From Arthrobacter terrae (GTDB lineage: Bacteria; Actinomycetota; Actinomycetes; Actinomycetales; Micrococcaceae): DNA of 64,000 bases. Every line of letters starts with the position of its first letter. Within the stretch, counting starts at the first letter, position 1. This document shows, in pieces, positions 1 through 64,000 of the stretch. The position numbers and the translations under genes were made by a program. Where the stretch lies: positions 124,001 through 188,000 of the forward strand of contig NZ_JADNYM010000007.1 of the NCBI RefSeq assembly GCF_015708085.1. Direction: 5' to 3'. The notes beneath the pieces were generated by a model. That model ran no database searches. It was given only the letters and a program-made list of their open reading frames with translations, and was not told the origin of the DNA.

Positions 1-21
1 ATCCTTTCCAGGATCTGACGC

Positions 22-1194
22 TCACGCTAGCACGATCTGATGATATTTGGACAACAACGCCCTAACCGCGGCGAAATCAGACCAGTCCCTCTCAGTGTAG
101 AAGGAAATACCAGACTCTGCGAGACGACCGGCCAGTCCTCCGAACTGGGAACGCGGAAAATTCTGGTAGAGGGTAGGGTTAGCATTTTCATAGAAAGACA
201 TCTCCAGTTCGTTGGCACGGTCGACCACCTCAGAGGGAATGCCTGAAACTAGCTCCGCAGCCAATTCTGGACTACCGTGCTTAATTACGTAGAGAGACAG
301 AAAATCAAGCGCAAAGTTCGTGCCGAAAGAAAAGTGCGGAGTGGATCGCTTAGCCACCTTGGGATAGTCGATTTGCAGTCCGAGTCGGTTACTGACCAAC
401 TCTGTTAGAACTTGCTTCCGGTAGCGCTTTTCTTCCCCAGCTGTAGCGAGAGACTCCAAGGAGTCCCCCAATATTTGAGGGTAATGACGAGCAAGCACGA
501 CGAGCGTACCGACTTCCGTCAGCCCCAGTACAAATGGTGCATTCAAATAACCTGCAGCAGCGAAGGGAGCAAACGTATTATTTTTTGCTGCCTCTGGCGC
601 AAGCCGCAGATTATCCGCTCCGGCTTCCAAGATGCTGCCAAAAGTATGATATTCGGCACGGAAGTGGTCAGAAGCGAGTATGGCACCAATCCCCATGAAC
701 GACCATGAATTGTAACGCAATGGAGTATCCACAACATTTGTCGTCACAGTTAGCGTGTCAAAAGTATTAAAAAATCTCGATTCTCTTGCAAATCGCCCAC
801 CAAAATCCATTGACACCAATTTCGTATCTACCGGCATTAGAGCCTTGGCAGCTAATGAATCAAAGCCACCACTAAAGCTAAGTAAATGCCCACTCCGCTT
901 TCCCGGAATTTTGCACTGTACTTCCGACGACGACACACTAGCGCTCGTGAAGTGCGCAATCTCAAGCACAGTCTCAGGGTCCATTGGTAAATCAAAAAAA
1001 ATATTATCGTAACTTCTTCCACATAGCGTGGACATCGCCACGCCAATTGATTCATTTGATACAAAGATGGGTTCACTGAACTCAAACCATAAATCATAAG
1101 AGGTGTCCCGCGCCCCCCTTTCATTAATAGTTGCGCGGATAATAAGTTTGCGCCAGTCTTTAATCTCCACACGATCAAACCGAATATCTGCCAT
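22..1194 (-). CDS. PP-loop ATPase-like protein of the glycopolymer operon
   Basis: This 390-residue protein is not a family I can name. Residues 108-113 read SGGFDS, preceded by the hydrophobic LLSF. That is the ATP-binding PP-loop of the adenine nucleotide alpha-hydrolase superfamily (QueC, ThiI, asparagine synthetase C-domain, WbpG-type sugar amidotransferases), which adenylates a substrate before transfer. No signal peptide or membrane segment is visible, so it should be cytosolic. Its ATG overlaps the TGA of the upstream glycosyltransferase by one base (TGATG), which indicates translational coupling and a role in the same polysaccharide pathway. A modification of a sugar or carrier is plausible, but this is inference. 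The ORF ends 21 bases from the window edge, so the operon may continue leftwards. Base composition is visibly AT-rich compared with the genes right of 9 kb. Confidence 0.75.
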   Translation of the reverse strand: MADIRFDRVEIKDWRKLIIRATINERGARDTSYDLWFEFSEPIFVSNESIGVAMSTLCGRSYDNIFFDLPMDPETVLEIAHFTSASVSSSEVQCKIPGKRSGHLLSFSGGFDSLAAKALMPVDTKLVSMDFGGRFARESRFFNTFDTLTVTTNVVDTPLRYNSWSFMGIGAILASDHFRAEYHTFGSILEAGADNLRLAPEAAKNNTFAPFAAAGYLNAPFVLGLTEVGTLVVLARHYPQILGDSLESLATAGEEKRYRKQVLTELVSNRLGLQIDYPKVAKRSTPHFSFGTNFALDFLSLYVIKHGSPELAAELVSGIPSEVVDRANELEMSFYENANPTLYQNFPRSQFGGLAGRLAESGISFYTERDWSDFAAVRALLSKYHQIVLA

Positions 1195-3488
1195 CAGCCC
1201 GCCTCACATCCGAGTTGTCCTAAACTCGACCGTTCCACGTACCAATCCGAATGGATGGATTTTATAGTCCGGAGTGCTGATACTGAGTCTCCCACCATCG
1301 ATCGATACTCCAGCTGGCGGGAACTGAGCGGACTGCCTTCGTCCACGAGGCCCCAAATTGGTCGCCCCGACCCCAAATAGTCCGAATATTTAGACGGCAG
1401 GAACGGATTAATAGGAAGTTCCCCTGTTCGCTCAACATCATTGACGAGCAGCACATCAAAGCGCGTAGAGAGATTCAGAAACTCCAAATAGGGCCTGTAA
1501 CCTTGTGCTTTTACAATTCCGGTCAGGCCTAGCCGCTGAACCGTCTCGGAAAGATCTTTGGCCTTATTTGTAAAGACGTGCAACCGCAGCTCCTGTCGTA
1601 CTTGGACAGGAGCATTGACCAAGGCTGTCAGCACATCCATGAGACCGCGATTGTCATAGAAAGCTCCAAAATATCCAACATTCACTACTGAGCTGGAAAG
1701 TTGATAGTCCGATTGCATAACGTGGTAGCTGCGCGGAGGCGGCGTGGGATGTACTCGCACTATCGCTTTCTCCCCGACCAACCGGCGGAGCCTCTTGTCA
1801 GAAATATTGCTCAGCATGTACTCCAACTGGTTTGCATTCGTGAAGATGATTTCGTCGGCCAGTACGTAAGTGATGTGCTCACACCAGGTGAAAAGGTTGT
1901 CGGTCGCCAGCGAAGCATAGCCTTTCGAGACTATGCCTCGGTTAAATGCCTCAAACATCTCATCTCGCACGAGATCGCCCTTGCGACGTTCTCCTTTAGC
2001 ATCATGGCTGAGAGGATCGGAGAACTCAGCAGTCCATTTCACAGCCGGATGCCTCAGCTTGAATAAGGCAGCCAGAAAATGTGAGCCGGTCCACAAAACG
2101 CGGCTGTAGAGACTTTTGTAGCCACCGTTCCGAGCGTCCTGCCGATCGGCCACGCTTATGCCTTTGGCAACAAACTCCGAAATTTGCTTCCAACCAGCAA
2201 AGGAAGCGGGGGCATCGATCTCGAAGGACTTATCTATGAAACGACCCGCAATGGTCTCGATATTAGAGTCAACCCGGCGTACTTTATTCATATTGTTATA
2301 AATTACGTCGACTATTTTCCCTCGCTCAACAATTGCTTTTGATGCAACAGTGGCGCTTGTATCGGAATACGGGGCAAAACAATAACTAACCACAAGATCT
2401 TGCGCAAGATTATCGTTTATTTTTGGCCAAGGAAAGTTTCGAATCCCACTCGCGTCGATCGTCCCAATAATTCGTTCGCGCTCATTTGTGTGATCGCTGA
2501 GATACCGCTGTATGAAACCCGCCTGTGACCTGATTAATGTGGTTAACAACGCATCATTGTTGGAGCCATCCCAAGGTCGAAGGCTTTCCAAGTCTGCAAT
2601 CACGTCCAAACGCTGCTGCACTGCAAAATCGAAATCGAGCGGATGCCGGGAAATAGAATCATCACGGAGTGTCCGAAAATAAGCACCCGTTCGATCTTTG
2701 CTGCTTACCACCGCATCGAAAGCGTGTGCAGTCGCGACGGATGCCATGAAACAAATGTCTTCCCCGCTACGCAGCCCTTCCGAGTATCGCGTATGGAGTA
2801 TGGCAGCCGTAGGGAACAGCTTACAGGCGTTAAAGCCAACTAGGCTACTGGCAGCGGTCAACTTGAACGGATTACCCGCGCGGGCCAAGATCTGCTTGTT
2901 CAACGAATTTTCGGCATCTTCAAGCCCTTCCACATCCACGTTGTATATAGGTGCAATTGCAACACAATTTGGTCCGGCACTGTTTAAAAGCGCAGAGAGG
3001 AAAAGAGGTCCGACATAATCGTCGTCGTCCACGAATGTGAGGTAGCTGTAGCGCGCAGCTGCGATACCGAGGTTGCGGGCTGCGCCGGCTCCGGCTTCAG
3101 CCTGAAACAGAACACGAAGTGAATGTTCCAAATGTCGAGCTTTTAGTACTTGAGCAAGCTCAAAAGTCCCATCATCTGGGCCGTTGATGACCAAGATGAT
3201 TTCGAAGCGCTTGGGGTCCAACTCCTGGTCCATCAGCGAGCCAAGACAGGTCTCAATTCGGTCGACCCCCTGGAAGCTCGGTATAACTACAGTTACACCT
3301 GCGAGCAATCCGTCCGGATCAACGTCTACGGGCTTAGTTTGCGTCGGGGCGGTATGACGGACAAGCAGTGCAATCTCCGCGGCCCGCGCTGCCGAATTTG
3401 TAAACATTCGCGAACCGTAGTCTATGTCCTCCGTCGGATTGACCGGCAGTCGCCCAGGAAGATTGACCTCGTTGGAGATGTGCGTCAT
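1194..3488 (-). CDS. Two-domain glycosyltransferase (GT2 + GT4-like)
   Basis: At 764 residues this is far longer than a single glycosyltransferase. Residues about 65-300 form a GT2 (GT-A) domain: VTVVIPSF at the start, the AGAGAARNLG segment, and an acidic metal/nucleotide-sugar motif FVDDDD with aspartates 154-157. The C-terminal part (about 600-760) has a GT-B/GT4 look, with NVGYFGAFYDNRG near 605 followed by LPSKYSDYLGSGRPI, which resembles the donor-binding end of GT4 enzymes. It probably adds one or two sugars to a lipid-linked glycopolymer on the cytosolic membrane face. It starts with an ATG overlapping the upstream stop (ATGA) and ends at TGATG with the PP-loop gene. Donor and acceptor cannot be read from the sequence. 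Confidence 0.85.
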   Translation of the reverse strand: MTHISNEVNLPGRLPVNPTEDIDYGSRMFTNSAARAAEIALLVRHTAPTQTKPVDVDPDGLLAGVTVVIPSFQGVDRIETCLGSLMDQELDPKRFEIILVINGPDDGTFELAQVLKARHLEHSLRVLFQAEAGAGAARNLGIAAARYSYLTFVDDDDYVGPLFLSALLNSAGPNCVAIAPIYNVDVEGLEDAENSLNKQILARAGNPFKLTAASSLVGFNACKLFPTAAILHTRYSEGLRSGEDICFMASVATAHAFDAVVSSKDRTGAYFRTLRDDSISRHPLDFDFAVQQRLDVIADLESLRPWDGSNNDALLTTLIRSQAGFIQRYLSDHTNERERIIGTIDASGIRNFPWPKINDNLAQDLVVSYCFAPYSDTSATVASKAIVERGKIVDVIYNNMNKVRRVDSNIETIAGRFIDKSFEIDAPASFAGWKQISEFVAKGISVADRQDARNGGYKSLYSRVLWTGSHFLAALFKLRHPAVKWTAEFSDPLSHDAKGERRKGDLVRDEMFEAFNRGIVSKGYASLATDNLFTWCEHITYVLADEIIFTNANQLEYMLSNISDKRLRRLVGEKAIVRVHPTPPPRSYHVMQSDYQLSSSVVNVGYFGAFYDNRGLMDVLTALVNAPVQVRQELRLHVFTNKAKDLSETVQRLGLTGIVKAQGYRPYLEFLNLSTRFDVLLVNDVERTGELPINPFLPSKYSDYLGSGRPIWGLVDEGSPLSSRQLEYRSMVGDSVSALRTIKSIHSDWYVERSSLGQLGCEAG

Positions 3489-4333
3489 GATTTTGGCTCC
3501 TTTAGCTCGTTGCTGGCGGGCGCGTCAAAGCGCTTACGGTCCCACAGCTTCAGCGTTAGCCGGCCGAGTCTCGATCCAGCGAGCGAATTGTACTTTCGCT
3601 CAAGGGCGTCGTGGCGGCGCTTCAGTAAAATAAGTTCGTTCTCTAGTTGCACTGCCTCTGGAGGGCCCGGCAACTCAGATGAATGCGGGACTGCATCCAT
3701 AGTTGGTCCCAGCGTTTGAAGCAAATTCAGGTGTCTTAATCTAAGCTCATTTAGAAGACGGCTGGCGGAGCTAAGGTCCCCGTGGGAGGGGCACTCGGCT
3801 GCGCCCTGCTCATGGACAGCGGAGAGAGCCGCACTGTGCACTCCTACCCGTATGCCTGCACGGAAGCTTTCCGCGTCATACCCCTCGTCAAGGAACTGGT
3901 TTCCCTCAGTGCCATGATTGTTCCGAGCAGTGACTAAAAGTGCGGCCTCTCTTAGACCACCGAACCCACAGACAAGACTCCCCTCAGGCAGGTCGACGGT
4001 CTGTAGGACATCTAGTGATTGAATAACTGGCAGGCCGAAAGCCCAGATGAGGTGGCAATTGAAATTTATAAGACCATCAGCGACTAGCTTCCTAGCTAAA
4101 TTCAGACCAGACGGAACTACAAGGCAGGCATCAGCAGCCACAAATCCTGACGCGAGGAACTCTTCTGCGCTGTGGACGAGAATCAGATCTGAATCCAGGG
4201 TCTGTAGCTCGGCCCGCGAGACGGACGCACCGACGATGGCAATAATAGTTTTGCCCAATTCCATGTCTGCGAGGACTTCCACCGAACGGCTGAACCCGAC
4301 AGTTCCTTGCTCCTGGGCAATATATGAAGTCAT
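3485..4333 (-). CDS. Coiled-coil protein of glycosyltransferase operon, unknown function
   Basis: I do not recognise this 282-residue protein. The N-terminal two thirds look like an alpha/beta fold with hydrophobic strands such as TIIAIVGAS and ACLVVPSG. The C-terminus (about 228-262) is a heptad-like coiled coil containing LENELILLKRRHDALERKY. It then ends in a basic SRLGRLTLKLWDRKR segment, which resembles the short coiled-coil tail often found at the end of large actinobacterial glycosyltransferases. It overlaps the wecC stop and the next glycosyltransferase start by four bases each (ATGA), so it is translated as part of the operon. It may be a scaffold or accessory for the glycosyltransferases; that role is inference. 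No signal peptide is seen. Confidence 0.7.
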   Translation of the reverse strand: MTSYIAQEQGTVGFSRSVEVLADMELGKTIIAIVGASVSRAELQTLDSDLILVHSAEEFLASGFVAADACLVVPSGLNLARKLVADGLINFNCHLIWAFGLPVIQSLDVLQTVDLPEGSLVCGFGGLREAALLVTARNNHGTEGNQFLDEGYDAESFRAGIRVGVHSAALSAVHEQGAAECPSHGDLSSASRLLNELRLRHLNLLQTLGPTMDAVPHSSELPGPPEAVQLENELILLKRRHDALERKYNSLAGSRLGRLTLKLWDRKRFDAPASNELKEPKS

Positions 4334-5601
4334 GCGTCGACTGCTCCCCGAGTATCAATTATGCACTTGCCACTAAGCAGTTCCGCCGGCAATGCTTTAA
4401 CCTGATCATGGTCCACTAGCACCACCACCACTCCAGAGCGGCAGACAGAGTCTTCAATACTTGTCAAAGCCACGTTGCTATATTCCGCCAACTGGGCGGG
4501 TAACTGGTCAACGTGCGGTTCTGCTATGTTAATCCTTCGTCCAGGGAGACCATTAGCTAACCGGGCTGCAATCTCGATGGCTGGGGATTCCCGCAGATCG
4601 TCAATGTTCGCCTTAAACGCGAGCCCGAGCACGGACAGCTCGATATTTATGGGCAGCGTCGCCAATTCCTTAATAACCTTGTTGTAAACCCAGCCCGGCT
4701 TGGCATCGTTCACTTCGCGTGCGGTCCGGATGAGCCGGGCTTCATCGGGAGCAGCGGCGACAATGAACCACGGGTCCACCGCGATACAATGCCCTCCCAC
4801 GCCGGGACCGGGCTGCAATATATTGACCCGTGGATGATGGTTTGCAAGCCTTATCAACTCCCAGACGTCGATGTTGAGCTTGTCGCTGATCACGGACAGT
4901 TCATTGGCGAAAGCAATGTTGACATCCCGATAGGAATTTTCCACCAGCTTTGCCATCTCTGCTGTGACAGCGTCTGTGATAAGGATTTGGCCCTGGCAGA
5001 AGGTGGCGTACAGGTCTCGGGCCATTTCTGCAGCCTCTGGAGTAATTCCGCCGACAATCCTGTCGTTGGTAACCAACTCGATCATGACTTTGCCGGGAAG
5101 TACGCGTTCCGGACAGTGCGCCAACATAATCGCCGGTTTACCTCCTGAACCATCCAGGCTTAAATCTGGGCGGAGATGAATCAGGTAATCCGCCAAATGA
5201 TGCGTAGCACGCGGTGGGGAGGTGGATTCGAGAATGATCAACTCACCTCCCTGTAATACAGGAGCAATCCCACGCGCGGCTGCCTCGATGTAGCTCAGGT
5301 CTGCCGTGTGGTCTTCCTTGAACGGCGTAGGTACTGCCACGATGAAAGCGTCGGCTGCCGGTGTCGCCGTCGACGCTTTCAGGCTTCCGTTGCTAACTGC
5401 GCCTGCAACATGTATGCCGAGATCCGGCTCGACGAAAGGGACCCTCCCCTCGTTGACAGCATCAACTGTGCGTTGGTTCACGTCAACTCCGATTACCTGG
5501 AGCCCATTTGTAGCCAAAATTGCAGCTGTCGGCAACCCGATGTACCCGAGCCCCACAACGGCTACCGTCGAGATATTCCGCATTTCCTTACACCCTGTCA
5601 T
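4330..5601 (-). CDS. wecC: UDP-N-acetyl-D-mannosamine dehydrogenase
   Basis: This enzyme oxidises UDP-ManNAc with NAD+ to UDP-ManNAcA, an activated uronic acid for surface polysaccharide. The 423-residue length fits WecC. The Rossmann motif VGLGYIGLPTA lies at the N-terminus, NSYRDVNIAFANEL and HHPRVNILQPGPG are typical of WecC rather than UDP-glucose dehydrogenase, and the catalytic cysteine sits in GGHC (C272 counted from the first start). The ATG at 5601 overlaps the upstream stop (ATGA). A second in-frame ATG at 5583 starts closer to the conserved fold but has poor SD spacing. No UDP-GlcNAc 2-epimerase (wecB) is in the window, so UDP-ManNAc must come from elsewhere. The exported polymer therefore probably contains ManNAcA. 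Confidence 0.92.
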   Translation of the reverse strand: MTGCKEMRNISTVAVVGLGYIGLPTAAILATNGLQVIGVDVNQRTVDAVNEGRVPFVEPDLGIHVAGAVSNGSLKASTATPAADAFIVAVPTPFKEDHTADLSYIEAAARGIAPVLQGGELIILESTSPPRATHHLADYLIHLRPDLSLDGSGGKPAIMLAHCPERVLPGKVMIELVTNDRIVGGITPEAAEMARDLYATFCQGQILITDAVTAEMAKLVENSYRDVNIAFANELSVISDKLNIDVWELIRLANHHPRVNILQPGPGVGGHCIAVDPWFIVAAAPDEARLIRTAREVNDAKPGWVYNKVIKELATLPINIELSVLGLAFKANIDDLRESPAIEIAARLANGLPGRRINIAEPHVDQLPAQLAEYSNVALTSIEDSVCRSGVVVVLVDHDQVKALPAELLSGKCIIDTRGAVDA

Positions 5602-7505
5602 ATTGTTACGTGTTCCTCAGGTCTACCAAAGAACCTTACTTGCCCAGATGCGACTAGTTCATCATCCGAAATTTTCCATGTGTGATCCAATCCGCTTCTT
5701 TCTTGAAAATAGTTGAAACGGTCAGCCGAATAGATAGTACCTGCGGCGCTGATGATATCTTCGAGGAAGGCGCTATCTTCACCACTTCCCAGAGAGCGAA
5801 ACGGAACATCTAGAAATACCTGCCTATTTCCCATGATCGTCGGACCCATTATCATTCGAGTAAAGCGATGCTCTTTATGCGGAAACCGTAAAATCGTGAT
5901 ATTGCGACGAGCCAAATACATATAGTGCGCCTGCTTGCCGACAATCGTTGAATCGGAAAATTTCAAGGCATGTAGCTGATCGCGGATGTAGCTCGGACCG
6001 TAGTAGTCGTCGTCATCCATTTTAGTAAGCACTTCGCCAGACGATGCTCGTGCGCACAAGTTGAGGCATTCGCCCAAGGGCGTAGAGGCCGCCGCACTCA
6101 AAAGACATACTGAGTCGACGTCATGCCGCTTCATGAGGTGATCTAGCTCGCTCTGCTCCAGAACAAAACCGTGAGTGAGTAGTACGAGTTCGACCTCGAC
6201 GTTGCGCTGAGAAGCGATTGCAGCGAAAATTGAGTCCAACTGGTGCGGGCGTATGGTACTCACCAGAGCGCTGACCGTTGGTGTTCTCACCGGATGCGAA
6301 CGGCCGGGCAACGCCATGGCAATGACTGCTTCGGCACGATGGGCATAAGTATTCTCGTCCCAAATTCTCCGTTGCGCCTTATGCACTACGCGATCGTTCA
6401 ACTCAGGGCTTTTAATCAACGCCTGAAGGAGGTGACCCGTTTGCTCGGCGGTTTCCGTGACCATGACCTCGTCGTCAGCAAAAAAAGTTGAAACGGCCGC
6501 GCTGTGGGTAGTGATTACGGGAGTTCCCGAGGCCGTTATCTCAAAGATTCTGCGCGCACACATGCTTGGCGACTCAACTACAGAATTGACGTTTAGAAAA
6601 ACTTTGTAGGCTTTATAGGCGGTGAGCATCTGCAAGTAGGTCAGCGATCCCACCACTGCGGAGCTCAGGGGGGCCGGGAACTGGTAGTTGGGATCTCCTC
6701 CGAGCTCCCGGGAAAAGATCTCCAAACCCGTCGCTAGCCGAGGGCTCGCCATCATGGCTCCCCCTAAGATCATGTCCATCTGTACCCTACGTTCGGGGTA
6801 TTTGTGAGCAAAGTACATCCCCGCGAACGCTACGTCCCTGAAGTGCCATCCGTGCCGAGGCCTGATGGGGTTATGAACGGTTGGCTGCGCAGCGAAGGGC
6901 AGAACGCCGATGTTGGCGTGTCCCAGATCCCGCTTATAGTCGGCCAGTCTGTTAACATCTGAGGTAAACACGTGGTCAAACATGCGAGCGGCAGGCAGGA
7001 AATCTCCGTAGTGTGGAGGGTCTTCTTTGTTCCAAAAAACTGTGGGAATTCCCTTATCACGGCACCAAGATACAAGTTCTGAGAACTGCGTTTTTGGACC
7101 CGAGGCCCCTGTCAACTGGTACTTCCAAGCCCCCCCATTTCCGCTCCAGGCGGATTCAACGAAGAGCAGGTCCACTGACTGTGCCGATAATTGGCTGCGC
7201 CAATCCTCGAGGGTGAGGCGAACCTGCTGCCACTCGTATCTAAGAGCTACGTCCGAAAAGTCGTCCAAAATCACAGCGGCAGTTATGTCTTTTCGCCTAG
7301 GGATTCGAACGGGCAATGCGACCGGTGCGAAGGACAGGCGCTTTTTCTTGCCGCGACCTGACCAGCAAGCTTCCGCCCCTCGAATGTTATCCGGGGTGCG
7401 AAAGCCTGCTTCCGCCCTCAGTCTTCGTCGCCAGATTTTGACTTGACCAAGGCCTCCACTGCGCAGGTGCCACAGGGCAGTCCGCAACTCCGCGACTTTA
7501 TGCAT
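5598..7505 (-). CDS. Large glycosyltransferase: CgeB-like domain plus GT2-like domain
   Basis: With the chosen start the protein has 635 residues. The first about 370 residues resemble the CgeB/DUF3880-type GT-B glycosyltransferases: a WNKEDPPHYGDF segment, then FTSDVNR, then RRIFEITASGTPVIT near the donor site. The remainder is a GT2-like module with TKMDDDDYYGPSY, where the acidic run is the likely metal site. Both modules together suggest a bifunctional or polymerising enzyme acting on the cytosolic glycan before export. The ATG at 7505 lies eight bases inside the ABC ATPase gene and has a GAGG SD about ten bases upstream. A start at 7565 would overlap the upstream gene by 68 bases and is less likely. 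It ends in an ATGA overlap with wecC. Confidence 0.85.
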   Translation of the reverse strand: MHKVAELRTALWHLRSGGLGQVKIWRRRLRAEAGFRTPDNIRGAEACWSGRGKKKRLSFAPVALPVRIPRRKDITAAVILDDFSDVALRYEWQQVRLTLEDWRSQLSAQSVDLLFVESAWSGNGGAWKYQLTGASGPKTQFSELVSWCRDKGIPTVFWNKEDPPHYGDFLPAARMFDHVFTSDVNRLADYKRDLGHANIGVLPFAAQPTVHNPIRPRHGWHFRDVAFAGMYFAHKYPERRVQMDMILGGAMMASPRLATGLEIFSRELGGDPNYQFPAPLSSAVVGSLTYLQMLTAYKAYKVFLNVNSVVESPSMCARRIFEITASGTPVITTHSAAVSTFFADDEVMVTETAEQTGHLLQALIKSPELNDRVVHKAQRRIWDENTYAHRAEAVIAMALPGRSHPVRTPTVSALVSTIRPHQLDSIFAAIASQRNVEVELVLLTHGFVLEQSELDHLMKRHDVDSVCLLSAAASTPLGECLNLCARASSGEVLTKMDDDDYYGPSYIRDQLHALKFSDSTIVGKQAHYMYLARRNITILRFPHKEHRFTRMIMGPTIMGNRQVFLDVPFRSLGSGEDSAFLEDIISAAGTIYSADRFNYFQERSGLDHTWKISDDELVASGQVRFFGRPEEHVTI

Positions 7506-8403
7506 GTCCGTTAGCCTCACTCTTCCGGAGTCCAGGAACGCGTTCCATGACCTCGGTGACAACAAGATTTGCCCGCGATTCCTCCAGGATCTTCGAGGCG
7601 GAAACGTTGTTGCCCTTGGAGAGGTGTCGGGTGAAGTCCCTATAGGCCTTGGTTACCTTCTGGGGCGGACCGTCCATAATCAAGTCGCCCTTGTCCAGCC
7701 AGATGGCCCGAGTGCACATTTCTGTGATTGTCTCCACGCTGTGGCTCACCAGCAGAACGCAACCGGCCTTCTCCCGCAGTTCGTCCATCCGACGCTTGCT
7801 CCGATCCGCAAACTGTGCGTCCCCCGTATTTAGCGCCTCGTCCACCAGCAGAATCTCCGGATCCACACTTGCTGCAATGGCGAATCGCAGCCGTGAGGAC
7901 ATCCCCGAGGAATACGACTTCATCGGCAAGTGAATGGATTTCTCTAGTCCCGACAGTTCAACGATGGTGTCAAAACTATGGTCGATCTCGTCACGACTCA
8001 GTCCCATTGCCAGACAGCCCAAAACCACGTTCTGGTCTCCGGAAAGGTCAGGCACTAAAGCCGCATTGACCCCGAGCATGATGGGGGTGCTCGAGGCGTA
8101 GACCGCGCCGCTGCTAGGCCTGATCTGGCCACTCACCAGCTTCATCAAGGTGCTCTTGCCGGAGCCATTGCGACCGATCACGCCTAGGGATTCGCCGCGA
8201 CCCACTACCAATGACAGCTCATTGAGAGCTTTGACCGTGACGAGGTTAGAACGAGGTGACCTCCTGCGCGACAGCCACAGATGTCCGCGGGTGTTCGTCT
8301 GAACTGGCAGTTCCGTAGAGGCTACGCGATAGCGCATGGCCACTCGATCCACGGCCACGCAAGGGGAACCTTCCGCGTACATCACTTGCTCATCCACGGA
8401 CAT
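7498..8403 (-). CDS. Polysaccharide ABC exporter, ATP-binding subunit (Wzt/TagH-like)
   Basis: This is the cytosolic ATPase of an ABC-2 exporter for lipid-linked glycopolymer. Walker A reads GRNGSGKST, the signature is YSSGMSSRLRFA, Walker B is ILLVDEAL, and the switch histidine lies in LLVSHS. The NTDAQF-like GDAQFADRSKRR that follows is typical of the Wzt/TagH subfamily. It has 301 residues with no long C-terminal carbohydrate-binding domain, so recognition of a modified polymer end, as in long Wzt proteins, is not expected. The ATG at 8403 has a strong SD (GAGAGGA, five bases away) and overlaps the permease gene by 14 bases. An earlier start at 8433 is possible. The partner permease lies directly upstream. 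Confidence 0.93.
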   Translation of the reverse strand: MSVDEQVMYAEGSPCVAVDRVAMRYRVASTELPVQTNTRGHLWLSRRRSPRSNLVTVKALNELSLVVGRGESLGVIGRNGSGKSTLMKLVSGQIRPSSGAVYASSTPIMLGVNAALVPDLSGDQNVVLGCLAMGLSRDEIDHSFDTIVELSGLEKSIHLPMKSYSSGMSSRLRFAIAASVDPEILLVDEALNTGDAQFADRSKRRMDELREKAGCVLLVSHSVETITEMCTRAIWLDKGDLIMDGPPQKVTKAYRDFTRHLSKGNNVSASKILEESRANLVVTEVMERVPGLRKSEANGHA

Positions 8404-9277
8404 AGGATTCCTCTCCCTTCCAGAAGAAGACAATCCCTACGCCTAGGGCACCCAGCGCCCACAACGACAGAGCAGCCCACGACTGCCACAGCGGGACCCT
8501 ACCGTATAGAACGCAGTCACGGACGATGTCAATCACGATGAATATCGGGTTCATCCTCATCATGGTGAGGATGAACGGATGGTCGATGAACCTCTCATAG
8601 GAATAGAACACCGCAGAACCATACATAACAGCCCGCAGTGCTAATGGCAGCAAATGGGTGACGTCATGGACCTTGGCAATCACCCGGGCCAAAATCAGAC
8701 CGATGCCAAGATTGAAGACGAATTGCAGGACCACCACAGGAATCAACAACAACCACAGCCATGAAATCGTTTCCGCAGGCGGTGCTACGAGCACGATTAG
8801 GAGCATGGCAATGAGCAGTGGCACGTTGGCCATCAGCTCACGCAGATTCACACCAATTGGTAGCGCCGCCCTGGGAAAGTTAAAGGCTTGAATGATTGAC
8901 TTGCTTTGTTGGATGGATCGAGCACCATTAGTGATGGAGCCTGCGCTGAGCTGGAACATGAAGATACCAATAACCAAGTAACCAATGAAGTTCGTGATAC
9001 CGCCGCTTGTATGCAGCAGCAATCCAAAAATCAGGTAGTAAGTAAGCCCATTGAAAACCGGGTTCAGCAACAGCCACGCGCTGCCGAGCTTGTCACGTCG
9101 GGTTCCGCTTTGCACACGGGCACGAGCGTCGTAGAAGATGAACTGCCGGAAATCCCACAGCTGTACCAGGTAGTCCAAAAATCCTGGGCGCGCACCAACA
9201 CGAGTCAGCTTGCCCATATCCACGGAAAGGTGAACCACAGCTGCCGGTTCCGGCAGGGCTGTTTGTTTTGTGGACAC
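8390..9277 (-). CDS. Polysaccharide ABC exporter, permease (Wzm/TagG-like)
   Basis: This is the membrane subunit of an ABC-2 type glycopolymer exporter, with six hydrophobic segments. The N-terminal cytosolic stretch LWDFRQFIFYDARARVQSG and the LGSAWLLLNP motif are typical of Wzm/TagG permeases. The start is best placed at GTG 9277, which shares a base with the upstream TAG and is preceded by GAGGAAGG at ideal spacing, giving 295 residues. The ATG at 9337 would overlap the upstream gene by 61 bases. With the ATPase encoded next it would flip and export lipid-linked polymer across the cytoplasmic membrane. Substrate is inferred from the surrounding glycosyltransferases and wecC. Confidence 0.92.
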   Translation of the reverse strand: MSTKQTALPEPAAVVHLSVDMGKLTRVGARPGFLDYLVQLWDFRQFIFYDARARVQSGTRRDKLGSAWLLLNPVFNGLTYYLIFGLLLHTSGGITNFIGYLVIGIFMFQLSAGSITNGARSIQQSKSIIQAFNFPRAALPIGVNLRELMANVPLLIAMLLIVLVAPPAETISWLWLLLIPVVVLQFVFNLGIGLILARVIAKVHDVTHLLPLALRAVMYGSAVFYSYERFIDHPFILTMMRMNPIFIVIDIVRDCVLYGRVPLWQSWAALSLWALGALGVGIVFFWKGEESYVRG

Positions 9278-11151
9278 TAACTGACCTTCCTCAACTGCTG
9301 ATATGCCCTTCCATAAGTGGCTGCGTCGGCGGCCCAAGTGCGGGTCCGCAACATGGCAGTCCTGCCACGAACGCCGAAATCTCGCCGCAGGGCCTCATCC
9401 TCCAGCAGCCGGCGAATCGCAGCGGCCAGCGCCGCGGGTGTTTCGGACGGCACCAATGTTCCGTTGACGCCATCGTTCACTATTTCCCGCAACGCCGGCA
9501 AATTGCTTGCCACCACGGGGCGAGCGCTAGCGAGTGCTTCCACTGGTTTCAGCGGAGTAACGGCTCGGGTAACGTCCAGATCCTTGCGTGGGACAACAAA
9601 AATATCTAGCGCCTGATGGTAAAGCACGGTTTGATCTCTAGGTACTCTACCGGTAAATATGGCACGCTCTGTCAGGCCTAGGCCGCGGACCTGTGTCTGC
9701 AGGGCCGCGAACTCCGCGCCGTCGCCGACTATGAGCAGGCGCAGGTCCGGGTGCTCCGGCGCCAATAGAGCGAACGCAGAGACCAAATCGTCCAGGCCTT
9801 CATAGTCCACCAGGCTGCTGACGGTTCCGATGTACTGCGCGTCCACCGGCAGGCCAAGTGCCCGTCGTGCTGCCTGCGGATTCATGGGTTCTTTGAGGAA
9901 GTCGCCGCCGACTGCATTCGGCGCGAGGATGATTTTGTCCGCGGAGACACCGGCGGCAACAATCGCTTCTTTCATCGTCTCCCCTAGAGTCACAACCAGG
10001 TCCGCGCTCTGCATGACCTCGGCTTCGCGTTCCTGGAAAAGCCGGTAGCGTTCGCTGTCCTTTGCTTCGGGTCCGCGGCGGGCAGCCCAGGTGTCCGCCA
10101 GCTGGCCGCGGACCTCGTAAACCCAGGGGATATCCAACGCTTTAGCAACCTCACGGACTACCAGACCGTTCACAAAATGCGTGGTGGTGTGCAGCACATC
10201 GGGGCGGAAGCCTCGGGCGACCCGCAATAGCTCCTCGGTCTGCTGCTGCAGCCGCGAATCCATTCCGGCTGCCAGCCGACCCGGAAGCATCCGCTGATAC
10301 GGCACCCCGTCCACCACGTCGGTCCCCTTAGCCAGGATCTTGCCGACCTGGACGGGGTAGCCCAGCCGGGTGACGGCGCGGACACCCCAGCCAGCGGCCT
10401 GCTGCGCCACGAGGATGGAGTGCGTGCGCTGGGCGTAGCCACTGTTGGTGTGCGGGAGCGAGTTAGTGAGTAGATGCAGGACACGTTTTTCAGACGGAAT
10501 CGGCGCTGAAGCGTTTGAAACCGCAGCGCCCGCTGCACTCCGTTTCGGGCTCCTCAGCTTTGGCGCAGCGGCGCCGGAGAAGACGGCGAGCTCGGCGGCC
10601 AAGCGGGCATGCTGACGCGCCAGCGCGCCCGTCTCTCCCCCCAGCACAGCGACGGCTTGGCTCATTGCGCCGCCGTACCAACGCCGTCGCGCCTCAGTAG
10701 CCGCAAGCCGTGACGTGCCCGGAAGGACATTCGCCAGTAACTGGTCTGCCCATTGCGGAAGATTGGCAACGAGGGCCACGTCCGCGGCCCGGCGCGCCTG
10801 CTGTCCGGACAAACCACGGGCGACTGCGGCGGCAAAGCGGCGCTGCAGCCCTGCGGTATCCCCGGCAGCAATGCAGGCCAGCAGGACCGTCGCGGAGGTG
10901 GAGTTCGTGCGGGCGAGTCGACAGATGAGCAGAGCGGGGCGCCGTACCAGTCGGGCCGGGAGCCGGCGCAGAATCTGCAGGCACAGCAGGATTGGGTCAT
11001 CCGTGAGATGCTCTGCCACAGTGCGTGCGGCAAGGCTAATATTGCGGAACTGCTGGCTCAAAATGCGTCTGCGGATCTGCCGGACAGCTCGGAGATGAGT
11101 TCCATGTAGCGGCCGGAAAGCTGGGTATAGTCTGCGTGTTCCTTGACCCAT
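9277..11151 (-). CDS. Glycosyltransferase family 4 with helical N-terminal extension
   Basis: The C-terminal 400 residues are a GT4 (GT-B) enzyme: KRVLHLLTNSLPHTNSGYAQRTHS opens the first Rossmann domain, IILAPNAVGGDF and IGTVSSLVDYEGLDDL the second, and the conserved donor-site region is PLKPVEALASARPVVAS. Before it lies a helical, Ala/Arg/Leu-rich extension of about 200 residues, which may be TPR-like and hold partner proteins. The start is uncertain. ATG 11151 has a GAAGG SD but overlaps the upstream gene by 94 bases, TTG 11061 overlaps the upstream TGA (TTGA), and a GTG at 11208 is also open. The first 30 residues look like out-of-frame translation of the upstream gene, so a start near 11061 is quite possible. 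The end shares a base with the permease start. Confidence 0.85.
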   Translation of the reverse strand: MGQGTRRLYPAFRPLHGTHLRAVRQIRRRILSQQFRNISLAARTVAEHLTDDPILLCLQILRRLPARLVRRPALLICRLARTNSTSATVLLACIAAGDTAGLQRRFAAAVARGLSGQQARRAADVALVANLPQWADQLLANVLPGTSRLAATEARRRWYGGAMSQAVAVLGGETGALARQHARLAAELAVFSGAAAPKLRSPKRSAAGAAVSNASAPIPSEKRVLHLLTNSLPHTNSGYAQRTHSILVAQQAAGWGVRAVTRLGYPVQVGKILAKGTDVVDGVPYQRMLPGRLAAGMDSRLQQQTEELLRVARGFRPDVLHTTTHFVNGLVVREVAKALDIPWVYEVRGQLADTWAARRGPEAKDSERYRLFQEREAEVMQSADLVVTLGETMKEAIVAAGVSADKIILAPNAVGGDFLKEPMNPQAARRALGLPVDAQYIGTVSSLVDYEGLDDLVSAFALLAPEHPDLRLLIVGDGAEFAALQTQVRGLGLTERAIFTGRVPRDQTVLYHQALDIFVVPRKDLDVTRAVTPLKPVEALASARPVVASNLPALREIVNDGVNGTLVPSETPAALAAAIRRLLEDEALRRDFGVRGRTAMLRTRTWAADAATYGRAYQQLRKVS

Positions 11152-12413
11152 TGACGGCTGCCTTCGCTGCGGATCAAGTTGCCGCGGTCCGCCGCCAATG
11201 TGCGCCACAGCGCGGCGATCGCTTCCGGGCTGGCCTTCACTACGTCTCCAGCGCCCGAATCGCGGACAATCCGCTCCGCTTCGCCCAAGACCACCGCCGT
11301 GACGTGCCGCCCGATGGCGAGCACCTCGTACGTTTTGGAAGGGACGGTGGTTTCGAAGGATTTCCAGTCATCCCGCAGTGAAACCACGCAGGTGTCCGCC
11401 TTAGCGTACTGCTCCAGCACCTTGGGCCCGTGCAGGGAAGGCAAAAAGGTCACCGGCGCATCGAGTTCACGGGCGAGCTTGACCAGCTCTTTGCGCTGCG
11501 TGCCATGGCCCACCAGCGTCAGATGCATGGAGTGGCCCACCAGGGCACTAGCCCGGATTATCACGTCCAGCCGCTGGCTGGCGCCGTGATTCCCCAGGTA
11601 CAGGGCGGTAAAAGTTTCTTTAGCCAGGTCCGGGGCCGGGAGGACGGGAATTTTGTCCACATCCAACCCATTACTGACGGTGGCAACGTTCCGTACGCCG
11701 CGCGAGCGCAGGGTCGCGGCGAAGCCTTCGGTGACCGTGACCACCAGCTCCGCGCGGTTCTGAATGAATTCCACCGCATGTTCCACCACGGACTTCACGC
11801 TGCCTTGGACCATCCGCGCATCGCGGGCCAGATCCGGCCACGCGTCACGCATTTCCACGATCAGTGGCACCCTGCGGATGCGCGAAACAATGAACCCGGC
11901 GGCGAGGATGGGCAGGCTGGGGGCGGTGGCGACGACGACGTCCGGGCGGTTCCGCAGCAGGCTGGCGGGGATGGACATGGCGGCCGAGAAGCACTGATCA
12001 ATCAAGCGGGCCAGTTGGGAATTACCGTGGGGGATGAAAGGAACGCGCATCACGCGTTCGCCGAAGCGGCCGCTCTGACTGCGGAAAGGTACGCCCGCTT
12101 CGCTGCGGGGCAGTTCGCGGCGGCCAACCGGGAAATGGGCCACCGGGGTTACAACGTCGACGTCCCAGCCGGCATCGCGGAAATTTCTGATAAAAGCGCT
12201 CCAACGGCGCTGCGGGGGGCTGTGCTCGGGCCAATACGAATGAGCCAGCAGCAGAACTTTCAAAGGAGGGTTCCCGGAGACATCGGCGGTTTCCCGCTCT
12301 TGCTCCTCCTGCCTTGTGCTAGACCCCGCGGTACCTGACCAGACTGGTCTTGATTGCTGGGTGCATGACTGCTGTTTTCTTGACTGCTGTGTGAACTGCT
12401 TCGCGATGGCCAC
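11058..12413 (-). CDS. Glycosyltransferase family 4 (WbuB-like)
   Basis: The family motifs start at about residue 51 with KVLLLAHSYWPEHSPPQRRW, the substrate-side loop of WbuB-like GT4 enzymes. FIVSRIRRVPLIVEMRDAWPD and VTVTEGFAATLRSRGV follow, then NGLDVDKIP and the donor-binding VPSKTYEVLAIGRHV. It probably transfers a sugar such as GlcNAc or FucNAc to the growing undecaprenyl-linked unit; the sugar is a guess. The first 50 residues are Gln/Ser/Arg-rich, so the true start could lie downstream of the GTG at 12413. It begins seven bases after the surface-protein gene and overlaps the next glycosyltransferase, as first enzyme gene of the operon. Confidence 0.88.
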   Translation of the reverse strand: MAIAKQFTQQSRKQQSCTQQSRPVWSGTAGSSTRQEEQERETADVSGNPPLKVLLLAHSYWPEHSPPQRRWSAFIRNFRDAGWDVDVVTPVAHFPVGRRELPRSEAGVPFRSQSGRFGERVMRVPFIPHGNSQLARLIDQCFSAAMSIPASLLRNRPDVVVATAPSLPILAAGFIVSRIRRVPLIVEMRDAWPDLARDARMVQGSVKSVVEHAVEFIQNRAELVVTVTEGFAATLRSRGVRNVATVSNGLDVDKIPVLPAPDLAKETFTALYLGNHGASQRLDVIIRASALVGHSMHLTLVGHGTQRKELVKLARELDAPVTFLPSLHGPKVLEQYAKADTCVVSLRDDWKSFETTVPSKTYEVLAIGRHVTAVVLGEAERIVRDSGAGDVVKASPEAIAALWRTLAADRGNLIRSEGSRQWVKEHADYTQLSGRYMELISELSGRSADAF

Positions 12414-12419
12414 TGTGAC

Positions 12420-13202
12420 CTACTTCGCGGACGCGGGCGGACCGCGGCGGCCGTTGCTGCGCAACACCCTGAAGTAGAAGAAGCCCAGACCCAGCAGGAT
12501 CGCGATGGTCAGCAGCTGCACCGGCAATGGGCTACCGGTGTCTGCGGCCAGGCTGGCGTCAATTTTGGGTGTGCCGCCGGATTTTCCACCCGCTGCTGAG
12601 ACGGGTTTCTTCGTGGCGGAGGGCTTCGACTTGGCTTTTGCGGTGGGACTGGCGGTGGCCTCCTGCGTCGCTGCCGCCTCCGCAGTTGGCTCGGCCGCCG
12701 TATCAGGGTCTACCTGAGGGGTATCTTCTGCCGCGGGGACATCCTCGGGAGCAACGTACGGTACGGCGGGAGCGACGTCAGGCTCAGCCGGAGCAACGTA
12801 GGGTACGGCCGGAGCAACATAGGGTGCAACGTAGGGCACCGTCTCGACGGGCTGCTCCGGAGAAACTATCGGCGCAGGAGGCTCCGGCGCGGGGCTAGGA
12901 TCCGGCGCAGGAATCTCCGGAGCAGGGCTAGGATCCGGCGCAGGAATCTCCGGAGCAGGGCTAGGATCCGGCGCAGGAGTCGTCGGCGTAGGGCTAGGGG
13001 TCGGCGCAGGGCTGGGGGTCGGCGCAGGGGTCAACGGCGTATGAATCACATCGTCTGAAAGCGCAACCGCTGTAGTCGAAGCCGGGTCGCCGTCGCTGAC
13101 AGCCATTGCCGGGGAACTGAAAAAAGCCAGCAGTAAGGCAACCAGGACAAAGCAGAGGGCGGCTCGCGTGCCGCCCGTTCTGCTGCCGGATCTGCTAACC
13201 AA
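12420..13202 (-). CDS. Secreted Pro-rich repeat protein with C-terminal membrane anchor
   Basis: This 260-residue protein has a clear signal peptide: basic n-region, hydrophobic ALCFVLVALLLAFF, cleavage after AMA at about residue 34. The mature part is low complexity: three near-identical APDPSPAPEIP units, then VPYVAP/AEPDVAP repeats, then an Ala/Thr/Lys-rich stretch. The C-terminus has the layout of a sorting signal: LAADTG, a hydrophobic segment VQLLTIAILLGLGFFYF and a basic tail RSNGRRG. The LAxTG-type motif of class E sortases is matched only loosely. It should span or decorate the cell wall. TTG 13202 has an AGGGGGG SD close upstream. It is the first gene of the glycopolymer operon, so the protein may be the polymer's partner or carrier, which is inference. 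Confidence 0.8.
   Translation of the reverse strand: MVSRSGSRTGGTRAALCFVLVALLLAFFSSPAMAVSDGDPASTTAVALSDDVIHTPLTPAPTPSPAPTPSPTPTTPAPDPSPAPEIPAPDPSPAPEIPAPDPSPAPEPPAPIVSPEQPVETVPYVAPYVAPAVPYVAPAEPDVAPAVPYVAPEDVPAAEDTPQVDPDTAAEPTAEAAATQEATASPTAKAKSKPSATKKPVSAAGGKSGGTPKIDASLAADTGSPLPVQLLTIAILLGLGFFYFRVLRSNGRRGPPASAK
12887..12985 (-). repeat. Three 33-bp coding repeats in the surface protein
   Basis: Three tandem 33-bp units encode APDPSPAPEIP twice and APDPSPAPEPP once. The units differ at only a few bases, which suggests recent duplication. The period is a multiple of three, so copy-number change would lengthen or shorten the stalk without a frameshift. Boundaries are approximate. Confidence 0.7.
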
Positions 13203-13430
13203 TGGCCCCCCTGAGGAATTAAAATTGCGACTTGGAAGTTATGAATCTGCGTGGACCGGCTGAGACGACCGGGTAGACACGCACTGCGCGACGGACTCAA
13301 AAACTTTAGCGGTGTGAATCGCGGAGTTTCGTAACTTAGCGCAACAACTTCTCCATGGTACAGCATGAACAGCGCTCATGACCTTTCAATCCCGCATTTT
13401 GGACTGCCCGGCGGGCGGTAGCCTTGAAGG

Positions 13431-13964
13431 ATGCTCCCGCTCGTCCGTACCGGTCACCGCCACGCCTCTTTTTTTCCGCCCCTCCGTCTCCCCAGGCTGC
13501 TGACGCTGACAGTAATGGCCGCGGGCGCCGTCGTCGCGCTGTCCGGCTGCACACCGGCTGTGGAAGTGTCGGCTGCACATGACTCGGCGAACCCGGCCTG
13601 CGCGCCAATGATGGTTGCGCTGCCGGATGTGTTGGGCGACGCCGCTCTTCGCCCGACCACGACACAGGCCACCGCTGCTTGGGGGGACCCCTCGCTGGTA
13701 ATTCTGCGCTGCGGCGTTAGTGTCCCGGGCCCGACGACGGACCGTTGCGTGGGCGTCAATGGCGTGGACTGGATTATTAAGCAGGAAGCATCCGCTTGGA
13801 CGCTGACCACGTACGGGCGCACGCCCGCCACGGAAGTGGTCTTGGATCCGGACAAGATCCCGTCCAGCACGGTGCTGGCCCAGCTCTCCAGCGCGGCGGC
13901 GAAGATTCCTGCGCAGCGCAAGTGCCTGGGCCCCGCCGATGAGACCGCGGTACCGACGAAGTAG
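13431..13964 (+). CDS. DUF3515 family lipoprotein
   Basis: This 177-residue protein has a signal peptide ending in the lipobox ALSGC (lipidated cysteine near residue 40), so it should be a membrane-anchored extracytoplasmic lipoprotein. The CGVSVPGPTTDRCVG region with conserved cysteines and VDWIIKQ are typical of the actinobacterial DUF3515 family. That family is regularly found beside ddl, as here, where the two genes converge. Its function is not known; genomic context suggests an envelope role. The ATG at 13431 has AAGG directly adjacent, an unfavourable spacing, so the start is not certain. Confidence 0.85.
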   Translation: MLPLVRTGHRHASFFPPLRLPRLLTLTVMAAGAVVALSGCTPAVEVSAAHDSANPACAPMMVALPDVLGDAALRPTTTQATAAWGDPSLVILRCGVSVPGPTTDRCVGVNGVDWIIKQEASAWTLTTYGRTPATEVVLDPDKIPSSTVLAQLSSAAAKIPAQRKCLGPADETAVPTK

Positions 13965-14011
13965 GTGTTGGCGAAGCTCGATTCAACGGCCGGCGCCGCT
14001 GCGCGCAGGCG

Positions 14012-15166
14012 CTACCGCAGCCCGGTTTTCCGGTTCAGCCCCAGCTGGAGCAGCTCGTCGATCAGGTCTGGGTAGGCCAGCCCTGTGGCGGCCCACATTT
14101 GCGGGTACATGGATTTGGGCGTGAACCCGGGCATGGTGTTGATTTCATTGATGATGATTTCGCCTTCGTCCGTGTAGAAGAAGTCCACCCGGGAAAGGCC
14201 TTCGGCTGAAACGGCGTCGAAGGCGACGGCGGCGAGGTCGCGGATCTTCGTCACGACCTCGGCCGGGAGGTCCGCGGGGCAGCTGAGAACAGCGGCGTTA
14301 TCCTGGACGTACTTGGCGGTGAAGTCATAGAACGCGTGGCTCGCGTCGGCCACCACTATTTCTCCGGGCATGGACGTCCGCGGTACGTTGCTCCCCCGGC
14401 CTTCCAGCACGGCACACTCGATTTCGCGGCCCGAGATTCCGGCTTCGATCACCAGCTTCAGATCGTGCCGCCGGGCCTCTTCGATGGCCGCGGGCAGTTC
14501 CGCCAGACAGTCCACCTTGGAGATGCCCATTGAGGAGCCGGCGCGGGCCGGTTTGACGAAGACGGGGAAGCCCAGTGCAGCGACGCTGTCCCGCACGGTC
14601 TGCGGATCATTGGTCCACTGCCGGTCCGTGACGGCAATGTATGGCCCCACGTCCAGCCCGGCGGCGGCAAAAACCACCTTCATGAAGTGCTTGTCCATCC
14701 CGACGGCAGAGGCCAGCACACCGGCGCCAACGTAGCGGGTGTCGGCGAGTTCCAGCAGTCCCTGGACGGTCCCGTCTTCGCCGAATGGGCCGTGCAGGAC
14801 TGGGAAGACCACGTCCACTTCGCCCAGTTCCTGGGGGACCTGGTTGGGCGCGGTCACGATGAGCTGTGGTGTGCCGCCGGTTCCGGTCAGCGAAACGGTG
14901 GCGTCCGACGGCGGAACTTCCGGCAGCTGCCCCGAACTCAGTGACCAGGTGGTCGGGTCCCCCGAGGCGAGCACCCACTGCCCGGTCTTGGTGATGCCGA
15001 TGGGAATGACGTCGTATTTTTCGTTGTCAATGGCGCCCAGGACGCCGGCTGCGGTGACGCAGCTGACGGCGTGTTCGCTGGAACGGCCGCCGAAGAGGAC
15101 TGCAACCCGGGGCCGGCGGACGGATTCGGAACCGGAGGCGGACGCTTGGTTGCTGCGGGTACTCAC
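14012..15166 (-). CDS. ddl: D-alanine--D-alanine ligase
   Basis: This is an ATP-grasp enzyme that joins two D-alanines for the peptidoglycan pentapeptide. The protein has 384 residues and the family landmarks RVAVLFGGRSSEHAVS at the N-terminus, VFPVLHGPFGEDGTVQG, the ATP-grasp lysine region FPVFVKPARAGSSMGISKV, and the C-terminal INEINTMPGFTPKSMYP that binds metal and substrate. The GTG start at 15166 overlaps the gpsA stop (GTGA), so the two are translationally coupled. The order plsC-gpsA-ddl is a common actinobacterial envelope operon. Confidence 0.96.
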   Translation of the reverse strand: MSTRSNQASASGSESVRRPRVAVLFGGRSSEHAVSCVTAAGVLGAIDNEKYDVIPIGITKTGQWVLASGDPTTWSLSSGQLPEVPPSDATVSLTGTGGTPQLIVTAPNQVPQELGEVDVVFPVLHGPFGEDGTVQGLLELADTRYVGAGVLASAVGMDKHFMKVVFAAAGLDVGPYIAVTDRQWTNDPQTVRDSVAALGFPVFVKPARAGSSMGISKVDCLAELPAAIEEARRHDLKLVIEAGISGREIECAVLEGRGSNVPRTSMPGEIVVADASHAFYDFTAKYVQDNAAVLSCPADLPAEVVTKIRDLAAVAFDAVSAEGLSRVDFFYTDEGEIIINEINTMPGFTPKSMYPQMWAATGLAYPDLIDELLQLGLNRKTGLR

Positions 15167-16221
15167 GCTTGGATTTCACCTTCGGATTTCAGGTCCCGGC
15201 TCATCAGCAGGGGGCCAAGTTCGTCAATGGAGAGCTTTCCAGCCAGCACAGCAACCACTGCTTCGGTAATGGGCATCTCAATGCCCAGCTGGCGCGCCAG
15301 ATCATGCACGGCCTGGCCGGATTTGATCCCCTCGGCAGTCTGTGTCATGCGCTCACCCACCTGTGCCAGTGTCAGCCCCTCGCCCAACAGCCGGCCCGCT
15401 GTGCGGTTGCGGCTCAGCGGGGATGAACAGGTGGCCACGAGGTCGCCCAGCCCGGCGAGCCCGGCCATGGTCTCCGCCTCGCCCCCGAGCGCCAAAGCCA
15501 GCCGCGTGGTTTCGGCCAGTCCGCGGGTGATCACCGAGGCCTTGGTATTATCCCCCATGCGCTTGCCGTCGCAGATACCCACGGCCAGCGCAATGATGTT
15601 TTTGACGATGCCGCCGATCTCCACGCCCACTACGTCGGTGTTGGTGTAGGGGCGGAAGTATGGCGGCGTGCAGACCGCGGCAATCCACGCCGCGGTCTGC
15701 GCATGCGCGCAGGCCACCACGGACGCGGTGGGCTCCTGCCGTGCAATTTCCAGCGCTAGGTTGGGCCCGGAGATAACGCCGATCTGCTCCGCGGGCAGTG
15801 TGAGTTCCTCCGCGATGACCTGGCTCATCCGGGCGTCCGTGCCCACTTCCAGCCCCTTCATCAGGGAAACAACCACGGCGGCAGGCGCTACGTGCGGCGC
15901 CCACGTGTGCAGCTGTGCCCGAAGCGACTGGGCCGGAACGGCAAGGACTACCAGTTCTGCGCCATGGAGCACCTCGGTGACATCCGTGGACGCGGTGATG
16001 CTTTCCGGCAGCGCAACATCCGCAAGGTACCGGCTGTTGCGGTGGCTGGAGTTGATTTCCTGCACCACTTCGGCGCGGCGGCCCCAGACCATAATGGCGC
16101 GATCGGTCCCGGTGGCTGCGTCGCCAAGGACCTTGGCGAAGGTTGTCCCCCAGCTGCCGGCGCCCAAGACAGCAATCTTCATGGGCGCGGGACGGTGCGC
16201 GGTGTCGGGCTGGAGGGTCAC
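15163..16221 (-). CDS. gpsA: Glycerol-3-phosphate dehydrogenase [NAD(P)+]
   Basis: This cytosolic enzyme reduces dihydroxyacetone phosphate to sn-glycerol 3-phosphate for phospholipid and lipoteichoic acid synthesis. The nucleotide-binding loop IAVLGAGSWGTTFAKVL comes after a short 13-residue leader, followed by NSRYLADVALP, the ISGPNLALEI motif, the catalytic-lysine region VGVEIGGIVKNIIALA, and GLGDLVATCSSPLSRN. Length is 352 residues, slightly above the usual 330-340 because of the N-terminus. The GTG at 16221 overlaps the plsC stop (GTGA); the internal ATG before KIAVLG is an alternative start. It sits between the acyltransferase that uses its product pathway and ddl. Confidence 0.96.
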   Translation of the reverse strand: MTLQPDTAHRPAPMKIAVLGAGSWGTTFAKVLGDAATGTDRAIMVWGRRAEVVQEINSSHRNSRYLADVALPESITASTDVTEVLHGAELVVLAVPAQSLRAQLHTWAPHVAPAAVVVSLMKGLEVGTDARMSQVIAEELTLPAEQIGVISGPNLALEIARQEPTASVVACAHAQTAAWIAAVCTPPYFRPYTNTDVVGVEIGGIVKNIIALAVGICDGKRMGDNTKASVITRGLAETTRLALALGGEAETMAGLAGLGDLVATCSSPLSRNRTAGRLLGEGLTLAQVGERMTQTAEGIKSGQAVHDLARQLGIEMPITEAVVAVLAGKLSIDELGPLLMSRDLKSEGEIQA

Positions 16222-17078
16222 GAGGCGTCTCCGGTGGGCTGCGTGCCCGCGGAAGTTCCGCCGTCGGACGCCTCTCCACCGGCGGACTTACTACCCGCAC
16301 CGCCCGCAGCGGGGCCGCCATTCCGGCGCTCCACGTCGCGGCCGTGCGACGTTTGCGCGTGGACCTTGGGATCCCAGCGCACCGCCGGCGGCTGCTCGCC
16401 GCGAAGCTGGGCCAGCAGAGCCGTCATGTCATCCAAAATCACCGTGGTGGCCGCGTCCAGAGTTGCCCGGTCCAGCGGAGCGTCCTTGAAGCGGCTCAGA
16501 TCCACCGGATCGCCGACCAGTACGCGGACGGTTTTGCGGGGAAAGATGTGCACCCGCTTGGCATAGCGGGGAAACGCCTCCTGCGCGCCCCAATGCGCCA
16601 CCGGAACAACCGGGGCGCCGGTCATCAGCGCCAGCCTGGCCGCGCCGGTGTGCCCGCGCATCGGCCACAGGTCCGGATCTCTGGTAAGGGTTCCCTCCGG
16701 GTAGACGATGATGGCACCGCCCTCGCCCAGCACCTCGCGGGCCAGCTCCAGCGACTTCCCGGCGGTAGTGCCCGCGCGCTGCACCGGTATCTGCCGGGCA
16801 CCGCGAAGCACCGTACCCACCACCGGGGTGCGGAAAAGCCCGTCCTTGGCCATGAAGTGCGGCATGATGTCCTGGTTGTACAGCATGTGGCCGACAACGA
16901 TCGGATCGATCTCGGTGCAGTGCGTGGGGCACATAATGAAGCCCTGGCCCTTGGGCAGCTTCTCCAGCCCCAGCCACTGCTTGCGCATCAGGATGTTCGC
17001 CAACGGGCGCAGGGCCCAGGCAGCCACCCCGATCCAGATCCGGGCGCGTTTGGGCAGGCGCTTAGGTACGGTCACCAC
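16218..17078 (-). CDS. plsC: 1-acyl-sn-glycerol-3-phosphate acyltransferase
   Basis: This is a membrane-associated acyltransferase of the PlsC family, making phosphatidic acid from lysophosphatidic acid. The catalytic HX4D motif appears as HCTEID, and the acyl-acceptor motif as YPEGTLTRD. A hydrophobic N-terminal helix (IWIGVAAWALRPLANI) should seat it at the membrane. The last 45 residues after the conserved domain are Gly/Ala/Ser-rich and disordered, longer than usual, in keeping with other low-complexity tails here. GTG 17078 follows an AGGAG SD at good spacing. It begins nine bases after murA ends and overlaps gpsA by four bases. Confidence 0.93.
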   Translation of the reverse strand: MVTVPKRLPKRARIWIGVAAWALRPLANILMRKQWLGLEKLPKGQGFIMCPTHCTEIDPIVVGHMLYNQDIMPHFMAKDGLFRTPVVGTVLRGARQIPVQRAGTTAGKSLELAREVLGEGGAIIVYPEGTLTRDPDLWPMRGHTGAARLALMTGAPVVPVAHWGAQEAFPRYAKRVHIFPRKTVRVLVGDPVDLSRFKDAPLDRATLDAATTVILDDMTALLAQLRGEQPPAVRWDPKVHAQTSHGRDVERRNGGPAAGGAGSKSAGGEASDGGTSAGTQPTGDAS

Positions 17079-17087
17079 GATGTGCTC

Positions 17088-18443
17088 CTAGCGGCTGATC
17101 TGTGCAGCCGGTGTGGATTTGCGGCTGTTCTGGACGTCGAAATCGGCTCCCAGACCCTCCAGCTTAGAGGTGAAACGCTCATAGCCGCGGTTAATCACGT
17201 CGATGCCCGTGACTCGGGACGTTCCGGTGGCGGCGAGGGCTGCGATCAGGTGGCTGAAACCGCCGCGCAGATCCGGAATATCAATGTCCGTGCCCTTGAG
17301 CTGGGTGGACCCGGAGACGACGGCCGAATGCAGGAAATTCCGCTGCCCAAAGCGGCACGGAACGCTGCCAAGGCACTCTCGGTGGACCTGGATATTGGCG
17401 CCCATCCGCACCAGCGCCTCGGTGAAGCCGAAACGGTTCTCATAAACGGTTTCATGCACAATGGACACGCCCTCCGCCTGCGTCAACGCCACGACCAGCG
17501 GCTGCTGCCAGTCCGTCATGAAACCGGGATGCACATCCGTCTCCAACACCAGCGGGTTTAATTTCCCGCCCTGATGGTAGAACCGGATGCCGTCGTCATT
17601 GATGTCCATCCCGCCGCCCATCTTCCGGTACGTGTTCAGGAAGGTCATCATGTCCCGCTGCGACGCGCCTGCCACGTAGATGTCACCTCGGGTGACCAGC
17701 GCCGCCGAAGCCCAGGACGCGGCCTCGTTACGGTCCGGCAGGGCCCGGTGCGAGTAGCCACGGAGTTCCTTGACGCCTTCAATGCGGATGGTGCGGTCCG
17801 TCTGGACGCTGATGATGGCGCCCATTTTCTGCAGGACGGAGATCAAATCCACGATTTCCGGCTCGGTGGCAGCGCCGGTCAGCTCCGTGATGCCGTCCGC
17901 GCGGGTAGCGGCGAGCAGCACCTGCTCGGTGGCGCCGACACTGGGGTAGGGCAGGGAAATCTTGGTTCCATGCAGGCCCTTCGGCGCAGAAATATGGATG
18001 CCACCCGGACGCTTTTCGACGACGGCGCCAAACTGCCGGAGCACGTTCAGGTGGTAGTCGATGGGACGGTCGCCGATTTTGCAGCCGCCCAGATCCGGGA
18101 TGAAGGCTTCGCCGATCGCATGGATGAGCGGGCCGCAAAACAGAATCGGGATACGCGAGTCCCCCGCGTGGGCGTCGATGGCCGTGCTGGGTGCCGTTTT
18201 GGCGTTTTGCGGATCCAGCGTGAGGTCTCCGGTGACCGGATCCTTGAGGACGGTCACGCCGTGGATCTGCAGCAGGGAGGTGACCACCTCCACGTCCTTG
18301 ATCTCCGGAACGTTGCGCAGAACCGAGGGCTCATTACCCAGTAGGGCTGCGACCATGGCCTTCGGGACCAGATTTTTGGCTCCCCGAACCTTTACCCGCC
18401 CTGTCAGGGGCACACCGCCACGAACCGTCAGAACGCTACTCAT
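17088..18443 (-). CDS. murA: UDP-N-acetylglucosamine 1-carboxyvinyltransferase
   Basis: This enzyme catalyses the first committed step of peptidoglycan synthesis, transferring enolpyruvate from PEP to UDP-GlcNAc. Length (451 residues) and motifs fit MurA: GRVKVRGAKN with the catalytic lysine, DRNEAASWA, TDWQQPLVVALTQAEG and NRFGFTEAL. The loop reads GGCKIGDRP with a cysteine at residue 121, the fosfomycin-binding position, whereas mycobacteria carry aspartate there; fosfomycin sensitivity of this enzyme is therefore expected, an inference. ATG 18443 was preferred over the TTG immediately upstream; GAGGAA lies about 12 bases away. It heads the murA-plsC-gpsA-ddl series. Confidence 0.96.
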   Translation of the reverse strand: MSSVLTVRGGVPLTGRVKVRGAKNLVPKAMVAALLGNEPSVLRNVPEIKDVEVVTSLLQIHGVTVLKDPVTGDLTLDPQNAKTAPSTAIDAHAGDSRIPILFCGPLIHAIGEAFIPDLGGCKIGDRPIDYHLNVLRQFGAVVEKRPGGIHISAPKGLHGTKISLPYPSVGATEQVLLAATRADGITELTGAATEPEIVDLISVLQKMGAIISVQTDRTIRIEGVKELRGYSHRALPDRNEAASWASAALVTRGDIYVAGASQRDMMTFLNTYRKMGGGMDINDDGIRFYHQGGKLNPLVLETDVHPGFMTDWQQPLVVALTQAEGVSIVHETVYENRFGFTEALVRMGANIQVHRECLGSVPCRFGQRNFLHSAVVSGSTQLKGTDIDIPDLRGGFSHLIAALAATGTSRVTGIDVINRGYERFTSKLEGLGADFDVQNSRKSTPAAQISR

Positions 18444-18605
18444 CAATAACCAGTTTCCTCACACTTTGCTGGCCCGCGGATACGGCGAGGGCCTCGACTA
18501 AGCATAGTTTCTCCGCTAAGCAGACTGAAATACTCCCGTGTCGCCGCGCCGGAGCACTATATTCCCCGCTGTGCCACCGCCGTCGATCCTGTTCTGCCGT
18601 GAAGA

Positions 18606-18643
18606 TGGACGAACGCCCGTGAAATTCCCACGTCACTTGTCCA
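18606..18643. repeat. Palindrome family 1, degenerate copy
   Basis: This 38-bp segment begins TGGACG and ends TGTCCA, with AAATT near the centre. Aligned by eye without gaps it matches the copy at 19741 at 27 of 38 positions and the copy at 38707 at 28 of 38. Its own arms are eroded but TGGAC/GTCCA and CGTG/CACG still pair. It lies between murA and the divergent nuclease-like gene, 84 bases upstream of the latter. Confidence 0.55.
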
Positions 18644-18727
18644 CCACACGGGCATAGCGGGGTCTCGCTGTTCACAATCAGTACAGACCGATGGCTTAGT
18701 CAGCTGCAAACCGGCAGTCTGCTCAGA

Positions 18728-19678
18728 ATGAGGAACTTCACACCACCACTCTGGATCACCTCGGCGGACGACCCGGACGACGAATATTTCTCGCGCAGGC
18801 TGTCCCGCCGCGCCAAGTCCGGCGAGCTCACGCGGGTCCGGCAAGGGTTGTTCCGGCCGACCACGGTCTGGCATAACCTCAAGCCCTGGGAACAGTATCG
18901 GATGCGGATCGAGGCCGTTCACCGCACAGCGCGTTCGGCTCCGATTTTCTGCCATCGTGCAGCCGCGCAAATGTGGGGAATCCCCGTCATAACCATTCCG
19001 GCAACTGTGGACACCTATGAGGGCCGGTCGGGCGGAGGGCATTCAGGGGCGGGCGTTCACCGGCACCGGGCAGATCTGGCGAAAGTCTGCACGGCGCGGG
19101 TAGACGGGCTGATCGTGACGTCCAAGCTACAGACGGCACGTGATCTCGCGGTGGTTCTGCCCTTTCCAGAGGCCGTTGCGGCAATGGATAGGATCCTGTC
19201 CCCGCGGCTGTTAGTGGGAGAAAGGAGATCCGGCCCGATCCAGAAGAGCCAAATGGAAATCTCCATGAAGCTCCTACCGCATGCAAACCACATCAGGCGG
19301 GTTGAACGGGTGCTGTCATTCGCTGACGGGCTCTCAGGCTCACCAGGCGAATCGCTAAGCCGCGCTTACATGAAGCAGTTCGGGTTCCTTGCACCGGAGC
19401 TACAACACGAGGTTCGGGATGGGCAGGGCCGGATCGGTTACACGGACTTTTACTGGAATGAGCTCGGATTAGTCGGCGAATTTGATGGTTGGGTCAAGTA
19501 CTCGCGTGGCGAATACCTCGCTGGCGATTTACCGGCGGAGGCGCTGTGGAAGGAAAAGATCCGCGAGGACCGGATCAGGGCTACGGGGCTGCGGGTAATC
19601 CGCTGGATGTGGCCCGAGGTCAGCAACCCCGACCTATTGCGTCAACGGCTGCTGGGCGCCGGGCTGCGGCCGCAATGA
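18728..19678 (+). CDS. AbiEi/DUF559-like protein with PD-(D/E)XK-type nuclease domain
   Basis: This 316-residue protein has two parts. The first about 100 residues contain RVRQGLFRP and IFCHRAAAQMWGIP, the pattern of type IV AbiEi antitoxin-like winged-helix domains seen in many actinobacterial proteins. The C-terminal part (about 205-310) looks like the DUF559/Vsr-like restriction endonuclease fold: SPGESLSRAYM, then YTDFYWNELGLVGEFDGWVKY, then a helix and TGLRVIRWMWPEV. The aspartate of TDF, the glutamate/aspartate of EFD and the following lysine would form the catalytic core. Biological role is unknown. It stands alone, and palindrome family 1 copies lie on both sides of it. A distant paralogue is encoded at 57579-58562. 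The SD before the ATG is weak. Confidence 0.75.
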   Translation: MRNFTPPLWITSADDPDDEYFSRRLSRRAKSGELTRVRQGLFRPTTVWHNLKPWEQYRMRIEAVHRTARSAPIFCHRAAAQMWGIPVITIPATVDTYEGRSGGGHSGAGVHRHRADLAKVCTARVDGLIVTSKLQTARDLAVVLPFPEAVAAMDRILSPRLLVGERRSGPIQKSQMEISMKLLPHANHIRRVERVLSFADGLSGSPGESLSRAYMKQFGFLAPELQHEVRDGQGRIGYTDFYWNELGLVGEFDGWVKYSRGEYLAGDLPAEALWKEKIREDRIRATGLRVIRWMWPEVSNPDLLRQRLLGAGLRPQ

Positions 19679-19740
19679 ACTCGGGATGGTGCAGTTCCGC
19701 GGCGTCATTCACTCCGTACCGCCGTGTTTGGCCATGCAAG

Positions 19741-19778
19741 TGGACGGATGCCGTGGAAATTTCCATGGCATCCGTCCA
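19741..19778. repeat. Palindrome family 1, near-perfect copy
   Basis: This 38-bp inverted repeat begins TGGACGGATGCC and is centred on AAATTT. Eighteen of nineteen pairs are Watson-Crick and the other is G-T. It lies between the convergent ends of the nuclease-like gene (63 bases away) and leuD (58 bases away). It could act as a bidirectional terminator, but no T-tract follows the arms on either strand. Confidence 0.85.
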
Positions 19779-19835
19779 TCTGACCGGCATCTCAGCGGGG
19801 AATGACGTCCCAGCAGGGCGTACCCGATCCTGCGG

Positions 19836-20435
19836 CTACGTCCGCGCCGGGAGGGTGGTCGGTTTGAACGCCGGGCGGGTGGCTTCGAACGCGGTGATGT
19901 CCTCTTCGTGGCGCAGGGTCAGGCCGATGTCATCCAGCCCTTCCAGGAGCCGCCACCGGGTGTAGTCATCGATGGAAAACGGCGCCACAACGGAGCCGCA
20001 GTGCACCGTTTTACTGTCCAGATCCACGGTGATTTCGGTGCCCGGCGCGTTCTCCAGCACCTTCCAGATGAGCTCGATGTCATCCTGGGCCAATTCGGCG
20101 GCCAGCAGTCCCTGCTTGCCCGAGTTCCCGCGGAAGATGTCCGCAAACCGGGAGGAGAGTACGGCCTTGAACCCGTAGTCCTTCAGCGCCCACACGGCGT
20201 GCTCCCGCGAGGACCCGGTGCCGAAGTCAGCGCCGGCGACCAGCACGGAGCCGGCGTCAAAGGGCTTCTGGTTGAGAATAAACTCCGGATTCTTGCGCCA
20301 GCTGGAAAACAGCGCATCCTCGAAGCCGGTGCGCGTGATGCGCTTGAGGTACACGGCGGGAATGATCTGGTCCGTGTCGACGTTGCTCTGCCGCAGCGGG
20401 ACGCCGATTCCGGTGTGCGTGGTGAATTTCTCCAT
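19836..20435 (-). CDS. leuD: 3-isopropylmalate dehydratase, small subunit
   Basis: This is the swivelling small subunit of isopropylmalate isomerase (leucine pathway, 2- to 3-isopropylmalate). It has the expected length (199 residues) and LeuD motifs: [20 protein letters not shown] near the start, [19 protein letters not shown] and the segment [13 protein letters not shown]. It starts nine bases downstream of leuC with the same orientation, so LeuC and LeuD are made together as the heterodimer. Expression is probably controlled by the divergent ltbR beyond leuC. Confidence 0.97.
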
Positions 20436-20444
20436 GACTGTCTC

Positions 20445-21989
20445 CTAGCTGACCGTGGACTCGGCGTACGGGGATTCGGCGGGCTGACCGAGCAAGGCGG
20501 GATCGGCCAGCGGGCTGCCGGTGTCCGGCTCGCTGCGCGGGGGCAAGTCCGACGGCGAACTGAGCGTTCCGCGCACCGCGGTGGCCGCGGCAACAACCGG
20601 GGACACCAAGTGGGTCCGCCCGCCCTTGCCCTGCCGGCCCTCGAAGTTGCGGTTCGAGGTGGAGGCGCAGCGCTCTCCCGGTGCCAACTGGTCCGGGTTC
20701 ATGCCCAGGCACATCGAGCAGCCGGCAAAGCGCCATTCCGCCCCGAAGTCCATGAACACCTTGTCCAGCCCCTCGGCCTCGGCATCCAACCGGACGCGGG
20801 CGGAGCCGGGCACCACTAACATGCGGATCTTCGGGTCTTTGGTGCGTCCGCGGATGATGTCCGCCGCGGCACGCAGGTCCTCGACGCGGGAGTTGGTGCA
20901 GGAGCCCAGGAAGACGGTGTCGACCCGGATGTCCTTCATCGGCGTGCCGGCGGCCAGATCCATGTACGCCAGCGCCCGCTCCGCCGCAGCCTTTGCGTTC
21001 TCGTCACCAAAGTCCTCCGGCGACGGCACACTGCCGCTGAGCGAAACGCCCTGTCCCGGGTTGGTCCCCCACGTGACGAATGGCTCCAACGTGTCGGCGT
21101 CGAGGTCAACAGCGGCGTCGAAAGTGGCACCGTCGTCCGTCCCCAGCGTTTTCCAATAGTCGACGGCGGCATCCCAGTCCGCGTCCTGCGGCGCGTGCGG
21201 GCGGCCCTTGAGGAACTCAAACGTCGTCTCGTCCGGGGCTACCATGCCGGCGCGCGCGCCCGCTTCGATGGACATATTGCAGATGGTCATCCGGGCTTCC
21301 ATGGAAAGCGCCCGGATGGCCGAGCCACGGTATTCCAGCACGTATCCCTGACCGCCGCCGGTGCCGATTTTGGCGATTACGGCCAAAATGATGTCCTTGG
21401 AGCTCACGCCCGGGCGCAGCGTGCCTTCGACGTTGATGGACATGGTTTTGAACGGCTTCAGCGGCAGCGTCTGGGTGGCCATCACATGCTCTACCTCGGA
21501 AGTGCCGATGCCCATCGCGAGGGCGCCAAACGCCCCGTGCGTGGAGGTGTGCGAGTCACCACAGACCACCGTCATGCCCGGCTGCGTGAGCCCGAGCTGC
21601 GGGCCGATGATGTGCACAATGCCCTGGTTGGCATCCCCGAGGGAGTGCAGCCGGACACCGAATTCACGGCAGTTTTCGCGCAGCTTTTCGATCTGCGTCC
21701 GGCTGGTCAGGTCCGCAATCGGCTTGTCGATCGCCAGCGTCGGGGTGTTGTGATCCTCCGTCGCAATGGTCAGATCCGGGCGTCGCAGCGGGCGGCCGGC
21801 CAGGCGCAGCCCCTCGAAGGCCTGCGGGGAGGTGACCTCGTGGATTAGATGAAGATCGATGTAGAGCAGATCCGGCTGGGCAGCGTCGCCCGTACCCTCG
21901 CCCTTGCGGACAATGTGGTCCTCCCAGACCTTTTCTGCCAGCGTCTTCGCCCCGGCTGAGCGGCGTCCGGCAATCCGTGCTTCGGTCAC
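20445..21989 (-). CDS. leuC: 3-isopropylmalate dehydratase, large subunit
   Basis: This is the [4Fe-4S] aconitase-type large subunit of isopropylmalate isomerase. Cluster-binding cysteines are visible in GSCTNSR and [10 protein letters not shown], and the active-site region includes [14 protein letters not shown]. At 514 residues it is about 40 longer than typical LeuC, owing to an extended C-terminal tail rich in Ser/Pro after the conserved end. GTG 21989 has AAGGGA seven bases upstream. The 197-bp gap to the divergent ltbR should hold both promoters. Confidence 0.97.
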
Positions 21990-22156
21990 GGCCAGTTCCC
22001 TTCATCAATGGCATCTGGCGTGCATCGCCGTTAGGCTGCGTCCGGATGCCGGCTATCCCCGTAAAGAATGGCCACATCAACATTCCGTGGCCGTGTGCGT
22101 CGTATTCAGCAACTGAACCAGCAACGCAACGCACCACGCCAGCCAATCGATTTGCA

Positions 22157-22171
22157 TCTCATATGCTGAGA
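22157..22171. promoter_or_regulatory. Inverted repeat TCTCA-N5-TGAGA upstream of ltbR
   Basis: TCTCA and TGAGA form perfect five-base arms around TATGC, ending 15 bases before the ltbR start in the leuC-ltbR intergenic region. The position fits an operator for autoregulation by the IclR-type protein and for control of leuCD. No binding data are implied, and I cannot match it to a remembered LtbR consensus. Confidence 0.35.
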
Positions 22172-22186
22172 CGGCAATATCAATAC

Positions 22187-22906
22187 ATGGACAATTCTAG
22201 CGGTGTTGGCGTCATAGATAAAGCGGCCCAGGTCCTCAACGCTTTAGAGGCCGGACCGACCACCCTGGCTCAGCTTGTCGCCGCCACCGGGCTCGCCCGG
22301 CCCACCGTCCACCGGCTCGCTCTGGCACTGGTTCATCATCGATTGGTTAGCCGCGACATTCAGGGCCGATTCGTCCTTGGCAGCCGCCTGGTGGAACTGG
22401 CCTCCGCCGCCGGCGAGGACAGGTTGATCGCTGCAGCCGGGCCTGTGCTGCTTCAACTGCGCGACGTCACGGGCGAAAGTGCGCAGATTTTCCGCCGACA
22501 GAGTGACTCGCGCGTCTGCGTGGCGTCCGCCGAACGGCCCATCGGCCTGCGCGACACCATCCCGGTGGGTACTCAGCTCAGCATGAAGGCCGGTTCCGCC
22601 GCTCAGGTACTGCTCGCCTGGGAGGACAACGAGCGACTGTTGGACGGTCTGCAGAACGCCCGCTTCACACCCACCGTCCTGGCCGGAGTCCGCCGGCGCG
22701 GCTGGGGGCAGAGCCTGGGCGAGCGGGAAATGGGCGTGGCCTCCGTCTCGGCTCCCGTGCGCGGGCCCTCCGGGCGCGTCATTGCCGCCGTCTCGATTTC
22801 CGGACCGATCGAACGCCTCACACGTCAACCGGGCCGGTTGCACGCGGAGATCGTCTGTAGTGCGGCCCGCACGCTGACCGACGCGCTGCGCAAGACCACC
22901 GACTAA
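22187..22906 (+). CDS. ltbR: IclR-family regulator of leucine biosynthesis (LtbR/NdgR-like)
   Basis: This 239-residue regulator has an N-terminal winged helix (TLAQLVAATGLARPTVHRLALALVHHRLV) and a C-terminal IclR effector domain. The start MDNSSGVGVIDKAAQVLNALEAG is the conserved N-terminus I recall for actinobacterial NdgR/LtbR/AreB, so the ATG at 22187 was chosen over longer readings reaching to 21977. Divergent placement from leuCD is the classical arrangement. In Corynebacterium and Streptomyces these regulators control leuB/leuCD and related amino-acid genes in response to leucine. SD quality before the ATG is poor, so a leaderless or near-leaderless mRNA is possible. Confidence 0.9.
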   Translation: MDNSSGVGVIDKAAQVLNALEAGPTTLAQLVAATGLARPTVHRLALALVHHRLVSRDIQGRFVLGSRLVELASAAGEDRLIAAAGPVLLQLRDVTGESAQIFRRQSDSRVCVASAERPIGLRDTIPVGTQLSMKAGSAAQVLLAWEDNERLLDGLQNARFTPTVLAGVRRRGWGQSLGEREMGVASVSAPVRGPSGRVIAAVSISGPIERLTRQPGRLHAEIVCSAARTLTDALRKTTD

Positions 22907-23006
22907 CCGGCAGCGCAAACCGCCCCCGCCGCTCCTCGTCCGGCAACGCAACCTGCCGCCGTCGAACTCAACTGCGGACGTTGCCGTCGGGCGCTATTCT
23001 GATCCG

Positions 23007-23576
23007 ATGACCACCAGTCCCGGCCCCGACCCGTCTCCCGACGGCCACTACGCCATCTTCCTGCGCGGGGTGAACGTCGGCGGCATCAATATCAAGATGA
23101 CCGACCTCAAGCGCGCGCTCACGCAACTCCCCCTGTACAGCGTCGCTACCCTGCTGGCCAGCGGAAATATCATCTGTCAAACCGCCATGGGACCCGCCGA
23201 GCTCAAGTCCGCCGTCGAGACATGCCTACGGGACACCTTCGGCTATGATGCCTGGGTAGTTGTGCTCACTGTGTCCCGGATCGCGGCACTCATCGCGGCC
23301 TGCCCGTACCCTGCGGACTCCGCCAAGGACCACTGCTACATCACTCTCGGCTCGGATTCCGAAATCCTGACCGAGCTCTACGGCCTCGCTGAACAGCTTC
23401 CGAGCGTGGAACAGTGCCGCCTTGGACCGGAGGCAACCGCCTGGCTGGCACCCGTGGGCGGGACGCTGGAGAGCCCGTTCAGCAAACTGTCAGCGAAGTC
23501 CAGATACAAATCCAGTACGACGACGAGAAACCTCCGCACGCTGGTGAAAGTCCGGGACGCCCTGGCCCGGCTTTGA
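23007..23576 (+). CDS. DUF1697 domain protein
   Basis: The 189-residue sequence opens, after a short Pro-rich leader, with YAIFLRGVNVGGINIKMTDLK, the hallmark of DUF1697. LLASGNIICQT, a mid-domain hydrophobic segment, and the C-terminal SKLSAKSRYKSSTTTRNLRTLVKV match the rest of the family (length usually 170-185). The family is cytosolic with no established function. It stands alone between ltbR and the tRNA genes; the ATG at 23007 has no strong SD. Confidence 0.88.
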   Translation: MTTSPGPDPSPDGHYAIFLRGVNVGGINIKMTDLKRALTQLPLYSVATLLASGNIICQTAMGPAELKSAVETCLRDTFGYDAWVVVLTVSRIAALIAACPYPADSAKDHCYITLGSDSEILTELYGLAEQLPSVEQCRLGPEATAWLAPVGGTLESPFSKLSAKSRYKSSTTTRNLRTLVKVRDALARL

Positions 23577-23606
23577 AACGTGACCACGCTATGGGGTTTG
23601 CGCACG

Positions 23607-23639
23607 AAAAAAGCCCCCATCCAGGCAATATGCCGGATG
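23607..23639 (-). terminator. Rho-independent terminator after tRNA-Glu
   Basis: On the minus strand a hairpin with arms CATCC-GGCA and TGCC-GGATG is followed by GGGGGC and a run of six T. It lies 15 bases beyond the tRNA-Glu 3' end and would end a tRNA-Gln/tRNA-Glu transcript. Confidence 0.8.
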
Positions 23640-23653
23640 AGAGCTTCCTGTTG

Positions 23654-23726
23654 TGACCCCAGCGGGATTCGAACCCGCGTTACCGCCGTGAGAGGGCAGC
23701 GTACTAGGCCGCTATACGATGGGGCC
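23654..23726 (-). tRNA. tRNA-Glu (CTC)
   Basis: The 73-base gene folds as a cloverleaf on the minus strand. The acceptor GGCCCCA pairs with TGGGGTC and the discriminator is A. The anticodon loop CTCTCAC gives anticodon CTC, with stem CTGCC/GGCGG. The T-arm contains GGTTCGAATCC. CCA is not encoded (ACAA follows). Confidence 0.95.
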
Positions 23727-23794
23727 CTAATACATTCGATTACTACTGCCGAAAATCCCTGCAGATAGACTGCGATACATCGGATTTCCGAGCG

Positions 23795-23866
23795 CTGGGA
23801 TACCAGGACTCGAACCTAGAATAACGGTACCAGAAACCGTTGTGTTGCCAATTACACCATATCCCA
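23795..23866 (-). tRNA. tRNA-Gln (CTG)
   Basis: The 72-base gene on the minus strand begins with T, as usual for tRNA-Gln. Acceptor TGGGATA pairs with TATCCCA, with discriminator G. The anticodon stem ACGGT/ACCGT holds loop TTCTGGT with anticodon CTG. The T-loop contains GGTTCGAGTCC. It lies between gltX and tRNA-Glu, which makes sense for an organism that loads Gln-tRNA through GltX-charged Glu-tRNA(Gln). Confidence 0.95.
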
Positions 23867-23974
23867 ATGGCACTTTTTGCCTGCTCCGTCTGTTCTCACA
23901 ACCGGTCAAGCGGCTCAAGCGCCGGAAATAAACTGTACCCGATTCTGCCGGAGAGAACAAAACGAGGGCCCCGC

Positions 23975-24018
23975 ACCGACCTACGGCATCAAGGCTTTGC
24001 GGGCCGCCGCAGGTCGGT
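23975..24018 (-). terminator. Possible hairpin terminator after gltX
   Basis: ACCGACCT and AGGTCGGT pair across a 28-base interior that contains the further short GC stem GGC/GCC. It lies 19 bases beyond the gltX stop codon. There is no clear T-run, so it may be a processing or rho-assisted site. Confidence 0.4.
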
Positions 24019-24036
24019 ATGGGTCCCCCGATAAAG

Positions 24037-25536
24037 CTAGCCGCGGAACGCCTGCAGCCTTGCCATTGAAGATTCCTTGCCCAGGATCACCATGGATTCG
24101 AAGAGCGGTGGTGAAATCCGCCGCCCCGAGACGGCTGTGCGCACCGGGCCGAAGGCCAGCCGGGGCTTGAGCCCCAGCTCCTCGACCAGCGCCTGCCGCA
24201 GCGCCGCCTGAATGTTCTCCGCAGTCCAGTCCTGCACCGGCTCCAGAGCAGCCGTCGCTGCGGTCAGGACCTCAGCGAGGTTCTCCGGCAGGCCCTTGCG
24301 TGCATCATCAGCGACATCAACGCCGTCGTCCGCCTTGAGCAGGAAGCCGAGCATCTCCGGAGCCTCGCCCAGCAGCGTGATCCGTTCCTGCACCAGCGGC
24401 GCAGCTTCGGTGAGGATCTGCTCCTCACGGTCTGTCAGCTTCTCCCCAAGGAGACCGGCCGTCTGCAGGTACGGCACCAGGCGGTTCCGGAAATCCTCGG
24501 CGCCGAGCAGGCGCACGTGCGTACCGTTGATGGCCTCGGCCTTCTTGACGTCGAAGCGAGCCGGGTTGCCCAACACATCGTGGATGTCAAAGTGCTCAAT
24601 CAGCTGCTGGACGCTGAAGATGTCCTCGTCGGCGGAGAGCGACCAGCCCAGCAAGGAGAGGTAATTCAGCAGGCCCTCGGGGATGAAGCCGCGTTCCCGG
24701 TGCAGGAAGAGATTGCTCTCCGGATCCCGCTTGGAGAGCTTCTTGTTCCCGGCCCCCATCACATAGGGCAGGTGGCCAAAGAGCGGCATGTACTCGGCAA
24801 TGCCGACGGCGATCAGCGCACGGTAGAGCGCGAGCTGGCGCGGCGTTGAACTGAGCAGGTCCTCCCCCCGGAGCACGTGGGTGACGCCCATCAAAGCGTC
24901 ATCCACCGGGTTCACGAGGGTGTACAGCGGAGCTCCGTTGGGCCGGACCAGCACGTAGTCCGGGATGGATCCGGCCTTAAAAGTGATCTCGCCGCGGACC
25001 AGGTCCGTGAAGGTCAGATCCTCGTCCGGCATCCGCAGCCGCAGCGCCGGCAGCCGGCCCTCGGCCTTGAAGGCTGCGATCTGCTCAACAGTCAGGTCGC
25101 GGTCGTAATTGTCATACCCGAGTTTGGGGTCACGTCCCGCTGCCCGATGGCGTGCCTCAACCTCATCCGGAGACGAATAGGAGTCGTAGACGAAGCCGCC
25201 GGCCATTAGCTTCTCGATTGCCGCCTGGTAGATGTCGCTGCGCTGCGACTGCCGGTAGGGAGAGTGCGGACCCCCCACCTCGACGCCCTCATCCCAGTCA
25301 AGGCCTAGCCATTTGAGGGCTTCCAGGAGCTGGTGATAGCTCTCCTCGCTGTCCCGTGCGGCGTCGGTGTCCTCGATCCGGAAAATCAGCTTCCCGCCGG
25401 TGTGCCGTGCATAGGCCCAGTTGAACAGGGCAGTCCTGATCAGACCCACATGCGGGGTGCCGGTGGGAGATGGACAAAACCGCACACGGACGGGGGTTTC
25501 GGCGGTGACAAGGGGGAAATTGGCGGCAGTAGTCAT
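24037..25536 (-). CDS. gltX: Glutamyl-tRNA synthetase
   Basis: This is a class I aminoacyl-tRNA synthetase that charges glutamate, likely non-discriminating (also tRNA-Gln) as is usual in actinobacteria. The HIGH-type motif is in [38 protein letters not shown] follows, and the KMSKS-type motif is [13 protein letters not shown]. Length (499 residues) is normal. It lies downstream of the FAH-family gene by 39 bases, probably co-transcribed, and just upstream of the tRNA-Gln/tRNA-Glu pair on the same strand. Confidence 0.97.
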
Positions 25537-25575
25537 AGTGTTTTCAACTTTACCGCGTACCGCCAGCTGACTTGA

Positions 25576-26352
25576 TCAGCGGCGGACAATCGGGTTGGAC
25601 AGCCGACCAATTCCCTCAATTTCGATGTCGTACCTGTCCCCATCCTTGACCAGACCGACGCCGGACGGTGTGCCGGTCATAATCACGTCTCCGGGCAGCA
25701 GCGTGAAGGCGCGGGATACGGTAGCAACCAGGTCCCGCACGCCCCAGACCATGTGGGCAGTGGTACCGTCCTGGCGCAGCTCGCCGTTCAGCCAGCCCTT
25801 GATGGACAAATCCTCGGTATCGAGCTCCGTCTGGATCCACGGTCCCAGCGGTGCCGACGTATCAAAGCCCTTGGCCCGGGCCCACTGCTGGTCTTCCTTC
25901 TGCACGTCCCTCGCGGTGAGGTCGTTGCCGCAGGTGTAGCCGAAGATCACCTCGTCCACACGTTCCGTCGGGACGTCCTTGCAGATCCGTCCGATAACGA
26001 CACACAATTCGGCCTCATAGGAGACCTCGTCCGAAAACTCGGGCAGCACAATCGGGTCATTTGGACCGACTACCGAGGTGTTCGGCTTCAGGAACATCAG
26101 CGGCTGCTTCGGCACTTCATTACCCAGTTCGTGGGCGTGCTCCACAAAGTTGCGGCCGATGCCGATGATCTTGCTGCGCGGAATAATCGGCGCCAGCAAC
26201 CGCACATCGATCAGCTGGTGCCGGACCGAAGTCCGTTCAACGCCATTGAAGAACGGGTCCCCCTTGATGACAGTGACTTCCTCGCTACCGGGCTCCCCCT
26301 CAACAACGCCGTATAGAGGATCAGAATCTACGACAAACCGAGCAATACGCAT
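25576..26352 (-). CDS. Fumarylacetoacetate hydrolase family protein
   Basis: The 258-residue protein belongs to the FAH superfamily of metal-dependent C-C hydrolases, decarboxylases and isomerases. Metal ligands are expected in SYEAELCVVIG (EXE pattern) and the later DLTARDVQ aspartate. Also typical are PLMFLKPNTSVVGPNDPIVLP and the C-terminal LLPGDVIMTGTPSGVG. Closest functional types are 2-hydroxyhepta-2,4-diene-1,7-dioate isomerase or acylpyruvase; the substrate cannot be told from sequence. In actinobacteria this gene is often directly upstream of gltX, as here, for reasons unknown. It is cytosolic. Confidence 0.93.
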   Translation of the reverse strand: MRIARFVVDSDPLYGVVEGEPGSEEVTVIKGDPFFNGVERTSVRHQLIDVRLLAPIIPRSKIIGIGRNFVEHAHELGNEVPKQPLMFLKPNTSVVGPNDPIVLPEFSDEVSYEAELCVVIGRICKDVPTERVDEVIFGYTCGNDLTARDVQKEDQQWARAKGFDTSAPLGPWIQTELDTEDLSIKGWLNGELRQDGTTAHMVWGVRDLVATVSRAFTLLPGDVIMTGTPSGVGLVKDGDRYDIEIEGIGRLSNPIVRR

Positions 26353-26390
26353 GGCTCATACTCTAATCCTTATGACTTCCGGATTTTCAT

Positions 26391-26795
26391 TCACGGCGTC
26401 ACAGTGGGTACACCAAGGCCGGCATATTCTTCCGGCCGCGCAGTCACCAGCTCTGCACCGAAGCGCAGAGCCATCGCAGCGGTCAGCAGGTACGCCAACG
26501 GATAGTTGCTGCCGTCAGACCTGGAAAGCTGGGCCAGCCGTGCCAGATGTTCGGCGCAATCCAGATCAAAGGGCACCACTCTCCTGTCCATCACCGTGGC
26601 CAGGAATTTCGCAACAGCATTGCCCGAAGACATCCGCTCCAGCGCCGTCATAGACCCGATCGCGGCAAGAATCTCCGCCACGGCGAGCGCAGTGGTATGC
26701 GGACGCTCCGGGTGCAGCTTGAACCATTCGGCTTGGCGCTCGTAGCTGCTGCCGGAAATCAGCTCCAGCAGAACATCAGCGTCCAGGAGCATCAT
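26391..26795 (-). CDS. VapC-like PIN domain protein with incomplete active site
   Basis: From ATG 26795 the protein has 134 residues, the usual size of a PIN-domain toxin ribonuclease. The first catalytic aspartate is in LLDADVLLELI and the glutamate in ALAVAEILAA. The third acidic residue, normally in an L-A-D-A-L-I-A-A-T-A helix, is replaced: the helix reads YPLAYLLTAAMA with Tyr at the Asp position. The fourth position (LVTARPEEY) also lacks the usual D/N. It may be catalytically weak or dead. Its start overlaps the end of the ribbon-helix-helix antitoxin gene by 20 bases, standard for a toxin-antitoxin pair. A longer reading to 26963 is unlikely. Confidence 0.75.
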   Translation of the reverse strand: MMLLDADVLLELISGSSYERQAEWFKLHPERPHTTALAVAEILAAIGSMTALERMSSGNAVAKFLATVMDRRVVPFDLDCAEHLARLAQLSRSDGSNYPLAYLLTAAMALRFGAELVTARPEEYAGLGVPTVTP

Positions 26796-27126
26796 TGTTC
26801 GTCCGTCCGATCCGATCGAAAGCCCGTCCGTTGCGATCGACATCCGGAAGGCTGCCGTGCAGAGTCGAGGTCCAGCGGGGAAGTTCGGCCTGACGAAGGG
26901 CGAATGCCAGTCCCCAGACTTCAAACAGCTCGTCGTACCATTTCGGGGCCTTGAGCAGCGCAATCGGAATACGTGCAGGATCGTCCGCCTGCGCCCCCGG
27001 AGAATCCAAATGGCGCAGGATCATGATCTTGAGTTCGGCCTGCATCGACCTGCCGTTCCGCGCTGCGAGAATACGAAGTTGCCCAAGAACCTCCGGCTCC
27101 AGGTATCTGACCGTAAACGTTGGCAT
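26776..27126 (-). CDS. FitA/VapB-like ribbon-helix-helix antitoxin
   Basis: The N-terminus MPTFTVRYLEPEVLGQLRILAARNGRSMQAELKIMIL is a typical FitA-like RHH/Arc DNA-binding domain. About 70 extra residues follow that should wrap the PIN toxin encoded next; this tail is longer than in most antitoxins (116 residues in total). ATG 27126 is preceded by GGAGGA at close spacing, better than the GTG 12 bases upstream, which overlaps that SD. The pair would be autoregulated by antitoxin binding upstream. The degenerate PIN partner raises the question of whether the pair still works as a toxin-antitoxin module. Confidence 0.78.
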   Translation of the reverse strand: MPTFTVRYLEPEVLGQLRILAARNGRSMQAELKIMILRHLDSPGAQADDPARIPIALLKAPKWYDELFEVWGLAFALRQAELPRWTSTLHGSLPDVDRNGRAFDRIGRTNNDAPGR

Positions 27127-27449
27127 AGTTCCTCCCACATTTTGCCTGCACTACAACCACTGCATGCACTGATTGCACTGCAGGCAAGGTCTCGGAGCAA
27201 CCCGTGTTCGCCTGGTTGTGCATTGAACGTGGACGCGAACCGCTGTGGAGGAAAACCTGACAGCCATGAAGGAGCAAGGTGGTCGTGAAGGAGCGCCTGA
27301 GGTGCTTGGAGCGCCGGTGGCGCCAGTGGCGCCGTCCGGGAGGAGAACCGACAACGGCGGCTGCGGCACCGGCAAAGGTGCGGCACCCGCCGTCGTACGG
27401 AATAGGGGGACGTGTCCGAGAAGCCTTACTGCAGGTGTCGCCGGAGGCG
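27127..27449. other. Gene-poor gap between antitoxin and ilvE
   Basis: No convincing gene is seen in these 323 bases. The left 60 bases should contain the antitoxin promoter. GGCGCC-AGT-GGCGCC at 27319-27333 is a short hairpin, and ACGGCGG/CCGCCGT about 20 bases apart near 27353-27395 could form a second one, downstream of the ilvE stop on the minus strand. Neither has a T-run. Confidence 0.5.
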
Positions 27450-28562
27450 TCAGGCCAGGCGGGTCAACCAGCCGTGCGTATCCTCGAGGACACCGGTCTG
27501 GATGCCGAGCAGCTGTTCCCGGATGCCCATGGCTACGTCACCGGCCTTTGCATCGGCGGAACCGATGCTTTCCGTCTCGTCCTTGAGCAGGCCGATGGGA
27601 GTGATGACGGCTGCCGTACCACAGGCAAAAACTTCGGTGATCTCGCCCGATGCGATTCCGTCGCGCCATTCGGTCAGCGTGATCTTCCGTTCCTGGACGT
27701 CCAGCCCACGGTCTTTGGCCAACGCAATGACCGACATCCGGGTAACGCCTTCCAGGATTGTCCCGGTTAACGCCGGGGTCACCAGACGCCCGTCCTTGAA
27801 TACGAAGAAGACGTTCATGCCGCCGAGTTCCTCAACGGCATCGTCATTGAACGGGTCCAGGAACAGGACCTGCTTGCAGCCGTGGGCCTCGGCCTCCATC
27901 TGTGCTGCCAGCGAAGCCGCGTAGTTACCCCCGCACTTGGCGGCACCAGTTCCGCCACGGCCGGCACGGGCGTAGTTGTGGGAGATCCAGATGGAAACCG
28001 GCTTGAGCTCGCCGCCGAAGTAGTTGCCGGCGGGCGAGGCAATTACGCGGAAGGACACTTCACGGGCGGGACGCACGCCCAGGAATGCCTCGGTGGCGAT
28101 CATGAAGGGCCGCAGGTACAGGCTCTCGCCATCACGGCTGGGGATCCATTCCCGGTCCGCTGCGACGATGCCACGGATGGCATCAAGGAAAACCTGCTCC
28201 GGCAATTGCGGCAAGGCGAGCCGTTCAGCGGAGCGGTTCAGCCGGGCGGCGTTGGCCTCGGGGCGGAACGTCCAGACTGAGCCGTCGGCATGTTTGTATG
28301 CCTTCAGGCCCTCAAAGATCTCCTGACCGTAGTGAAGTACGGCGGCGGCCGGGTCCAGGGAGATCGGTCCGTAGGGCTCAATCCGGGCGTTGCTCCACGT
28401 CCCGTTCCCTTCCGTGTCGGTGCGGTAATCGACAATGGCTGTGTGGTCCGTGAAGTAGTCTCCGAACCCCGGGTTGGCCAGGATGGCGGCGCGCTCTTGG
28501 GCAGTCTTTCGGTGTTCCGAAAGGTTCTGCGTAAACTCCAGTTCACTTACTGTCTGGGTCAT
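27450..28562 (-). CDS. ilvE: Branched-chain amino-acid aminotransferase
   Basis: This is a PLP-dependent class IV aminotransferase catalysing the last step of Leu, Ile and Val synthesis. The sequence contains LHYGQEIFEGLKAYKHADGSVWTFRPEANAARLNRSAERLALP, SLYLRPFMIATEAFLGV, the lysine region near GTGAAKCGGNYAASL, and the phosphate-binding ILEGVTRMSVIALAKDRG. Length (370 residues) suits the larger type II form of actinobacteria. It is alone in its unit, 126 bases downstream (in transcription) of nothing; leuB lies beyond it in the same orientation, so leuB-ilvE co-transcription is possible. Confidence 0.96.
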   Translation of the reverse strand: MTQTVSELEFTQNLSEHRKTAQERAAILANPGFGDYFTDHTAIVDYRTDTEGNGTWSNARIEPYGPISLDPAAAVLHYGQEIFEGLKAYKHADGSVWTFRPEANAARLNRSAERLALPQLPEQVFLDAIRGIVAADREWIPSRDGESLYLRPFMIATEAFLGVRPAREVSFRVIASPAGNYFGGELKPVSIWISHNYARAGRGGTGAAKCGGNYAASLAAQMEAEAHGCKQVLFLDPFNDDAVEELGGMNVFFVFKDGRLVTPALTGTILEGVTRMSVIALAKDRGLDVQERKITLTEWRDGIASGEITEVFACGTAAVITPIGLLKDETESIGSADAKAGDVAMGIREQLLGIQTGVLEDTHGWLTRLA

Positions 28563-28688
28563 GGTTCCTCCACGTAGTTGTGCACTCCAATGTGCACCCG
28601 GTTTGCACTAATCAGCCTACTCCCGCGAGCGCCCGGATTTGGCTTCCACCGGGCCTTGGGGCTGCATTAAGCGGCAGCCAAGGCTGCC

Positions 28689-29741
28689 TTACACGGCAGC
28701 GCAGATCGCGTCACCAATGGCCGCAGTGCTGCGGGCGGCGTCGGGGCTGCGCTGGGATATGTCCGCGATGACAGCGTGCTCCACCCGCCGGGCAGCGGCA
28801 TCGTATCCGAGGTGCTCCAGTAAAAGTGCCGCGGAGAGGATGGCTGCAGTCGGATCGGCCTTTTGCTGGCCGGCAATGTCCGGCGCGGAGCCGTGAACCG
28901 GCTCGAACATGGAAGGTGCTGTGCGGTCCATGTTGATATTGCCGGACGCCGCGAGGCCAATGCCCCCGGTGACGGCAGCGGCCAGGTCGGTGATGATGTC
29001 TCCAAAGAGGTTATCCGTGACAATCACGTCGAAGCGGGCCGGGTCAGTGACCAGGAAGATCATCGCCGCATCCACATGGAGGTAGTCGACGGCGACGTCG
29101 GGGAATTCGGCAGCGACAGCCTCCACGGTCCGCTTCCACAGGTGTCCGGCATATACCAGAACATTATGTTTGTGGACATAGGTGAGCTTTTTCCGCGGCC
29201 GGGCACTGGCCCGGCGGAACCCGTCGCGTACCACGCGCTCCACGCCGTAGGCAGTATTCACGGAGACCTCGGTGGCGACTTCCTGTGCCGTTCCTACCCG
29301 CAGTGCGCCGCCGTTGCCCACGTACGGGCCCTCGGTACCTTCACGGACCACCACAAAGTCGATGGGGCCGGGGTTTGCCAACGGCGATGCAACGCCCTGG
29401 TACAGCCTGGACGGACGCAAATTGACGTAGTGATCCAGGCTGAAACGGAGCTTGAGCAGCATTTCGCGTTCAATCAGCCCGGAGGGAATCCTGGTGTCCC
29501 CCGGAGCGGCGCCGACCGCGCCAAAAAGTATGGCGTCGTGGCCGCGCAATGCCTGCAGCGTCGCATCGGGCAATGTCTCCCCGCTCTCCAGCCAGTGTTC
29601 CGCGCCGAGCTTGTACTCGGTCAACTGGAGTTCAATGTCCTCGGCGGAGACGGCCTTTTCCAGGACCTTGACGGCTTCGGCGACAACTTCGGGACCTATC
29701 CCGTCGCCGGGAATGACAGCAATGTTCATCGGTGTGCTCAT
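28689..29741 (-). CDS. leuB: 3-isopropylmalate dehydrogenase
   Basis: This is an NAD-dependent oxidative decarboxylase in leucine synthesis. Motifs are [13 protein letters not shown] at the start, [65 protein letters not shown] and the NAD-site [14 protein letters not shown]. With ATG 29741 the protein has 350 residues, normal for the family. A start at 29789 would add 16 uncharacteristic residues. leuB is apart from leuCD, as is usual in this group. It diverges from the histidine kinase gene across about 160 bases. Confidence 0.96.
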
Positions 29742-29904
29742 GAGTGCCAGCGTAGTCAGCGGACTCATATGATGGGCAAACCATCTCACATTCCGGACTC
29801 GCCGCAGAATACCCTTTCCGTCTCCGGTACCTGACTGCCTACCAGCCGAATGTCCACCCTTGGCCTGATGTTCCGCCCGGCGTCATCATCTAGAGTCGTC
29901 ACTG

Positions 29905-31149
29905 ATGGTTATGCACCGTATTTACACCTGGTTCCGCGGCCATCGGTTTGCCGTGGACGTCACCCTCACGGCGGTGCTGTGGTTGCTGTTGGGCGCCACC
30001 ATGCTGTTCGGTTCCGATGCGGCGGCATCCCTCATCATCGCCACGGGGCTGATTGTCCCGCTGGTTTGGCGCCGCAGCCGGCCGGTAGCCGCGACGGCGG
30101 TGATTGCCGCCGTCGCCCTTGTTCAGTGGGCCCTGTCGCTGCCTCAGGTACCGGCGGATATTGCGGTCGTCCTTGTTCTCTACGCCGTGGCGGCCTATGG
30201 TCCGCGGTGGGCCAGCATCGGCGCTCTGATTCTGGCGCTGGTCGGTGCCGTCATGTTCATCACCCGCTATTACGTTGATCCGGCCGCCAGGACCGTTTCC
30301 ACAATTTCCAGCACGGCGTTCCTGCTGGTGGTGGTGTGGCTGCTGGTTCTCTTCAGCTGGACCTTGGGGGATCTAACCCGGACCCGCAGGCTTCGTGAGG
30401 AGGCGCTGGAAGGCCGCGCCCGGCGCCTGGAGGTGGAGCAGCAGCAGGAACGGGCCCTGGCCGCGTCCGATGAGCGGTCGCACATTGCGCGCGAAATGCA
30501 CGACATCGTGGCGCATTCGCTCTCGGTGATCATCACGCAGGCCGACGGCGGCAGGTACGCCGCCGCTGCGGATCCGGCCGTTGCGGCGCAGACCTTGGAA
30601 ACCATTGCCGAGACGGGACGGACATCGCTGCAGGAAATGCGCCGGCTGCTGGGTGTGCTGCGCGGGGATGAGGGTGCCTCCACCCGTCCGCTTCCGACTC
30701 TGAGCGACCTCGATGAACTCCTGCTCGGGTTCCGTGCAGCGGGCCTGGTGCTTGCTTTTGAGCAGAGCGGCAACGCCAGACGCGCCCTGCCGGCCGGCGC
30801 GGAACTGACCGCGTACCGCATTGTCCAGGAGGGCCTGACCAATGTCCTCAAACACGCCGGCCCGCTGTCCAGCGCCACCGCCAGCCTGCAGTGGCTTGGC
30901 CGGGGGCTGCAGATTGACGTGCTCGACGACGGACGGGGAGCTGCGTCCGACGCGTCCGTTTCGGGCTCCGGTTCCGGCAGCGGCCAGGGCCTCGGGTACG
31001 GCAGCGGCCAGGGCAGTGAATCCGGCATCGGCAACGGCATCCGCGGCATGCGCGAGCGCGTCAGGCTTTACGATGGAACACTGTCCGCAAAGCCTGAGCC
31101 CGGCGGCGGATTCCGGATCAGCGCATTCATCCCCTATACGGAGGCATAA
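29905..31149 (+). CDS. Sensor histidine kinase, NarL-type (HisKA_3)
   Basis: This is an integral membrane sensor of 414 residues with several hydrophobic segments in the first 155 residues and almost no extracellular loop, so it probably senses the membrane itself (envelope stress or an antibiotic). The dimerisation/phosphoacceptor motif is EMHDIVAHSLSVI with phosphorylated His199. The HATPase_c domain starts at LPAGAELTAYRIVQEGLTNVLKHA. A Gly/Ser-rich insertion (GSGSGSGQG, GYGSGQG) sits just before the G-box GIGNGIRGMRERV, in the ATP-lid area. It is followed two bases later by its response regulator and then by an ABC transporter, the typical sensor-detoxification order. Confidence 0.93.
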   Translation: MVMHRIYTWFRGHRFAVDVTLTAVLWLLLGATMLFGSDAAASLIIATGLIVPLVWRRSRPVAATAVIAAVALVQWALSLPQVPADIAVVLVLYAVAAYGPRWASIGALILALVGAVMFITRYYVDPAARTVSTISSTAFLLVVVWLLVLFSWTLGDLTRTRRLREEALEGRARRLEVEQQQERALAASDERSHIAREMHDIVAHSLSVIITQADGGRYAAAADPAVAAQTLETIAETGRTSLQEMRRLLGVLRGDEGASTRPLPTLSDLDELLLGFRAAGLVLAFEQSGNARRALPAGAELTAYRIVQEGLTNVLKHAGPLSSATASLQWLGRGLQIDVLDDGRGAASDASVSGSGSGSGQGLGYGSGQGSESGIGNGIRGMRERVRLYDGTLSAKPEPGGGFRISAFIPYTEA

Positions 31150-31151
31150 CC

Positions 31152-31877
31152 GTGACTTCACTACTGCCGGACGGCGGCTCTTCACCTATCCGGGTGGCCC
31201 TGGTGGATGACCAGCAGCTGGTCCGCTCCGGGTTCACCATGCTGATTAACAGCCAGCCGGATCTTCAGGTAGTGATCCAGGCCGGCAACGGAATTGAAGC
31301 GCTTTCCGCGCTGTCCGGCACTGCCGCCGATGTTGTCCTGATGGACGTCCGGATGCCGGCGATGGACGGGATCGAGACCACCCGGAAACTGATGGAACGC
31401 TCCCGCAATGCCGCTGCGGGATCGCCGCTTTCGGAGCTGAAAATCGTCGTCCTGACCACCTTTGACCTGGACGAGTACGCACTGGCCGCGATCCAGGCCG
31501 GAGCGAGCGGTTTCCTGCTCAAGGACACCCGGCCGGAGGAGCTGCTCGCGGCCATTCGCACCGTCTACCGCGGGGACGCCGTTATTGCCCCGTCCACCAC
31601 CAAGCGGCTGCTAGACCACGTGGCGCCTTTGCTGAGCGCGCCCGGTCCCACCACGGACCGGCACCATGCCGACGTCGAAAATCTCACCGCCCGTGAACGT
31701 GAGGTTTTCGGACTCATTGCCGAGGGCCTGTCCAACCCGGAAATCGCCCTCAATCTGTTCGTCTCCGAGGCCACCGTCAAAACGCATGTGGGGCATGTGC
31801 TGAGCAAACTCGGTGCCAGGGACAGGGTGCAACTGGTTTTGATCGCGTATGAGACAGGCATCGTCTCCGTCGGCTGA
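31152..31877 (+). CDS. Response regulator, NarL/LuxR family
   Basis: This 241-residue protein has a receiver domain, with VLMDVRMP giving phosphorylatable Asp65 and the conserved lysine in GFLLKDT. After a linker comes a LuxR-type helix-turn-helix near the C-terminus (LTAREREVFGLIAEGLSNPEIALNLFVSEATVKTHVGHVLSKL). It starts with GTG two bases after the kinase. The perfect palindrome eight bases after its stop codon, before the ABC ATPase gene, is a candidate target. A role in inducing the downstream transporter is inference from gene order. Confidence 0.95.
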   Translation: MTSLLPDGGSSPIRVALVDDQQLVRSGFTMLINSQPDLQVVIQAGNGIEALSALSGTAADVVLMDVRMPAMDGIETTRKLMERSRNAAAGSPLSELKIVVLTTFDLDEYALAAIQAGASGFLLKDTRPEELLAAIRTVYRGDAVIAPSTTKRLLDHVAPLLSAPGPTTDRHHADVENLTAREREVFGLIAEGLSNPEIALNLFVSEATVKTHVGHVLSKLGARDRVQLVLIAYETGIVSVG

Positions 31878-31884
31878 ACGCAGC

Positions 31885-31900
31885 TCCTACCGCGGTAGGA
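31885..31900. promoter_or_regulatory. 16-bp perfect palindrome before ABC transporter genes
   Basis: TCCTACCGCGGTAGGA is a perfect palindrome located eight bases after the response-regulator stop and 78 bases before the ABC ATPase start. It is followed by GGCC-N6-GGCC. Size, symmetry and place suit a dimeric response-regulator operator controlling the transporter genes. Confidence 0.5.
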
Positions 31901-31978
31901 CATTCGGCCCACATAGGCCGCGCCAAATCCGTCCTGGGGCCGATCCGCCGGACGCAGCCGCGCAAATACGGTGGAATC

Positions 31979-32734
31979 ATGACCACCGCCACGCACCATC
32001 CCAGTACGCACACCTCCGCCGTCGCGGCCCTGAACCTGAGCAAAACCTACGGCCGCGGCGACACCAAAGTCACCGCGCTGAAGGGCATCGACGTCGCATT
32101 CGAGGCCGGCAAATTCACCGCCATTATGGGGCCATCGGGTTCCGGAAAATCCACCCTGATGCACTGCCTGGCCGGCTTGGACAGCGTCAATGGCGGCACC
32201 ATCCGCATCGGCGGAACGGACATCACGGTGCTGCGCGACAAGGAGCTGACCAAGCTGCGCCGGGAGCGGATCGGCTTTGTCTTCCAGGCATTCAACCTGG
32301 TCCCCACACTCACGGCCGAACAGAACATCACCCTGCCGGTTTCCCTGGCCGGCGGCAAACCGGACCGTGAAAGATTCGCCTACGTCACGAACGCGCTCGG
32401 CCTGACTGACCGGCTCAAGCACCGGCCGCATGAGCTTTCCGGCGGACAGCAGCAGCGCGTCGCCGTCGCCCGGGCGCTGCTGACCAGTCCAGACGTGATC
32501 TTCGCCGACGAACCAACCGGAAACCTGGATTCGCACGCCGGCGCCGAGGTACTGGGCATGCTGCGGCGCAGCTCCCGCGAAATGGGCCAGAGCATCATTA
32601 TGGTGACGCACGATCCGGTTGCCGCCGCATACGCGGACCGGGTGGTCCTGATGAGCGACGGCGAACTGGTCGGCGAGCTGCTCGACCCCACAGTCCAGAC
32701 GGTCCTCGCCGCGCTGTCGAAGCTGGGGGCATAG
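31979..32734 (+). CDS. MacB/LolD-like ABC transporter ATP-binding protein
   Basis: This 251-residue ATPase belongs to the MacB/LolD (ABC3) group. Walker A is GPSGSGKST at residues 51-59, the Q-loop FVFQAFNLVPTLT is typical of this group, the signature is LSGGQQQRVAVA, Walker B is VIFADEPTGNLDS, and the switch histidine is in MVTHD. It pairs with the FtsX-like permease encoded five bases downstream. Such pairs next to HisKA_3/LuxR two-component systems commonly act as mechanotransmission or antimicrobial-peptide/antibiotic resistance pumps; the substrate here is unknown. Confidence 0.95.
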   Translation: MTTATHHPSTHTSAVAALNLSKTYGRGDTKVTALKGIDVAFEAGKFTAIMGPSGSGKSTLMHCLAGLDSVNGGTIRIGGTDITVLRDKELTKLRRERIGFVFQAFNLVPTLTAEQNITLPVSLAGGKPDRERFAYVTNALGLTDRLKHRPHELSGGQQQRVAVARALLTSPDVIFADEPTGNLDSHAGAEVLGMLRRSSREMGQSIIMVTHDPVAAAYADRVVLMSDGELVGELLDPTVQTVLAALSKLGA

Positions 32735-32739
32735 CTGCG

Positions 32740-35496
32740 ATGCTCCTCGTTGCCCTCGCCCAGCTGAAAATCCACTCACGCCGCTTCGCTGCCATAGCGC
32801 TCGCCGTCATACTCGCCGTCGCCTTCCTGTCCGCAACACTGATGGTCGGTTCCTCGAGCCAGGCCAGTCTGAAGGCCAGCATCGGCCAGGCCTTCGCGAA
32901 AGCAGATCTGGTGATCACAGCTCCAGCCGGCAGCGCGCTGGACAAGCGGGCCGTTGATGCCGTCGCGAAACTCGATATTGTCAAGGCCAGTTACGCCGGG
33001 ACGGTGGATCCGGTGACGATCACAACCGGCAAGACCACCGTGGCGGGTGTCCTGCAGAACACCAGCGCCGATCCCGCGCTGGAATCCGCAGTCCTCAGTT
33101 CCGGGACGCTGCCGAGGGCCACGGGTGAGGTCGCCGTGGATTCGGCCACCGCCGCTCGGCAGGGGCTTAAACCCGGCAGTACCGTCACGCTGAGCGGAAT
33201 CGGCTCCGCAGCGGATGCCGGATCCGTAGGGGACGCCGGATCCGCGGGGAACACCGTCTCCGCTGGGAGCACCGGCGGCGTGACTGGCGGATCCGCTGTC
33301 CTGATGGCGACCGTCGTCGGGATCACCGAACCCAGCCATGACCCGCTAATGTCCGGTCAGACCCAATTGGTCGCCGACGCGTCAACTCTGGCGGCCCTCG
33401 CACCCGCCGTGCCGCCGTCGTCCGACCAGCAGACGACCGAACAGCAGGCGTCCGACCAGCAGCCGGCACAGTCGATTCAGAATATCCAGCTCAAACTCAC
33501 CGGCCCGGCCAATGGGCACGCGATCGATACCGTCCAGCAGGCACTGGCCGCTGCGGGCGTCCCGGGTGCCAGAGTCTTAACGTCGGATGGGCAGACCACT
33601 GCCGCGGTGGCTGATTTCACCGGCGGCAGCGATCAGCTGACCATCATTTTGCTGGCGTTTACCGGCATCGCACTTGTGGTCTCCGCGCTGGTCGTGGCCA
33701 ATACCTTCTCGGTGCTGATTGCCCAGCGGACCCGGGAGCTGGCTTTGCTGCGGTGCATCGGCGCCGGACGCAGCCAGATCCGGCGTTCCGTGCTGCTGGA
33801 GGCGCTCGTTGTGGGCATCGTGTCCTCGGCGCTTGGTGTAGTGGCTGCGGTGGGTCTGATGGCCGCGCTGATCGGCGTGCTGCGCGGCAACCCGGACTAC
33901 GCATTCGCCACGCTGGCGGTCACCCCGGCCGCCATCATCGCAGGCCTGCTGGTCGGGACCGCGCTGACCGTTGCCGCAGCGCTGCTGCCGGCCCGCGCGG
34001 CCACCGCCGTTGCTCCGCTGGCGGCCCTGCGCCCGCAGGATGTTACCTCCGTCCGGAATCGGCGCGGGGTGGTCCGGATGGCTGTTGGGGTGCTGTTGGT
34101 CCTTGCCGGGGCCGCGGCGCTGGTTTACGGCTCCGCAAATTCCGAGCTGCTGATAGCCCTGCCCGGTGGCGCCGCATCCTTCATTGGCATCATGCTGTGC
34201 GCCGGCCTCTTCATCCCGGCCGTGGTCGCCGGCTTTGGCAAGGCGGCATCCCCGCTCGGCGTTCCGGGCAGGCTCGCGGCCGTCAACGCCGTGCGCAATC
34301 CGGGAAGGACGACGGCGACCGCGTCGGCGCTGCTGATCGGCGTCACGCTGGTGTCCATGATGATGACGGGAGCGGCCACCGCCAGAACGGCATTCGATGG
34401 TTCGCTCAATTTCAGATACCCGGTGGACATTTCGGTCTCCGGCCCGGCGCTTGGCGCCGGCGGCCCATCGGCCATCAGCGCGGCCCAGGTGGCCGCCGCC
34501 AGCAAACTTCCCGGCGTACAGGCCGCCGCGCTCCTGCCCGTGGTCGGCACTGTCAGTCTCGGGGCCGGTGCGGGAACCGGAGCGGGGTCCGGCGCCGTTG
34601 CCGGCAACGGCGCTGGCGCGGGGTCTAGCGCCGGCGATGGCAACCAGCCGGTCTACGGGATCTCCGACGCTGATGCCGCGGCCGTGCTGCGGACAGCTGA
34701 CAACCGTGTTGGGCCCGGCGAGGTCCTGCTGCCCAAGGGGACCAAACTCTCCGTTGCCGCGGTAACGTCCGGGCCAGAGGGGAAGAATGTGCAACAGCTT
34801 CCGGTGCGGACGGCAACGTCAAGGGACGTCCCGGCGTTGGTCAGCACCTCGACGGTGCCGGTGCCGGATTCGGGCATCGTCTCCGGAGCCGGTTCGGGTT
34901 CAGGGACGGGCGCCGTGGGCGGGACGGATGCCAGCGCGAGCGGATCCGCCCTGGTCTGGCTGAAGGTGGACAGTAACCTCAGCCAGCAGCAGCTGCTGGA
35001 CCTGCGCACCAGCCTGGCACAGACCTTGGGCGTGCAGGACTTCCAAGTTGAAGGCGGGGCACTGGAAAAGGCGACTTTCAACCAGGTGATCGACCTGATG
35101 CTGCTGATCGTCACGGGGCTGCTCGGCGTCGCCGTGGTGATTGCCCTGATCGGGGTTGCCAACACGCTTTCGCTCTCCGTGCTGGAACGCACCCGGGAAA
35201 ATTCCCTGCTGCGGGCTCTGGGCCTGACCCGGGGACAGCTTCGCGGCATGTTGGCCGTGGAAGCGGTGCTGATCGCCGGGGTCGCGGCCCTGCTTGGCTC
35301 CGTGTTGGGAGTGCTCTATGGATGGCTGGGCGCGCAGTCGGCGCTCGGATCCTTCGCCGCGGTCACCGCCACGATTCCCTGGGGCCAGGTGCTGCTGGTG
35401 ATTGCCGCCGCCGCGGCCGCCGGGCTGGCAGCATCCGTCCTGCCGGCCCGCAGAGCAGCCCGGCTCTCCCCCGTCGAAGGCCTCGCCATGGAATAG
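32740..35496 (+). CDS. FtsX-like ABC permease with low-complexity extracytoplasmic inserts
   Basis: This 918-residue membrane protein has two FtsX domains. An N-terminal helix (FAAIALAVILAVAFLSATLMVG) is followed by a large extracytoplasmic region, then membrane helices around residues 300-490 (FTGIALVVSALVVANTFSVLIAQRTRELALLRCIGA) and again at 780-910 (GVANTLSLSVLERTRENSLLRALGLTRGQLRGML). It lacks recognised substrate domains. Four stretches of Gly/Ala/Ser or Gln-rich repeats are inserted in the outer loops near residues 160-190, 227-245, 605-635 and 710-730. Some have clear DNA periodicity of 12, 15 and 18 bases. Its ATPase partner is directly upstream. Confidence 0.93.
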   Translation: MLLVALAQLKIHSRRFAAIALAVILAVAFLSATLMVGSSSQASLKASIGQAFAKADLVITAPAGSALDKRAVDAVAKLDIVKASYAGTVDPVTITTGKTTVAGVLQNTSADPALESAVLSSGTLPRATGEVAVDSATAARQGLKPGSTVTLSGIGSAADAGSVGDAGSAGNTVSAGSTGGVTGGSAVLMATVVGITEPSHDPLMSGQTQLVADASTLAALAPAVPPSSDQQTTEQQASDQQPAQSIQNIQLKLTGPANGHAIDTVQQALAAAGVPGARVLTSDGQTTAAVADFTGGSDQLTIILLAFTGIALVVSALVVANTFSVLIAQRTRELALLRCIGAGRSQIRRSVLLEALVVGIVSSALGVVAAVGLMAALIGVLRGNPDYAFATLAVTPAAIIAGLLVGTALTVAAALLPARAATAVAPLAALRPQDVTSVRNRRGVVRMAVGVLLVLAGAAALVYGSANSELLIALPGGAASFIGIMLCAGLFIPAVVAGFGKAASPLGVPGRLAAVNAVRNPGRTTATASALLIGVTLVSMMMTGAATARTAFDGSLNFRYPVDISVSGPALGAGGPSAISAAQVAAASKLPGVQAAALLPVVGTVSLGAGAGTGAGSGAVAGNGAGAGSSAGDGNQPVYGISDADAAAVLRTADNRVGPGEVLLPKGTKLSVAAVTSGPEGKNVQQLPVRTATSRDVPALVSTSTVPVPDSGIVSGAGSGSGTGAVGGTDASASGSALVWLKVDSNLSQQQLLDLRTSLAQTLGVQDFQVEGGALEKATFNQVIDLMLLIVTGLLGVAVVIALIGVANTLSLSVLERTRENSLLRALGLTRGQLRGMLAVEAVLIAGVAALLGSVLGVLYGWLGAQSALGSFAAVTATIPWGQVLLVIAAAAAAGLAASVLPARRAARLSPVEGLAME
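33424..33468 (+). repeat. Three 15-bp coding repeats in the ABC permease
   Basis: Three units of 15 bases encode DQQTT, EQQAS and DQQPA. Each begins GA(C/A)CAGCAG. The repeat lies in an extracytoplasmic loop. Confidence 0.75.
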
Positions 35497-35508
35497 CCAT
35501 GGAGTAAG

Positions 35509-35530
35509 CCCGCTGTGCCGGCACAGCGGG
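35509..35530. terminator. Palindromic terminator candidate between permease and metG
   Basis: A 22-bp perfect palindrome begins CCCGCTGTGCC, 13 bases after the permease stop. A second hairpin, GACCCGCC/GGCGGGTC at 35572-35592, overlaps the metG stop codon. The genes converge, so one or both may act as bidirectional terminators, although T-runs are absent. Confidence 0.5.
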
Positions 35531-35590
35531 TCCTCGGCCACCCGAGCCGGTGGCCGCGCGACCCGCCCCGCGACCCGCCGGTGCGGCGGG

Positions 35591-37168
35591 TCAGGCGTCA
35601 GCGGGATCTTCGTACTTCGGGAATATCGGCGTCGGGGCTGGTAGCGGCGTGCCGGCGACCAGCGGCGTTCCGATCGCGGCAAACGGGTGCCCGCCGCCGT
35701 CGTCGTGCGCCGTTGCCTGCCCCAACGCCGCCAGCAGCTTCGCCGCGGAGTCCGGCATCACGGGCTGGACCAGAATCGACACGATGCGCAGCACCTCCAG
35801 CGTCACATAAAGCACCGTGTTCATGCGCTCAATGTCCGTTTTGCGCAGGACCCACGGCTGCTGCTCGGCGAAGTAGGCGTTGGTGTCTCCCAGCACGGTC
35901 CAGATTTCCTCCAGCGCGCGGTGGAAGTCCTGCACTTCGTAGGCCTCGCGGCACAGGTCCAGCAGCACGCCGGCCTGCGCCAGAATGTCCTGGTCCGCTG
36001 CTGTGAAAGCCTGTGGCACGGGGACCTGCGCCGCGCAGTTCTTGGCGACCATGGACAGCGACCGCTGCGCCAGGTTGCCCAGATTATTGGCCAGATCCGA
36101 GTTCATCCGGCCGACCACCGAATCGTGGCTGTAGGAACCGTCGGCGCCGAACGGGACCTCACGGAGCAGGAAGAAACGCACCTGGTCCAGGCCGTACTGC
36201 GCCACCCAATCCGCCGGGGCCACCACATTACCGAGCGACTTGGACATTTTGACGCCATTGTTGTGCAGGAACCCGTGGATCATGACGCGCTTGGGCAGCT
36301 CCAGCTGGGCGGACATCAGGAACGCGGGCCAGTAGACGGCGTGGAAGCGGGAGATGTCCTTGCCGATCACGTGCACGTCCGCGGGCCAGTACTTCAGATA
36401 GCTCTCCGATTCCGTGTCCGGGAAGCCGACGCCGGTGAGGTAATTGGTGAGCGCATCCACCCAGACGTACATCACGTGATCCGGATTTCCCGGCACCGGG
36501 ACGCCCCAGTCAAAGGACGTGCGGCTGATGGACAGATCTTCCAAGCCGCCCCTGACGAAGCTGACGACCTCATTGAAACGGTTGTGCGGGGCGCCGAAAT
36601 GCGGATGGTCAGCGTAGTGCTTCAGCAGCCGGTCCTGATAGGAGGCCAGTTTGAAGAAGTAGCTCTCCTCCTCCGTCCAGGTCACTTCCGTGCCGGTTTC
36701 CGTCGCATAACGGAGGCCGTCCTCGTGAACCTCCGTCTCGTCCTCCACAAAGTAACGCTCATCGCGGACCGAGTACCAGCCGGCGTACTGCGAGAGGTAG
36801 ATGTCGCCATTGGCTTCCATCCGCTGCCAAATCGCGGTGGCGGCCGCGTAATGATCCGCGTCCGTGGTGCGGATGAAGCGGTTATGCGAAATCCCCAGAT
36901 CCCGGCTCATCTGCTGGAAGGCGGAGGAGTTCTCATCAGCCAGCTGCTTGGCGGTGAGTCCAAGCTTGTGCGCGGTCTGCTGCATTTTCAGCCCGTGCTC
37001 ATCCGTACCGGTCATGAAGAAAACGTCGTAGCCGTCCAACCGCTTGAAGCGCGCCATCGCGTCCGTGGCGATTACCTCGTAGGCGTGGCCGATGTGCGGC
37101 ACGCCATTGGGGTAGGAAATGGCGGTGGTGATGTAAAAGGGGGTCTTGGCCTGCGCAGGTGAACTCAC
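35591..37168 (-). CDS. metG: Methionyl-tRNA synthetase
   Basis: This class I synthetase charges initiator and elongator tRNA-Met. The HIGH motif is in [35 protein letters not shown] follows, and the catalytic KMSKS loop is [12 protein letters not shown]. No zinc-knuckle cysteines are seen in the connective domain, so it belongs to the zinc-free short form, and there is no C-terminal tRNA-binding domain (525 residues). The GTG start at 37168 lacks a good SD. Its 5' region contains the long G-rich tract described separately. Confidence 0.96.
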
Positions 37169-37335
37169 ACTATGAAGTTACCCGCCGGTGGTTCGGCTTG
37201 TCGAAACCGGGCCCGGGCACGGAGCGGCGGCGGGCGGGGAGCGGCGGATAAACCTGCGCAGACTTTGGCCGGGCCGCTGCGCATGTTCATCCCTGCGCAG
37301 CCATAGCTCCTTGCGCTGCGCAGCTTTGACGCGGA

Positions 37336-37380
37336 TTCCCCTTCCCCCTCCCCTTCCCCTCCCCTTCCCCTCCCTTCCCT
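37336..37380 (-). repeat. 45-base polypurine tract with eight G-runs
   Basis: The plus strand is an uninterrupted pyrimidine run. The minus strand therefore carries only A and G, with eight runs of three to five G separated by one or two A. It lies 168 bases upstream of the metG start on metG's coding strand and 61 bases upstream of the divergent lipoprotein gene. It could form a G-quadruplex or a triplex. Confidence 0.9.
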
Positions 37381-37440
37381 GTAACGATGGCTCCTTTGGC
37401 CCGTATATGAGACCGTTATAGCAATTCCGGCGGCGACGGG

Positions 37441-38613
37441 GTGGAGCAAATGACGATGGGATCCTGGCGGGGCGGCGGGCGGACTCGAATAGGGCGTGCG
37501 GCGTGCGTCCTCGCCGCGTGCGCCGGGCTGCTTTCGGCCTGCGTCGCGTCTCCCCCGGCTCCGGATCCGACGACGGCGCAGCTGAGAGTGAGCGACGAAC
37601 TCGGCAAGGGTCTGCAGCTCCCCTGGTCCATCGCGATACTGCCGGACGGGACCGCACTGGTCTCCGAACGGGCCACCGCTATGGTGCAGCGGATCAGCGC
37701 ATCACCCGGGGCGGAAAAATCAGCGGTGGGGAAAGTGGACAATGTGGTGCCCGGCGGAGAGGGCGGCCTGTTGGGGCTGGCCGTGTCCGGCAGTTTCGCC
37801 ACCGACCACTTCCTGTACGCCTACTACACCTCCGCGACGGACAATCGGGTGGTTCGGATGACATATCAGAACGGCCAGCTGGGCCCGCAGGAGGTGCTGC
37901 TCACAGGCATTGCCAAGGCGAGCAACCACGACGGCGGCCGGATCAAGTTTGGCCCGGATGGTTTCCTTTACGTGGGAACCGGCGATGCCCTGCAGCAGGA
38001 CCGCGCGCAGGACCGGGGCTCGCTCAATGGCAAGGTGCTGCGGATCACCGCGGAGGGCAAGCCCGCGCCGGGGAACCCGTTCGGCAACAGCCCGGTCTAC
38101 AGCTACGGGCACCGGAATGTGCAGGGCATTGCCTGGGATTCGGCGGGCCGGCTATGGATCAGCGAGTTCGGCCCCGATGTCAATGACGAGCTGAACCTGA
38201 TCCAGCCCGGGGGGAATTACGGGTGGCCGCTGGTCACCGGGGCACCGGGACGTGCGGGCTTTATTGACGCCAAAGTGGTGTGGCCGTCGACGGCCGATGC
38301 TTCCCCGAGTGGTCTGGCAATTGTCGGCGACGTTGCCTATCTCAGTGCGCTGCGCGGCCAACGGATCTGGCAGGTGCCGTTGAATGGAACGGATCCGGGG
38401 ACGCCGGAGGAGTTTTTCCGCGGTGAATACGGCCGGCTCCGCGATGTCGTGGCCGTCGCTCTGGCCGGCTCCGCTGGACCCGGCCCCACGGGACCTGGCA
38501 CCGCTGCATCCGGCACCGCCGCTTCTGCAGAGCCCGCTTCCCCTCCGCTGCTGTGGGTCTTGACCAACCGGGGAAGGGACGACGAAATCCTCGTGCTCAG
38601 CGGCCCCGACTAA
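37441..38613 (+). CDS. PQQ-type sugar dehydrogenase (GSDH family) lipoprotein
   Basis: This protein has a signal peptide with lipobox GLLSAC, so it should be a lipoprotein on the outer face of the membrane. The mature part is a six-bladed beta-propeller of the glucose/sorbosone dehydrogenase family: LPWSIAILPDGTALVSER, GGEGGLLGLAVS, NHDGGRIKFGPDGFLYVGTGD, YSYGHRNVQGIAWD and ISEFGPDVNDELNLIQPGGNYGWP. The histidines in NHDGG and YGHRN are expected for PQQ/calcium catalysis. Near the C-terminus a Gly/Pro/Ala-rich insert interrupts the last blade. Starts at GTG 37441, ATG 37450 and ATG 37456 are all possible; GGAG lies between. It oxidises a sugar or related polyol; the substrate is unknown and no PQQ synthesis genes are here. 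Confidence 0.9.
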   Translation: MEQMTMGSWRGGGRTRIGRAACVLAACAGLLSACVASPPAPDPTTAQLRVSDELGKGLQLPWSIAILPDGTALVSERATAMVQRISASPGAEKSAVGKVDNVVPGGEGGLLGLAVSGSFATDHFLYAYYTSATDNRVVRMTYQNGQLGPQEVLLTGIAKASNHDGGRIKFGPDGFLYVGTGDALQQDRAQDRGSLNGKVLRITAEGKPAPGNPFGNSPVYSYGHRNVQGIAWDSAGRLWISEFGPDVNDELNLIQPGGNYGWPLVTGAPGRAGFIDAKVVWPSTADASPSGLAIVGDVAYLSALRGQRIWQVPLNGTDPGTPEEFFRGEYGRLRDVVAVALAGSAGPGPTGPGTAASGTAASAEPASPPLLWVLTNRGRDDEILVLSGPD

Positions 38614-38701
38614 TATCAGCGGTTAGCGGAGCAGACGGTAGACGTCCATGCGGTCCGCGGCGTCTACGACTCTCACGCGCTCACCGAAGTTGCGTGGAGT
38701 A

Positions 38702-38749
38702 TGAATTGGACGGATGCCGGGGAAATTTCCCCGGCATCCGTCCAATTCA
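38702..38749. repeat. Palindrome family 1, perfect extended copy
   Basis: A 48-bp perfect palindrome contains the 38-bp family 1 core at 38707-38744, beginning TGGACGGATGCC with centre AAATTT, and extends five bases further on each side. It lies between the convergent lipoprotein gene and serA, 17 bases from the serA stop. The core differs from the 19741 copy at only a few positions around the centre. Confidence 0.88.
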
Positions 38750-38766
38750 CTGGCAATCGCGGCAGG

Positions 38767-40362
38767 TCAGTCCTCGAGGTCCACTTCGCGCGCCATCGTG
38801 GCGCCAATTGCGGCCTTGATGGCATCCAACACGTCCTGCGGGACGGAACTGTCCACGGTGAGCAGAGACAGCGCCTGGCCGCCCTCCGTATTGCGGGCAA
38901 CCTGCATGCCCGCAATGTTGATGCCGTTCTCCCCCAGCAGCCCGCCCAGGCTGCCGATGACGCCGGGCCGGTCCGCGTAGGAAATGACAACGAGATGGTC
39001 ACTGACGGGAATCTCGATGTCATAGCCGTTTACGCCCACTAGCTTCTCCACCTGCTTGGGCCCGGTCAGGGTTCCGGAAACGGAGACCTGCGAGCCGTCG
39101 GATAGGGCTCCGCGGATCGTCAGCACGTTGCGGTAGTCCCGGGATTCCGTGGTCTTGATCAGGCGGGTATTAATGCCCCGCTGTTCGGCGAGAATGGGAG
39201 CGTTGACGTAGGACACCTGCTCTGAAACCACATCCTTGAAGACACCCTTCAATGCCGCCAGTTCCAGCGCCTTCACATCATGGACGGCAATCTCTCCGGC
39301 CACTTCGATATCGATCTGTGTCACCGAATCGTGCGTGAGCGCAGTAAAAATGCGTCCGAGCTTTTCCATCAGCGGAATCCCGGGGCGCACCTGCGTGGCA
39401 ATGACTCCGCCTGCAACATTGACCGCGTCCGGGACCAATTCGCCGGCCAGGGCAAGGCGCACGGACTTCGCCACCGAAACTCCGGCCTTTTCCTGCGCCT
39501 CGTCGGTCGAAGCACCCAGATGCGGGGTCACGACCACATTGTCCAGGGCCAGGAACGGCAGATCCGTCGCCGGTTCCTTGACGAACACGTCAATCCCGGC
39601 CCCGGCGATTTCGCCGGTGGTCAGCGCGGTATACAGGGCGGCCTCGTCCACCAGGCCGCCACGGGCCACGTTGATGACATAGGCAGTCTTCTTCATCCGG
39701 GCAAACGCGTCCGCACCAATCATGCCTACCGTTTCGGGGGTCTTTGGCATGTGGATGGTGATGAAGTCGCTCTGCGCCAGCAGCTCGTCCAGGCTGACGA
39801 GCTGAACCCCCAGCTGAGCGGCACGTGCGGACGTGACATAGGGATCGTAGGCCAGGACCTCCATGTCGAAACCCTGCGCCCGGGCAGTAATCAGGGCACC
39901 TATCCTCCCCAGGCCAATGATGCCCAGCTTCTTCTCGTAGAGTTCGGTGCCGGTATATTTGGAGCGCTTCCACTCGCCATTCTTCAGCGCCACACTGGCC
40001 GCCGGGATGTGCCGGGCAAGACTGAGAATGTGCCCGACGGTCAGCTCCGCGGCTGAAACAATGTTCGACGTCGGCGCATTGACGACCATAACGCCGGCCT
40101 GGGTCGCGGCCTTGATATCCACGTTGTCCAGACCCACTCCCGCCCGGGCGATGACCTTCAGGCTCCGAGCCGCTCCGATCGCCTCGGCGTCCATTTGCGT
40201 GGCGGAACGGACCAAAACGGCGTCCACATCCGCGATGGCGGCAAGGAGCTGGGATCGATCGGCTCCGTCGCAGTGACGGATTTCAAAATCCGGTCCCAGG
40301 GCGTCGATAGTGGCAGGCGAAAGTTCCTCTGCAAGGAGTACAACTGGCTTGGTGGCTGTCAC
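38767..40362 (-). CDS. serA: D-3-phosphoglycerate dehydrogenase
   Basis: This NAD-dependent enzyme catalyses the first step of serine synthesis. The 531-residue length is that of the long (type I) form: a catalytic/Rossmann core with GLGRIGALITARAQGF, VINVARGGLVDEAAL and the active histidine in VVTPHLGASTDEAQ, then an intervening regulatory domain and a C-terminal ACT domain (HLVVISYADRPGVIGSLGGLLGENGINIAGMQVAR). The ACT domain predicts feedback control by serine. It lies downstream of ilvC, separated by a terminator hairpin, so it probably has its own promoter. Palindrome family 1 lies just beyond its stop. Confidence 0.97.
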   Translation of the reverse strand: MTATKPVVLLAEELSPATIDALGPDFEIRHCDGADRSQLLAAIADVDAVLVRSATQMDAEAIGAARSLKVIARAGVGLDNVDIKAATQAGVMVVNAPTSNIVSAAELTVGHILSLARHIPAASVALKNGEWKRSKYTGTELYEKKLGIIGLGRIGALITARAQGFDMEVLAYDPYVTSARAAQLGVQLVSLDELLAQSDFITIHMPKTPETVGMIGADAFARMKKTAYVINVARGGLVDEAALYTALTTGEIAGAGIDVFVKEPATDLPFLALDNVVVTPHLGASTDEAQEKAGVSVAKSVRLALAGELVPDAVNVAGGVIATQVRPGIPLMEKLGRIFTALTHDSVTQIDIEVAGEIAVHDVKALELAALKGVFKDVVSEQVSYVNAPILAEQRGINTRLIKTTESRDYRNVLTIRGALSDGSQVSVSGTLTGPKQVEKLVGVNGYDIEIPVSDHLVVISYADRPGVIGSLGGLLGENGINIAGMQVARNTEGGQALSLLTVDSSVPQDVLDAIKAAIGATMAREVDLED

Positions 40363-40427
40363 CGGTAACCTCTTTAGCTCTCGTGGTATTCGGGTGGAAT
40401 TGGCGGCAGGACGGTGCTGCAGACAAA

Positions 40428-40463
40428 GAAGCCGGACTCCATCAAGTGAAGGAGTCCGGCTTC
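40428..40463 (-). terminator. Rho-independent terminator after ilvC
   Basis: A perfect 13-bp stem (GAAGCCGGACTCC and its complement) with a ten-base loop is followed on the minus strand by CTTCTTTGTCT. It lies 76 bases beyond the ilvC stop and would end the ilvBNC transcript before serA. Confidence 0.8.
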
Positions 40464-40538
40464 CTTGCCGAATGTTAGGGGCCGACGACGACGGCCCCTC
40501 GCGGGTGCCGATGTCTGCCCCGCCGGTGGGCGTGAGGA

Positions 40539-41567
<1,029 letters not shown>

Positions 41568-41643
41568 TTACTCCCTCAGTAGTTTATTCGGTGCAAATCT
41601 AAGAACCTGCAAATACGTCAAAAAGCGGTTTCTTCCACGCCTG

Positions 41644-42159
41644 CTATGCAGTGCGCAGCGCGCGGTCGCTCATGGAACGGGATCCCCGTCCCACGGCCAG
41701 TGTCCCGGACTGCACAATTTCCCGGACCCCAAAGGGTTCCAGCACGTTCAGCAAGGCTGCAAGTTTGTCAGCGGTGCCGGTGGCTTCGATGGTCAGCGAA
41801 TCGGTGGAAACGTCCACAACCGAGGCCCGGAAGAGGTCTGCGGCTTGGGTGACCTGCAGCCTCGTGGCGGCGTCCGCGCGCACCTTGACCAGAATATGGT
41901 CCCGCTGCACGGAATTGTCCGGCAGCAACTCAACGATCTTGATCACGTTGATCAACTTGTTCAGCTGCTTGGTGACCTGTTCGATCAGGTCACCTTCGGC
42001 GTCGACCACTACGGTCATCCGGGATATCCCGGATACCTCGGTGGGCCCGACTGCCAAAGAATTTATGTTGAAAGCGCGCCGGGCGAAGAGGCTCGCCACC
42101 CGGGTCAGTACGCCGGGTTTGTCTTCCACCAAAACGGAAAGTGTATGTCGCGTCGTCAT
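41644..42159 (-). CDS. ilvN: Acetolactate synthase, regulatory small subunit
   Basis: The N-terminal ACT domain starts at TLSVLVEDKPGVLTRVASLFARRAFNINSLAVGPTE, and a C-terminal domain follows. This subunit binds valine and confers feedback inhibition on IlvB. ATG 42159 has AGAGGA at good spacing, giving 171 residues; the earlier start at 42180 would overlap the ilvB stop. Only two bases separate it from ilvB, so the two are coupled. Confidence 0.97.
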   Translation of the reverse strand: MTTRHTLSVLVEDKPGVLTRVASLFARRAFNINSLAVGPTEVSGISRMTVVVDAEGDLIEQVTKQLNKLINVIKIVELLPDNSVQRDHILVKVRADAATRLQVTQAADLFRASVVDVSTDSLTIEATGTADKLAALLNVLEPFGVREIVQSGTLAVGRGSRSMSDRALRTA

Positions 42160-42161
42160 TT

Positions 42162-44051
42162 TTAGTCCTCTTCTTCCCACACCGGAGTCAGGTTTCGGGC
42201 AACCTGGATCTGGCTGTTACTGACACCGGACGGAACCATGGGCCAGACCATGGAATTGGGGCTGACAACAAAGTCGATGACGACGGGCCGGTCGTTGATG
42301 GCCAGCGCGGCCTCAATGGTGGCATCGATGTCCTCGGTCCGTTCGCAGCGCAGCCCGACGCAGCCGTAGGCATCGGCGAGCTTGACGAAGTCCGGGATCC
42401 GCACCGTGTTGTGGCCGGTGTTCAGGTCCGTATGGGAATACCGGCCCTCATAGAAAAGTGTCTGCCACTGCCGGACCATGCCAAGGGACGAATTGTTGAT
42501 GACCGCGACCTTGATGGGGATCTTATTGATCGCGCAGGTGGCCAGTTCCTGATTCGTCATCTGGAAGCAGCCGTCGCCGTCGATCGCCCAGACCACCCGA
42601 TCCGGGTTTCCGACCTTGGCGCCCATTGCCGCCGGAACGGCGTAGCCCATGGTCCCGGCACCACCGGAGTTCAGCCAGGAATGCGGGCGCTCGTACTTCA
42701 CGAACTGAGAGGCCCACATCTGGTGCTGCCCCACTCCGGCAACATAGACCCCTTCGGGACCTGTCAGAGCTCCGATCCGCTCAATGACCCGCTGCGGGGA
42801 GGTCAGCCCGTCCTCCGGTTCGGTCCATCCCAGCGGATATGTGTCGCGAAGATTGCCCAGGAAGGCCCACCAGTCGGTGAGATCCGGAGCCCCTTTATCG
42901 GCAAATTCCGCTTTTAGTGCCGCAGTGAGATCCGGGATGATTTCTTTCACGGAACCCACAATGGGCACATCCGCCACCCGGTTTTTGGAAATCTCCGCCG
43001 GATCCACATCCGCGTGAATAACTTTCGCCAGCGGAGCAAAGGTGCTCAGCACACCGGTGACACGGTCGTCAAAGCGGGCACCGAGGGTGATCAGCAGATC
43101 CGCCTGCTGGAGCGCCGTCACCGCCGACACGGCACCGTGCATGCCCGGCATTCCTACATGCAGCGGGTGCGAGTCAGGGAATGCACCACGGGCCATCAGC
43201 GTGGTGACAACCGGAATACCTGTCAACTCAGCGAGCTCGAGCAGTTCCACGGAGGCGTGGCCCTTGATGACGCCGCCGCCGACGTAGAGCACCGGCTTCT
43301 TGGACGCGGCGATCAGCCGGGCGGCTTCACGCAGTTGCTTGGCGTGCCCGCGGACCACCGGCCGGTAGCCGGGCAGTTCGATGACCGGGGGCCAGGAAAA
43401 CGTCATCTTCGCCTGTTGGGCATCCTTGGCAACATCGACCAGCACCGGTCCGGGCCGGCCGGTGGAGGCGAGATGGAATGCCTCCGCCAGTACGCGCGGA
43501 ATCTCCTGGGCATCCGTTACCAGATAGGAATGCTTGGTGATCGGCATTGTAATGCCCACGATGTCCGCCTCCTGGAAGGCATCCGTACCGATGACGCCAC
43601 TGGAAACCTGACCCGTAATGGCAACGATCGGAACCGAATCCATATGTGCGTCCATGATGGCCGTGACCAGGTTCGTGGCACCGGGGCCGGAGGTGGCGAT
43701 GCACACACCGACCTGGCCGGTCACCATGGCATAACCCTGCGCCGCGTGCCCGGCACCCTGCTCATGTCGAACCAGCACATGGTTCATCCCGGAGGCCATA
43801 AGCGGATCATAGGTTGGCAGAATAGCGCCGCCGGGAAGACCGAAGATATCCTTCACGCCCAGCTCCTCAAGCGAGCGGACAATGGCCTCCGAGCCGGTCA
43901 TCTGCGTGGGTCCGACTGTGTTGTTCGGGCCGTACACAGCGGTGGTGGCCGCAGCTTTGGACCCGGCGGCACCGTTGGACGCTGAGGCGCTGCCGTGATG
44001 GTGCGCTTTGGTGGCCATCAGAGACGGGCTGACGGGCGATCCTTTACTCAT
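42162..44051 (-). CDS. ilvB: Acetolactate synthase, catalytic large subunit
   Basis: This thiamine-diphosphate and FAD enzyme condenses pyruvate with pyruvate or 2-ketobutyrate in Val, Leu and Ile synthesis. The catalytic glutamate is in [16 protein letters not shown]. The TPP/Mg motif lies in [19 protein letters not shown]...[14 protein letters not shown], and FAD-region motifs such as GMPGMHG and [17 protein letters not shown] are present. Residues 1-50 are a His/Ser/Ala-rich extension, longer than usual. Expression is probably set by the leader peptide and attenuator upstream. The 629-residue length includes the extension. Confidence 0.97.
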
Positions 44052-44130
44052 CGGACTCTTCCTTAGTGGAATGCGGGGTGACGATTTTTGCTGGCGTCGG
44101 TATGAGTTTGCCGCTGGTGGTGGAAACAGA

Positions 44131-44166
44131 AAAACCCCTCAGCCGGTCAGGCTCTGCGAGGGGTTT
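44131..44166 (-). terminator. Transcription attenuator of ilvBN operon
   Basis: AAACCCCTC and GAGGGGTTT form a perfect nine-base stem, with an inner AGCC/GGCT stem, and the minus-strand transcript continues with a run of five T. It lies about 80 bases before the ilvB start, downstream of a leader peptide. Between the two, further pairings are possible, such as TAGCTTT with AAAGCTA and AGCTGA with TCAGCT; these may form pause or antiterminator structures. Confidence 0.85.
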
Positions 44167-44233
44167 GCGCATGGTGGTTATCCGAGCTGAAATCAGCTGG
44201 ACTGTAGCTTTTGTAAAGCTAACCAGTCACGCG

Positions 44234-44266
44234 CTAAATAAGGACGACTGCGGATATGAACTGCAT
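44234..44266 (-). CDS. Branched-chain amino-acid leader peptide for ilvBN
   Basis: A ten-codon ORF encodes MQFISAVVLI followed by TAG. Five of ten codons are Ile, Val, Val, Leu and Ile, with a block of four just before the stop. That is the arrangement expected of an attenuation leader peptide. It ends 68 bases before the terminator hairpin that precedes ilvB. In Corynebacterium glutamicum ilvBNC is known to be controlled by attenuation. The SD (GGAAC) is weak. Candidate promoter elements upstream are TATACT at 44322-44327 and TTGACA at 44297-44302 on the minus strand, neither part of a well spaced pair. Confidence 0.82.
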   Translation of the reverse strand: MQFISAVVLI

Positions 44267-44355
44267 ATAAGTAGTGTTCCGTTGTCCACTGTGCGGTGTC
44301 AAACGGATACTGTCCCATCTCAGTATATGGACGTTATATCCATCTTTTGGACGGA

Positions 44356-44430
44356 TCTCCACGCGGCCGCGGCCGGCGCTGGTCGGGCGCCGTTGGTCGG
44401 CGCCGTACCCGCGGCGCGGCCGCGTGGAGA
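44356..44430. terminator. Large GC-rich hairpin between ilvD and ilvB leader
   Basis: Perfect 16-bp arms at 44356-44371 and 44415-44430 (TCTCCACGCGGCCGCG and its complement) enclose 43 bases that themselves can form GGCGCC-type stems. It begins eight bases beyond the ilvD stop codon on the minus strand and should fold in the ilvD transcript, but has no T-run. It may stop read-through from ilvD into the ilvB promoter region. Confidence 0.6.
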
Positions 44431-44438
44431 GCTATCCG

Positions 44439-46178
44439 TTAGCCGCAGTAGGCGCCGGTGCTGGCCGAATGCACCAGCTTGGCGTACTTAGCGAGCACAC
44501 CCTTGGTGAACTTACCCGGGATCGGCTCCCAGCCGATTTTGCGGGACGCCAGTTCCGCGTCATCAACCAACAGGTCGAACGTCCGGGCGGCAATATCCAC
44601 GCGGATAGTGTCGCCGTCGCGCACAAAGGCGATGGGTCCGCCGTCGACCGCTTCCGGCGCTACGTGCCCGATGCACAGACCGGTAGTGCCGCCGGAAAAG
44701 CGCCCGTCCGTGAGCAGCAAAACGTCTTTGCCCAGCCCGGCACCCTTAATGGCCCCGGTGATGGCCAGCATTTCCCGCATGCCAGGGCCGCCCTTGGGGC
44801 CCTCGTAACGGATGACGACGACGTCGCCGGCCTTGATCGAGCCGGACTTGAGCGCCTCCAAAGCACCCTGCTCGCGCTCGAACACCCGGGCGGGCCCTTT
44901 AAAGACATCGGCATCGAACCCGGCGCTCTTGACGACGGCGCCCTCCGGAGCCATCGAGCCGTGCAGAATGGTGATACCGCCGGTCTTGTGGATCGGGTTA
45001 TCCAACGCCCGCAGGATCTTCCCGTCCACGTCCGGCGGATTGATCTCCGCGAGGTTCTCCGCGAGAGTCTTGCCGGTAACCGTGAGGCAGTCGCCGTGCA
45101 GCAGACCGGCATCCAGCAGGGCCTTCATGATGACCGGCACGCCGCCGATCTTATCCACATCGAACATGACGTAGCGCCCGAACGGCTTCAGGTCCCCCAG
45201 ATGCGGGATTTTGTCCCCGATCCGGTTAAAGTCATCCAAGGTCAAGTCCACCTCGGCCTCGCGGGCAATGGCCAGCAGATGCAGCACCGCGTTGGTGGAT
45301 CCACCAAACGCCATGGTGACTGCGATGGCGTTTTCGAAGGCCTTCTTGGTCATGATGTCCCGGGCGGTGATACCCAAACGAAGCAGGTTGACCACCGCTT
45401 CACCGGACTTGTGCGCAAAAACATCCCTACGGCGGTCCGCCGATGGCGGGGCGGCTGAGCCCGGCAGGGACATTCCGAGGGCCTCACCGATGCAGGCCAT
45501 CGTGTTCGCGGTGTACATGCCACCGCAGGCCCCTTCGCCGGGACAAATGGCGCGTTCGATCCGGCCCAGATCTTCCTCGCTCATCCTGCCGGCCTCGCAC
45601 GCCCCAACCGCCTCGAAGGCGTCAATCAGGGTGACTTCCTTTTCCTGGCCATCCTCCAGCTTCACAAAGCCCGGCATAATGGAGCCGGCATAAAGGAAGA
45701 CGGCGGCAAGGTCCAGCCGTGCAGCAGCCATCAGCATGCCAGGCAGGGACTTGTCACAGCCGGCCAACAGCACAGAGCCGTCAATCCGCTCGGCCATCAT
45801 GACGGTTTCCACCGAGTCCGCAATGACCTCGCGGGAAACCAGCGAAAAGTGCATCCCTTCGTGGCCCATGGAGATCCCATCGGAGACGGAGATGGTGCCG
45901 AACTGCATCGGGAATCCGCCGGCGGTGAACACGCCTTCCTTGGCGCCCTGGGCCAGCCTGTTCAATGACAGGTTGCAGGGGGTGATTTCATTCCACGAGC
46001 TGGCAACCCCAATCTGCGGCTTAGCAAAATCGTCGTCGCCCATGCCCACGGCCCGGAGCATTCCGCGCGACGGGGCGGCAGCAATGCCGTCCGTGACCAC
46101 CCGGCTCCGTGGCTTAATGTCTGGTTTTCCGTCGGCCTGCCCGGCCGGAAGGGTCTTTGAATTAGTCTCCACGCTCAT
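44439..46178 (-). CDS. ilvD: Dihydroxy-acid dehydratase
   Basis: This Fe-S enzyme converts dihydroxyvalerates to 2-keto acids, the third step of Val/Ile synthesis. Cluster and active-site motifs are [45 protein letters not shown], and the C-terminal [22 protein letters not shown]. Length (579 residues) is standard. It is upstream of ilvB in the same orientation but separated by a strong hairpin and by the ilvB leader, so it is probably a separate transcription unit. Confidence 0.97.
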
Positions 46179-46255
46179 ACGCTGAGTCTATGACTGCCAT
46201 CCGACAGTGCGCCAACCATTCCCGAATAGCGGACCGTTTTCGTCGGATTGTTGCG

Positions 46256-46900
46256 TCAACCCGCCGTGTGTCCGGCAGTGTACCCGGCGGTGTGTGCCAG
46301 AAACCGTCCGGTTTGCTGGAATTCGCGCACCAGAAATACGACGGCGACCGCTTGGGCAACTACAGCAATTGCCATGAACCACCAGAAGGGACTGTGACCT
46401 GGCACGGCCTGGGGAATGAAGGCGAGCGGGAAAAACGGTACCAAGAGGAGCTGCGTGGCAAGCCCTTTCCGCAGCTGCACCGCGGCGCCCCGGGTGACGG
46501 CAAGGTGCTCGGGTTCTATGGATGCCCGACCATAAATTTGACGGCGGATCCGCTTTCGCTCCACGTTCTCCAGCGACATCAGCAGGTCAATTCTGCCCAG
46601 CTCAGCCGCCGGAGCGACTTTCTTCGCGTTGTAGACCAGCCCACCGACCATGACGCCGAGCGCTGCAAAGAAACAACCAAACCACAGATTGGACGGCCAC
46701 TGGTCCGCCCCGCTTCCGAAGGCCAGAATCCCGCCCAAGGTCCCGACAGTGATCAGGACCACGACACCAATGGGAAGGTAGAGCACGAAGTACGTTCTCA
46801 GGGCGTTGCCCATACCGTTGTCGGCTATGCCCTGCGCTTTCCTCGCAGCGCTGGCCCATCGGTCGTTGGATTGCGCCATAAGATCATCAATTGCGCTCAT
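46256..46900 (-). CDS. Predicted membrane protein, unknown function
   Basis: I do not recognise this 214-residue protein. It has four hydrophobic segments: two after an amphipathic N-terminal helix (YFVLYLPIGVVVLITVGTLGGILAF and LWFGCFFAALGVMVGGLVYNA) and two near the C-terminus (LLLVPFFPLAFIP and FWWFMAIAVVAQAVAVVFLV). The charged central region should face the cytosol. The extreme C-terminus is a small repeat, HTAGYTAGHTAG (12-bp period). ATG 46900 has GGGGAG at good spacing; a longer reading to 47035 is unsupported. It lies upstream of ilvD in the same orientation. Confidence 0.75.
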   Translation of the reverse strand: MSAIDDLMAQSNDRWASAARKAQGIADNGMGNALRTYFVLYLPIGVVVLITVGTLGGILAFGSGADQWPSNLWFGCFFAALGVMVGGLVYNAKKVAPAAELGRIDLLMSLENVERKRIRRQIYGRASIEPEHLAVTRGAAVQLRKGLATQLLLVPFFPLAFIPQAVPGHSPFWWFMAIAVVAQAVAVVFLVREFQQTGRFLAHTAGYTAGHTAG

Positions 46901-47036
46901 CGTTCTCCCCTCTGGGTGCAGCATAGCGAATCCGGCGTCCACCGCAGTATCCGGTTCCATGCCCGCCTGCACGCGAACGCCAGTACCCAGTTGACACGCG
47001 GTCGCCGCGCCGATTTCGCACCGGTGAAAAACCATG

Positions 47037-47042
47037 TATAGT
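47037..47042 (+). promoter_or_regulatory. -10 box TATAGT within CATGTA-TAGT-TACATG
   Basis: TATAGT 65 bases before tRNA-Lys is a plausible -10 element. It sits inside a 16-base inverted repeat (CATGTA/TACATG arms). No good -35 is seen at 17 bases. Confidence 0.4.
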
Positions 47043-47106
47043 TACATGTCGTTGCGGGGTGCTGAAACGGAAGAAATTCCTTGTTGGCACGCGCGACTTG
47101 ACGAAT

Positions 47107-47179
47107 GCACCTCTAGCTCAATTGGCAGAGCAATTGACTCTTAATCAATGGGTTTCGGGTTCAAGTCCCGAGGGGTGCA
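47107..47179 (+). tRNA. tRNA-Lys (CTT)
   Basis: The 73-base cloverleaf has acceptor GCACCTC pairing with GGGGTGC (one T-G pair) and discriminator A. The anticodon stem ATTGA/TCAAT holds loop CTCTTAA with anticodon CTT. The T-arm contains GGGTTCAAGTCCC. CCA is not encoded. Confidence 0.95.
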
Positions 47180-47185
47180 CAAATA

Positions 47186-47224
47186 AAAAGTCCCGACCAG
47201 CATAAATGCTGGCCGGGACTTTTT
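47186..47224 (+). terminator. Rho-independent terminator after tRNA-Lys
   Basis: A 17-bp stem with one mismatch (AAAAGTCCCG... / ...CGGGACTTTT) and a four-base loop is followed by a T-run. It begins seven bases after the tRNA and is nearly symmetrical, so it may also serve the opposite strand. Confidence 0.9.
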
Positions 47225-47400
47225 CGTTGGCGGGTTGGGGGATCGAACCCCTACGAAATGCATCTATCGGGACTTTGTACTTACGGAATCACGCCGCACG
47301 GCAGGCCCCTCCCGAACCTTGGACATATCCGTGCCATCGTTGCCAGCTGAGCACTGAGCTCGTGCCGCATAGCGTGCCAACGGGCCCGTGAGCTTCGCCG

Positions 47401-48504
47401 TCACAAGATGCGGAGCTCGCGGAGCTGTTTCGCCATTCCGGCTCCGTCCGGGGCATAAACCCAGTCCGTGGGCGGTACAGGCTGATCCTGATGACCGCCC
47501 GCAGACCGTCCCCCGGAGAGTACTGACTCGCCCACCGAAAGCTGTCGGATTGCTACAGCAGCCGTCAGATCAGGGTGCCGCCGGGAAAAATCTGCGTAGA
47601 TTTCCTCATCGTGCTGGCCGTTGTCACCGATGAGCAGCCAACGGATTCCGGGGAATTCCTTGGCGAGGAGTTCAAGATTTTTTCTTTTGTGTTCCCTGCC
47701 GCTGCGGAACCACCGTTCTTGGGTCAGTCCCCAGTCGGTCAATAGCAGCGCTCCTGCCGGGTACATATTCCGGGCGAGGAAACGGGCCAGGGTAGGGGCC
47801 GCATTCCACGGACCGGTCGAGAGATAGATAACCGGCGCATCCGGATACTCCACGGCGAGTCTGTCCATTAACACCGCCATCCCCGGTGTTGGAGTGCGTG
47901 CGTGTTCGCTGACGACGAAGGTGTTCCACAGTGCCAGGAAGGGCCGCGGCAGCGCAGTGACCATCACGGTGTCATCTATGTCCGAAACGATTCCAAACCG
48001 TGTGTCCGGGGCAATGACGAAGACCGGCGCTTCCACTGGGTCCGTCCCCGCCGTCCGGAATACCGCGGTATGCCAGCCAGGGTCTAAGCGGACCTGAACG
48101 TTAGTGTCTATTAATCCGCCGCGGTCAGCGCGTACGCGGTGTAATGTCCCGCCAAGTTCAATCTCAACTTCCCGGTTCTGCACGGGGACACTCGTGAAAG
48201 CGCGCCATCCGCGGACGTTCCCGACGACGGCCTTGGCGGCACGGTCGCTCCGATCGCCGGTGCCAGGATTACTTGCCAGCAAGACCCGGCCCAGCAGCCG
48301 AACTTGAGCCGGGGTCCCGTACCCGGAATATGCCACCATCTGCTCGACGAAATTCCAGCGCTTGGCCTGCCGGACCCGCAGCCGGTAAACGGCGCTTCCC
48401 AGCCGCAGAACGATGTGGAAGAAGGGCCTGCTGTGCGTAGCTGGGGACGACGGGTTCGGGGACGGCGGGTTCGGGGACGGCGGGTTCGGGGACGGCGCAC
48501 TCAT
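47401..48504 (-). CDS. App1/DUF2183 family protein (phosphatidate phosphatase-like)
   Basis: The C-terminal domain contains FGIVSDIDDTVMVT, the DxDxT/V catalytic motif of the HAD-like DUF2183 (App1) family, followed by YLSTGPWNAAPTLARFL, LLTDWGL and WLLIGDNGQHDEEIY. Yeast App1 is a phosphatidate phosphatase; the bacterial function is unproven. The N-terminal 150 residues form a beta-rich domain. No signal peptide is present. The start at ATG 48504 (367 residues) is followed by a (PNPPS)n low-complexity stretch from three 15-bp repeats; a start at 48522 is also open. It is a single gene between tRNA-Lys and marR. Confidence 0.85.
   Translation of the reverse strand: MSAPSPNPPSPNPPSPNPSSPATHSRPFFHIVLRLGSAVYRLRVRQAKRWNFVEQMVAYSGYGTPAQVRLLGRVLLASNPGTGDRSDRAAKAVVGNVRGWRAFTSVPVQNREVEIELGGTLHRVRADRGGLIDTNVQVRLDPGWHTAVFRTAGTDPVEAPVFVIAPDTRFGIVSDIDDTVMVTALPRPFLALWNTFVVSEHARTPTPGMAVLMDRLAVEYPDAPVIYLSTGPWNAAPTLARFLARNMYPAGALLLTDWGLTQERWFRSGREHKRKNLELLAKEFPGIRWLLIGDNGQHDEEIYADFSRRHPDLTAAVAIRQLSVGESVLSGGRSAGGHQDQPVPPTDWVYAPDGAGMAKQLRELRIL
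48446..48490 (-). repeat. Three 15-bp coding repeats at the App1-like N-terminus
   Basis: Three units (GACGRCGGGTTCGGG on the plus strand) encode PNPPS/PNPSS pentapeptides directly after the start. Two units are identical. Confidence 0.8.
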
Positions 48505-48558
48505 GCTCAAACTGTGCCACACCGGGCTATGCCGTGCCCATCAATACTCGTGGCTCAC

Positions 48559-48605
48559 GGGCTAACGGGTTGACCTCGCACCAAACCACCCGGATAAGTT
48601 AGCCC
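48559..48605 (-). terminator. Hairpin beyond the marR-like gene
   Basis: GGGCTAAC pairs with GTTAGCCC, and an inner GGGT/ACCC adds to the stem. It starts 38 bases after the MarR-type stop codon. No T-run is present. Confidence 0.3.
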
Positions 48606-48642
48606 CTTCGGGAGGTGAATCCGAACCCTGTAAGTCCGGTCA

Positions 48643-49122
48643 CTAGCCGGCTTGCACGTCGGCCAGGGCCAAGCGGGCCCGGCTTTCCATTTCGCGCAGG
48701 TTTTGCCTCGTGCTGCTCATGGAACGGATAATCGTCTTCAGATCCGACCGCAGTTCACCCTGATCCAACCCCGCGGTTTCCAGTAGCCCGATCTCCATCC
48801 GATGAGCTGAATCCAGCAGGCCGCGGCCCTCATCCGAAAGCGAGACCAAGTGGCTGCGCCGGTCATGGGTGCTACGGACACGGTGGACATGTCCGTGGTT
48901 TTCCAGCCGGGAAAGCGTCTTACCCATGGTCTGGGCCTGCACCCTAACGATTGATGCCAGCTGCGCCTGCGTCATGGGACCGTTGGCCGCGAGGACATCG
49001 AGGGCAATGATGCCGGCGTGGGTCATACCGATGCTCGCCAGGCGCTCATTCCACGCGTGTTCAACAAGGCGGGCTGCGGTGGAGAGTAAGCGGCTGCTGG
49101 GCCATTGATTCATGTCGGGCAT
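48643..49122 (-). CDS. MarR-family transcriptional regulator
   Basis: This 159-residue regulator has the MarR winged helix: MTQAQLASIVRVQAQTMGKTLSRLENHGHVHRVRSTHDRRSHLVSLSDEG. The DRR-wing and flanking dimerisation helices are typical. A -10 box TATACT ends eight bases before the ATG on the minus strand, so the mRNA may be leaderless. It diverges from bcp, a thiol peroxidase gene, across about 170 bases, so oxidative or organic-peroxide control of bcp is possible. The N-terminus carries no cysteine, however, which argues against classical OhrR chemistry. Confidence 0.92.
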   Translation of the reverse strand: MPDMNQWPSSRLLSTAARLVEHAWNERLASIGMTHAGIIALDVLAANGPMTQAQLASIVRVQAQTMGKTLSRLENHGHVHRVRSTHDRRSHLVSLSDEGRGLLDSAHRMEIGLLETAGLDQGELRSDLKTIIRSMSSTRQNLREMESRARLALADVQAG

Positions 49123-49129
49123 GCAATAA

Positions 49130-49135
49130 AGTATA
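49130..49135 (-). promoter_or_regulatory. -10 box TATACT for leaderless MarR-type gene
   Basis: TATACT lies seven bases upstream of the ATG at 49122, which puts the expected transcription start at or next to the first base of the start codon. No SD is present. Confidence 0.5.
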
Positions 49136-49291
49136 GACCCGCATTATCACAGTCCCTGCGGATCCGGTATTGCTGCACCGGCGCAACCGGACGTCCCGGG
49201 AAATTGTCGGTGTCCGCGGCTACGCTGGGATTAACGAGGTGCGGCGTTCGATAGAACCGCAGCATTACCCCCGATACAGGCAGGGACAGGT

Positions 49292-49864
49292 ATGAACACG
49301 GCAGGTACGGATACGACTGGTACGGATACGACTGGTACGGACACGACAGGTACGGACACGACAGGTACGGACACGACAAATGTGGACACTGCAGCGGGCG
49401 GGCGGCTTGGCGTCGGTGACAAGGGACCGAATTTCACCCTGTGTGATTCCAACGGAAAAACCGTCGCCCTGGCTGACTTTCGAGGGCGAAAGACGGTCAT
49501 TTACTTCTACCCGGCTGCCTCCACGCCCGGCTGTACCACGGAAGCTTGTGACTTCCGGGACAACTTAAATTCTCTGAAGTCCGCCGGGTACGAGGTGTTG
49601 GGAATTTCGCCGGACCCGGAAACGAAGCTGGCCAAGTTCGCCGATGCGGAAAATCTTAACTTCTCGTTGCTCTCCGATGCGGATCACGCTGTGGCGCATG
49701 CCTACGGCGCCTGGGGCGAAAAGAAGAATTACGGGAAAACCTATGAGGGCCTGATCCGGTCCACTATTGTGCTCGATGGCGAGGGCACGGTAAGCCTGGC
49801 GCAGTACAACGTCCGCGCCACCGGCCATGTTGCCAAGCTGCGGCGGGATCTGGGACTGGACTAG
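49292..49864 (+). CDS. bcp: Thioredoxin-dependent peroxiredoxin (Bcp/PrxQ)
   Basis: This 190-residue thiol peroxidase reduces hydroperoxides in the cytosol. The peroxidatic and resolving cysteines are in ASTPGCTTEACDFRD, the two-cysteine PrxQ arrangement. LGVGDKGPNFTLCDSNGKTVALADFRGRKTVIYFYP and VLGISPDPETKLAKF are standard. The first 35 residues are a (GTDTT)n repeat absent from normal Bcp (about 155 residues). The ATG at 49292 lies within the repeat array itself; no better start is found before the conserved domain. It is divergent from the MarR gene and 83 bases upstream of tRNA-Leu. Confidence 0.93.
   Translation: MNTAGTDTTGTDTTGTDTTGTDTTGTDTTNVDTAAGGRLGVGDKGPNFTLCDSNGKTVALADFRGRKTVIYFYPAASTPGCTTEACDFRDNLNSLKSAGYEVLGISPDPETKLAKFADAENLNFSLLSDADHAVAHAYGAWGEKKNYGKTYEGLIRSTIVLDGEGTVSLAQYNVRATGHVAKLRRDLGLD
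49304..49378 (+). repeat. Five 15-bp coding repeats at the Bcp N-terminus
   Basis: Five tandem copies of GGTACGGAYACGACW encode GTDTT. Copies 1-2 are identical to each other and copies 3-5 are identical to each other. A degenerate unit at 49289-49303 (GGTATGAACACGGCA) contains the start codon, and another follows at 49379. Confidence 0.9.
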
Positions 49865-49947
49865 CGGCCTAAGCACATCCTGCAGAACCTGTAGGATAAA
49901 GGCTGTATTTCGCCGACGGCGCCCGTCTCAGGGCCGCCGTGGGGCAG

Positions 49948-50029
49948 GCGCGAGTGGTGAAATTGGCAGACACGCAGGATTTAGGATCCTGTACCTTCGG
50001 GTGTGCGGGTTCAAGTCCCGTCTTGCGCA
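49948..50029 (+). tRNA. tRNA-Leu (TAG)
   Basis: The 82-base gene has a long variable arm as expected for tRNA-Leu. Acceptor GCGCGAG pairs with CTTGCGC, with discriminator A. The anticodon stem CAGGA/TCCTG holds loop TTTAGGA with anticodon TAG. T-arm GGGTTCAAGTCCC. CCA is not encoded. Confidence 0.95.
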
Positions 50030-50534
50030 CTTCAATATGGCACCCATAACGTCCGGCGGCGGCACTCCGGGCTGGGTGTATCGCTGGGCTGGGTGCATCG
50101 GTGGGCGCCTGCAAATCGGCCGAGGACCGGATCGCAAGTGGCCGCACCCGTTGGCGGTGCGCCGCCGTCGTCCTGCAATACACACGCTGCCAGCGGCCGG
50201 CGGAAGATCAACTGGGCCCGACAAGTCATTGGTCAGGGTACCCATCCGGTTGGGGGCGTGATACGAATTACTAGTGAGGGAGCGGAAAATCACACCGAGG
50301 CATCGGATCCCCTCCGAAATGCTCCCCACTGGTGGCTCAGGACCGGCCGGGGAAAGGGTGGGCGTCGGAACCATACGGTCCCGGCGCCCGCTCGTATCTC
50401 GCGTCCTTCCCCTTCAGCTAACCTGCACCCGGCTAACCTGCACCGGCATCTACTAGAATGGGCAGTTCTGCGGAAATGGCTCCGCAACGTTGCTGCAAAG
50501 CAACGCCAAAGTTGTGCCGTGATCAGGTCGGGAA
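50030..50534. other. 505-base gap after tRNA-Leu without a recognisable gene
   Basis: I see no convincing coding region here. A 17-base direct repeat (GGGCTGGGTGTATCGCT and a near copy) occupies 50069-50102. The right end should contain the promoter of the oligopeptide-binding gene. No second copy of the tRNA 3' end was noticed, so there is no sign of an integrated element. Confidence 0.5.
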
Positions 50535-52280
50535 GTGGTGTCCGTAGTGCGTCGGAAGGCTCGTCCGCGGACATTGTTTGGAACTGCAGCGTTGAGGAAG
50601 TCAGTGTTCAAAACGGCAGTATTCAAAACCACACTGTTCAAAACCACCGTATTTAAAACCACCGTCGCCCTGCTGGCGCTCAGCCTCCCGCTCTCGGCCT
50701 GCACGGCCCAGCCGGCACCGGCTCCTTCCTCTAATACGCCGGTCGCGTCCGCAACCTTCAATTTTGGCACCGGTGCCGTGCCATTGGGGTTGGACCCGGC
50801 GTTGGAATCTGATTCCGAGTCCTTCCGCGTCACACGTCAAGTTCTGGAAGGCCTCGTCACGGTTGATGCCACCACCGGCGCGCCCGCCCCGAGCCTGGCG
50901 ACCAGCTGGCAAGAACTTCAGGACGGGCTGGCCTATTCCTTTAAGCTGCGGCCGAACGTCTCATTCCAGGATGGAACACCGTTCGATGCCGCAGCGGTGT
51001 GCACAAACTTCAACCGCTGGTTCACGTTGCCGCCGGCTGCCCGGGGCGAGGGCAACGACCTCACTTTCAAACAGGTATTCAAGGCGTATTCGGATGATGC
51101 GAAGAATTCACTCTTTAAGAGCTGCACCGCCACCAGCACCTCGGAGGTCAGGATTGACCTGACCGGCAGGTTGACCGGCTTCCTTCAGGCCATGACCATG
51201 CCTTCGTTTGCCATCTCCTCCCCGACCGCGCTTTCCTCGATGAGTGCCAATAACCTGACCCGCACAGTGACCGGGCACAATATCTCCGCATACGGCCAGC
51301 ATCCGGTGGGGACCGGTCCTTTCACATTCGTCTCTTGGGAAGGCGGGACCGTCACCCTCAGCGCTAATCGGGACTATTGGGGCACCAAGGGCGAAATCGG
51401 GCTGCTGCACTTCATCACCTACGACCAGCCGCAGGCCCGGCTGCAGGCTCTTGAAGACGGCAAAATCGACGGCTACGACCCGGTCACACCCGGCAATTTT
51501 GATGCTCTGGTCAAAAGCGGCGAGCAGATCCTCCAACGCGACCCCTTTTCCGTGATGTATTTGGGGATTAATCAGGCTGTGCCGGTGATGGCGGACCTGA
51601 AGGTACGGCAGGCTATCGCTACGGCGATTGACAAGGAAACATTGGTTAAGCAGTTTTTCATTGACGGCACGCAGGCCACCTCGCAGTTCATTCCGCCGAA
51701 GCTGAGCGGGTTCAACAATGCCGTGGCGGGCTACAGCTATGACCAGGACAAAGCCCGCAAGCTCCTCGCGGAATCCAGCTACCGTGGCGAGGAAATCAAG
51801 TTCTACTACCCGACAAACGTGACCCGCACTTACCTGCCCACCCCCGAAAAGGTGTACGCCGAGATCGGACGCGAGCTGACCGCCGTCGGCTTTAACATCA
51901 AGCCAATGCCCGTCGACTGGGCCGATAACTATCTGGGCAAGGTCACCAGCCCTGGGGACCACGCGCTGGCGTTGATGGGTTGGAATGGCAGTTACGCGGA
52001 CCCGGACAACTTTGTCGGCCCGCTTTTCGGGACCGCCAACGGCGAATTCGGTTCCAACGATCCGCAGCTGATCAGCAAGATTGACCGCGCGCGCTCACTT
52101 CCCGACGGGCCGGACCGCAATGCGGCCTACCAATCCATCAACACCCAGATTGTGCAGACGGTCCCCGCAGTTCCCATCGCCTTTCCCATCTCCGCGGTTG
52201 CGTTGTCCAGCCGCGTGGTCAGCTACCCCGTCAGCCCCGTCCTCAACGAGGTTTTCAACCAGATCAAGCTCGCCCAATAG
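50535..52280 (+). CDS. Oligopeptide/nickel ABC transporter substrate-binding lipoprotein (family 5)
   Basis: This protein has a signal peptide with lipobox LSAC, so it is an extracytoplasmic lipoprotein. It then follows the SBP family 5 pattern: LDPALESDSESFRVTRQVLEGLV, YSFKLRPNVSFQDGTPFDAAAV, GTGPFTFVSWEGGTVTLSANRDYWG, and the closing QIVQTVPAVPIAFP. It should bind peptides or similar ligands for an ABC importer, but no permease or ATPase gene adjoins it. The signal-peptide n-region is unusually long and built of (VFKTT)n repeats that give a Lys/Phe pattern. GTG 50535 or the GTG at 50547 are both possible. Length is 581 residues. Confidence 0.92.
   Translation: MVSVVRRKARPRTLFGTAALRKSVFKTAVFKTTLFKTTVFKTTVALLALSLPLSACTAQPAPAPSSNTPVASATFNFGTGAVPLGLDPALESDSESFRVTRQVLEGLVTVDATTGAPAPSLATSWQELQDGLAYSFKLRPNVSFQDGTPFDAAAVCTNFNRWFTLPPAARGEGNDLTFKQVFKAYSDDAKNSLFKSCTATSTSEVRIDLTGRLTGFLQAMTMPSFAISSPTALSSMSANNLTRTVTGHNISAYGQHPVGTGPFTFVSWEGGTVTLSANRDYWGTKGEIGLLHFITYDQPQARLQALEDGKIDGYDPVTPGNFDALVKSGEQILQRDPFSVMYLGINQAVPVMADLKVRQAIATAIDKETLVKQFFIDGTQATSQFIPPKLSGFNNAVAGYSYDQDKARKLLAESSYRGEEIKFYYPTNVTRTYLPTPEKVYAEIGRELTAVGFNIKPMPVDWADNYLGKVTSPGDHALALMGWNGSYADPDNFVGPLFGTANGEFGSNDPQLISKIDRARSLPDGPDRNAAYQSINTQIVQTVPAVPIAFPISAVALSSRVVSYPVSPVLNEVFNQIKLAQ
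50603..50662 (+). repeat. Four 15-bp coding repeats in a lipoprotein signal peptide
   Basis: Four tandem units with the core TTCAAAAC encode SVFKT, AVFKT, TLFKT and TVFKT. They lie in the basic n-region of the signal peptide, so changes in copy number would alter its length and charge. Confidence 0.85.
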
Positions 52281-52439
52281 CGCGCCCGGCAGATAGCGCG
52301 ACCGGCAACGAACGCGACCGGCAATAGCGGGGCCGGACGTGAGGGCATTAGGGGCGTGATAAGGATCGCTGGATTTCAGCAACCATCCTCCGGCGCGATA
52401 CGCTTCAAGCGCTAGGATCGCCGCTACCGGAGTTGGACC
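52281..52439. repeat. Short degenerate direct repeats upstream of mqo
   Basis: Between 52281 and about 52335 the motif AGCGCGACCGGCA and variants recurs four times with spacing of about 16-19 bases. The rest should hold the mqo promoter; none is obvious. Confidence 0.4.
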
Positions 52440-53933
52440 GTGACCTTCATTTCGCAGACTCAAGACGCCGACGTCGTTCTCATCGGAGGCGGCATCATGA
52501 GCAGCACCTTGGGTGTATTGCTCAAACAACTCGAACCCACGTGGAAGATAGCGCTCTTTGAGCGTCTGGACCGTGCCGGGCTGGAGAGTTCGGACCCGTG
52601 GAATAATGCCGGTACCGGCCATTCCGCGTTGTGCGAGCTGAACTACACGCCGCAGGCCAAGGACGGCTCGGTTGATCCGGCCAAGGCCGTCGGCATCAAT
52701 GAACAATTCCAGCTCTCGCGGCAATTCTGGGCCCATCTGGTCACCAATTCGATGGTCGGGTCGCCGCGGAAGTTCATCAACTCCGTCCCGCACATGAGCT
52801 TTGTGGCCGGCGAAGAGAATGTGAAGTTCCTCCGTACCCGCTACGAAGCGCTGAAGCCGAACCCGCTCTTTTCCAGCATGCAGTACAGCGAGGACCACGA
52901 CGAGATTGCCGGTTGGACACCGCTGGTGATCAAGGGCCGTCCCGCGGACCAGAAGATTGCCGCCACCCGCGCGGCGGAGGGCACCGACGTCGACTTCGGC
53001 ACGCTGACCCGCGAACTTGTCACCTACCTCTCCGGCAACGGCGTCGAGGTCAACTACGGCACTGAAGTTTCCGACGTCGCGCGCGGCAGTGATGGTCGCT
53101 GGGAGATGGCGCTCAAGCACCCGTCCTCCGGTGAGCGCGGGAAAATCCGCGCCAAGTTCGTCTTCATTGGCGGCGGTGGAGGCGCGCTGCAGCTGCTGCA
53201 GGCCTCCGGCATACCGCAGGGCAAGGGGTTCGGTGGATTCCCGGTGTCCGGCCAGTTCTTCCGCTGCACGGATCCGCAGATCGCCGCGCAGCACGACGCC
53301 AAGGTCTATGGCCAGGCCTCGGTCGGTGCCCCGCCAATGTCCGTTCCGCATATGGACGCCCGCTACGTGGACGGTCAGCGTTCCCTGCTGTTCGGCCCGT
53401 ATGCCGGCTTCTCCACAAAGTTCCTCAAATCCACCTCCCTGCTGGATCTGCCGCTGTCCATCAGGCCCTCCAACCTGATTCCGATGCTGGCAGTGGGCAA
53501 AGACAATCTGTCCCTGGTCAAATACCTTGTCTCCGAGGTGGTGAAAAACCGCGACGCGAAGGTTGAAGCGCTGCGGGAGTACTTCCCGGAAGCCGACGGC
53601 GGCGACTGGGAACTCATCACAGCCGGCCAACGCGTGCAGATCATCAAAAAAGACGCCAAAAAGGGTGGGGTGCTGCAGTTCGGCACGGAGGTCATTACCT
53701 CCGCCGACGGTTCCATGAGCGCTCTGCTGGGGGCCTCGCCGGGAGCATCCACGGCCGTGCCAATTATGCTGGAACTGCTGCAGCGCTGCTTCCCGCGTAA
53801 ATTCAGGCACGAATGGCAGGATATTCTGCGCGCGATGATGCCGACCTTGGGCACCAAACTCAACGACGATCCGGACCTGGCAGCGAAGACGATGGCCAGT
53901 ACGGCGGCCACCTTGGAGCTGGATCCGCACTAG
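52440..53933 (+). CDS. mqo: Malate:quinone oxidoreductase
   Basis: This FAD-dependent peripheral membrane enzyme oxidises malate to oxaloacetate and passes electrons to quinone in the TCA cycle. The FAD-binding motif is [23 protein letters not shown], then [47 protein letters not shown] and RQ-type C-terminal signature [24 protein letters not shown]. Length of 497 residues is standard. It begins with GTG and its stop is followed after eight bases by a family 2 palindrome, a likely transcription end. Confidence 0.97.
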
Positions 53934-53941
53934 CGGGAACG

Positions 53942-54007
53942 CCCAACTAAGTAGCAGCACCTGCACGCAAACCACGTTTTGACTGCAGGTGCTGCTACTT
54001 AGTTGGG
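53942..54007. repeat. Palindrome family 2, copy A
   Basis: Perfect 24-base arms at 53942-53965 and 53984-54007 start CCCAACTAAGTAGCAGCACC and enclose 18 bases. It begins eight bases after the mqo stop codon and ends 32 bases before the RND pump start. The outer part of each arm is shared with the copies at 57451 and 58550. Confidence 0.92.
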
Positions 54008-54039
54008 AATGACCATCGGCACACCCCGGGAGTGTAACT

Positions 54040-57000
54040 ATGTACCGCTTGGCTCAACTCTCGCTCGGCAACAGGGCGCTGATCGCGTTGATTACGATCT
54101 TCGCGATCGTCTTCGGCGTGATCACGCTCGGCTCGTTGAAACAGGAGCTCATCCCTTCCATCGAGTTCCCGCAGATCACCGTGGTCACCGCTATGCCCGG
54201 AGCCTCCCCCGAGGTGGTGGACAAGCAGGTCAGCGAACCGCTGGAAACGGCGCTTAACGCGGTCGAAGGCCTGGAATCGAGCACTTCCACCTCCCGCAAC
54301 GGTCTCTCCAGCATCAATCTGGCTTTCGCCTACGGCACCAATCTGGACCGCGCCAGGAACCAGATTGACCGGGCGATCTCCAATGTCCGCCAGGTACTGC
54401 CGGACAAGGTGGAACCGCAGGCGATCGCGGGCAGTATCAGCGATTTCCCGATTGTCTTCCTCGCCGTTGCCTCGGATAAGCCGCTGAGCGAGCTGAATGC
54501 GGATCTGCAGCGGCTGGTGGTGCCTAAGCTGCTGAAGATCGACGGCGTCCGCGGTGCCGACGTGACCGGCGCCAACTCCCAGCACATCGCCATTCTGCCG
54601 GATTCCGCCAAGCTGGCCAGCGCCGGAATACCAATCACGGCGATCAGCGACGCACTGAAAAACAACGGTGCGCTGGTGCCCGCCGGGACGCTGACCGAGG
54701 ACGGAAAATCCTTGTCCGTTCAGATCGGCAGCCCGGTAGACTCCCTGGACGCGATCAAGTCCTTACCGTTGGCAGCTTCCAAGAGCGCACCGGCCGCCGG
54801 TGCACCGCTGACCATCGGTGACGTCGCCAGCGTTGCCTTGGCCGATGATGCGACCACCTCGATCACCCGCACCAACGGCAAGGCGACCTTGGCGCTGTCC
54901 GTGACCAAAAAGCCCGATGCGGATACGGTCTCTCTTTCGCACCAGATCCAGGCGGAGCTGCCGGAACTGCAGGCTTCCCTCGGTGACAATGCCAAGTTCA
55001 CCACCGTGTTGGACCAGGCCCCATTCATCGAAAAATCGATCAAGGACCTCGCGACGGAGGGGCTGCTGGGACTTGGCTTCGCCGTCGTCGTTATTTTGCT
55101 CTTCCTGCTTTCCGTGCGCTCCACGCTGGTCACCGCGATCTCCATCCCGCTTTCCCTTTTGATCACGTTCATTGGGTTGCGCGCGACGAATTATTCGCTC
55201 AATATCCTCACCCTTGGCGCGCTGACAATAGCGATTGGCCGGGTGGTGGATGACTCAATTGTGGTCATTGAGAACATCAAACGGCACTTGAGCTACGGGG
55301 AGGACAAGCAGACGGCGATCATGGCCGCGATCCGCGAAGTGGCCGGTGCCGTGACCGCGTCCACGCTGACCACGGTGGCCGTGTTTCTGCCGATCGCGTT
55401 TGTCGGCAGCATCGCCGGGGAGCTGTTCCGGCCGTTCGCGCTAACGGTCACCATTGCGCTGCTGGCATCGCTGGCCGTTTCGCTGACCATCGTGCCGGTG
55501 CTCGCATACTGGTTCCTGAAGTCCCCGGCCGTGCCTGCAGTCGGCGGTGCTGCCGACGCCGGCACTGGGCTGAGCGGGCGGGCGCTGCTCGCCGCTGTGG
55601 AGGAGAAGGAACGCAGGAGCGTGCTGCAGCGCGGGTACCTGCCGATCCTGACTAAGACGCAAAAACACCCGGTGATCACGTTGGCGGCCGGTGCGGTCAT
55701 TTTGCTGGCAACACTGGCCATGACTCCGCTGTTGCCGACCAATTTGCTGGGCAACAGCGGGCAGAACAGCCTCTCCATCACGCAGAAACTTCCGCCGGGC
55801 ACGAGCCTGCAGGCAACCTCCGATGCCGCGGCCAAGGTGGAATCGGCGCTCAAAAGCATCGATGGGATCCAAGACATCCAGGTCACCATCGGCAACGCAA
55901 CCGGTGGTTTCAGCGCCCTGTTTTCGGCCGGCGCTTCCAGTGCATCTTTTCAGGTGGTCACGGATGAAAAAGCCGACCAGACCAAATTGACGGACACCGT
56001 CCGGAACCGGCTAAAGGAAATTACGGATGCTGGCACGGTCAGCGTCGGCTCTTCCTCCGGCGGCTTCGGCACGTCCAATACGGTCGATATCAATATCAAG
56101 GCCTCCAACTCCGCCGATCTAAAGTCCGCCAGCGACAAAATAGCCGCGGCCATGGCGGGACTACCAGGCGCCGGCGGGATTTCCGCGAACCTCTCCACCT
56201 CGCAGCCGGTGGTCCAGGTCAGTGTGGACCGGGCTAAGGCGGTGGCCGCCGGACTCAATGAACAGCAGGTGGCCGGGCTCCTGGCAGCCACTCTCTCGCC
56301 GCTGCCCGGTGGAACCGTGCGGATTGACACGATGGACTACCAGGTGCAGATCGGCACCGGCACGGCCTTTTCGAGCATCGACCAGCTCCGCGCCGTGCAG
56401 CTGCCAACGGCCTCCGGTGCCGTGGCCTTGGCCAGTGTCGCGACGGTGGAACAGGTCCAGGCGCCGGTCTCGATCACCAGTTCCAATGGCCAACGCAGCG
56501 CCCGCGTTTCAATCACTCCCACGGGAAACAACCTCGGCACTCTCAGCTCGGACGTCAAAAACCGGCTTGCCGCCGTCGACCTTCCCGCCGGTGCCACTGC
56601 CGTGATCGGCGGGGCCAGCACGCAGCAGGCGGAGTCCTTCAATCAGCTGGGGCTAGCCATGCTGGCAGCGATTGCCATTGTCTACATCATCATGGTGGCC
56701 GCGTTTAAGTCGCTGATTCAGCCGTTGATTCTGCTGGTGTCCATTCCGTTCGCGGCCACCGGCGCCATTGTGCTGCTGCTGGTCACCGGCGTCCCGCTGG
56801 GCCTGCCGTCGCTGATCGGGATGCTCATGCTGGTGGGGATCGTGGTCACCAACGCCATTGTGCTGATCGACCTTATTAACCAGTACCGCAGGCCCTCCGG
56901 CGACCGGCCGGGAATGACCGTGGCGGACGCGATTGAACACGGCGCCCGGCAGCGCCTGCGGCCGATCCTGATGACCGCACTGGCGACGATTTTCGCGCTG

Positions 57001-57441
57001 ACCCCGATGGCACTGGGGGTTACCGGCGGCGGCGGCTTCATCTCACAGCCGCTGGCCATTGTGGTGGTGGGCGGTCTGGTGTCCTCCACGGCACTGACCC
57101 TGATTCTGGTTCCGGTGCTGTACCGGCTGGTCGAGGGTCGCAGGGAGCGTCGCGAGCTGCTGGCAGGTCCGCAGCGCGCGCAGCGGACGGGAGCACAAGC
57201 CGGCGGGTCTGGTACCAACGGGTCTGGTAGCGGCGGGCCTGGTAGCGGCGGCTCGGGCTCCGACGGCTCGGGCTCCGACGAGGCCGGTTCCGGCGGGGCC
57301 GGTTCCGGCCGGCCTGGTTCCAACGGCTCTGGTCCCAACGGGGCCGGCTCTGAAGGGGCTGTAGCAACGGCGGGCTACGCCTCGCAGGATTGGACCACCG
57401 GCGCCATCCCCAAAGTCCGCGGACGCCGCGCCGCCGGCTGA
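54040..57441 (+). CDS. RND family efflux permease (AcrB/SwrC-like)
   Basis: This 1133-residue proton-driven pump has 12 predicted membrane helices in two halves. The N-terminus (LSLGNRALIALITIFAIVFGVITLGSLKQELIPSIEFPQ) and first porter loop (SPEVVDKQVSEPLETALNAVEG) are those of HAE1/AcrB-type RND proteins. TM4 contains GRVVDDSIVVIENI with the paired aspartates needed for proton transfer. The second half shows LMLVGIVVTNAIVLIDLINQYR. No membrane-fusion protein adjoins it, as is usual for Gram-positive SwrC-like pumps. Beyond the last helix is a 110-residue cytosolic tail made mostly of Gly/Ser pentapeptide repeats. Substrate unknown; lipopeptides, fatty acids or drugs are typical. Confidence 0.94.
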   Translation: MYRLAQLSLGNRALIALITIFAIVFGVITLGSLKQELIPSIEFPQITVVTAMPGASPEVVDKQVSEPLETALNAVEGLESSTSTSRNGLSSINLAFAYGTNLDRARNQIDRAISNVRQVLPDKVEPQAIAGSISDFPIVFLAVASDKPLSELNADLQRLVVPKLLKIDGVRGADVTGANSQHIAILPDSAKLASAGIPITAISDALKNNGALVPAGTLTEDGKSLSVQIGSPVDSLDAIKSLPLAASKSAPAAGAPLTIGDVASVALADDATTSITRTNGKATLALSVTKKPDADTVSLSHQIQAELPELQASLGDNAKFTTVLDQAPFIEKSIKDLATEGLLGLGFAVVVILLFLLSVRSTLVTAISIPLSLLITFIGLRATNYSLNILTLGALTIAIGRVVDDSIVVIENIKRHLSYGEDKQTAIMAAIREVAGAVTASTLTTVAVFLPIAFVGSIAGELFRPFALTVTIALLASLAVSLTIVPVLAYWFLKSPAVPAVGGAADAGTGLSGRALLAAVEEKERRSVLQRGYLPILTKTQKHPVITLAAGAVILLATLAMTPLLPTNLLGNSGQNSLSITQKLPPGTSLQATSDAAAKVESALKSIDGIQDIQVTIGNATGGFSALFSAGASSASFQVVTDEKADQTKLTDTVRNRLKEITDAGTVSVGSSSGGFGTSNTVDINIKASNSADLKSASDKIAAAMAGLPGAGGISANLSTSQPVVQVSVDRAKAVAAGLNEQQVAGLLAATLSPLPGGTVRIDTMDYQVQIGTGTAFSSIDQLRAVQLPTASGAVALASVATVEQVQAPVSITSSNGQRSARVSITPTGNNLGTLSSDVKNRLAAVDLPAGATAVIGGASTQQAESFNQLGLAMLAAIAIVYIIMVAAFKSLIQPLILLVSIPFAATGAIVLLLVTGVPLGLPSLIGMLMLVGIVVTNAIVLIDLINQYRRPSGDRPGMTVADAIEHGARQRLRPILMTALATIFALTPMALGVTGGGGFISQPLAIVVVGGLVSSTALTLILVPVLYRLVEGRRERRELLAGPQRAQRTGAQAGGSGTNGSGSGGPGSGGSGSDGSGSDEAGSGGAGSGRPGSNGSGPNGAGSEGAVATAGYASQDWTTGAIPKVRGRRAAG
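57205..57354 (+). repeat. Ten 15-bp coding repeats in the RND pump tail
   Basis: Ten 15-bp units (consensus GGSNCTGGTWSCRRC-like) encode a Gly/Ser/Asn/Asp-rich tail of pentapeptides such as GSGTN, GSGSG and GSGSD. Units 4 and 5 are identical. No frameshift or stop interrupts the array. Confidence 0.85.
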
Positions 57442-57450
57442 CCCTCCTGC

Positions 57451-57516
57451 CCCAACTGAGTCGCACTTGCGGCACTCATTTCGCGTTATGAGTGCCGCAA
57501 GTGCGACCCAGTTGCG
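57451..57516. repeat. Palindrome family 2, copy B
   Basis: Arms of 27 bases (57453-57479 and 57488-57514) with a single mismatch begin CAACTGAGTCGCACTTGCGG and enclose TTCGCGTT. It begins nine bases after the RND stop codon and ends 65 bases before the nuclease-like gene start. Confidence 0.92.
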
Positions 57517-57578
57517 GGCGGAGAGACCAAACTGTGGATAACGGGCCACGCCGGCCGGACATTTGCCATCATGGGCAC

Positions 57579-58562
57579 ATGCGACCTCCACTTCCGCTTC
57601 CTGATCCTTTGGATCGTGAACCTTTCACGCTACAACGCGGTCTGGACGCCGGAGTCAGTTACGGCAGGCTGCGGAACCGCCGTTTTAGCCGCCCCAGCCG
57701 GGGCATCAGAGTTCCGGAAGACGACGGCCGCCCCAGCCGGGGCATCGAAGTTCCCGAAGACGACGACGGCCATAAACTGGCGATGCTGGCGGCGCCGCTG
57801 TCGCAGGTGACCGGGCGTTCCGCCGTCGCCCATGAAAGCGCTTTCGTAATGTGGAAGTTCCCCGGTTTCCTTCCCGGTGCCGAGGGGTCAAGCGTCCACA
57901 TTGCCCGGCCCGACACGGCTGCCATCGTCCGGCGCCGAGGCGTCATCGGACACCGGGGACAGTTCTTCGACGACGAAGTCACCTGTCTGAACGGCGTGTG
58001 GATTACCACAAGGACGCGGACCTGGCTGGATATCTCCCGCCGGATGAGCGTGGACGAGCTCACCGTCGTTGCCGACCATCTGATTCGCATCCCACGGCCC
58101 AGGTTTGAGCCCCGGTCCGTTCCCTATGCGACTGTGGCAGATCTGGCCGACATGCTCGACCGGCACCAAGGGACCCCGGGCATCCGCAAGGCGAGACTGG
58201 CGTTGCAGCAGGCCCGCATCGGCGCCGATTCTGCGCCCGAAACCCGGCTGCGCCTCGCCGTCGTCCGGGCTGGACTGCCGGAACCAGAGCTGAACCGCGG
58301 CCTCGAGCTCGGGAATGCTACCCGGGAGCCGGACTTGTCCTTCCCGCTGTACCGGGTCGCGGCCGAGTATGACGGCAGCAGCCATTCCGAATCAGATCAG
58401 GTGGTCCGGGACATCCGCCGCGAAGAGGACTTTGCCGCGGGCGGCTGGATCCAGGTGCGGATTTCGAAGCGGCACATGGCTGATGACGCCAAAGCGGCCG
58501 TGTCGAAAATCCGCGCCGCGTTGCTGTCCCGCGGCTGGTCCCCGGCCGGCCCAACTGGGTAG
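57579..58562 (+). CDS. DUF559/AbiEi-like protein with PD-(D/E)XK-type nuclease domain (second copy)
   Basis: From ATG 57579 the protein has 327 residues. The N-terminal domain (TLQRGLDAGVSYGRLRNRRFSRPSRGIRVP) has the AbiEi-like winged-helix pattern, as in the protein at 18728. The C-terminal third is DUF559/Vsr-like: APETRLRLAVVRAGLPEPELN, then EPDLSFPLYRVAAEYDGSSH, then the helix QVVRDIRREEDF and GGWIQVRIS. The aspartate of PDL and the glutamate/aspartate of EYD are candidate catalytic residues. A 39-bp duplication repeats RPSRGI-VPEDD early on. Its final codons and TAG stop are formed by the left arm of palindrome copy C, and copy B lies upstream. No function is established. Confidence 0.78.
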   Translation: MRPPLPLPDPLDREPFTLQRGLDAGVSYGRLRNRRFSRPSRGIRVPEDDGRPSRGIEVPEDDDGHKLAMLAAPLSQVTGRSAVAHESAFVMWKFPGFLPGAEGSSVHIARPDTAAIVRRRGVIGHRGQFFDDEVTCLNGVWITTRTRTWLDISRRMSVDELTVVADHLIRIPRPRFEPRSVPYATVADLADMLDRHQGTPGIRKARLALQQARIGADSAPETRLRLAVVRAGLPEPELNRGLELGNATREPDLSFPLYRVAAEYDGSSHSESDQVVRDIRREEDFAAGGWIQVRISKRHMADDAKAAVSKIRAALLSRGWSPAGPTG

Positions 58563-58615
58563 CAGCACCTGCAGCTAAAATGCGAAATGGGTGCCTCAAG
58601 TGCTACTCAGTTGGG
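58550..58615. repeat. Palindrome family 2, mosaic copy C
   Basis: Outer arms CCCAACTGGGTAGCA (58550-58564) and TGCTACTCAGTTGGG (58601-58615) pair with one mismatch; the inner bases do not pair. The left half continues like copy A (GCAGCACCTGCAG) while the right half (GTGCCTCAAGTGC) resembles copy B (GTGCCGCAAGTGC), so this copy looks like a hybrid. Both neighbouring convergent genes use TAG stops inside it. Confidence 0.85.
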
Positions 58616-60084
58616 AGAGGTTGGGTGACCAGGGACGCTGTCGGCAGGGTGGGACCGAAGGCGAGCCGCGGGACGAAATACAGGCCGACGGCGCCGACAA
58701 GCCCGGTCACGCCGCAGATGGTCCACACCGTAAAGTACCCGGCAAGCGACCCGGCAGTTCCGGTGTCCGCACCGGCCAAACCGCCGGCCCCGAGCGCATG
58801 GCCGGCGAGTGCGATGCCGAAAATACAGGAGGCGAAGGAGCCGCCGATCGTCTTGGTGGCGTTCGTCAGCCCGGCCGCCATTCCCGTGTGCGTCAACGGT
58901 GCCGCCGCAGCGGCGGCGGAGGGCAGCGCGGCAACCAGCGCCCCGGAGCCAAGGCCCGCCACCACCATATTGAGCATCACCTCGGTCAGGCTGGAATGGA
59001 AGGGGAGGAACATTAGGTATCCGATTCCCACCAGCATAGCGGCGACGATCAGCGTGATCCTCGGTGTGCTGATCCGGGCAGCAGCGGGAAACAGCAGCGC
59101 CCCCACCAACAATGCCAGGACATACACCCCGATCAGCACAGACACCATGCCGGAGCCAACCCCGAGTCCGTAGCCCACCAGGTCCGGGTCGGTCCTCGCG
59201 AAGGTGGACAGCGGGGCCTGCGCTCCCAGGACAGAGACGCCAAAGAGGAAGGCCGTAAATTGGACAGGCCACATGGACGGCTGCCGGAGCATCCTGATGT
59301 CCACCAACGGGTCCTTGTGGCCGAGTTCGTGCCGGGTAAACGGGATCAGCGAGAGAATGCCCAGCACGACGGCGGCCCATGCCCACCAGGTCTGCGGCCC
59401 GTTAATGCGCATAAAGGTAAGGCCTGCGGTGATCAGCAGCAGCGCGAGACTGAGAACGGCAAGGCCCGCCGTATCGACCGAGCCACCGGTGCGGCCCAAC
59501 GATTCCGGCACGCCGAAGAGAATGACAAAGAAACAAGCGGTGGCACACACGGCCGGAACCATGAGCGTGATCCACAGCCGGCCCGGCAGCGCTCCGCCAA
59601 TAAAGCCACCGGACAGTGCTCCGACAATGACACCAAATTCCAGTCCCGCCACCAATAGTCCGGCAGACTTGCGAGTGAGCGCAGCCCCATCCGGCCGACT
59701 ATGACAACGGCTGAAGACCAGCGCAATCTCCAACGGCAGCCACACCACATAGAACCCCTGCAGAGCCCACGCGAACAAGAAAACCCAGAACCCCGGGGCG
59801 AACGCAACCCCCCAGCTGGCCAGTGCAGTCAGTGCCGTGGAAACGAGCAGGATCCGCTTATGTCCGTACATATCGCCGAGTTTGGCCAGCACCGGAACCA
59901 CCAGGGCACTAACCATCAATTGCGCGGCTTCCAACCAATTGACGTCCGCATCCCGGATGTTCAAAGCCCGGGCAATATCGGTCAGCAGCGGCGTGTAATA
60001 CCCCTGCAGTACCCCGCTGGTCAGTTCCACCAGAAATAGAAAACCCACGATGCTTCCCGCCGGGCCTAAAACCCTCAGTCTCAT
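58603..60084 (-). CDS. MFS transporter, DHA2-like (14 membrane helices)
   Basis: This 493-residue transporter has about 14 hydrophobic segments, the DHA2 drug:proton antiporter layout. GDMYGHKRILLVSTALTALAS after helix 2 corresponds to MFS motif A, and a late helix holds PLTHTGMAAGLTNATKTIGGSFAS. ATG 60084 is preceded by AAGGGGA at good spacing; a reading to 60156 adds 24 basic residues without an SD. It diverges from the LLM oxidoreductase/MarR genes, so the MarR-type protein may control it. Its stop codon lies inside palindrome copy C. Substrate unknown. Confidence 0.9.
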   Translation of the reverse strand: MRLRVLGPAGSIVGFLFLVELTSGVLQGYYTPLLTDIARALNIRDADVNWLEAAQLMVSALVVPVLAKLGDMYGHKRILLVSTALTALASWGVAFAPGFWVFLFAWALQGFYVVWLPLEIALVFSRCHSRPDGAALTRKSAGLLVAGLEFGVIVGALSGGFIGGALPGRLWITLMVPAVCATACFFVILFGVPESLGRTGGSVDTAGLAVLSLALLLITAGLTFMRINGPQTWWAWAAVVLGILSLIPFTRHELGHKDPLVDIRMLRQPSMWPVQFTAFLFGVSVLGAQAPLSTFARTDPDLVGYGLGVGSGMVSVLIGVYVLALLVGALLFPAAARISTPRITLIVAAMLVGIGYLMFLPFHSSLTEVMLNMVVAGLGSGALVAALPSAAAAAAPLTHTGMAAGLTNATKTIGGSFASCIFGIALAGHALGAGGLAGADTGTAGSLAGYFTVWTICGVTGLVGAVGLYFVPRLAFGPTLPTASLVTQPLPTE

Positions 60085-60225
60085 CCGTTCCCCTTCGAAG
60101 GCCGCAGCACGCTGCCCGTGCCGCTGGGTCGCGGAGGTCGCGGAGCCACAGCGCATATTGATTGCATCCTAGACGGCGGCGCGTCACTATGGGTGCAACC
60201 GGGAACATTTAGCCAATACGTCGTG

Positions 60226-60258
60226 TTGACGGGTATATTAGATGCAAACGTATATAAA
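60226..60258 (+). promoter_or_regulatory. Candidate promoter/operator before LLM oxidoreductase
   Basis: TTGACG at 60226 is a good -35. TATATAA-like sequences at 60250-60258 lie 18-21 bases downstream and could be the -10. The AT-rich stretch TATATTAGATGCAAACGTATATA has weak dyad symmetry, as expected for a MarR operator. It lies 37 bases before the oxidoreductase start. Confidence 0.4.
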
Positions 60259-60294
60259 TTTCCGGGCCCGCAGTCCGGGTTGAGAGGATTTCCC

Positions 60295-61464
60295 GTGCAG
60301 ATCGGCATTTTCAGCGTCGGAGACATCACGACGGATCCCACTACCGGCGTAACACCCAATGAGCATGAGCGCATTAAGGCCATCACCACGATCGCCAGGC
60401 ACGCCGAGGACGTGGGGATGGATGTCTTCGCTACCGGCGAGCACCACAACCCGCCGTTTTATCCCAGCTCCCCCACCACCATCCTTGGCTACATTGCTGC
60501 GCAGACGGAAAAAGTTATTCTCTCTACGGCCACCACGCTGATCACCACCAATGATCCGGTGAAAATCGCGGAGGACTTTGCCATGCTCCAACACCTCGCT
60601 GACGGCCGGGTGGATCTGGTCCTGGGCCGCGGCAACACCGCCCCGGTCTACCCGTGGTTTGGGAAAAGCATGCAGGACAGCGTAGAGCTCACGGTGGAGA
60701 ACTACTCCCTGCTGCGTCGGCTCTGGGACGAAGAGGTAGTGAACTGGCAGGGCAAATACCGCACGCCGCTGCACGCTTTTACCGCCACCCCGCGCCCGCT
60801 CGACGGCGTCGCCCCCTTTGTCTGGCACGGTTCCATCCGCACACCGCAAGTGGCCGAAATAGCTGCATACTACGGGGACGGATTCTTCGCGAACAACATT
60901 TTCTGGCCCAAAGAGCACTATCAGCAGCTGATCGGTCTGTACCGCGAACGTTACGAACATTACGGACACGGCCATGCGGATCAGGCCATTGTGGGACTCG
61001 GCGGCCAGTTCTTCATTCGCCGCAATTCGCAGGACGCCGTGCGGGAGTTCCGGCCGTACTTCGACAACGCGCCCGTTTACGGGCACGGGCCGTCCATGGA
61101 GGACTTCACCTCCCAGACACCGCTGACGGTCGGCAGTCCCCAGGAGCTCATCGACAAGACGCTTACGTTCCGCGAGTTCTACGGCGACTACCAGCGCCAG
61201 CTTTTCCTGGTGGACCACGCCGGGCTGCCGCTGAAGACCGTCCTGGAGCAGCTGGATCTATTCGGCTCCGATGTCCTGCCCACGCTCCGAAAGGAATTCG
61301 CCGCCCGGAAACCCGCGCACGTTCCGGACGGTCCCACCTTTGCCGCACGAAAGGCAGCCCGCGACGCACGCACGGCGGCGGGCACGACGGCGGCGCACCA
61401 GTCGGCGGGCACGGCGGCTGACGGTTTGGTCGGCACAGTGCCGGCAGAAGAGCGAGAAGCGTGA
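60295..61464 (+). CDS. LLM-class flavin-dependent oxidoreductase
   Basis: This is a luciferase-like TIM-barrel enzyme using FMN/F420: VQIGIFSVGDIT at the start, GMDVFATGEHHNPPF (the histidine-rich region), VDLVLGRGNTAPVYPWFG, and GEHH/PFVWHGSIRTPQVAEIAAYYGDGFFANNIF. GTG 60295 with GAGAGGA at ideal spacing gives 389 residues; the open frame to 60118 is upstream of the likely promoter. The C-terminal 50 residues are Ala/Arg/Thr-rich and unstructured. It overlaps the MarR gene (GTGA), so the two are co-expressed. Likely oxidation of an unknown small molecule. Confidence 0.92.
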   Translation: MQIGIFSVGDITTDPTTGVTPNEHERIKAITTIARHAEDVGMDVFATGEHHNPPFYPSSPTTILGYIAAQTEKVILSTATTLITTNDPVKIAEDFAMLQHLADGRVDLVLGRGNTAPVYPWFGKSMQDSVELTVENYSLLRRLWDEEVVNWQGKYRTPLHAFTATPRPLDGVAPFVWHGSIRTPQVAEIAAYYGDGFFANNIFWPKEHYQQLIGLYRERYEHYGHGHADQAIVGLGGQFFIRRNSQDAVREFRPYFDNAPVYGHGPSMEDFTSQTPLTVGSPQELIDKTLTFREFYGDYQRQLFLVDHAGLPLKTVLEQLDLFGSDVLPTLRKEFAARKPAHVPDGPTFAARKAARDARTAAGTTAAHQSAGTAADGLVGTVPAEEREA

Positions 61465-61922
61465 GTTCTGCAATGTCACACCGCCAACTGGCAACCGATG
61501 CCTGGGAATCGTTGTTCCGCGCGCAGGTCAGTGTTGCCCGTAAGCTGCAGTCGGACCCTGCCTTCAAAAACGTGAACATGCGTGAATACGACGTGCTGTT
61601 CAATCTCTCCCGCTGTCCATCCGGCTGGCTCCGGCTCAATGAACTCTATGACCACGTGCTGCTCAGCCAGCCCAGCATCAGCAGAATGGTCGACAGGCTG
61701 GAGCAGCAGGGCCTGCTTCAACGCAAAACTGTTGCCGAAGATCGCCGCGGCGTGCTGATCGGATTAACAGACGCAGGACGGCAGCTACAGCGGGATATCG
61801 GCCGCGACCACGTCCGGGACATCAATGGACTGGTAGGTTCAGCCCTGACCGATGCAGAACTCACGCAGCTGAAGAAACTGACCGATAAGCTGCGTAAATC
61901 CGTCCTGGGTCTTCCGGATTAG
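61461..61922 (+). CDS. MarR-family transcriptional regulator
   Basis: This 153-residue MarR-type winged-helix protein contains LRLNELYDHVLLSQPSISRMVDRLEQQGLLQRKTVAEDRRGVLIGLTDAGRQL, with the DRRG wing. It starts with GTG overlapping the LLM oxidoreductase stop, so it should be autoregulated with that gene and perhaps control the divergent MFS pump. The ligand is unknown. Confidence 0.93.
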   Translation: MSSAMSHRQLATDAWESLFRAQVSVARKLQSDPAFKNVNMREYDVLFNLSRCPSGWLRLNELYDHVLLSQPSISRMVDRLEQQGLLQRKTVAEDRRGVLIGLTDAGRQLQRDIGRDHVRDINGLVGSALTDAELTQLKKLTDKLRKSVLGLPD

Positions 61923-61976
61923 GTTCCGGAAGGTCGACTTCCACAGCCCCACCATGAGGATGCAGATGAGCACGCT

Positions 61977-62894
61977 ATGAACGGATTCCGCGCCGAAAGC
62001 ATGCCCGATCAGACGGGACGCCACGTCGTCATCACGGGCGCCAACAGCGGACTCGGATTCCAGGCGAGCCTCGCCTTCGCCGCCAAGGGCGCCCGCGTCA
62101 CCCTCGCCTGCCGAAATCCTGAACGCGGCGAGGCCGCGCTGGCCCAACTGCGCGAAACCACCGGCTCCACCCAGTGTGACGTGCGTCCGCTGGATCTGGG
62201 CAGCCTGAAGTCAATCCGCGCCTTCGCGGCCGACTGGTCCGGCCCGCTGGACGTGTTGATCAACAATGCCGGGCTGATGGCCACTGCGCGTGCAACAACG
62301 GCAGATGGCTTCGAACAGCAGCTGGGCATCAACCACCTGGGTCACTTCGCTCTGAGCGGCCTGTTGCTCCCGGCCCTGCGGACAGCGACGGCGGCCCGCG
62401 TCGTCGTCGTCTCCAGTTTGGCGCACAAACGCGGCGCCATCGATTTTGATGATCTGATGAGCCAGAGCCGCTACCGCCGCTGGCGTGCCTACAGCCAGAG
62501 CAAAATCGCCAACCTTTATTTTGCGATGGAGTTCGGCCGGCGGCTTCAGGCACACGATGACCGTGTTGTGGTCGCAGCCGCTCACCCGGGCCTAGCGAAC
62601 ACCAATCTTCCAGCAAGTATGGGGCGTAACTCAATGGGCATCGCCACAGGCGTGTTCATGCGGTTGATGGCCCAACCTGGCCAGTGGGGCGTGCTGCCCG
62701 TACTTTACGCAGCCGCAGCGGCCGACGTAACCAATGGCGATTTTTACGGCCCGAATGGGCCAGGCGAAACCCGCGGCGAGGTCACGATGGTGGCTCCCGC
62801 GGCCCGGGTCGCGGACCTGCTCGTGGCCCGCCGGCTTTGGGATGCCAGCGAGCAGCTCACCGGCGTGGCATTTGCAGATCTACCGCCGGTTTAA
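61977..62894 (+). CDS. Short-chain dehydrogenase/reductase, retinol-dehydrogenase-like
   Basis: This NAD(P)-dependent SDR has 305 residues. The cofactor motif is TGANSGLG, NNAG stabilises the fold, and the catalytic YxxxK is YSQSK with the serine in VVVSSLAHKRG. CRNPERGEAAL after the second strand and the AHPGLANTNL loop place it with the retinol dehydrogenase-like/WWOX-type classical SDRs common in actinobacteria. It lies 54 bases after the MarR-type gene on the same strand, so it may belong to that regulon. Several ATG codons lie near the start and the chosen one has no strong SD. Confidence 0.93.
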   Translation: MNGFRAESMPDQTGRHVVITGANSGLGFQASLAFAAKGARVTLACRNPERGEAALAQLRETTGSTQCDVRPLDLGSLKSIRAFAADWSGPLDVLINNAGLMATARATTADGFEQQLGINHLGHFALSGLLLPALRTATAARVVVVSSLAHKRGAIDFDDLMSQSRYRRWRAYSQSKIANLYFAMEFGRRLQAHDDRVVVAAAHPGLANTNLPASMGRNSMGIATGVFMRLMAQPGQWGVLPVLYAAAAADVTNGDFYGPNGPGETRGEVTMVAPAARVADLLVARRLWDASEQLTGVAFADLPPV

Positions 62895-62900
62895 CAGGTC

Positions 62901-63158
62901 TCAGAAATACCTCGCCGCATGCACGGTCTCCATTACCGCTTGAACTTCCGCGCCTACTCTGTGGCCCTCCTCCCGGACTGTGCCCTTCGCTTTCACGAGG
63001 AAGAGCATCGGGGCCAAGGCATGCGTAAAGCCTGCTGCGATGAGTGCTTCGGCTTTCGCCGCCGTTCCTGCAACAACGATGCACGGTGGCGGCCCCTGCA
63101 TGAGCCGCAGCAGCCCGGGTGAACCGAGCCTGGAAAGTTTTTCAAAATACTTTTCCAC
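62901..63158 (-). CDS. Small hypothetical protein, possible gene remnant
   Basis: I do not recognise this 85-residue reading frame. It looks protein-like: PPPCIVVAGTAAKAEALIAAGFTHALAPM resembles a strand-loop-helix, and KAKGTVREEGHRVGAEVQAVMETV an amphipathic helix. A GTG start at 63158 has no proper SD. It lies between the SDR gene, with which it converges, and the 13E12 gene. It may be the end of a decayed larger gene. Confidence 0.35.
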   Translation of the reverse strand: MEKYFEKLSRLGSPGLLRLMQGPPPCIVVAGTAAKAEALIAAGFTHALAPMLFLVKAKGTVREEGHRVGAEVQAVMETVHAARYF

Positions 63159-63325
63159 AGGGGCCGTTTTTGGGGTCTTTTTGTCCTGGTGATGTCGGTG
63201 TCTCTTCGTAGCCTTGGAGTAGTTGGAGATCGGGAGGATTTCCTGGTTTTCTTACCGGTGCAGGTGGCCGGTACAGACGGCCGGTGTGGGTTGCCGGGTT
63301 CGGGTGTTGAGGGGTGGTGGGTGGT

Positions 63326-64000
63326 GTGGAGATTGATCGGGAGAATCTGGCTCGGGTGCTGGCTGCGGTCACGGCGAAGTATCCGCATCGGCTCGAGCGC
63401 TCGGGCCTAAGCACCGGCCCGGTCCCTGGCAATGGCCCTGCCACCGGCCCTGCCCCTGCCGCAGTTCCGGGGACCGGCCCTGCCACCGGCTCCGGTCCTG
63501 TTCCCGTCCCTGGCACTGTTCCCGGGACCGGCCAGCCCGACGACGACGGGACCGACCGGCCCGACGACGCCGCCGGTACCGGCGGGTCCGATGCCGGCGG
63601 TGCCGCCAACCCGGGTGTTTCCGCTGGTTTGCCGGTTTCTGGGGTACCGGTTGATGGTCCGGTTGGGGAGGCTCTGTTTGTGGTGGGGCCGTCGGCGGGG
63701 ATCGTGGGACGGTTGGAGCAGGTGAACGTGTTGTTGGCGGAGGTTTTGGGGACGGATCCGCAGGCGGTGTCGCAGGAGGCGTGGCTGTCGATTATTGGTG
63801 CGGCTGAGAGTACGCGGCGTCGGTTGGATGCGGTGTATCTGCACAGTGTCGCGGCCGCTGATCAGTGCGGGGCCGCGGGGTTGTCCGGGATCGGGACGAA
63901 GAATATGCGTGAGTATCTGGTGCATGGGGTGGGGGTTGAACCGGGGCGGGCGAAAGCCGATGTGGAAGCGGCCCGCGCCATCCACACCAACACCAACGGC
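63326..64000 (+). CDS. 13E12 repeat family protein (DUF222, HNH endonuclease), truncated by window end
   Basis: An open frame runs from GTG 63326 (GTG codons at 63314 and 63317 are alternatives) to the window edge, 225 codons, and is cut there. It opens VEIDRENLARVLAAVTAKYPH, passes a Gly/Pro/Thr/Asp-rich low-complexity stretch of about 75 residues, then enters a DUF222-type helical domain: VGRLEQVNVLLAEVLG, ESTRRRLDAVYLHSVAAADQCGAAGLSGIGTKNMREYLV and VEPGRAKADVEAARAIH. The HNH nuclease domain would lie beyond the window. 13E12 genes are multi-copy in many actinobacteria; their function is unknown. The G/C-rich, repeat-laden linker is unusual in length. Confidence 0.8.
   Translation, partial: MEIDRENLARVLAAVTAKYPHRLERSGLSTGPVPGNGPATGPAPAAVPGTGPATGSGPVPVPGTVPGTGQPDDDGTDRPDDAAGTGGSDAGGAANPGVSAGLPVSGVPVDGPVGEALFVVGPSAGIVGRLEQVNVLLAEVLGTDPQAVSQEAWLSIIGAAESTRRRLDAVYLHSVAAADQCGAAGLSGIGTKNMREYLVHGVGVEPGRAKADVEAARAIHTNTNG

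Follow-up and report, generated by a model that had tools for sequence, protein, structure and literature searches.

A candidate REPIN/RAYT-like palindromic repeat system in actinobacteria, centred on a Vsr/EDxHD-type nuclease

To our knowledge, HUH transposases (RAYTs) are the only dedicated mobilisers known for bacterial palindromes of the REP type. Associations of REP/REPIN sequences with a RAYT (TnpA-REP) are called "REPtrons" (PMC3116915, PMC3733652, PMC8266576). Among nucleases of another kind, the EDxHD homing endonuclease I-Bth0305I is reported in a review to dimerise on a target of nearly 60 bp (PMC3943268). In the full-text literature, whose coverage mostly leaves out subscription papers, we found no DUF559 or AbiEi nuclease tied to palindromic repeats among the best-ranked matches, and an earlier description is possible. 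Two papers that mention both DUF559 and palindromic sequences appear, from their titles, to be unrelated.

Here, we analysed a window of 64,000 nucleotides from Arthrobacter terrae (genome G000, 4.43 Mb), in which a gene for a nuclease-like protein lies between two palindromes of one family. The best reading, to which we give a probability of about 0.58, is that of a REPIN/RAYT-like system in which an unrelated, non-homologous nuclease is dedicated to one palindrome family.

The nuclease gene and its palindromes in the window

The gene (57579..58562, + strand) encodes a protein of 327 aa, with an AbiEi-like N-terminal part (coding region 57579..58061, + strand) followed by a Vsr/DUF559/MTES_1575-like domain (58191..58538, + strand; residues about 205-320). 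The N-terminal part matches the PADLOC AbiEi models (6.1e-11, residues 74-161), and the Pfam AbiEi models gave no match in the protein. The Pfam matches are MTES_1575 and DUF559 only; both are C-terminal, weak and under the curated cut-offs. In an alignment of 17 sequences, E221, D252, E263 and D278 are invariant; they are the putative catalytic residues of the nuclease domain. The AlphaFold2 model of the protein (pLDDT 84.9, pTM 0.78) has as its best Foldseek match the catalytic domain of I-Bth0305I (PDB 3r3p), with a probability of 1.00 and a TM-score of 0.76 by target length, at an E-value of only 0.031; no structural match was found at 0.001. Sequence-level matches to vsr, 3hrl and 3r3p are weak. 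From the model, the C-terminal domain is thus predicted to adopt a Vsr/EDxHD-like nuclease fold. Comparison of homologs indicates that the gene is under purifying selection (dN/dS of 0.16-0.19 in four pairs, a rough ratio with dS above 1 in all four). No adjacent AbiEii toxin gene was found among the larger neighbouring ORFs (Mqo, AcrB-like, MFS and luciferase-like), and PF01797 (Y1_Tnp) is absent in 14 of the 15 genomes tested, G000 included, G004 having one Y1 transposase gene.

The original prediction, which placed a palindrome on each side of this gene and a third copy near 53942, was borne out on both points. The 5' palindrome (57451..57516, no strand assigned) lies 62 bp ahead of the start codon and 9 bp past the stop codon of the upstream AcrB-like gene; its arms, 89% complementary, reach 57444-57523. 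The 3' palindrome (58550..58615, no strand assigned) is an imperfect copy with a hairpin score of 12, and overlaps the stop codon of the nuclease gene, which is contained in its left arm. The third, solo copy (53942..54007, no strand assigned; arms 93% complementary) occupies the gap between the Mqo gene and the AcrB-like gene, 8 bp past the Mqo stop codon. Hence, all three copies sit at gene ends, either 8-9 bp past a stop codon or covering one. The palindromes at 57451-57516 and 53942-54007 head the inverted-repeat list of the window and share the top score (24 each) of its hairpin scan; the 3' copy is not among the inverted repeats listed. Folded as single DNA strands, all three do far better than shuffled sequences, with z-scores of -12.5 (57444), -9.7 (53942) and -5.4 (58550). 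In Rfam, the hairpins give only weak matches of miRNA type, under the gathering scores. We considered integron attC sites, which the CCCAAC/GTTGGG ends suggest, and set them aside on general grounds; a phage or plasmid element was likewise discarded, the 64-bp pattern being unmatched in viral contigs and the 5' window palindrome unmatched in plasmids. Elsewhere in the window, at about 63120-63500, a stretch of 300-380 bp is repeated many times in G000 and in its relative G002, often near contig ends; no hairpin was found in it.

The genome-wide count called for in the original prediction gave, in G000, 17 occurrences of the 64-bp pattern of this family (family 2) against 0 for a reversed control pattern, and 24 copies by arm pairing with one mismatch per arm allowed. 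Only two of these 24 copies flank the nuclease gene, and none of the other relatives of the gene in G000 is bracketed by family 2. With 22 of the 24 copies away from the gene and the other relatives unbracketed, family 2 is therefore a dispersed and not a local repeat. Its unit of 66 bp reads CCCAACT-RR-GT-M-GCA, then a six-base variable block and an inner part, then the mirror image. We compared 62 family 2 palindromes from ten genomes, a set that omits the 65-bp copies, one copy of G163 and four copies of G057 and includes the one-mismatch copy at 57452. The outer arm is almost fixed. The six-base block is variable yet pairs at 68.0%, versus 50.7% when arms are re-dealt within genomes (0/500), and the inner part shows no excess of pairing (82.6% versus 82.6% predicted from the genome consensus). 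Corresponding copies can differ in both arms together, as at L014. Ordinary template switching at quasi-palindromes can also yield compensatory changes between arms, so these paired changes are not proof of selection. In family 2, GTAG/GTCG is internal and present in both arms, with no GTAG/CGTC tetranucleotide at the palindrome end; most of the other palindrome types that we read are also without GTAG or CGTC at one end.

The original prediction went further and had a second paralog in the window bracketed by a palindrome family of its own. This did not hold. The only candidate found, a gene at 18728-19678 with a weak AbiEi_4 match, has a palindrome (19741-19778) on its 3' side only, and the second copy of this palindrome (38702-38749) is 19 kb away; as this first family brackets no gene, the argument from two families in one window falls. 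Moreover, a phmmer search of the window ORFs with the window protein (P0001) returned no match besides its own gene. The palindromes at 19741-19778 and 38702-38749 have TTTCCNNGGCATCCGTCCA arms, and the C-terminus of the 18728-19678 product looks nuclease-like by eye. These palindromes could possibly belong to a further type of nuclease/palindrome system.

Bracketing and palindrome type across relatives

When 197 genomes of its family-level group were searched with the window protein, 129 contained relatives (E 1e-20). We examined 90 relatives among the matches listed (30 loci plus 60 further matches taken downwards, some being skipped), 89 of which had complete flanks. At a hairpin score of at least 12, 63 of these 89 genes have a hairpin within 200 bp upstream and 65 have one at or just past the gene end; 54 genes have both sides occupied and 74 have one or both. 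In equally wide, overlapping control windows from the same DNA, such a hairpin occurs in 26 of 2640 cases (1.0%). With the score set at 10, the counts rise to 68 upstream, 70 downstream, 62 on both sides and 76 on either, for a control rate of 4.2%; at this score, 13 of the 89 genes are left with no clear hairpin at all. In many members, the 5' copy lies about 50-70 bp ahead of the estimated start. A separate group of 28 loci, outside this count and with uncertain gene starts, has hairpins on both sides in about 6 cases and on one side or none in the rest.

The two flanks of a gene resemble each other. In 57 pairs with hairpins of 40-80 nt on both sides, the median similarity is 0.64 within a locus versus 0.12 between loci, and in 52 of the 57 loci it exceeds the 95th percentile of the between-locus values. 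On the other hand, 66 of the 90 genes fall into ten groups with common neighbouring DNA. The nuclease gene thus seems to move little, many of the similar palindrome pairs are merely orthologs, and the gene has for the most part been passed on together with its flanks, both changing in sequence in step.

Genes bracketed in this way are also found in Brachybacterium (L040) and Mycobacterium (L046, L063, L065 and the second relative in L044), as well as in named Arthrobacter and Tsukamurella records. In L044, from Mycobacterium aquaticum, this second nuclease relative stands between near-identical palindromes at 2346-2411 and 3361-3414. Homologs occur in six records of the plasmid collection, four of them of at least 0.75 Mb, and in one record of the phage collection. 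Six loci were fetched from these collections, leaving out one homolog of the plasmid collection (H5); five have hairpins on both sides (in two of these, one side is weak at score 10), and the sixth has a hairpin just on its 3' side. In a contig labelled Bacteriophage sp., from human faeces (L280), a 59-bp palindrome (1870-1928) follows a nuclease relative.

Palindrome sequence varies with the nuclease. In the co-variation analysis proposed in the original prediction, palindrome similarity tracks protein identity (Mantel r 0.64, 0/2000 permutations, n = 54, three of the 57 pairs being excluded for a stop codon or short coverage). The mean palindrome similarity is 0.70 at a protein identity of at least 70%, 0.33 at 55-70% and about 0.15 below 45%, i.e., high similarity is confined to close relatives.

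The distribution of given palindrome types is consistent with this. Type CGACTGCTCCG occurs in 7 of the 197 genomes (G023, G042, G050, G073, G134, G185 and G186), and all seven have a relative flanked by CGACTGCTCCG or, in G023 and G042, by a near variant; six of the seven carry copies away from the gene. The family 2 pattern occurs in 11 of the 197 genomes, and its link to the gene is looser. In G000, G004, G013 and G163, a homolog is flanked by the family 2 type. In G122, G151 and G176, the homologs are 60-61% identical and carry flanks of a type that is related to family 2 but distinct from it (L092, L091 and L090, respectively), which slightly lowers our confidence in the main reading. G002 has just a broken remnant of a close homolog, one fragment of which contains two stops; G136, G065 and G057 carry family 2 copies with no homolog found above 41% identity. 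The original prediction would have been undermined by family 2 in genomes lacking the gene. This is in part what we see: genomes without an intact close homolog make up 4 of the 11 for family 2. CGACTGCTCCG is confined to genomes with the gene. The four genomes are either evidence against a strict gene/palindrome rule or cases of loss. Within the genus, G004, with a 72% homolog, has 22 family 2 copies; G003, with a 63% homolog, lacks the strict pattern but carries a variant of its own in 9 copies, two of which directly precede its gene; and in G001, which has only a 40% homolog and no close ortholog, no family 2 copies were found.

Two paralogs of Tsukamurella tyrosinosolvens NCTC13231, 42% identical, each have their own matched flanks. 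The two palindromes are unrelated and were found at 20 places in 8 records and at 12 places in 9 records, a palindromic copy possibly counting once per strand; in 72,556 plasmid records, all of these are Tsukamurella. This pair of paralogs with two dispersed families is the clearest case of matched pairs. The palindrome of Arthrobacter sp. StoSoilB13 was found at 37 places in 2 records, with no other organism matched. On one StoSoilB13 replicon, a near-perfect solo palindrome (L279, 5512-5581) resembles the palindrome that follows the nuclease gene on the other replicon. Altogether, the matched nuclease/palindrome pairs proposed in the original prediction find support in bracketing above control, in matching flanks, in co-divergence, in one gene-confined type and in Tsukamurella.

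Solo copies and competing explanations

For 16 solo copies of G000, we recovered 40 corresponding sites (501-1001 bp) from four relatives. Copies are recognisable in G002 at about 10 of 16 sites, in G004 at 9 of 15, in G003 at 2 of 5 and in G001 at 0 of 4. This tally includes the L010 copy of G002, added by eye, and excludes remnants at L012 and L021; the pairing score of 0 that L010 receives in both G000 and G002 reflects the 65-bp length of its palindrome and not an absence. The solo site of the window (53942..54007) has a copy in G002 and none in G004, G003 or G001. One site, L003, is cleanly empty in G002, and no target duplication is visible at this one clean empty site; as the copy is present in G004 and G003, the empty site may reflect a loss in G002. 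At L016, the gene end CAACTRRG of those relatives that have no copy continues into the palindrome arm; an insertion target rule drawn from this was dropped, the other sites being without this pattern. L023 (G000 contig C15:56301-56364) is a family 2 palindrome in frame within a coding gene; G002, G004 and G003 also carry it in frame, and G001 does not have it. As for the cassette itself, G001 is without it between the same neighbours, its flanks differ and the MFS gene is absent as well.

At the G002 locus of the decayed nuclease, the 3' palindrome and part of the 5' palindrome persist. Of nine scorable copies in G002, eight have fewer pairs than in G000, and at the five sites common to G002 and G004, the G004 copy is equal or better in 5/5. 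This pattern hints that palindromes may erode after the loss of the nuclease; it is only suggestive, with 9 copies and sites chosen as intact in G000. We also read Tsukamurella solo copies, one per record (7 of one type and 8 of the other). Among the 15 annotated ones, the flanking genes are convergent for 10, tandem for 5 and divergent for 0, and the nearest stop codon lies within 12 nt in 14 and at 30 nt in one.

Solo copies would receive another meaning if the cassette itself were mobile: they could be empty homing targets, or remnants left after recombination between the flanks, as are solo LTRs. Each flank is indeed a whole palindrome, as expected if the gene entered a palindrome with target duplication, and the closest fold is that of a homing endonuclease. 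We nevertheless consider this unlikely, since none of the 40 solo-site stretches of the relatives encodes a nuclease fragment in tblastn (the control locus was found), 22 of the 24 G000 copies do not flank the gene, and 66 of the 90 genes are at shared loci. That a quite different transposase spreads the palindromes in trans, the nuclease gene being a hitchhiker, is very improbable. Copies without an intact close homolog in 4 of the 11 genomes, and the Y1 transposase gene of G004, speak for it; Y1_Tnp, the only transposase type searched, is absent in 14 of the 15 genomes, and hitchhiking predicts neither matched flanks nor co-divergence across many nuclease lineages.

The position of the copies bears on two further explanations. 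AbiEi antitoxins are DNA-binding regulators, and the N-terminal part of the protein matches AbiEi; the palindromes could hence be operators bound by an AbiEi-like regulator of its own and other genes, the nuclease domain being secondary. The 5' copy would fit, as its distance from the estimated start, about 50-70 bp in many members, places it where a promoter is likely. The second copy does not, being at the stop codon, and neither do the solo copies, which are at gene 3' ends with 0/15 between divergent genes, nor the L023 copy, in frame within a coding gene; moreover, operators do not look like hairpins with arms of 30 bp, and we regard a regulon of this sort as rather improbable. The same preference for 3' ends, with 10 of the 15 Tsukamurella solo copies between convergent genes and several nearly filling the gap, is what terminators or mRNA stabilisers would show, i.e., 3'-end hairpins of the host that the nuclease genes merely share. 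There is little chance that this is the whole explanation, because it accounts neither for the two-sided bracketing of one gene family, nor for palindrome sequences that track the nuclease, nor for two paralogs with two families.

Proposed mechanism and comparison with known systems

We thus favour the reading in which a dedicated nuclease maintains its own palindrome family. Bracketing, flank matching, co-divergence, dispersal, and presence or absence at orthologous sites are established by comparison between genomes, at the level of sequence; from these we infer that the nuclease binds and cuts the palindromes and that a copying step follows. In the mechanism that we propose, the gene and its two flanking palindromes would form one cassette. 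The AbiEi-like N-terminal part may recognise the lineage-specific outer arm, with the protein probably acting as a dimer on the whole palindrome of ~64 bp. The Vsr/EDxHD-like domain would then nick or cut the palindrome, or the hairpin that it forms, and host repair or replication could copy, renew or remove palindromes. We know of no nuclease of Vsr/EDxHD-type fold that acts as a strand transferase; the copying step would therefore need host functions. The outcome would be a low-copy palindrome population, mostly at gene 3' ends, that keeps its symmetry and lineage specificity for as long as the nuclease is there and erodes once the enzyme is lost.

The gene/palindrome system is seen in Micrococcaceae, Brachybacterium, Tsukamurella and Mycobacterium. 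On balance, we lean towards a new class of actinobacterial palindromic repeat system: a Vsr/EDxHD-type nuclease, joined to an AbiEi-like recognition part, would spread or renew a hairpin family specific to its lineage. Such a system would be convergent with REPIN/RAYT, would use no HUH enzyme and would comprise many independent enzyme/palindrome specificities. If true, this would add a second, unrelated mobiliser enzyme with many natural specificities, and assign a role to a group of DUF559-type proteins. Species-specific repeats in actinobacteria could be accounted for in this way, and matched protein/DNA pairs would become available for studying the evolution of recognition.

Several known proteins resemble parts of the window protein. 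Its C-terminal domain matches both entries of the DUF559/MTES_1575 group (PF04480, PF18741), under the curated cut-offs. The AbiEi antitoxin of the AbiE type IV toxin-antitoxin system resembles its N-terminal part (PADLOC 6.1e-11); unlike in AbiE, a nuclease domain comes after the AbiEi-like part, and there is no AbiEii toxin among the larger neighbouring ORFs scanned. By fold, the closest solved catalytic domain is that of I-Bth0305I (PDB 3r3p), which is a mobile intron protein by its PDB name and for which the accessible part of PMC3943268 describes no dispersed palindromes.

At the level of the whole system, REPtrons come closest. The enzymes differ: RAYTs belong to the HUH/Y1 tyrosine transposases and process REP in single-stranded form, with a GTAG tag, whereas the window protein combines a Vsr-like nuclease with an AbiEi-like N-terminus. 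The palindromes also differ, being mostly 56-76 bp and of low copy number in the window system, and Y1 is absent from 14 of 15 genomes. In common, both have dispersed hairpin-forming palindromes, a dedicated gene flanked by copies, and co-evolution of gene and palindrome. Moreover, the gene is vertically inherited in both, as described for RAYT (PMC8049555).
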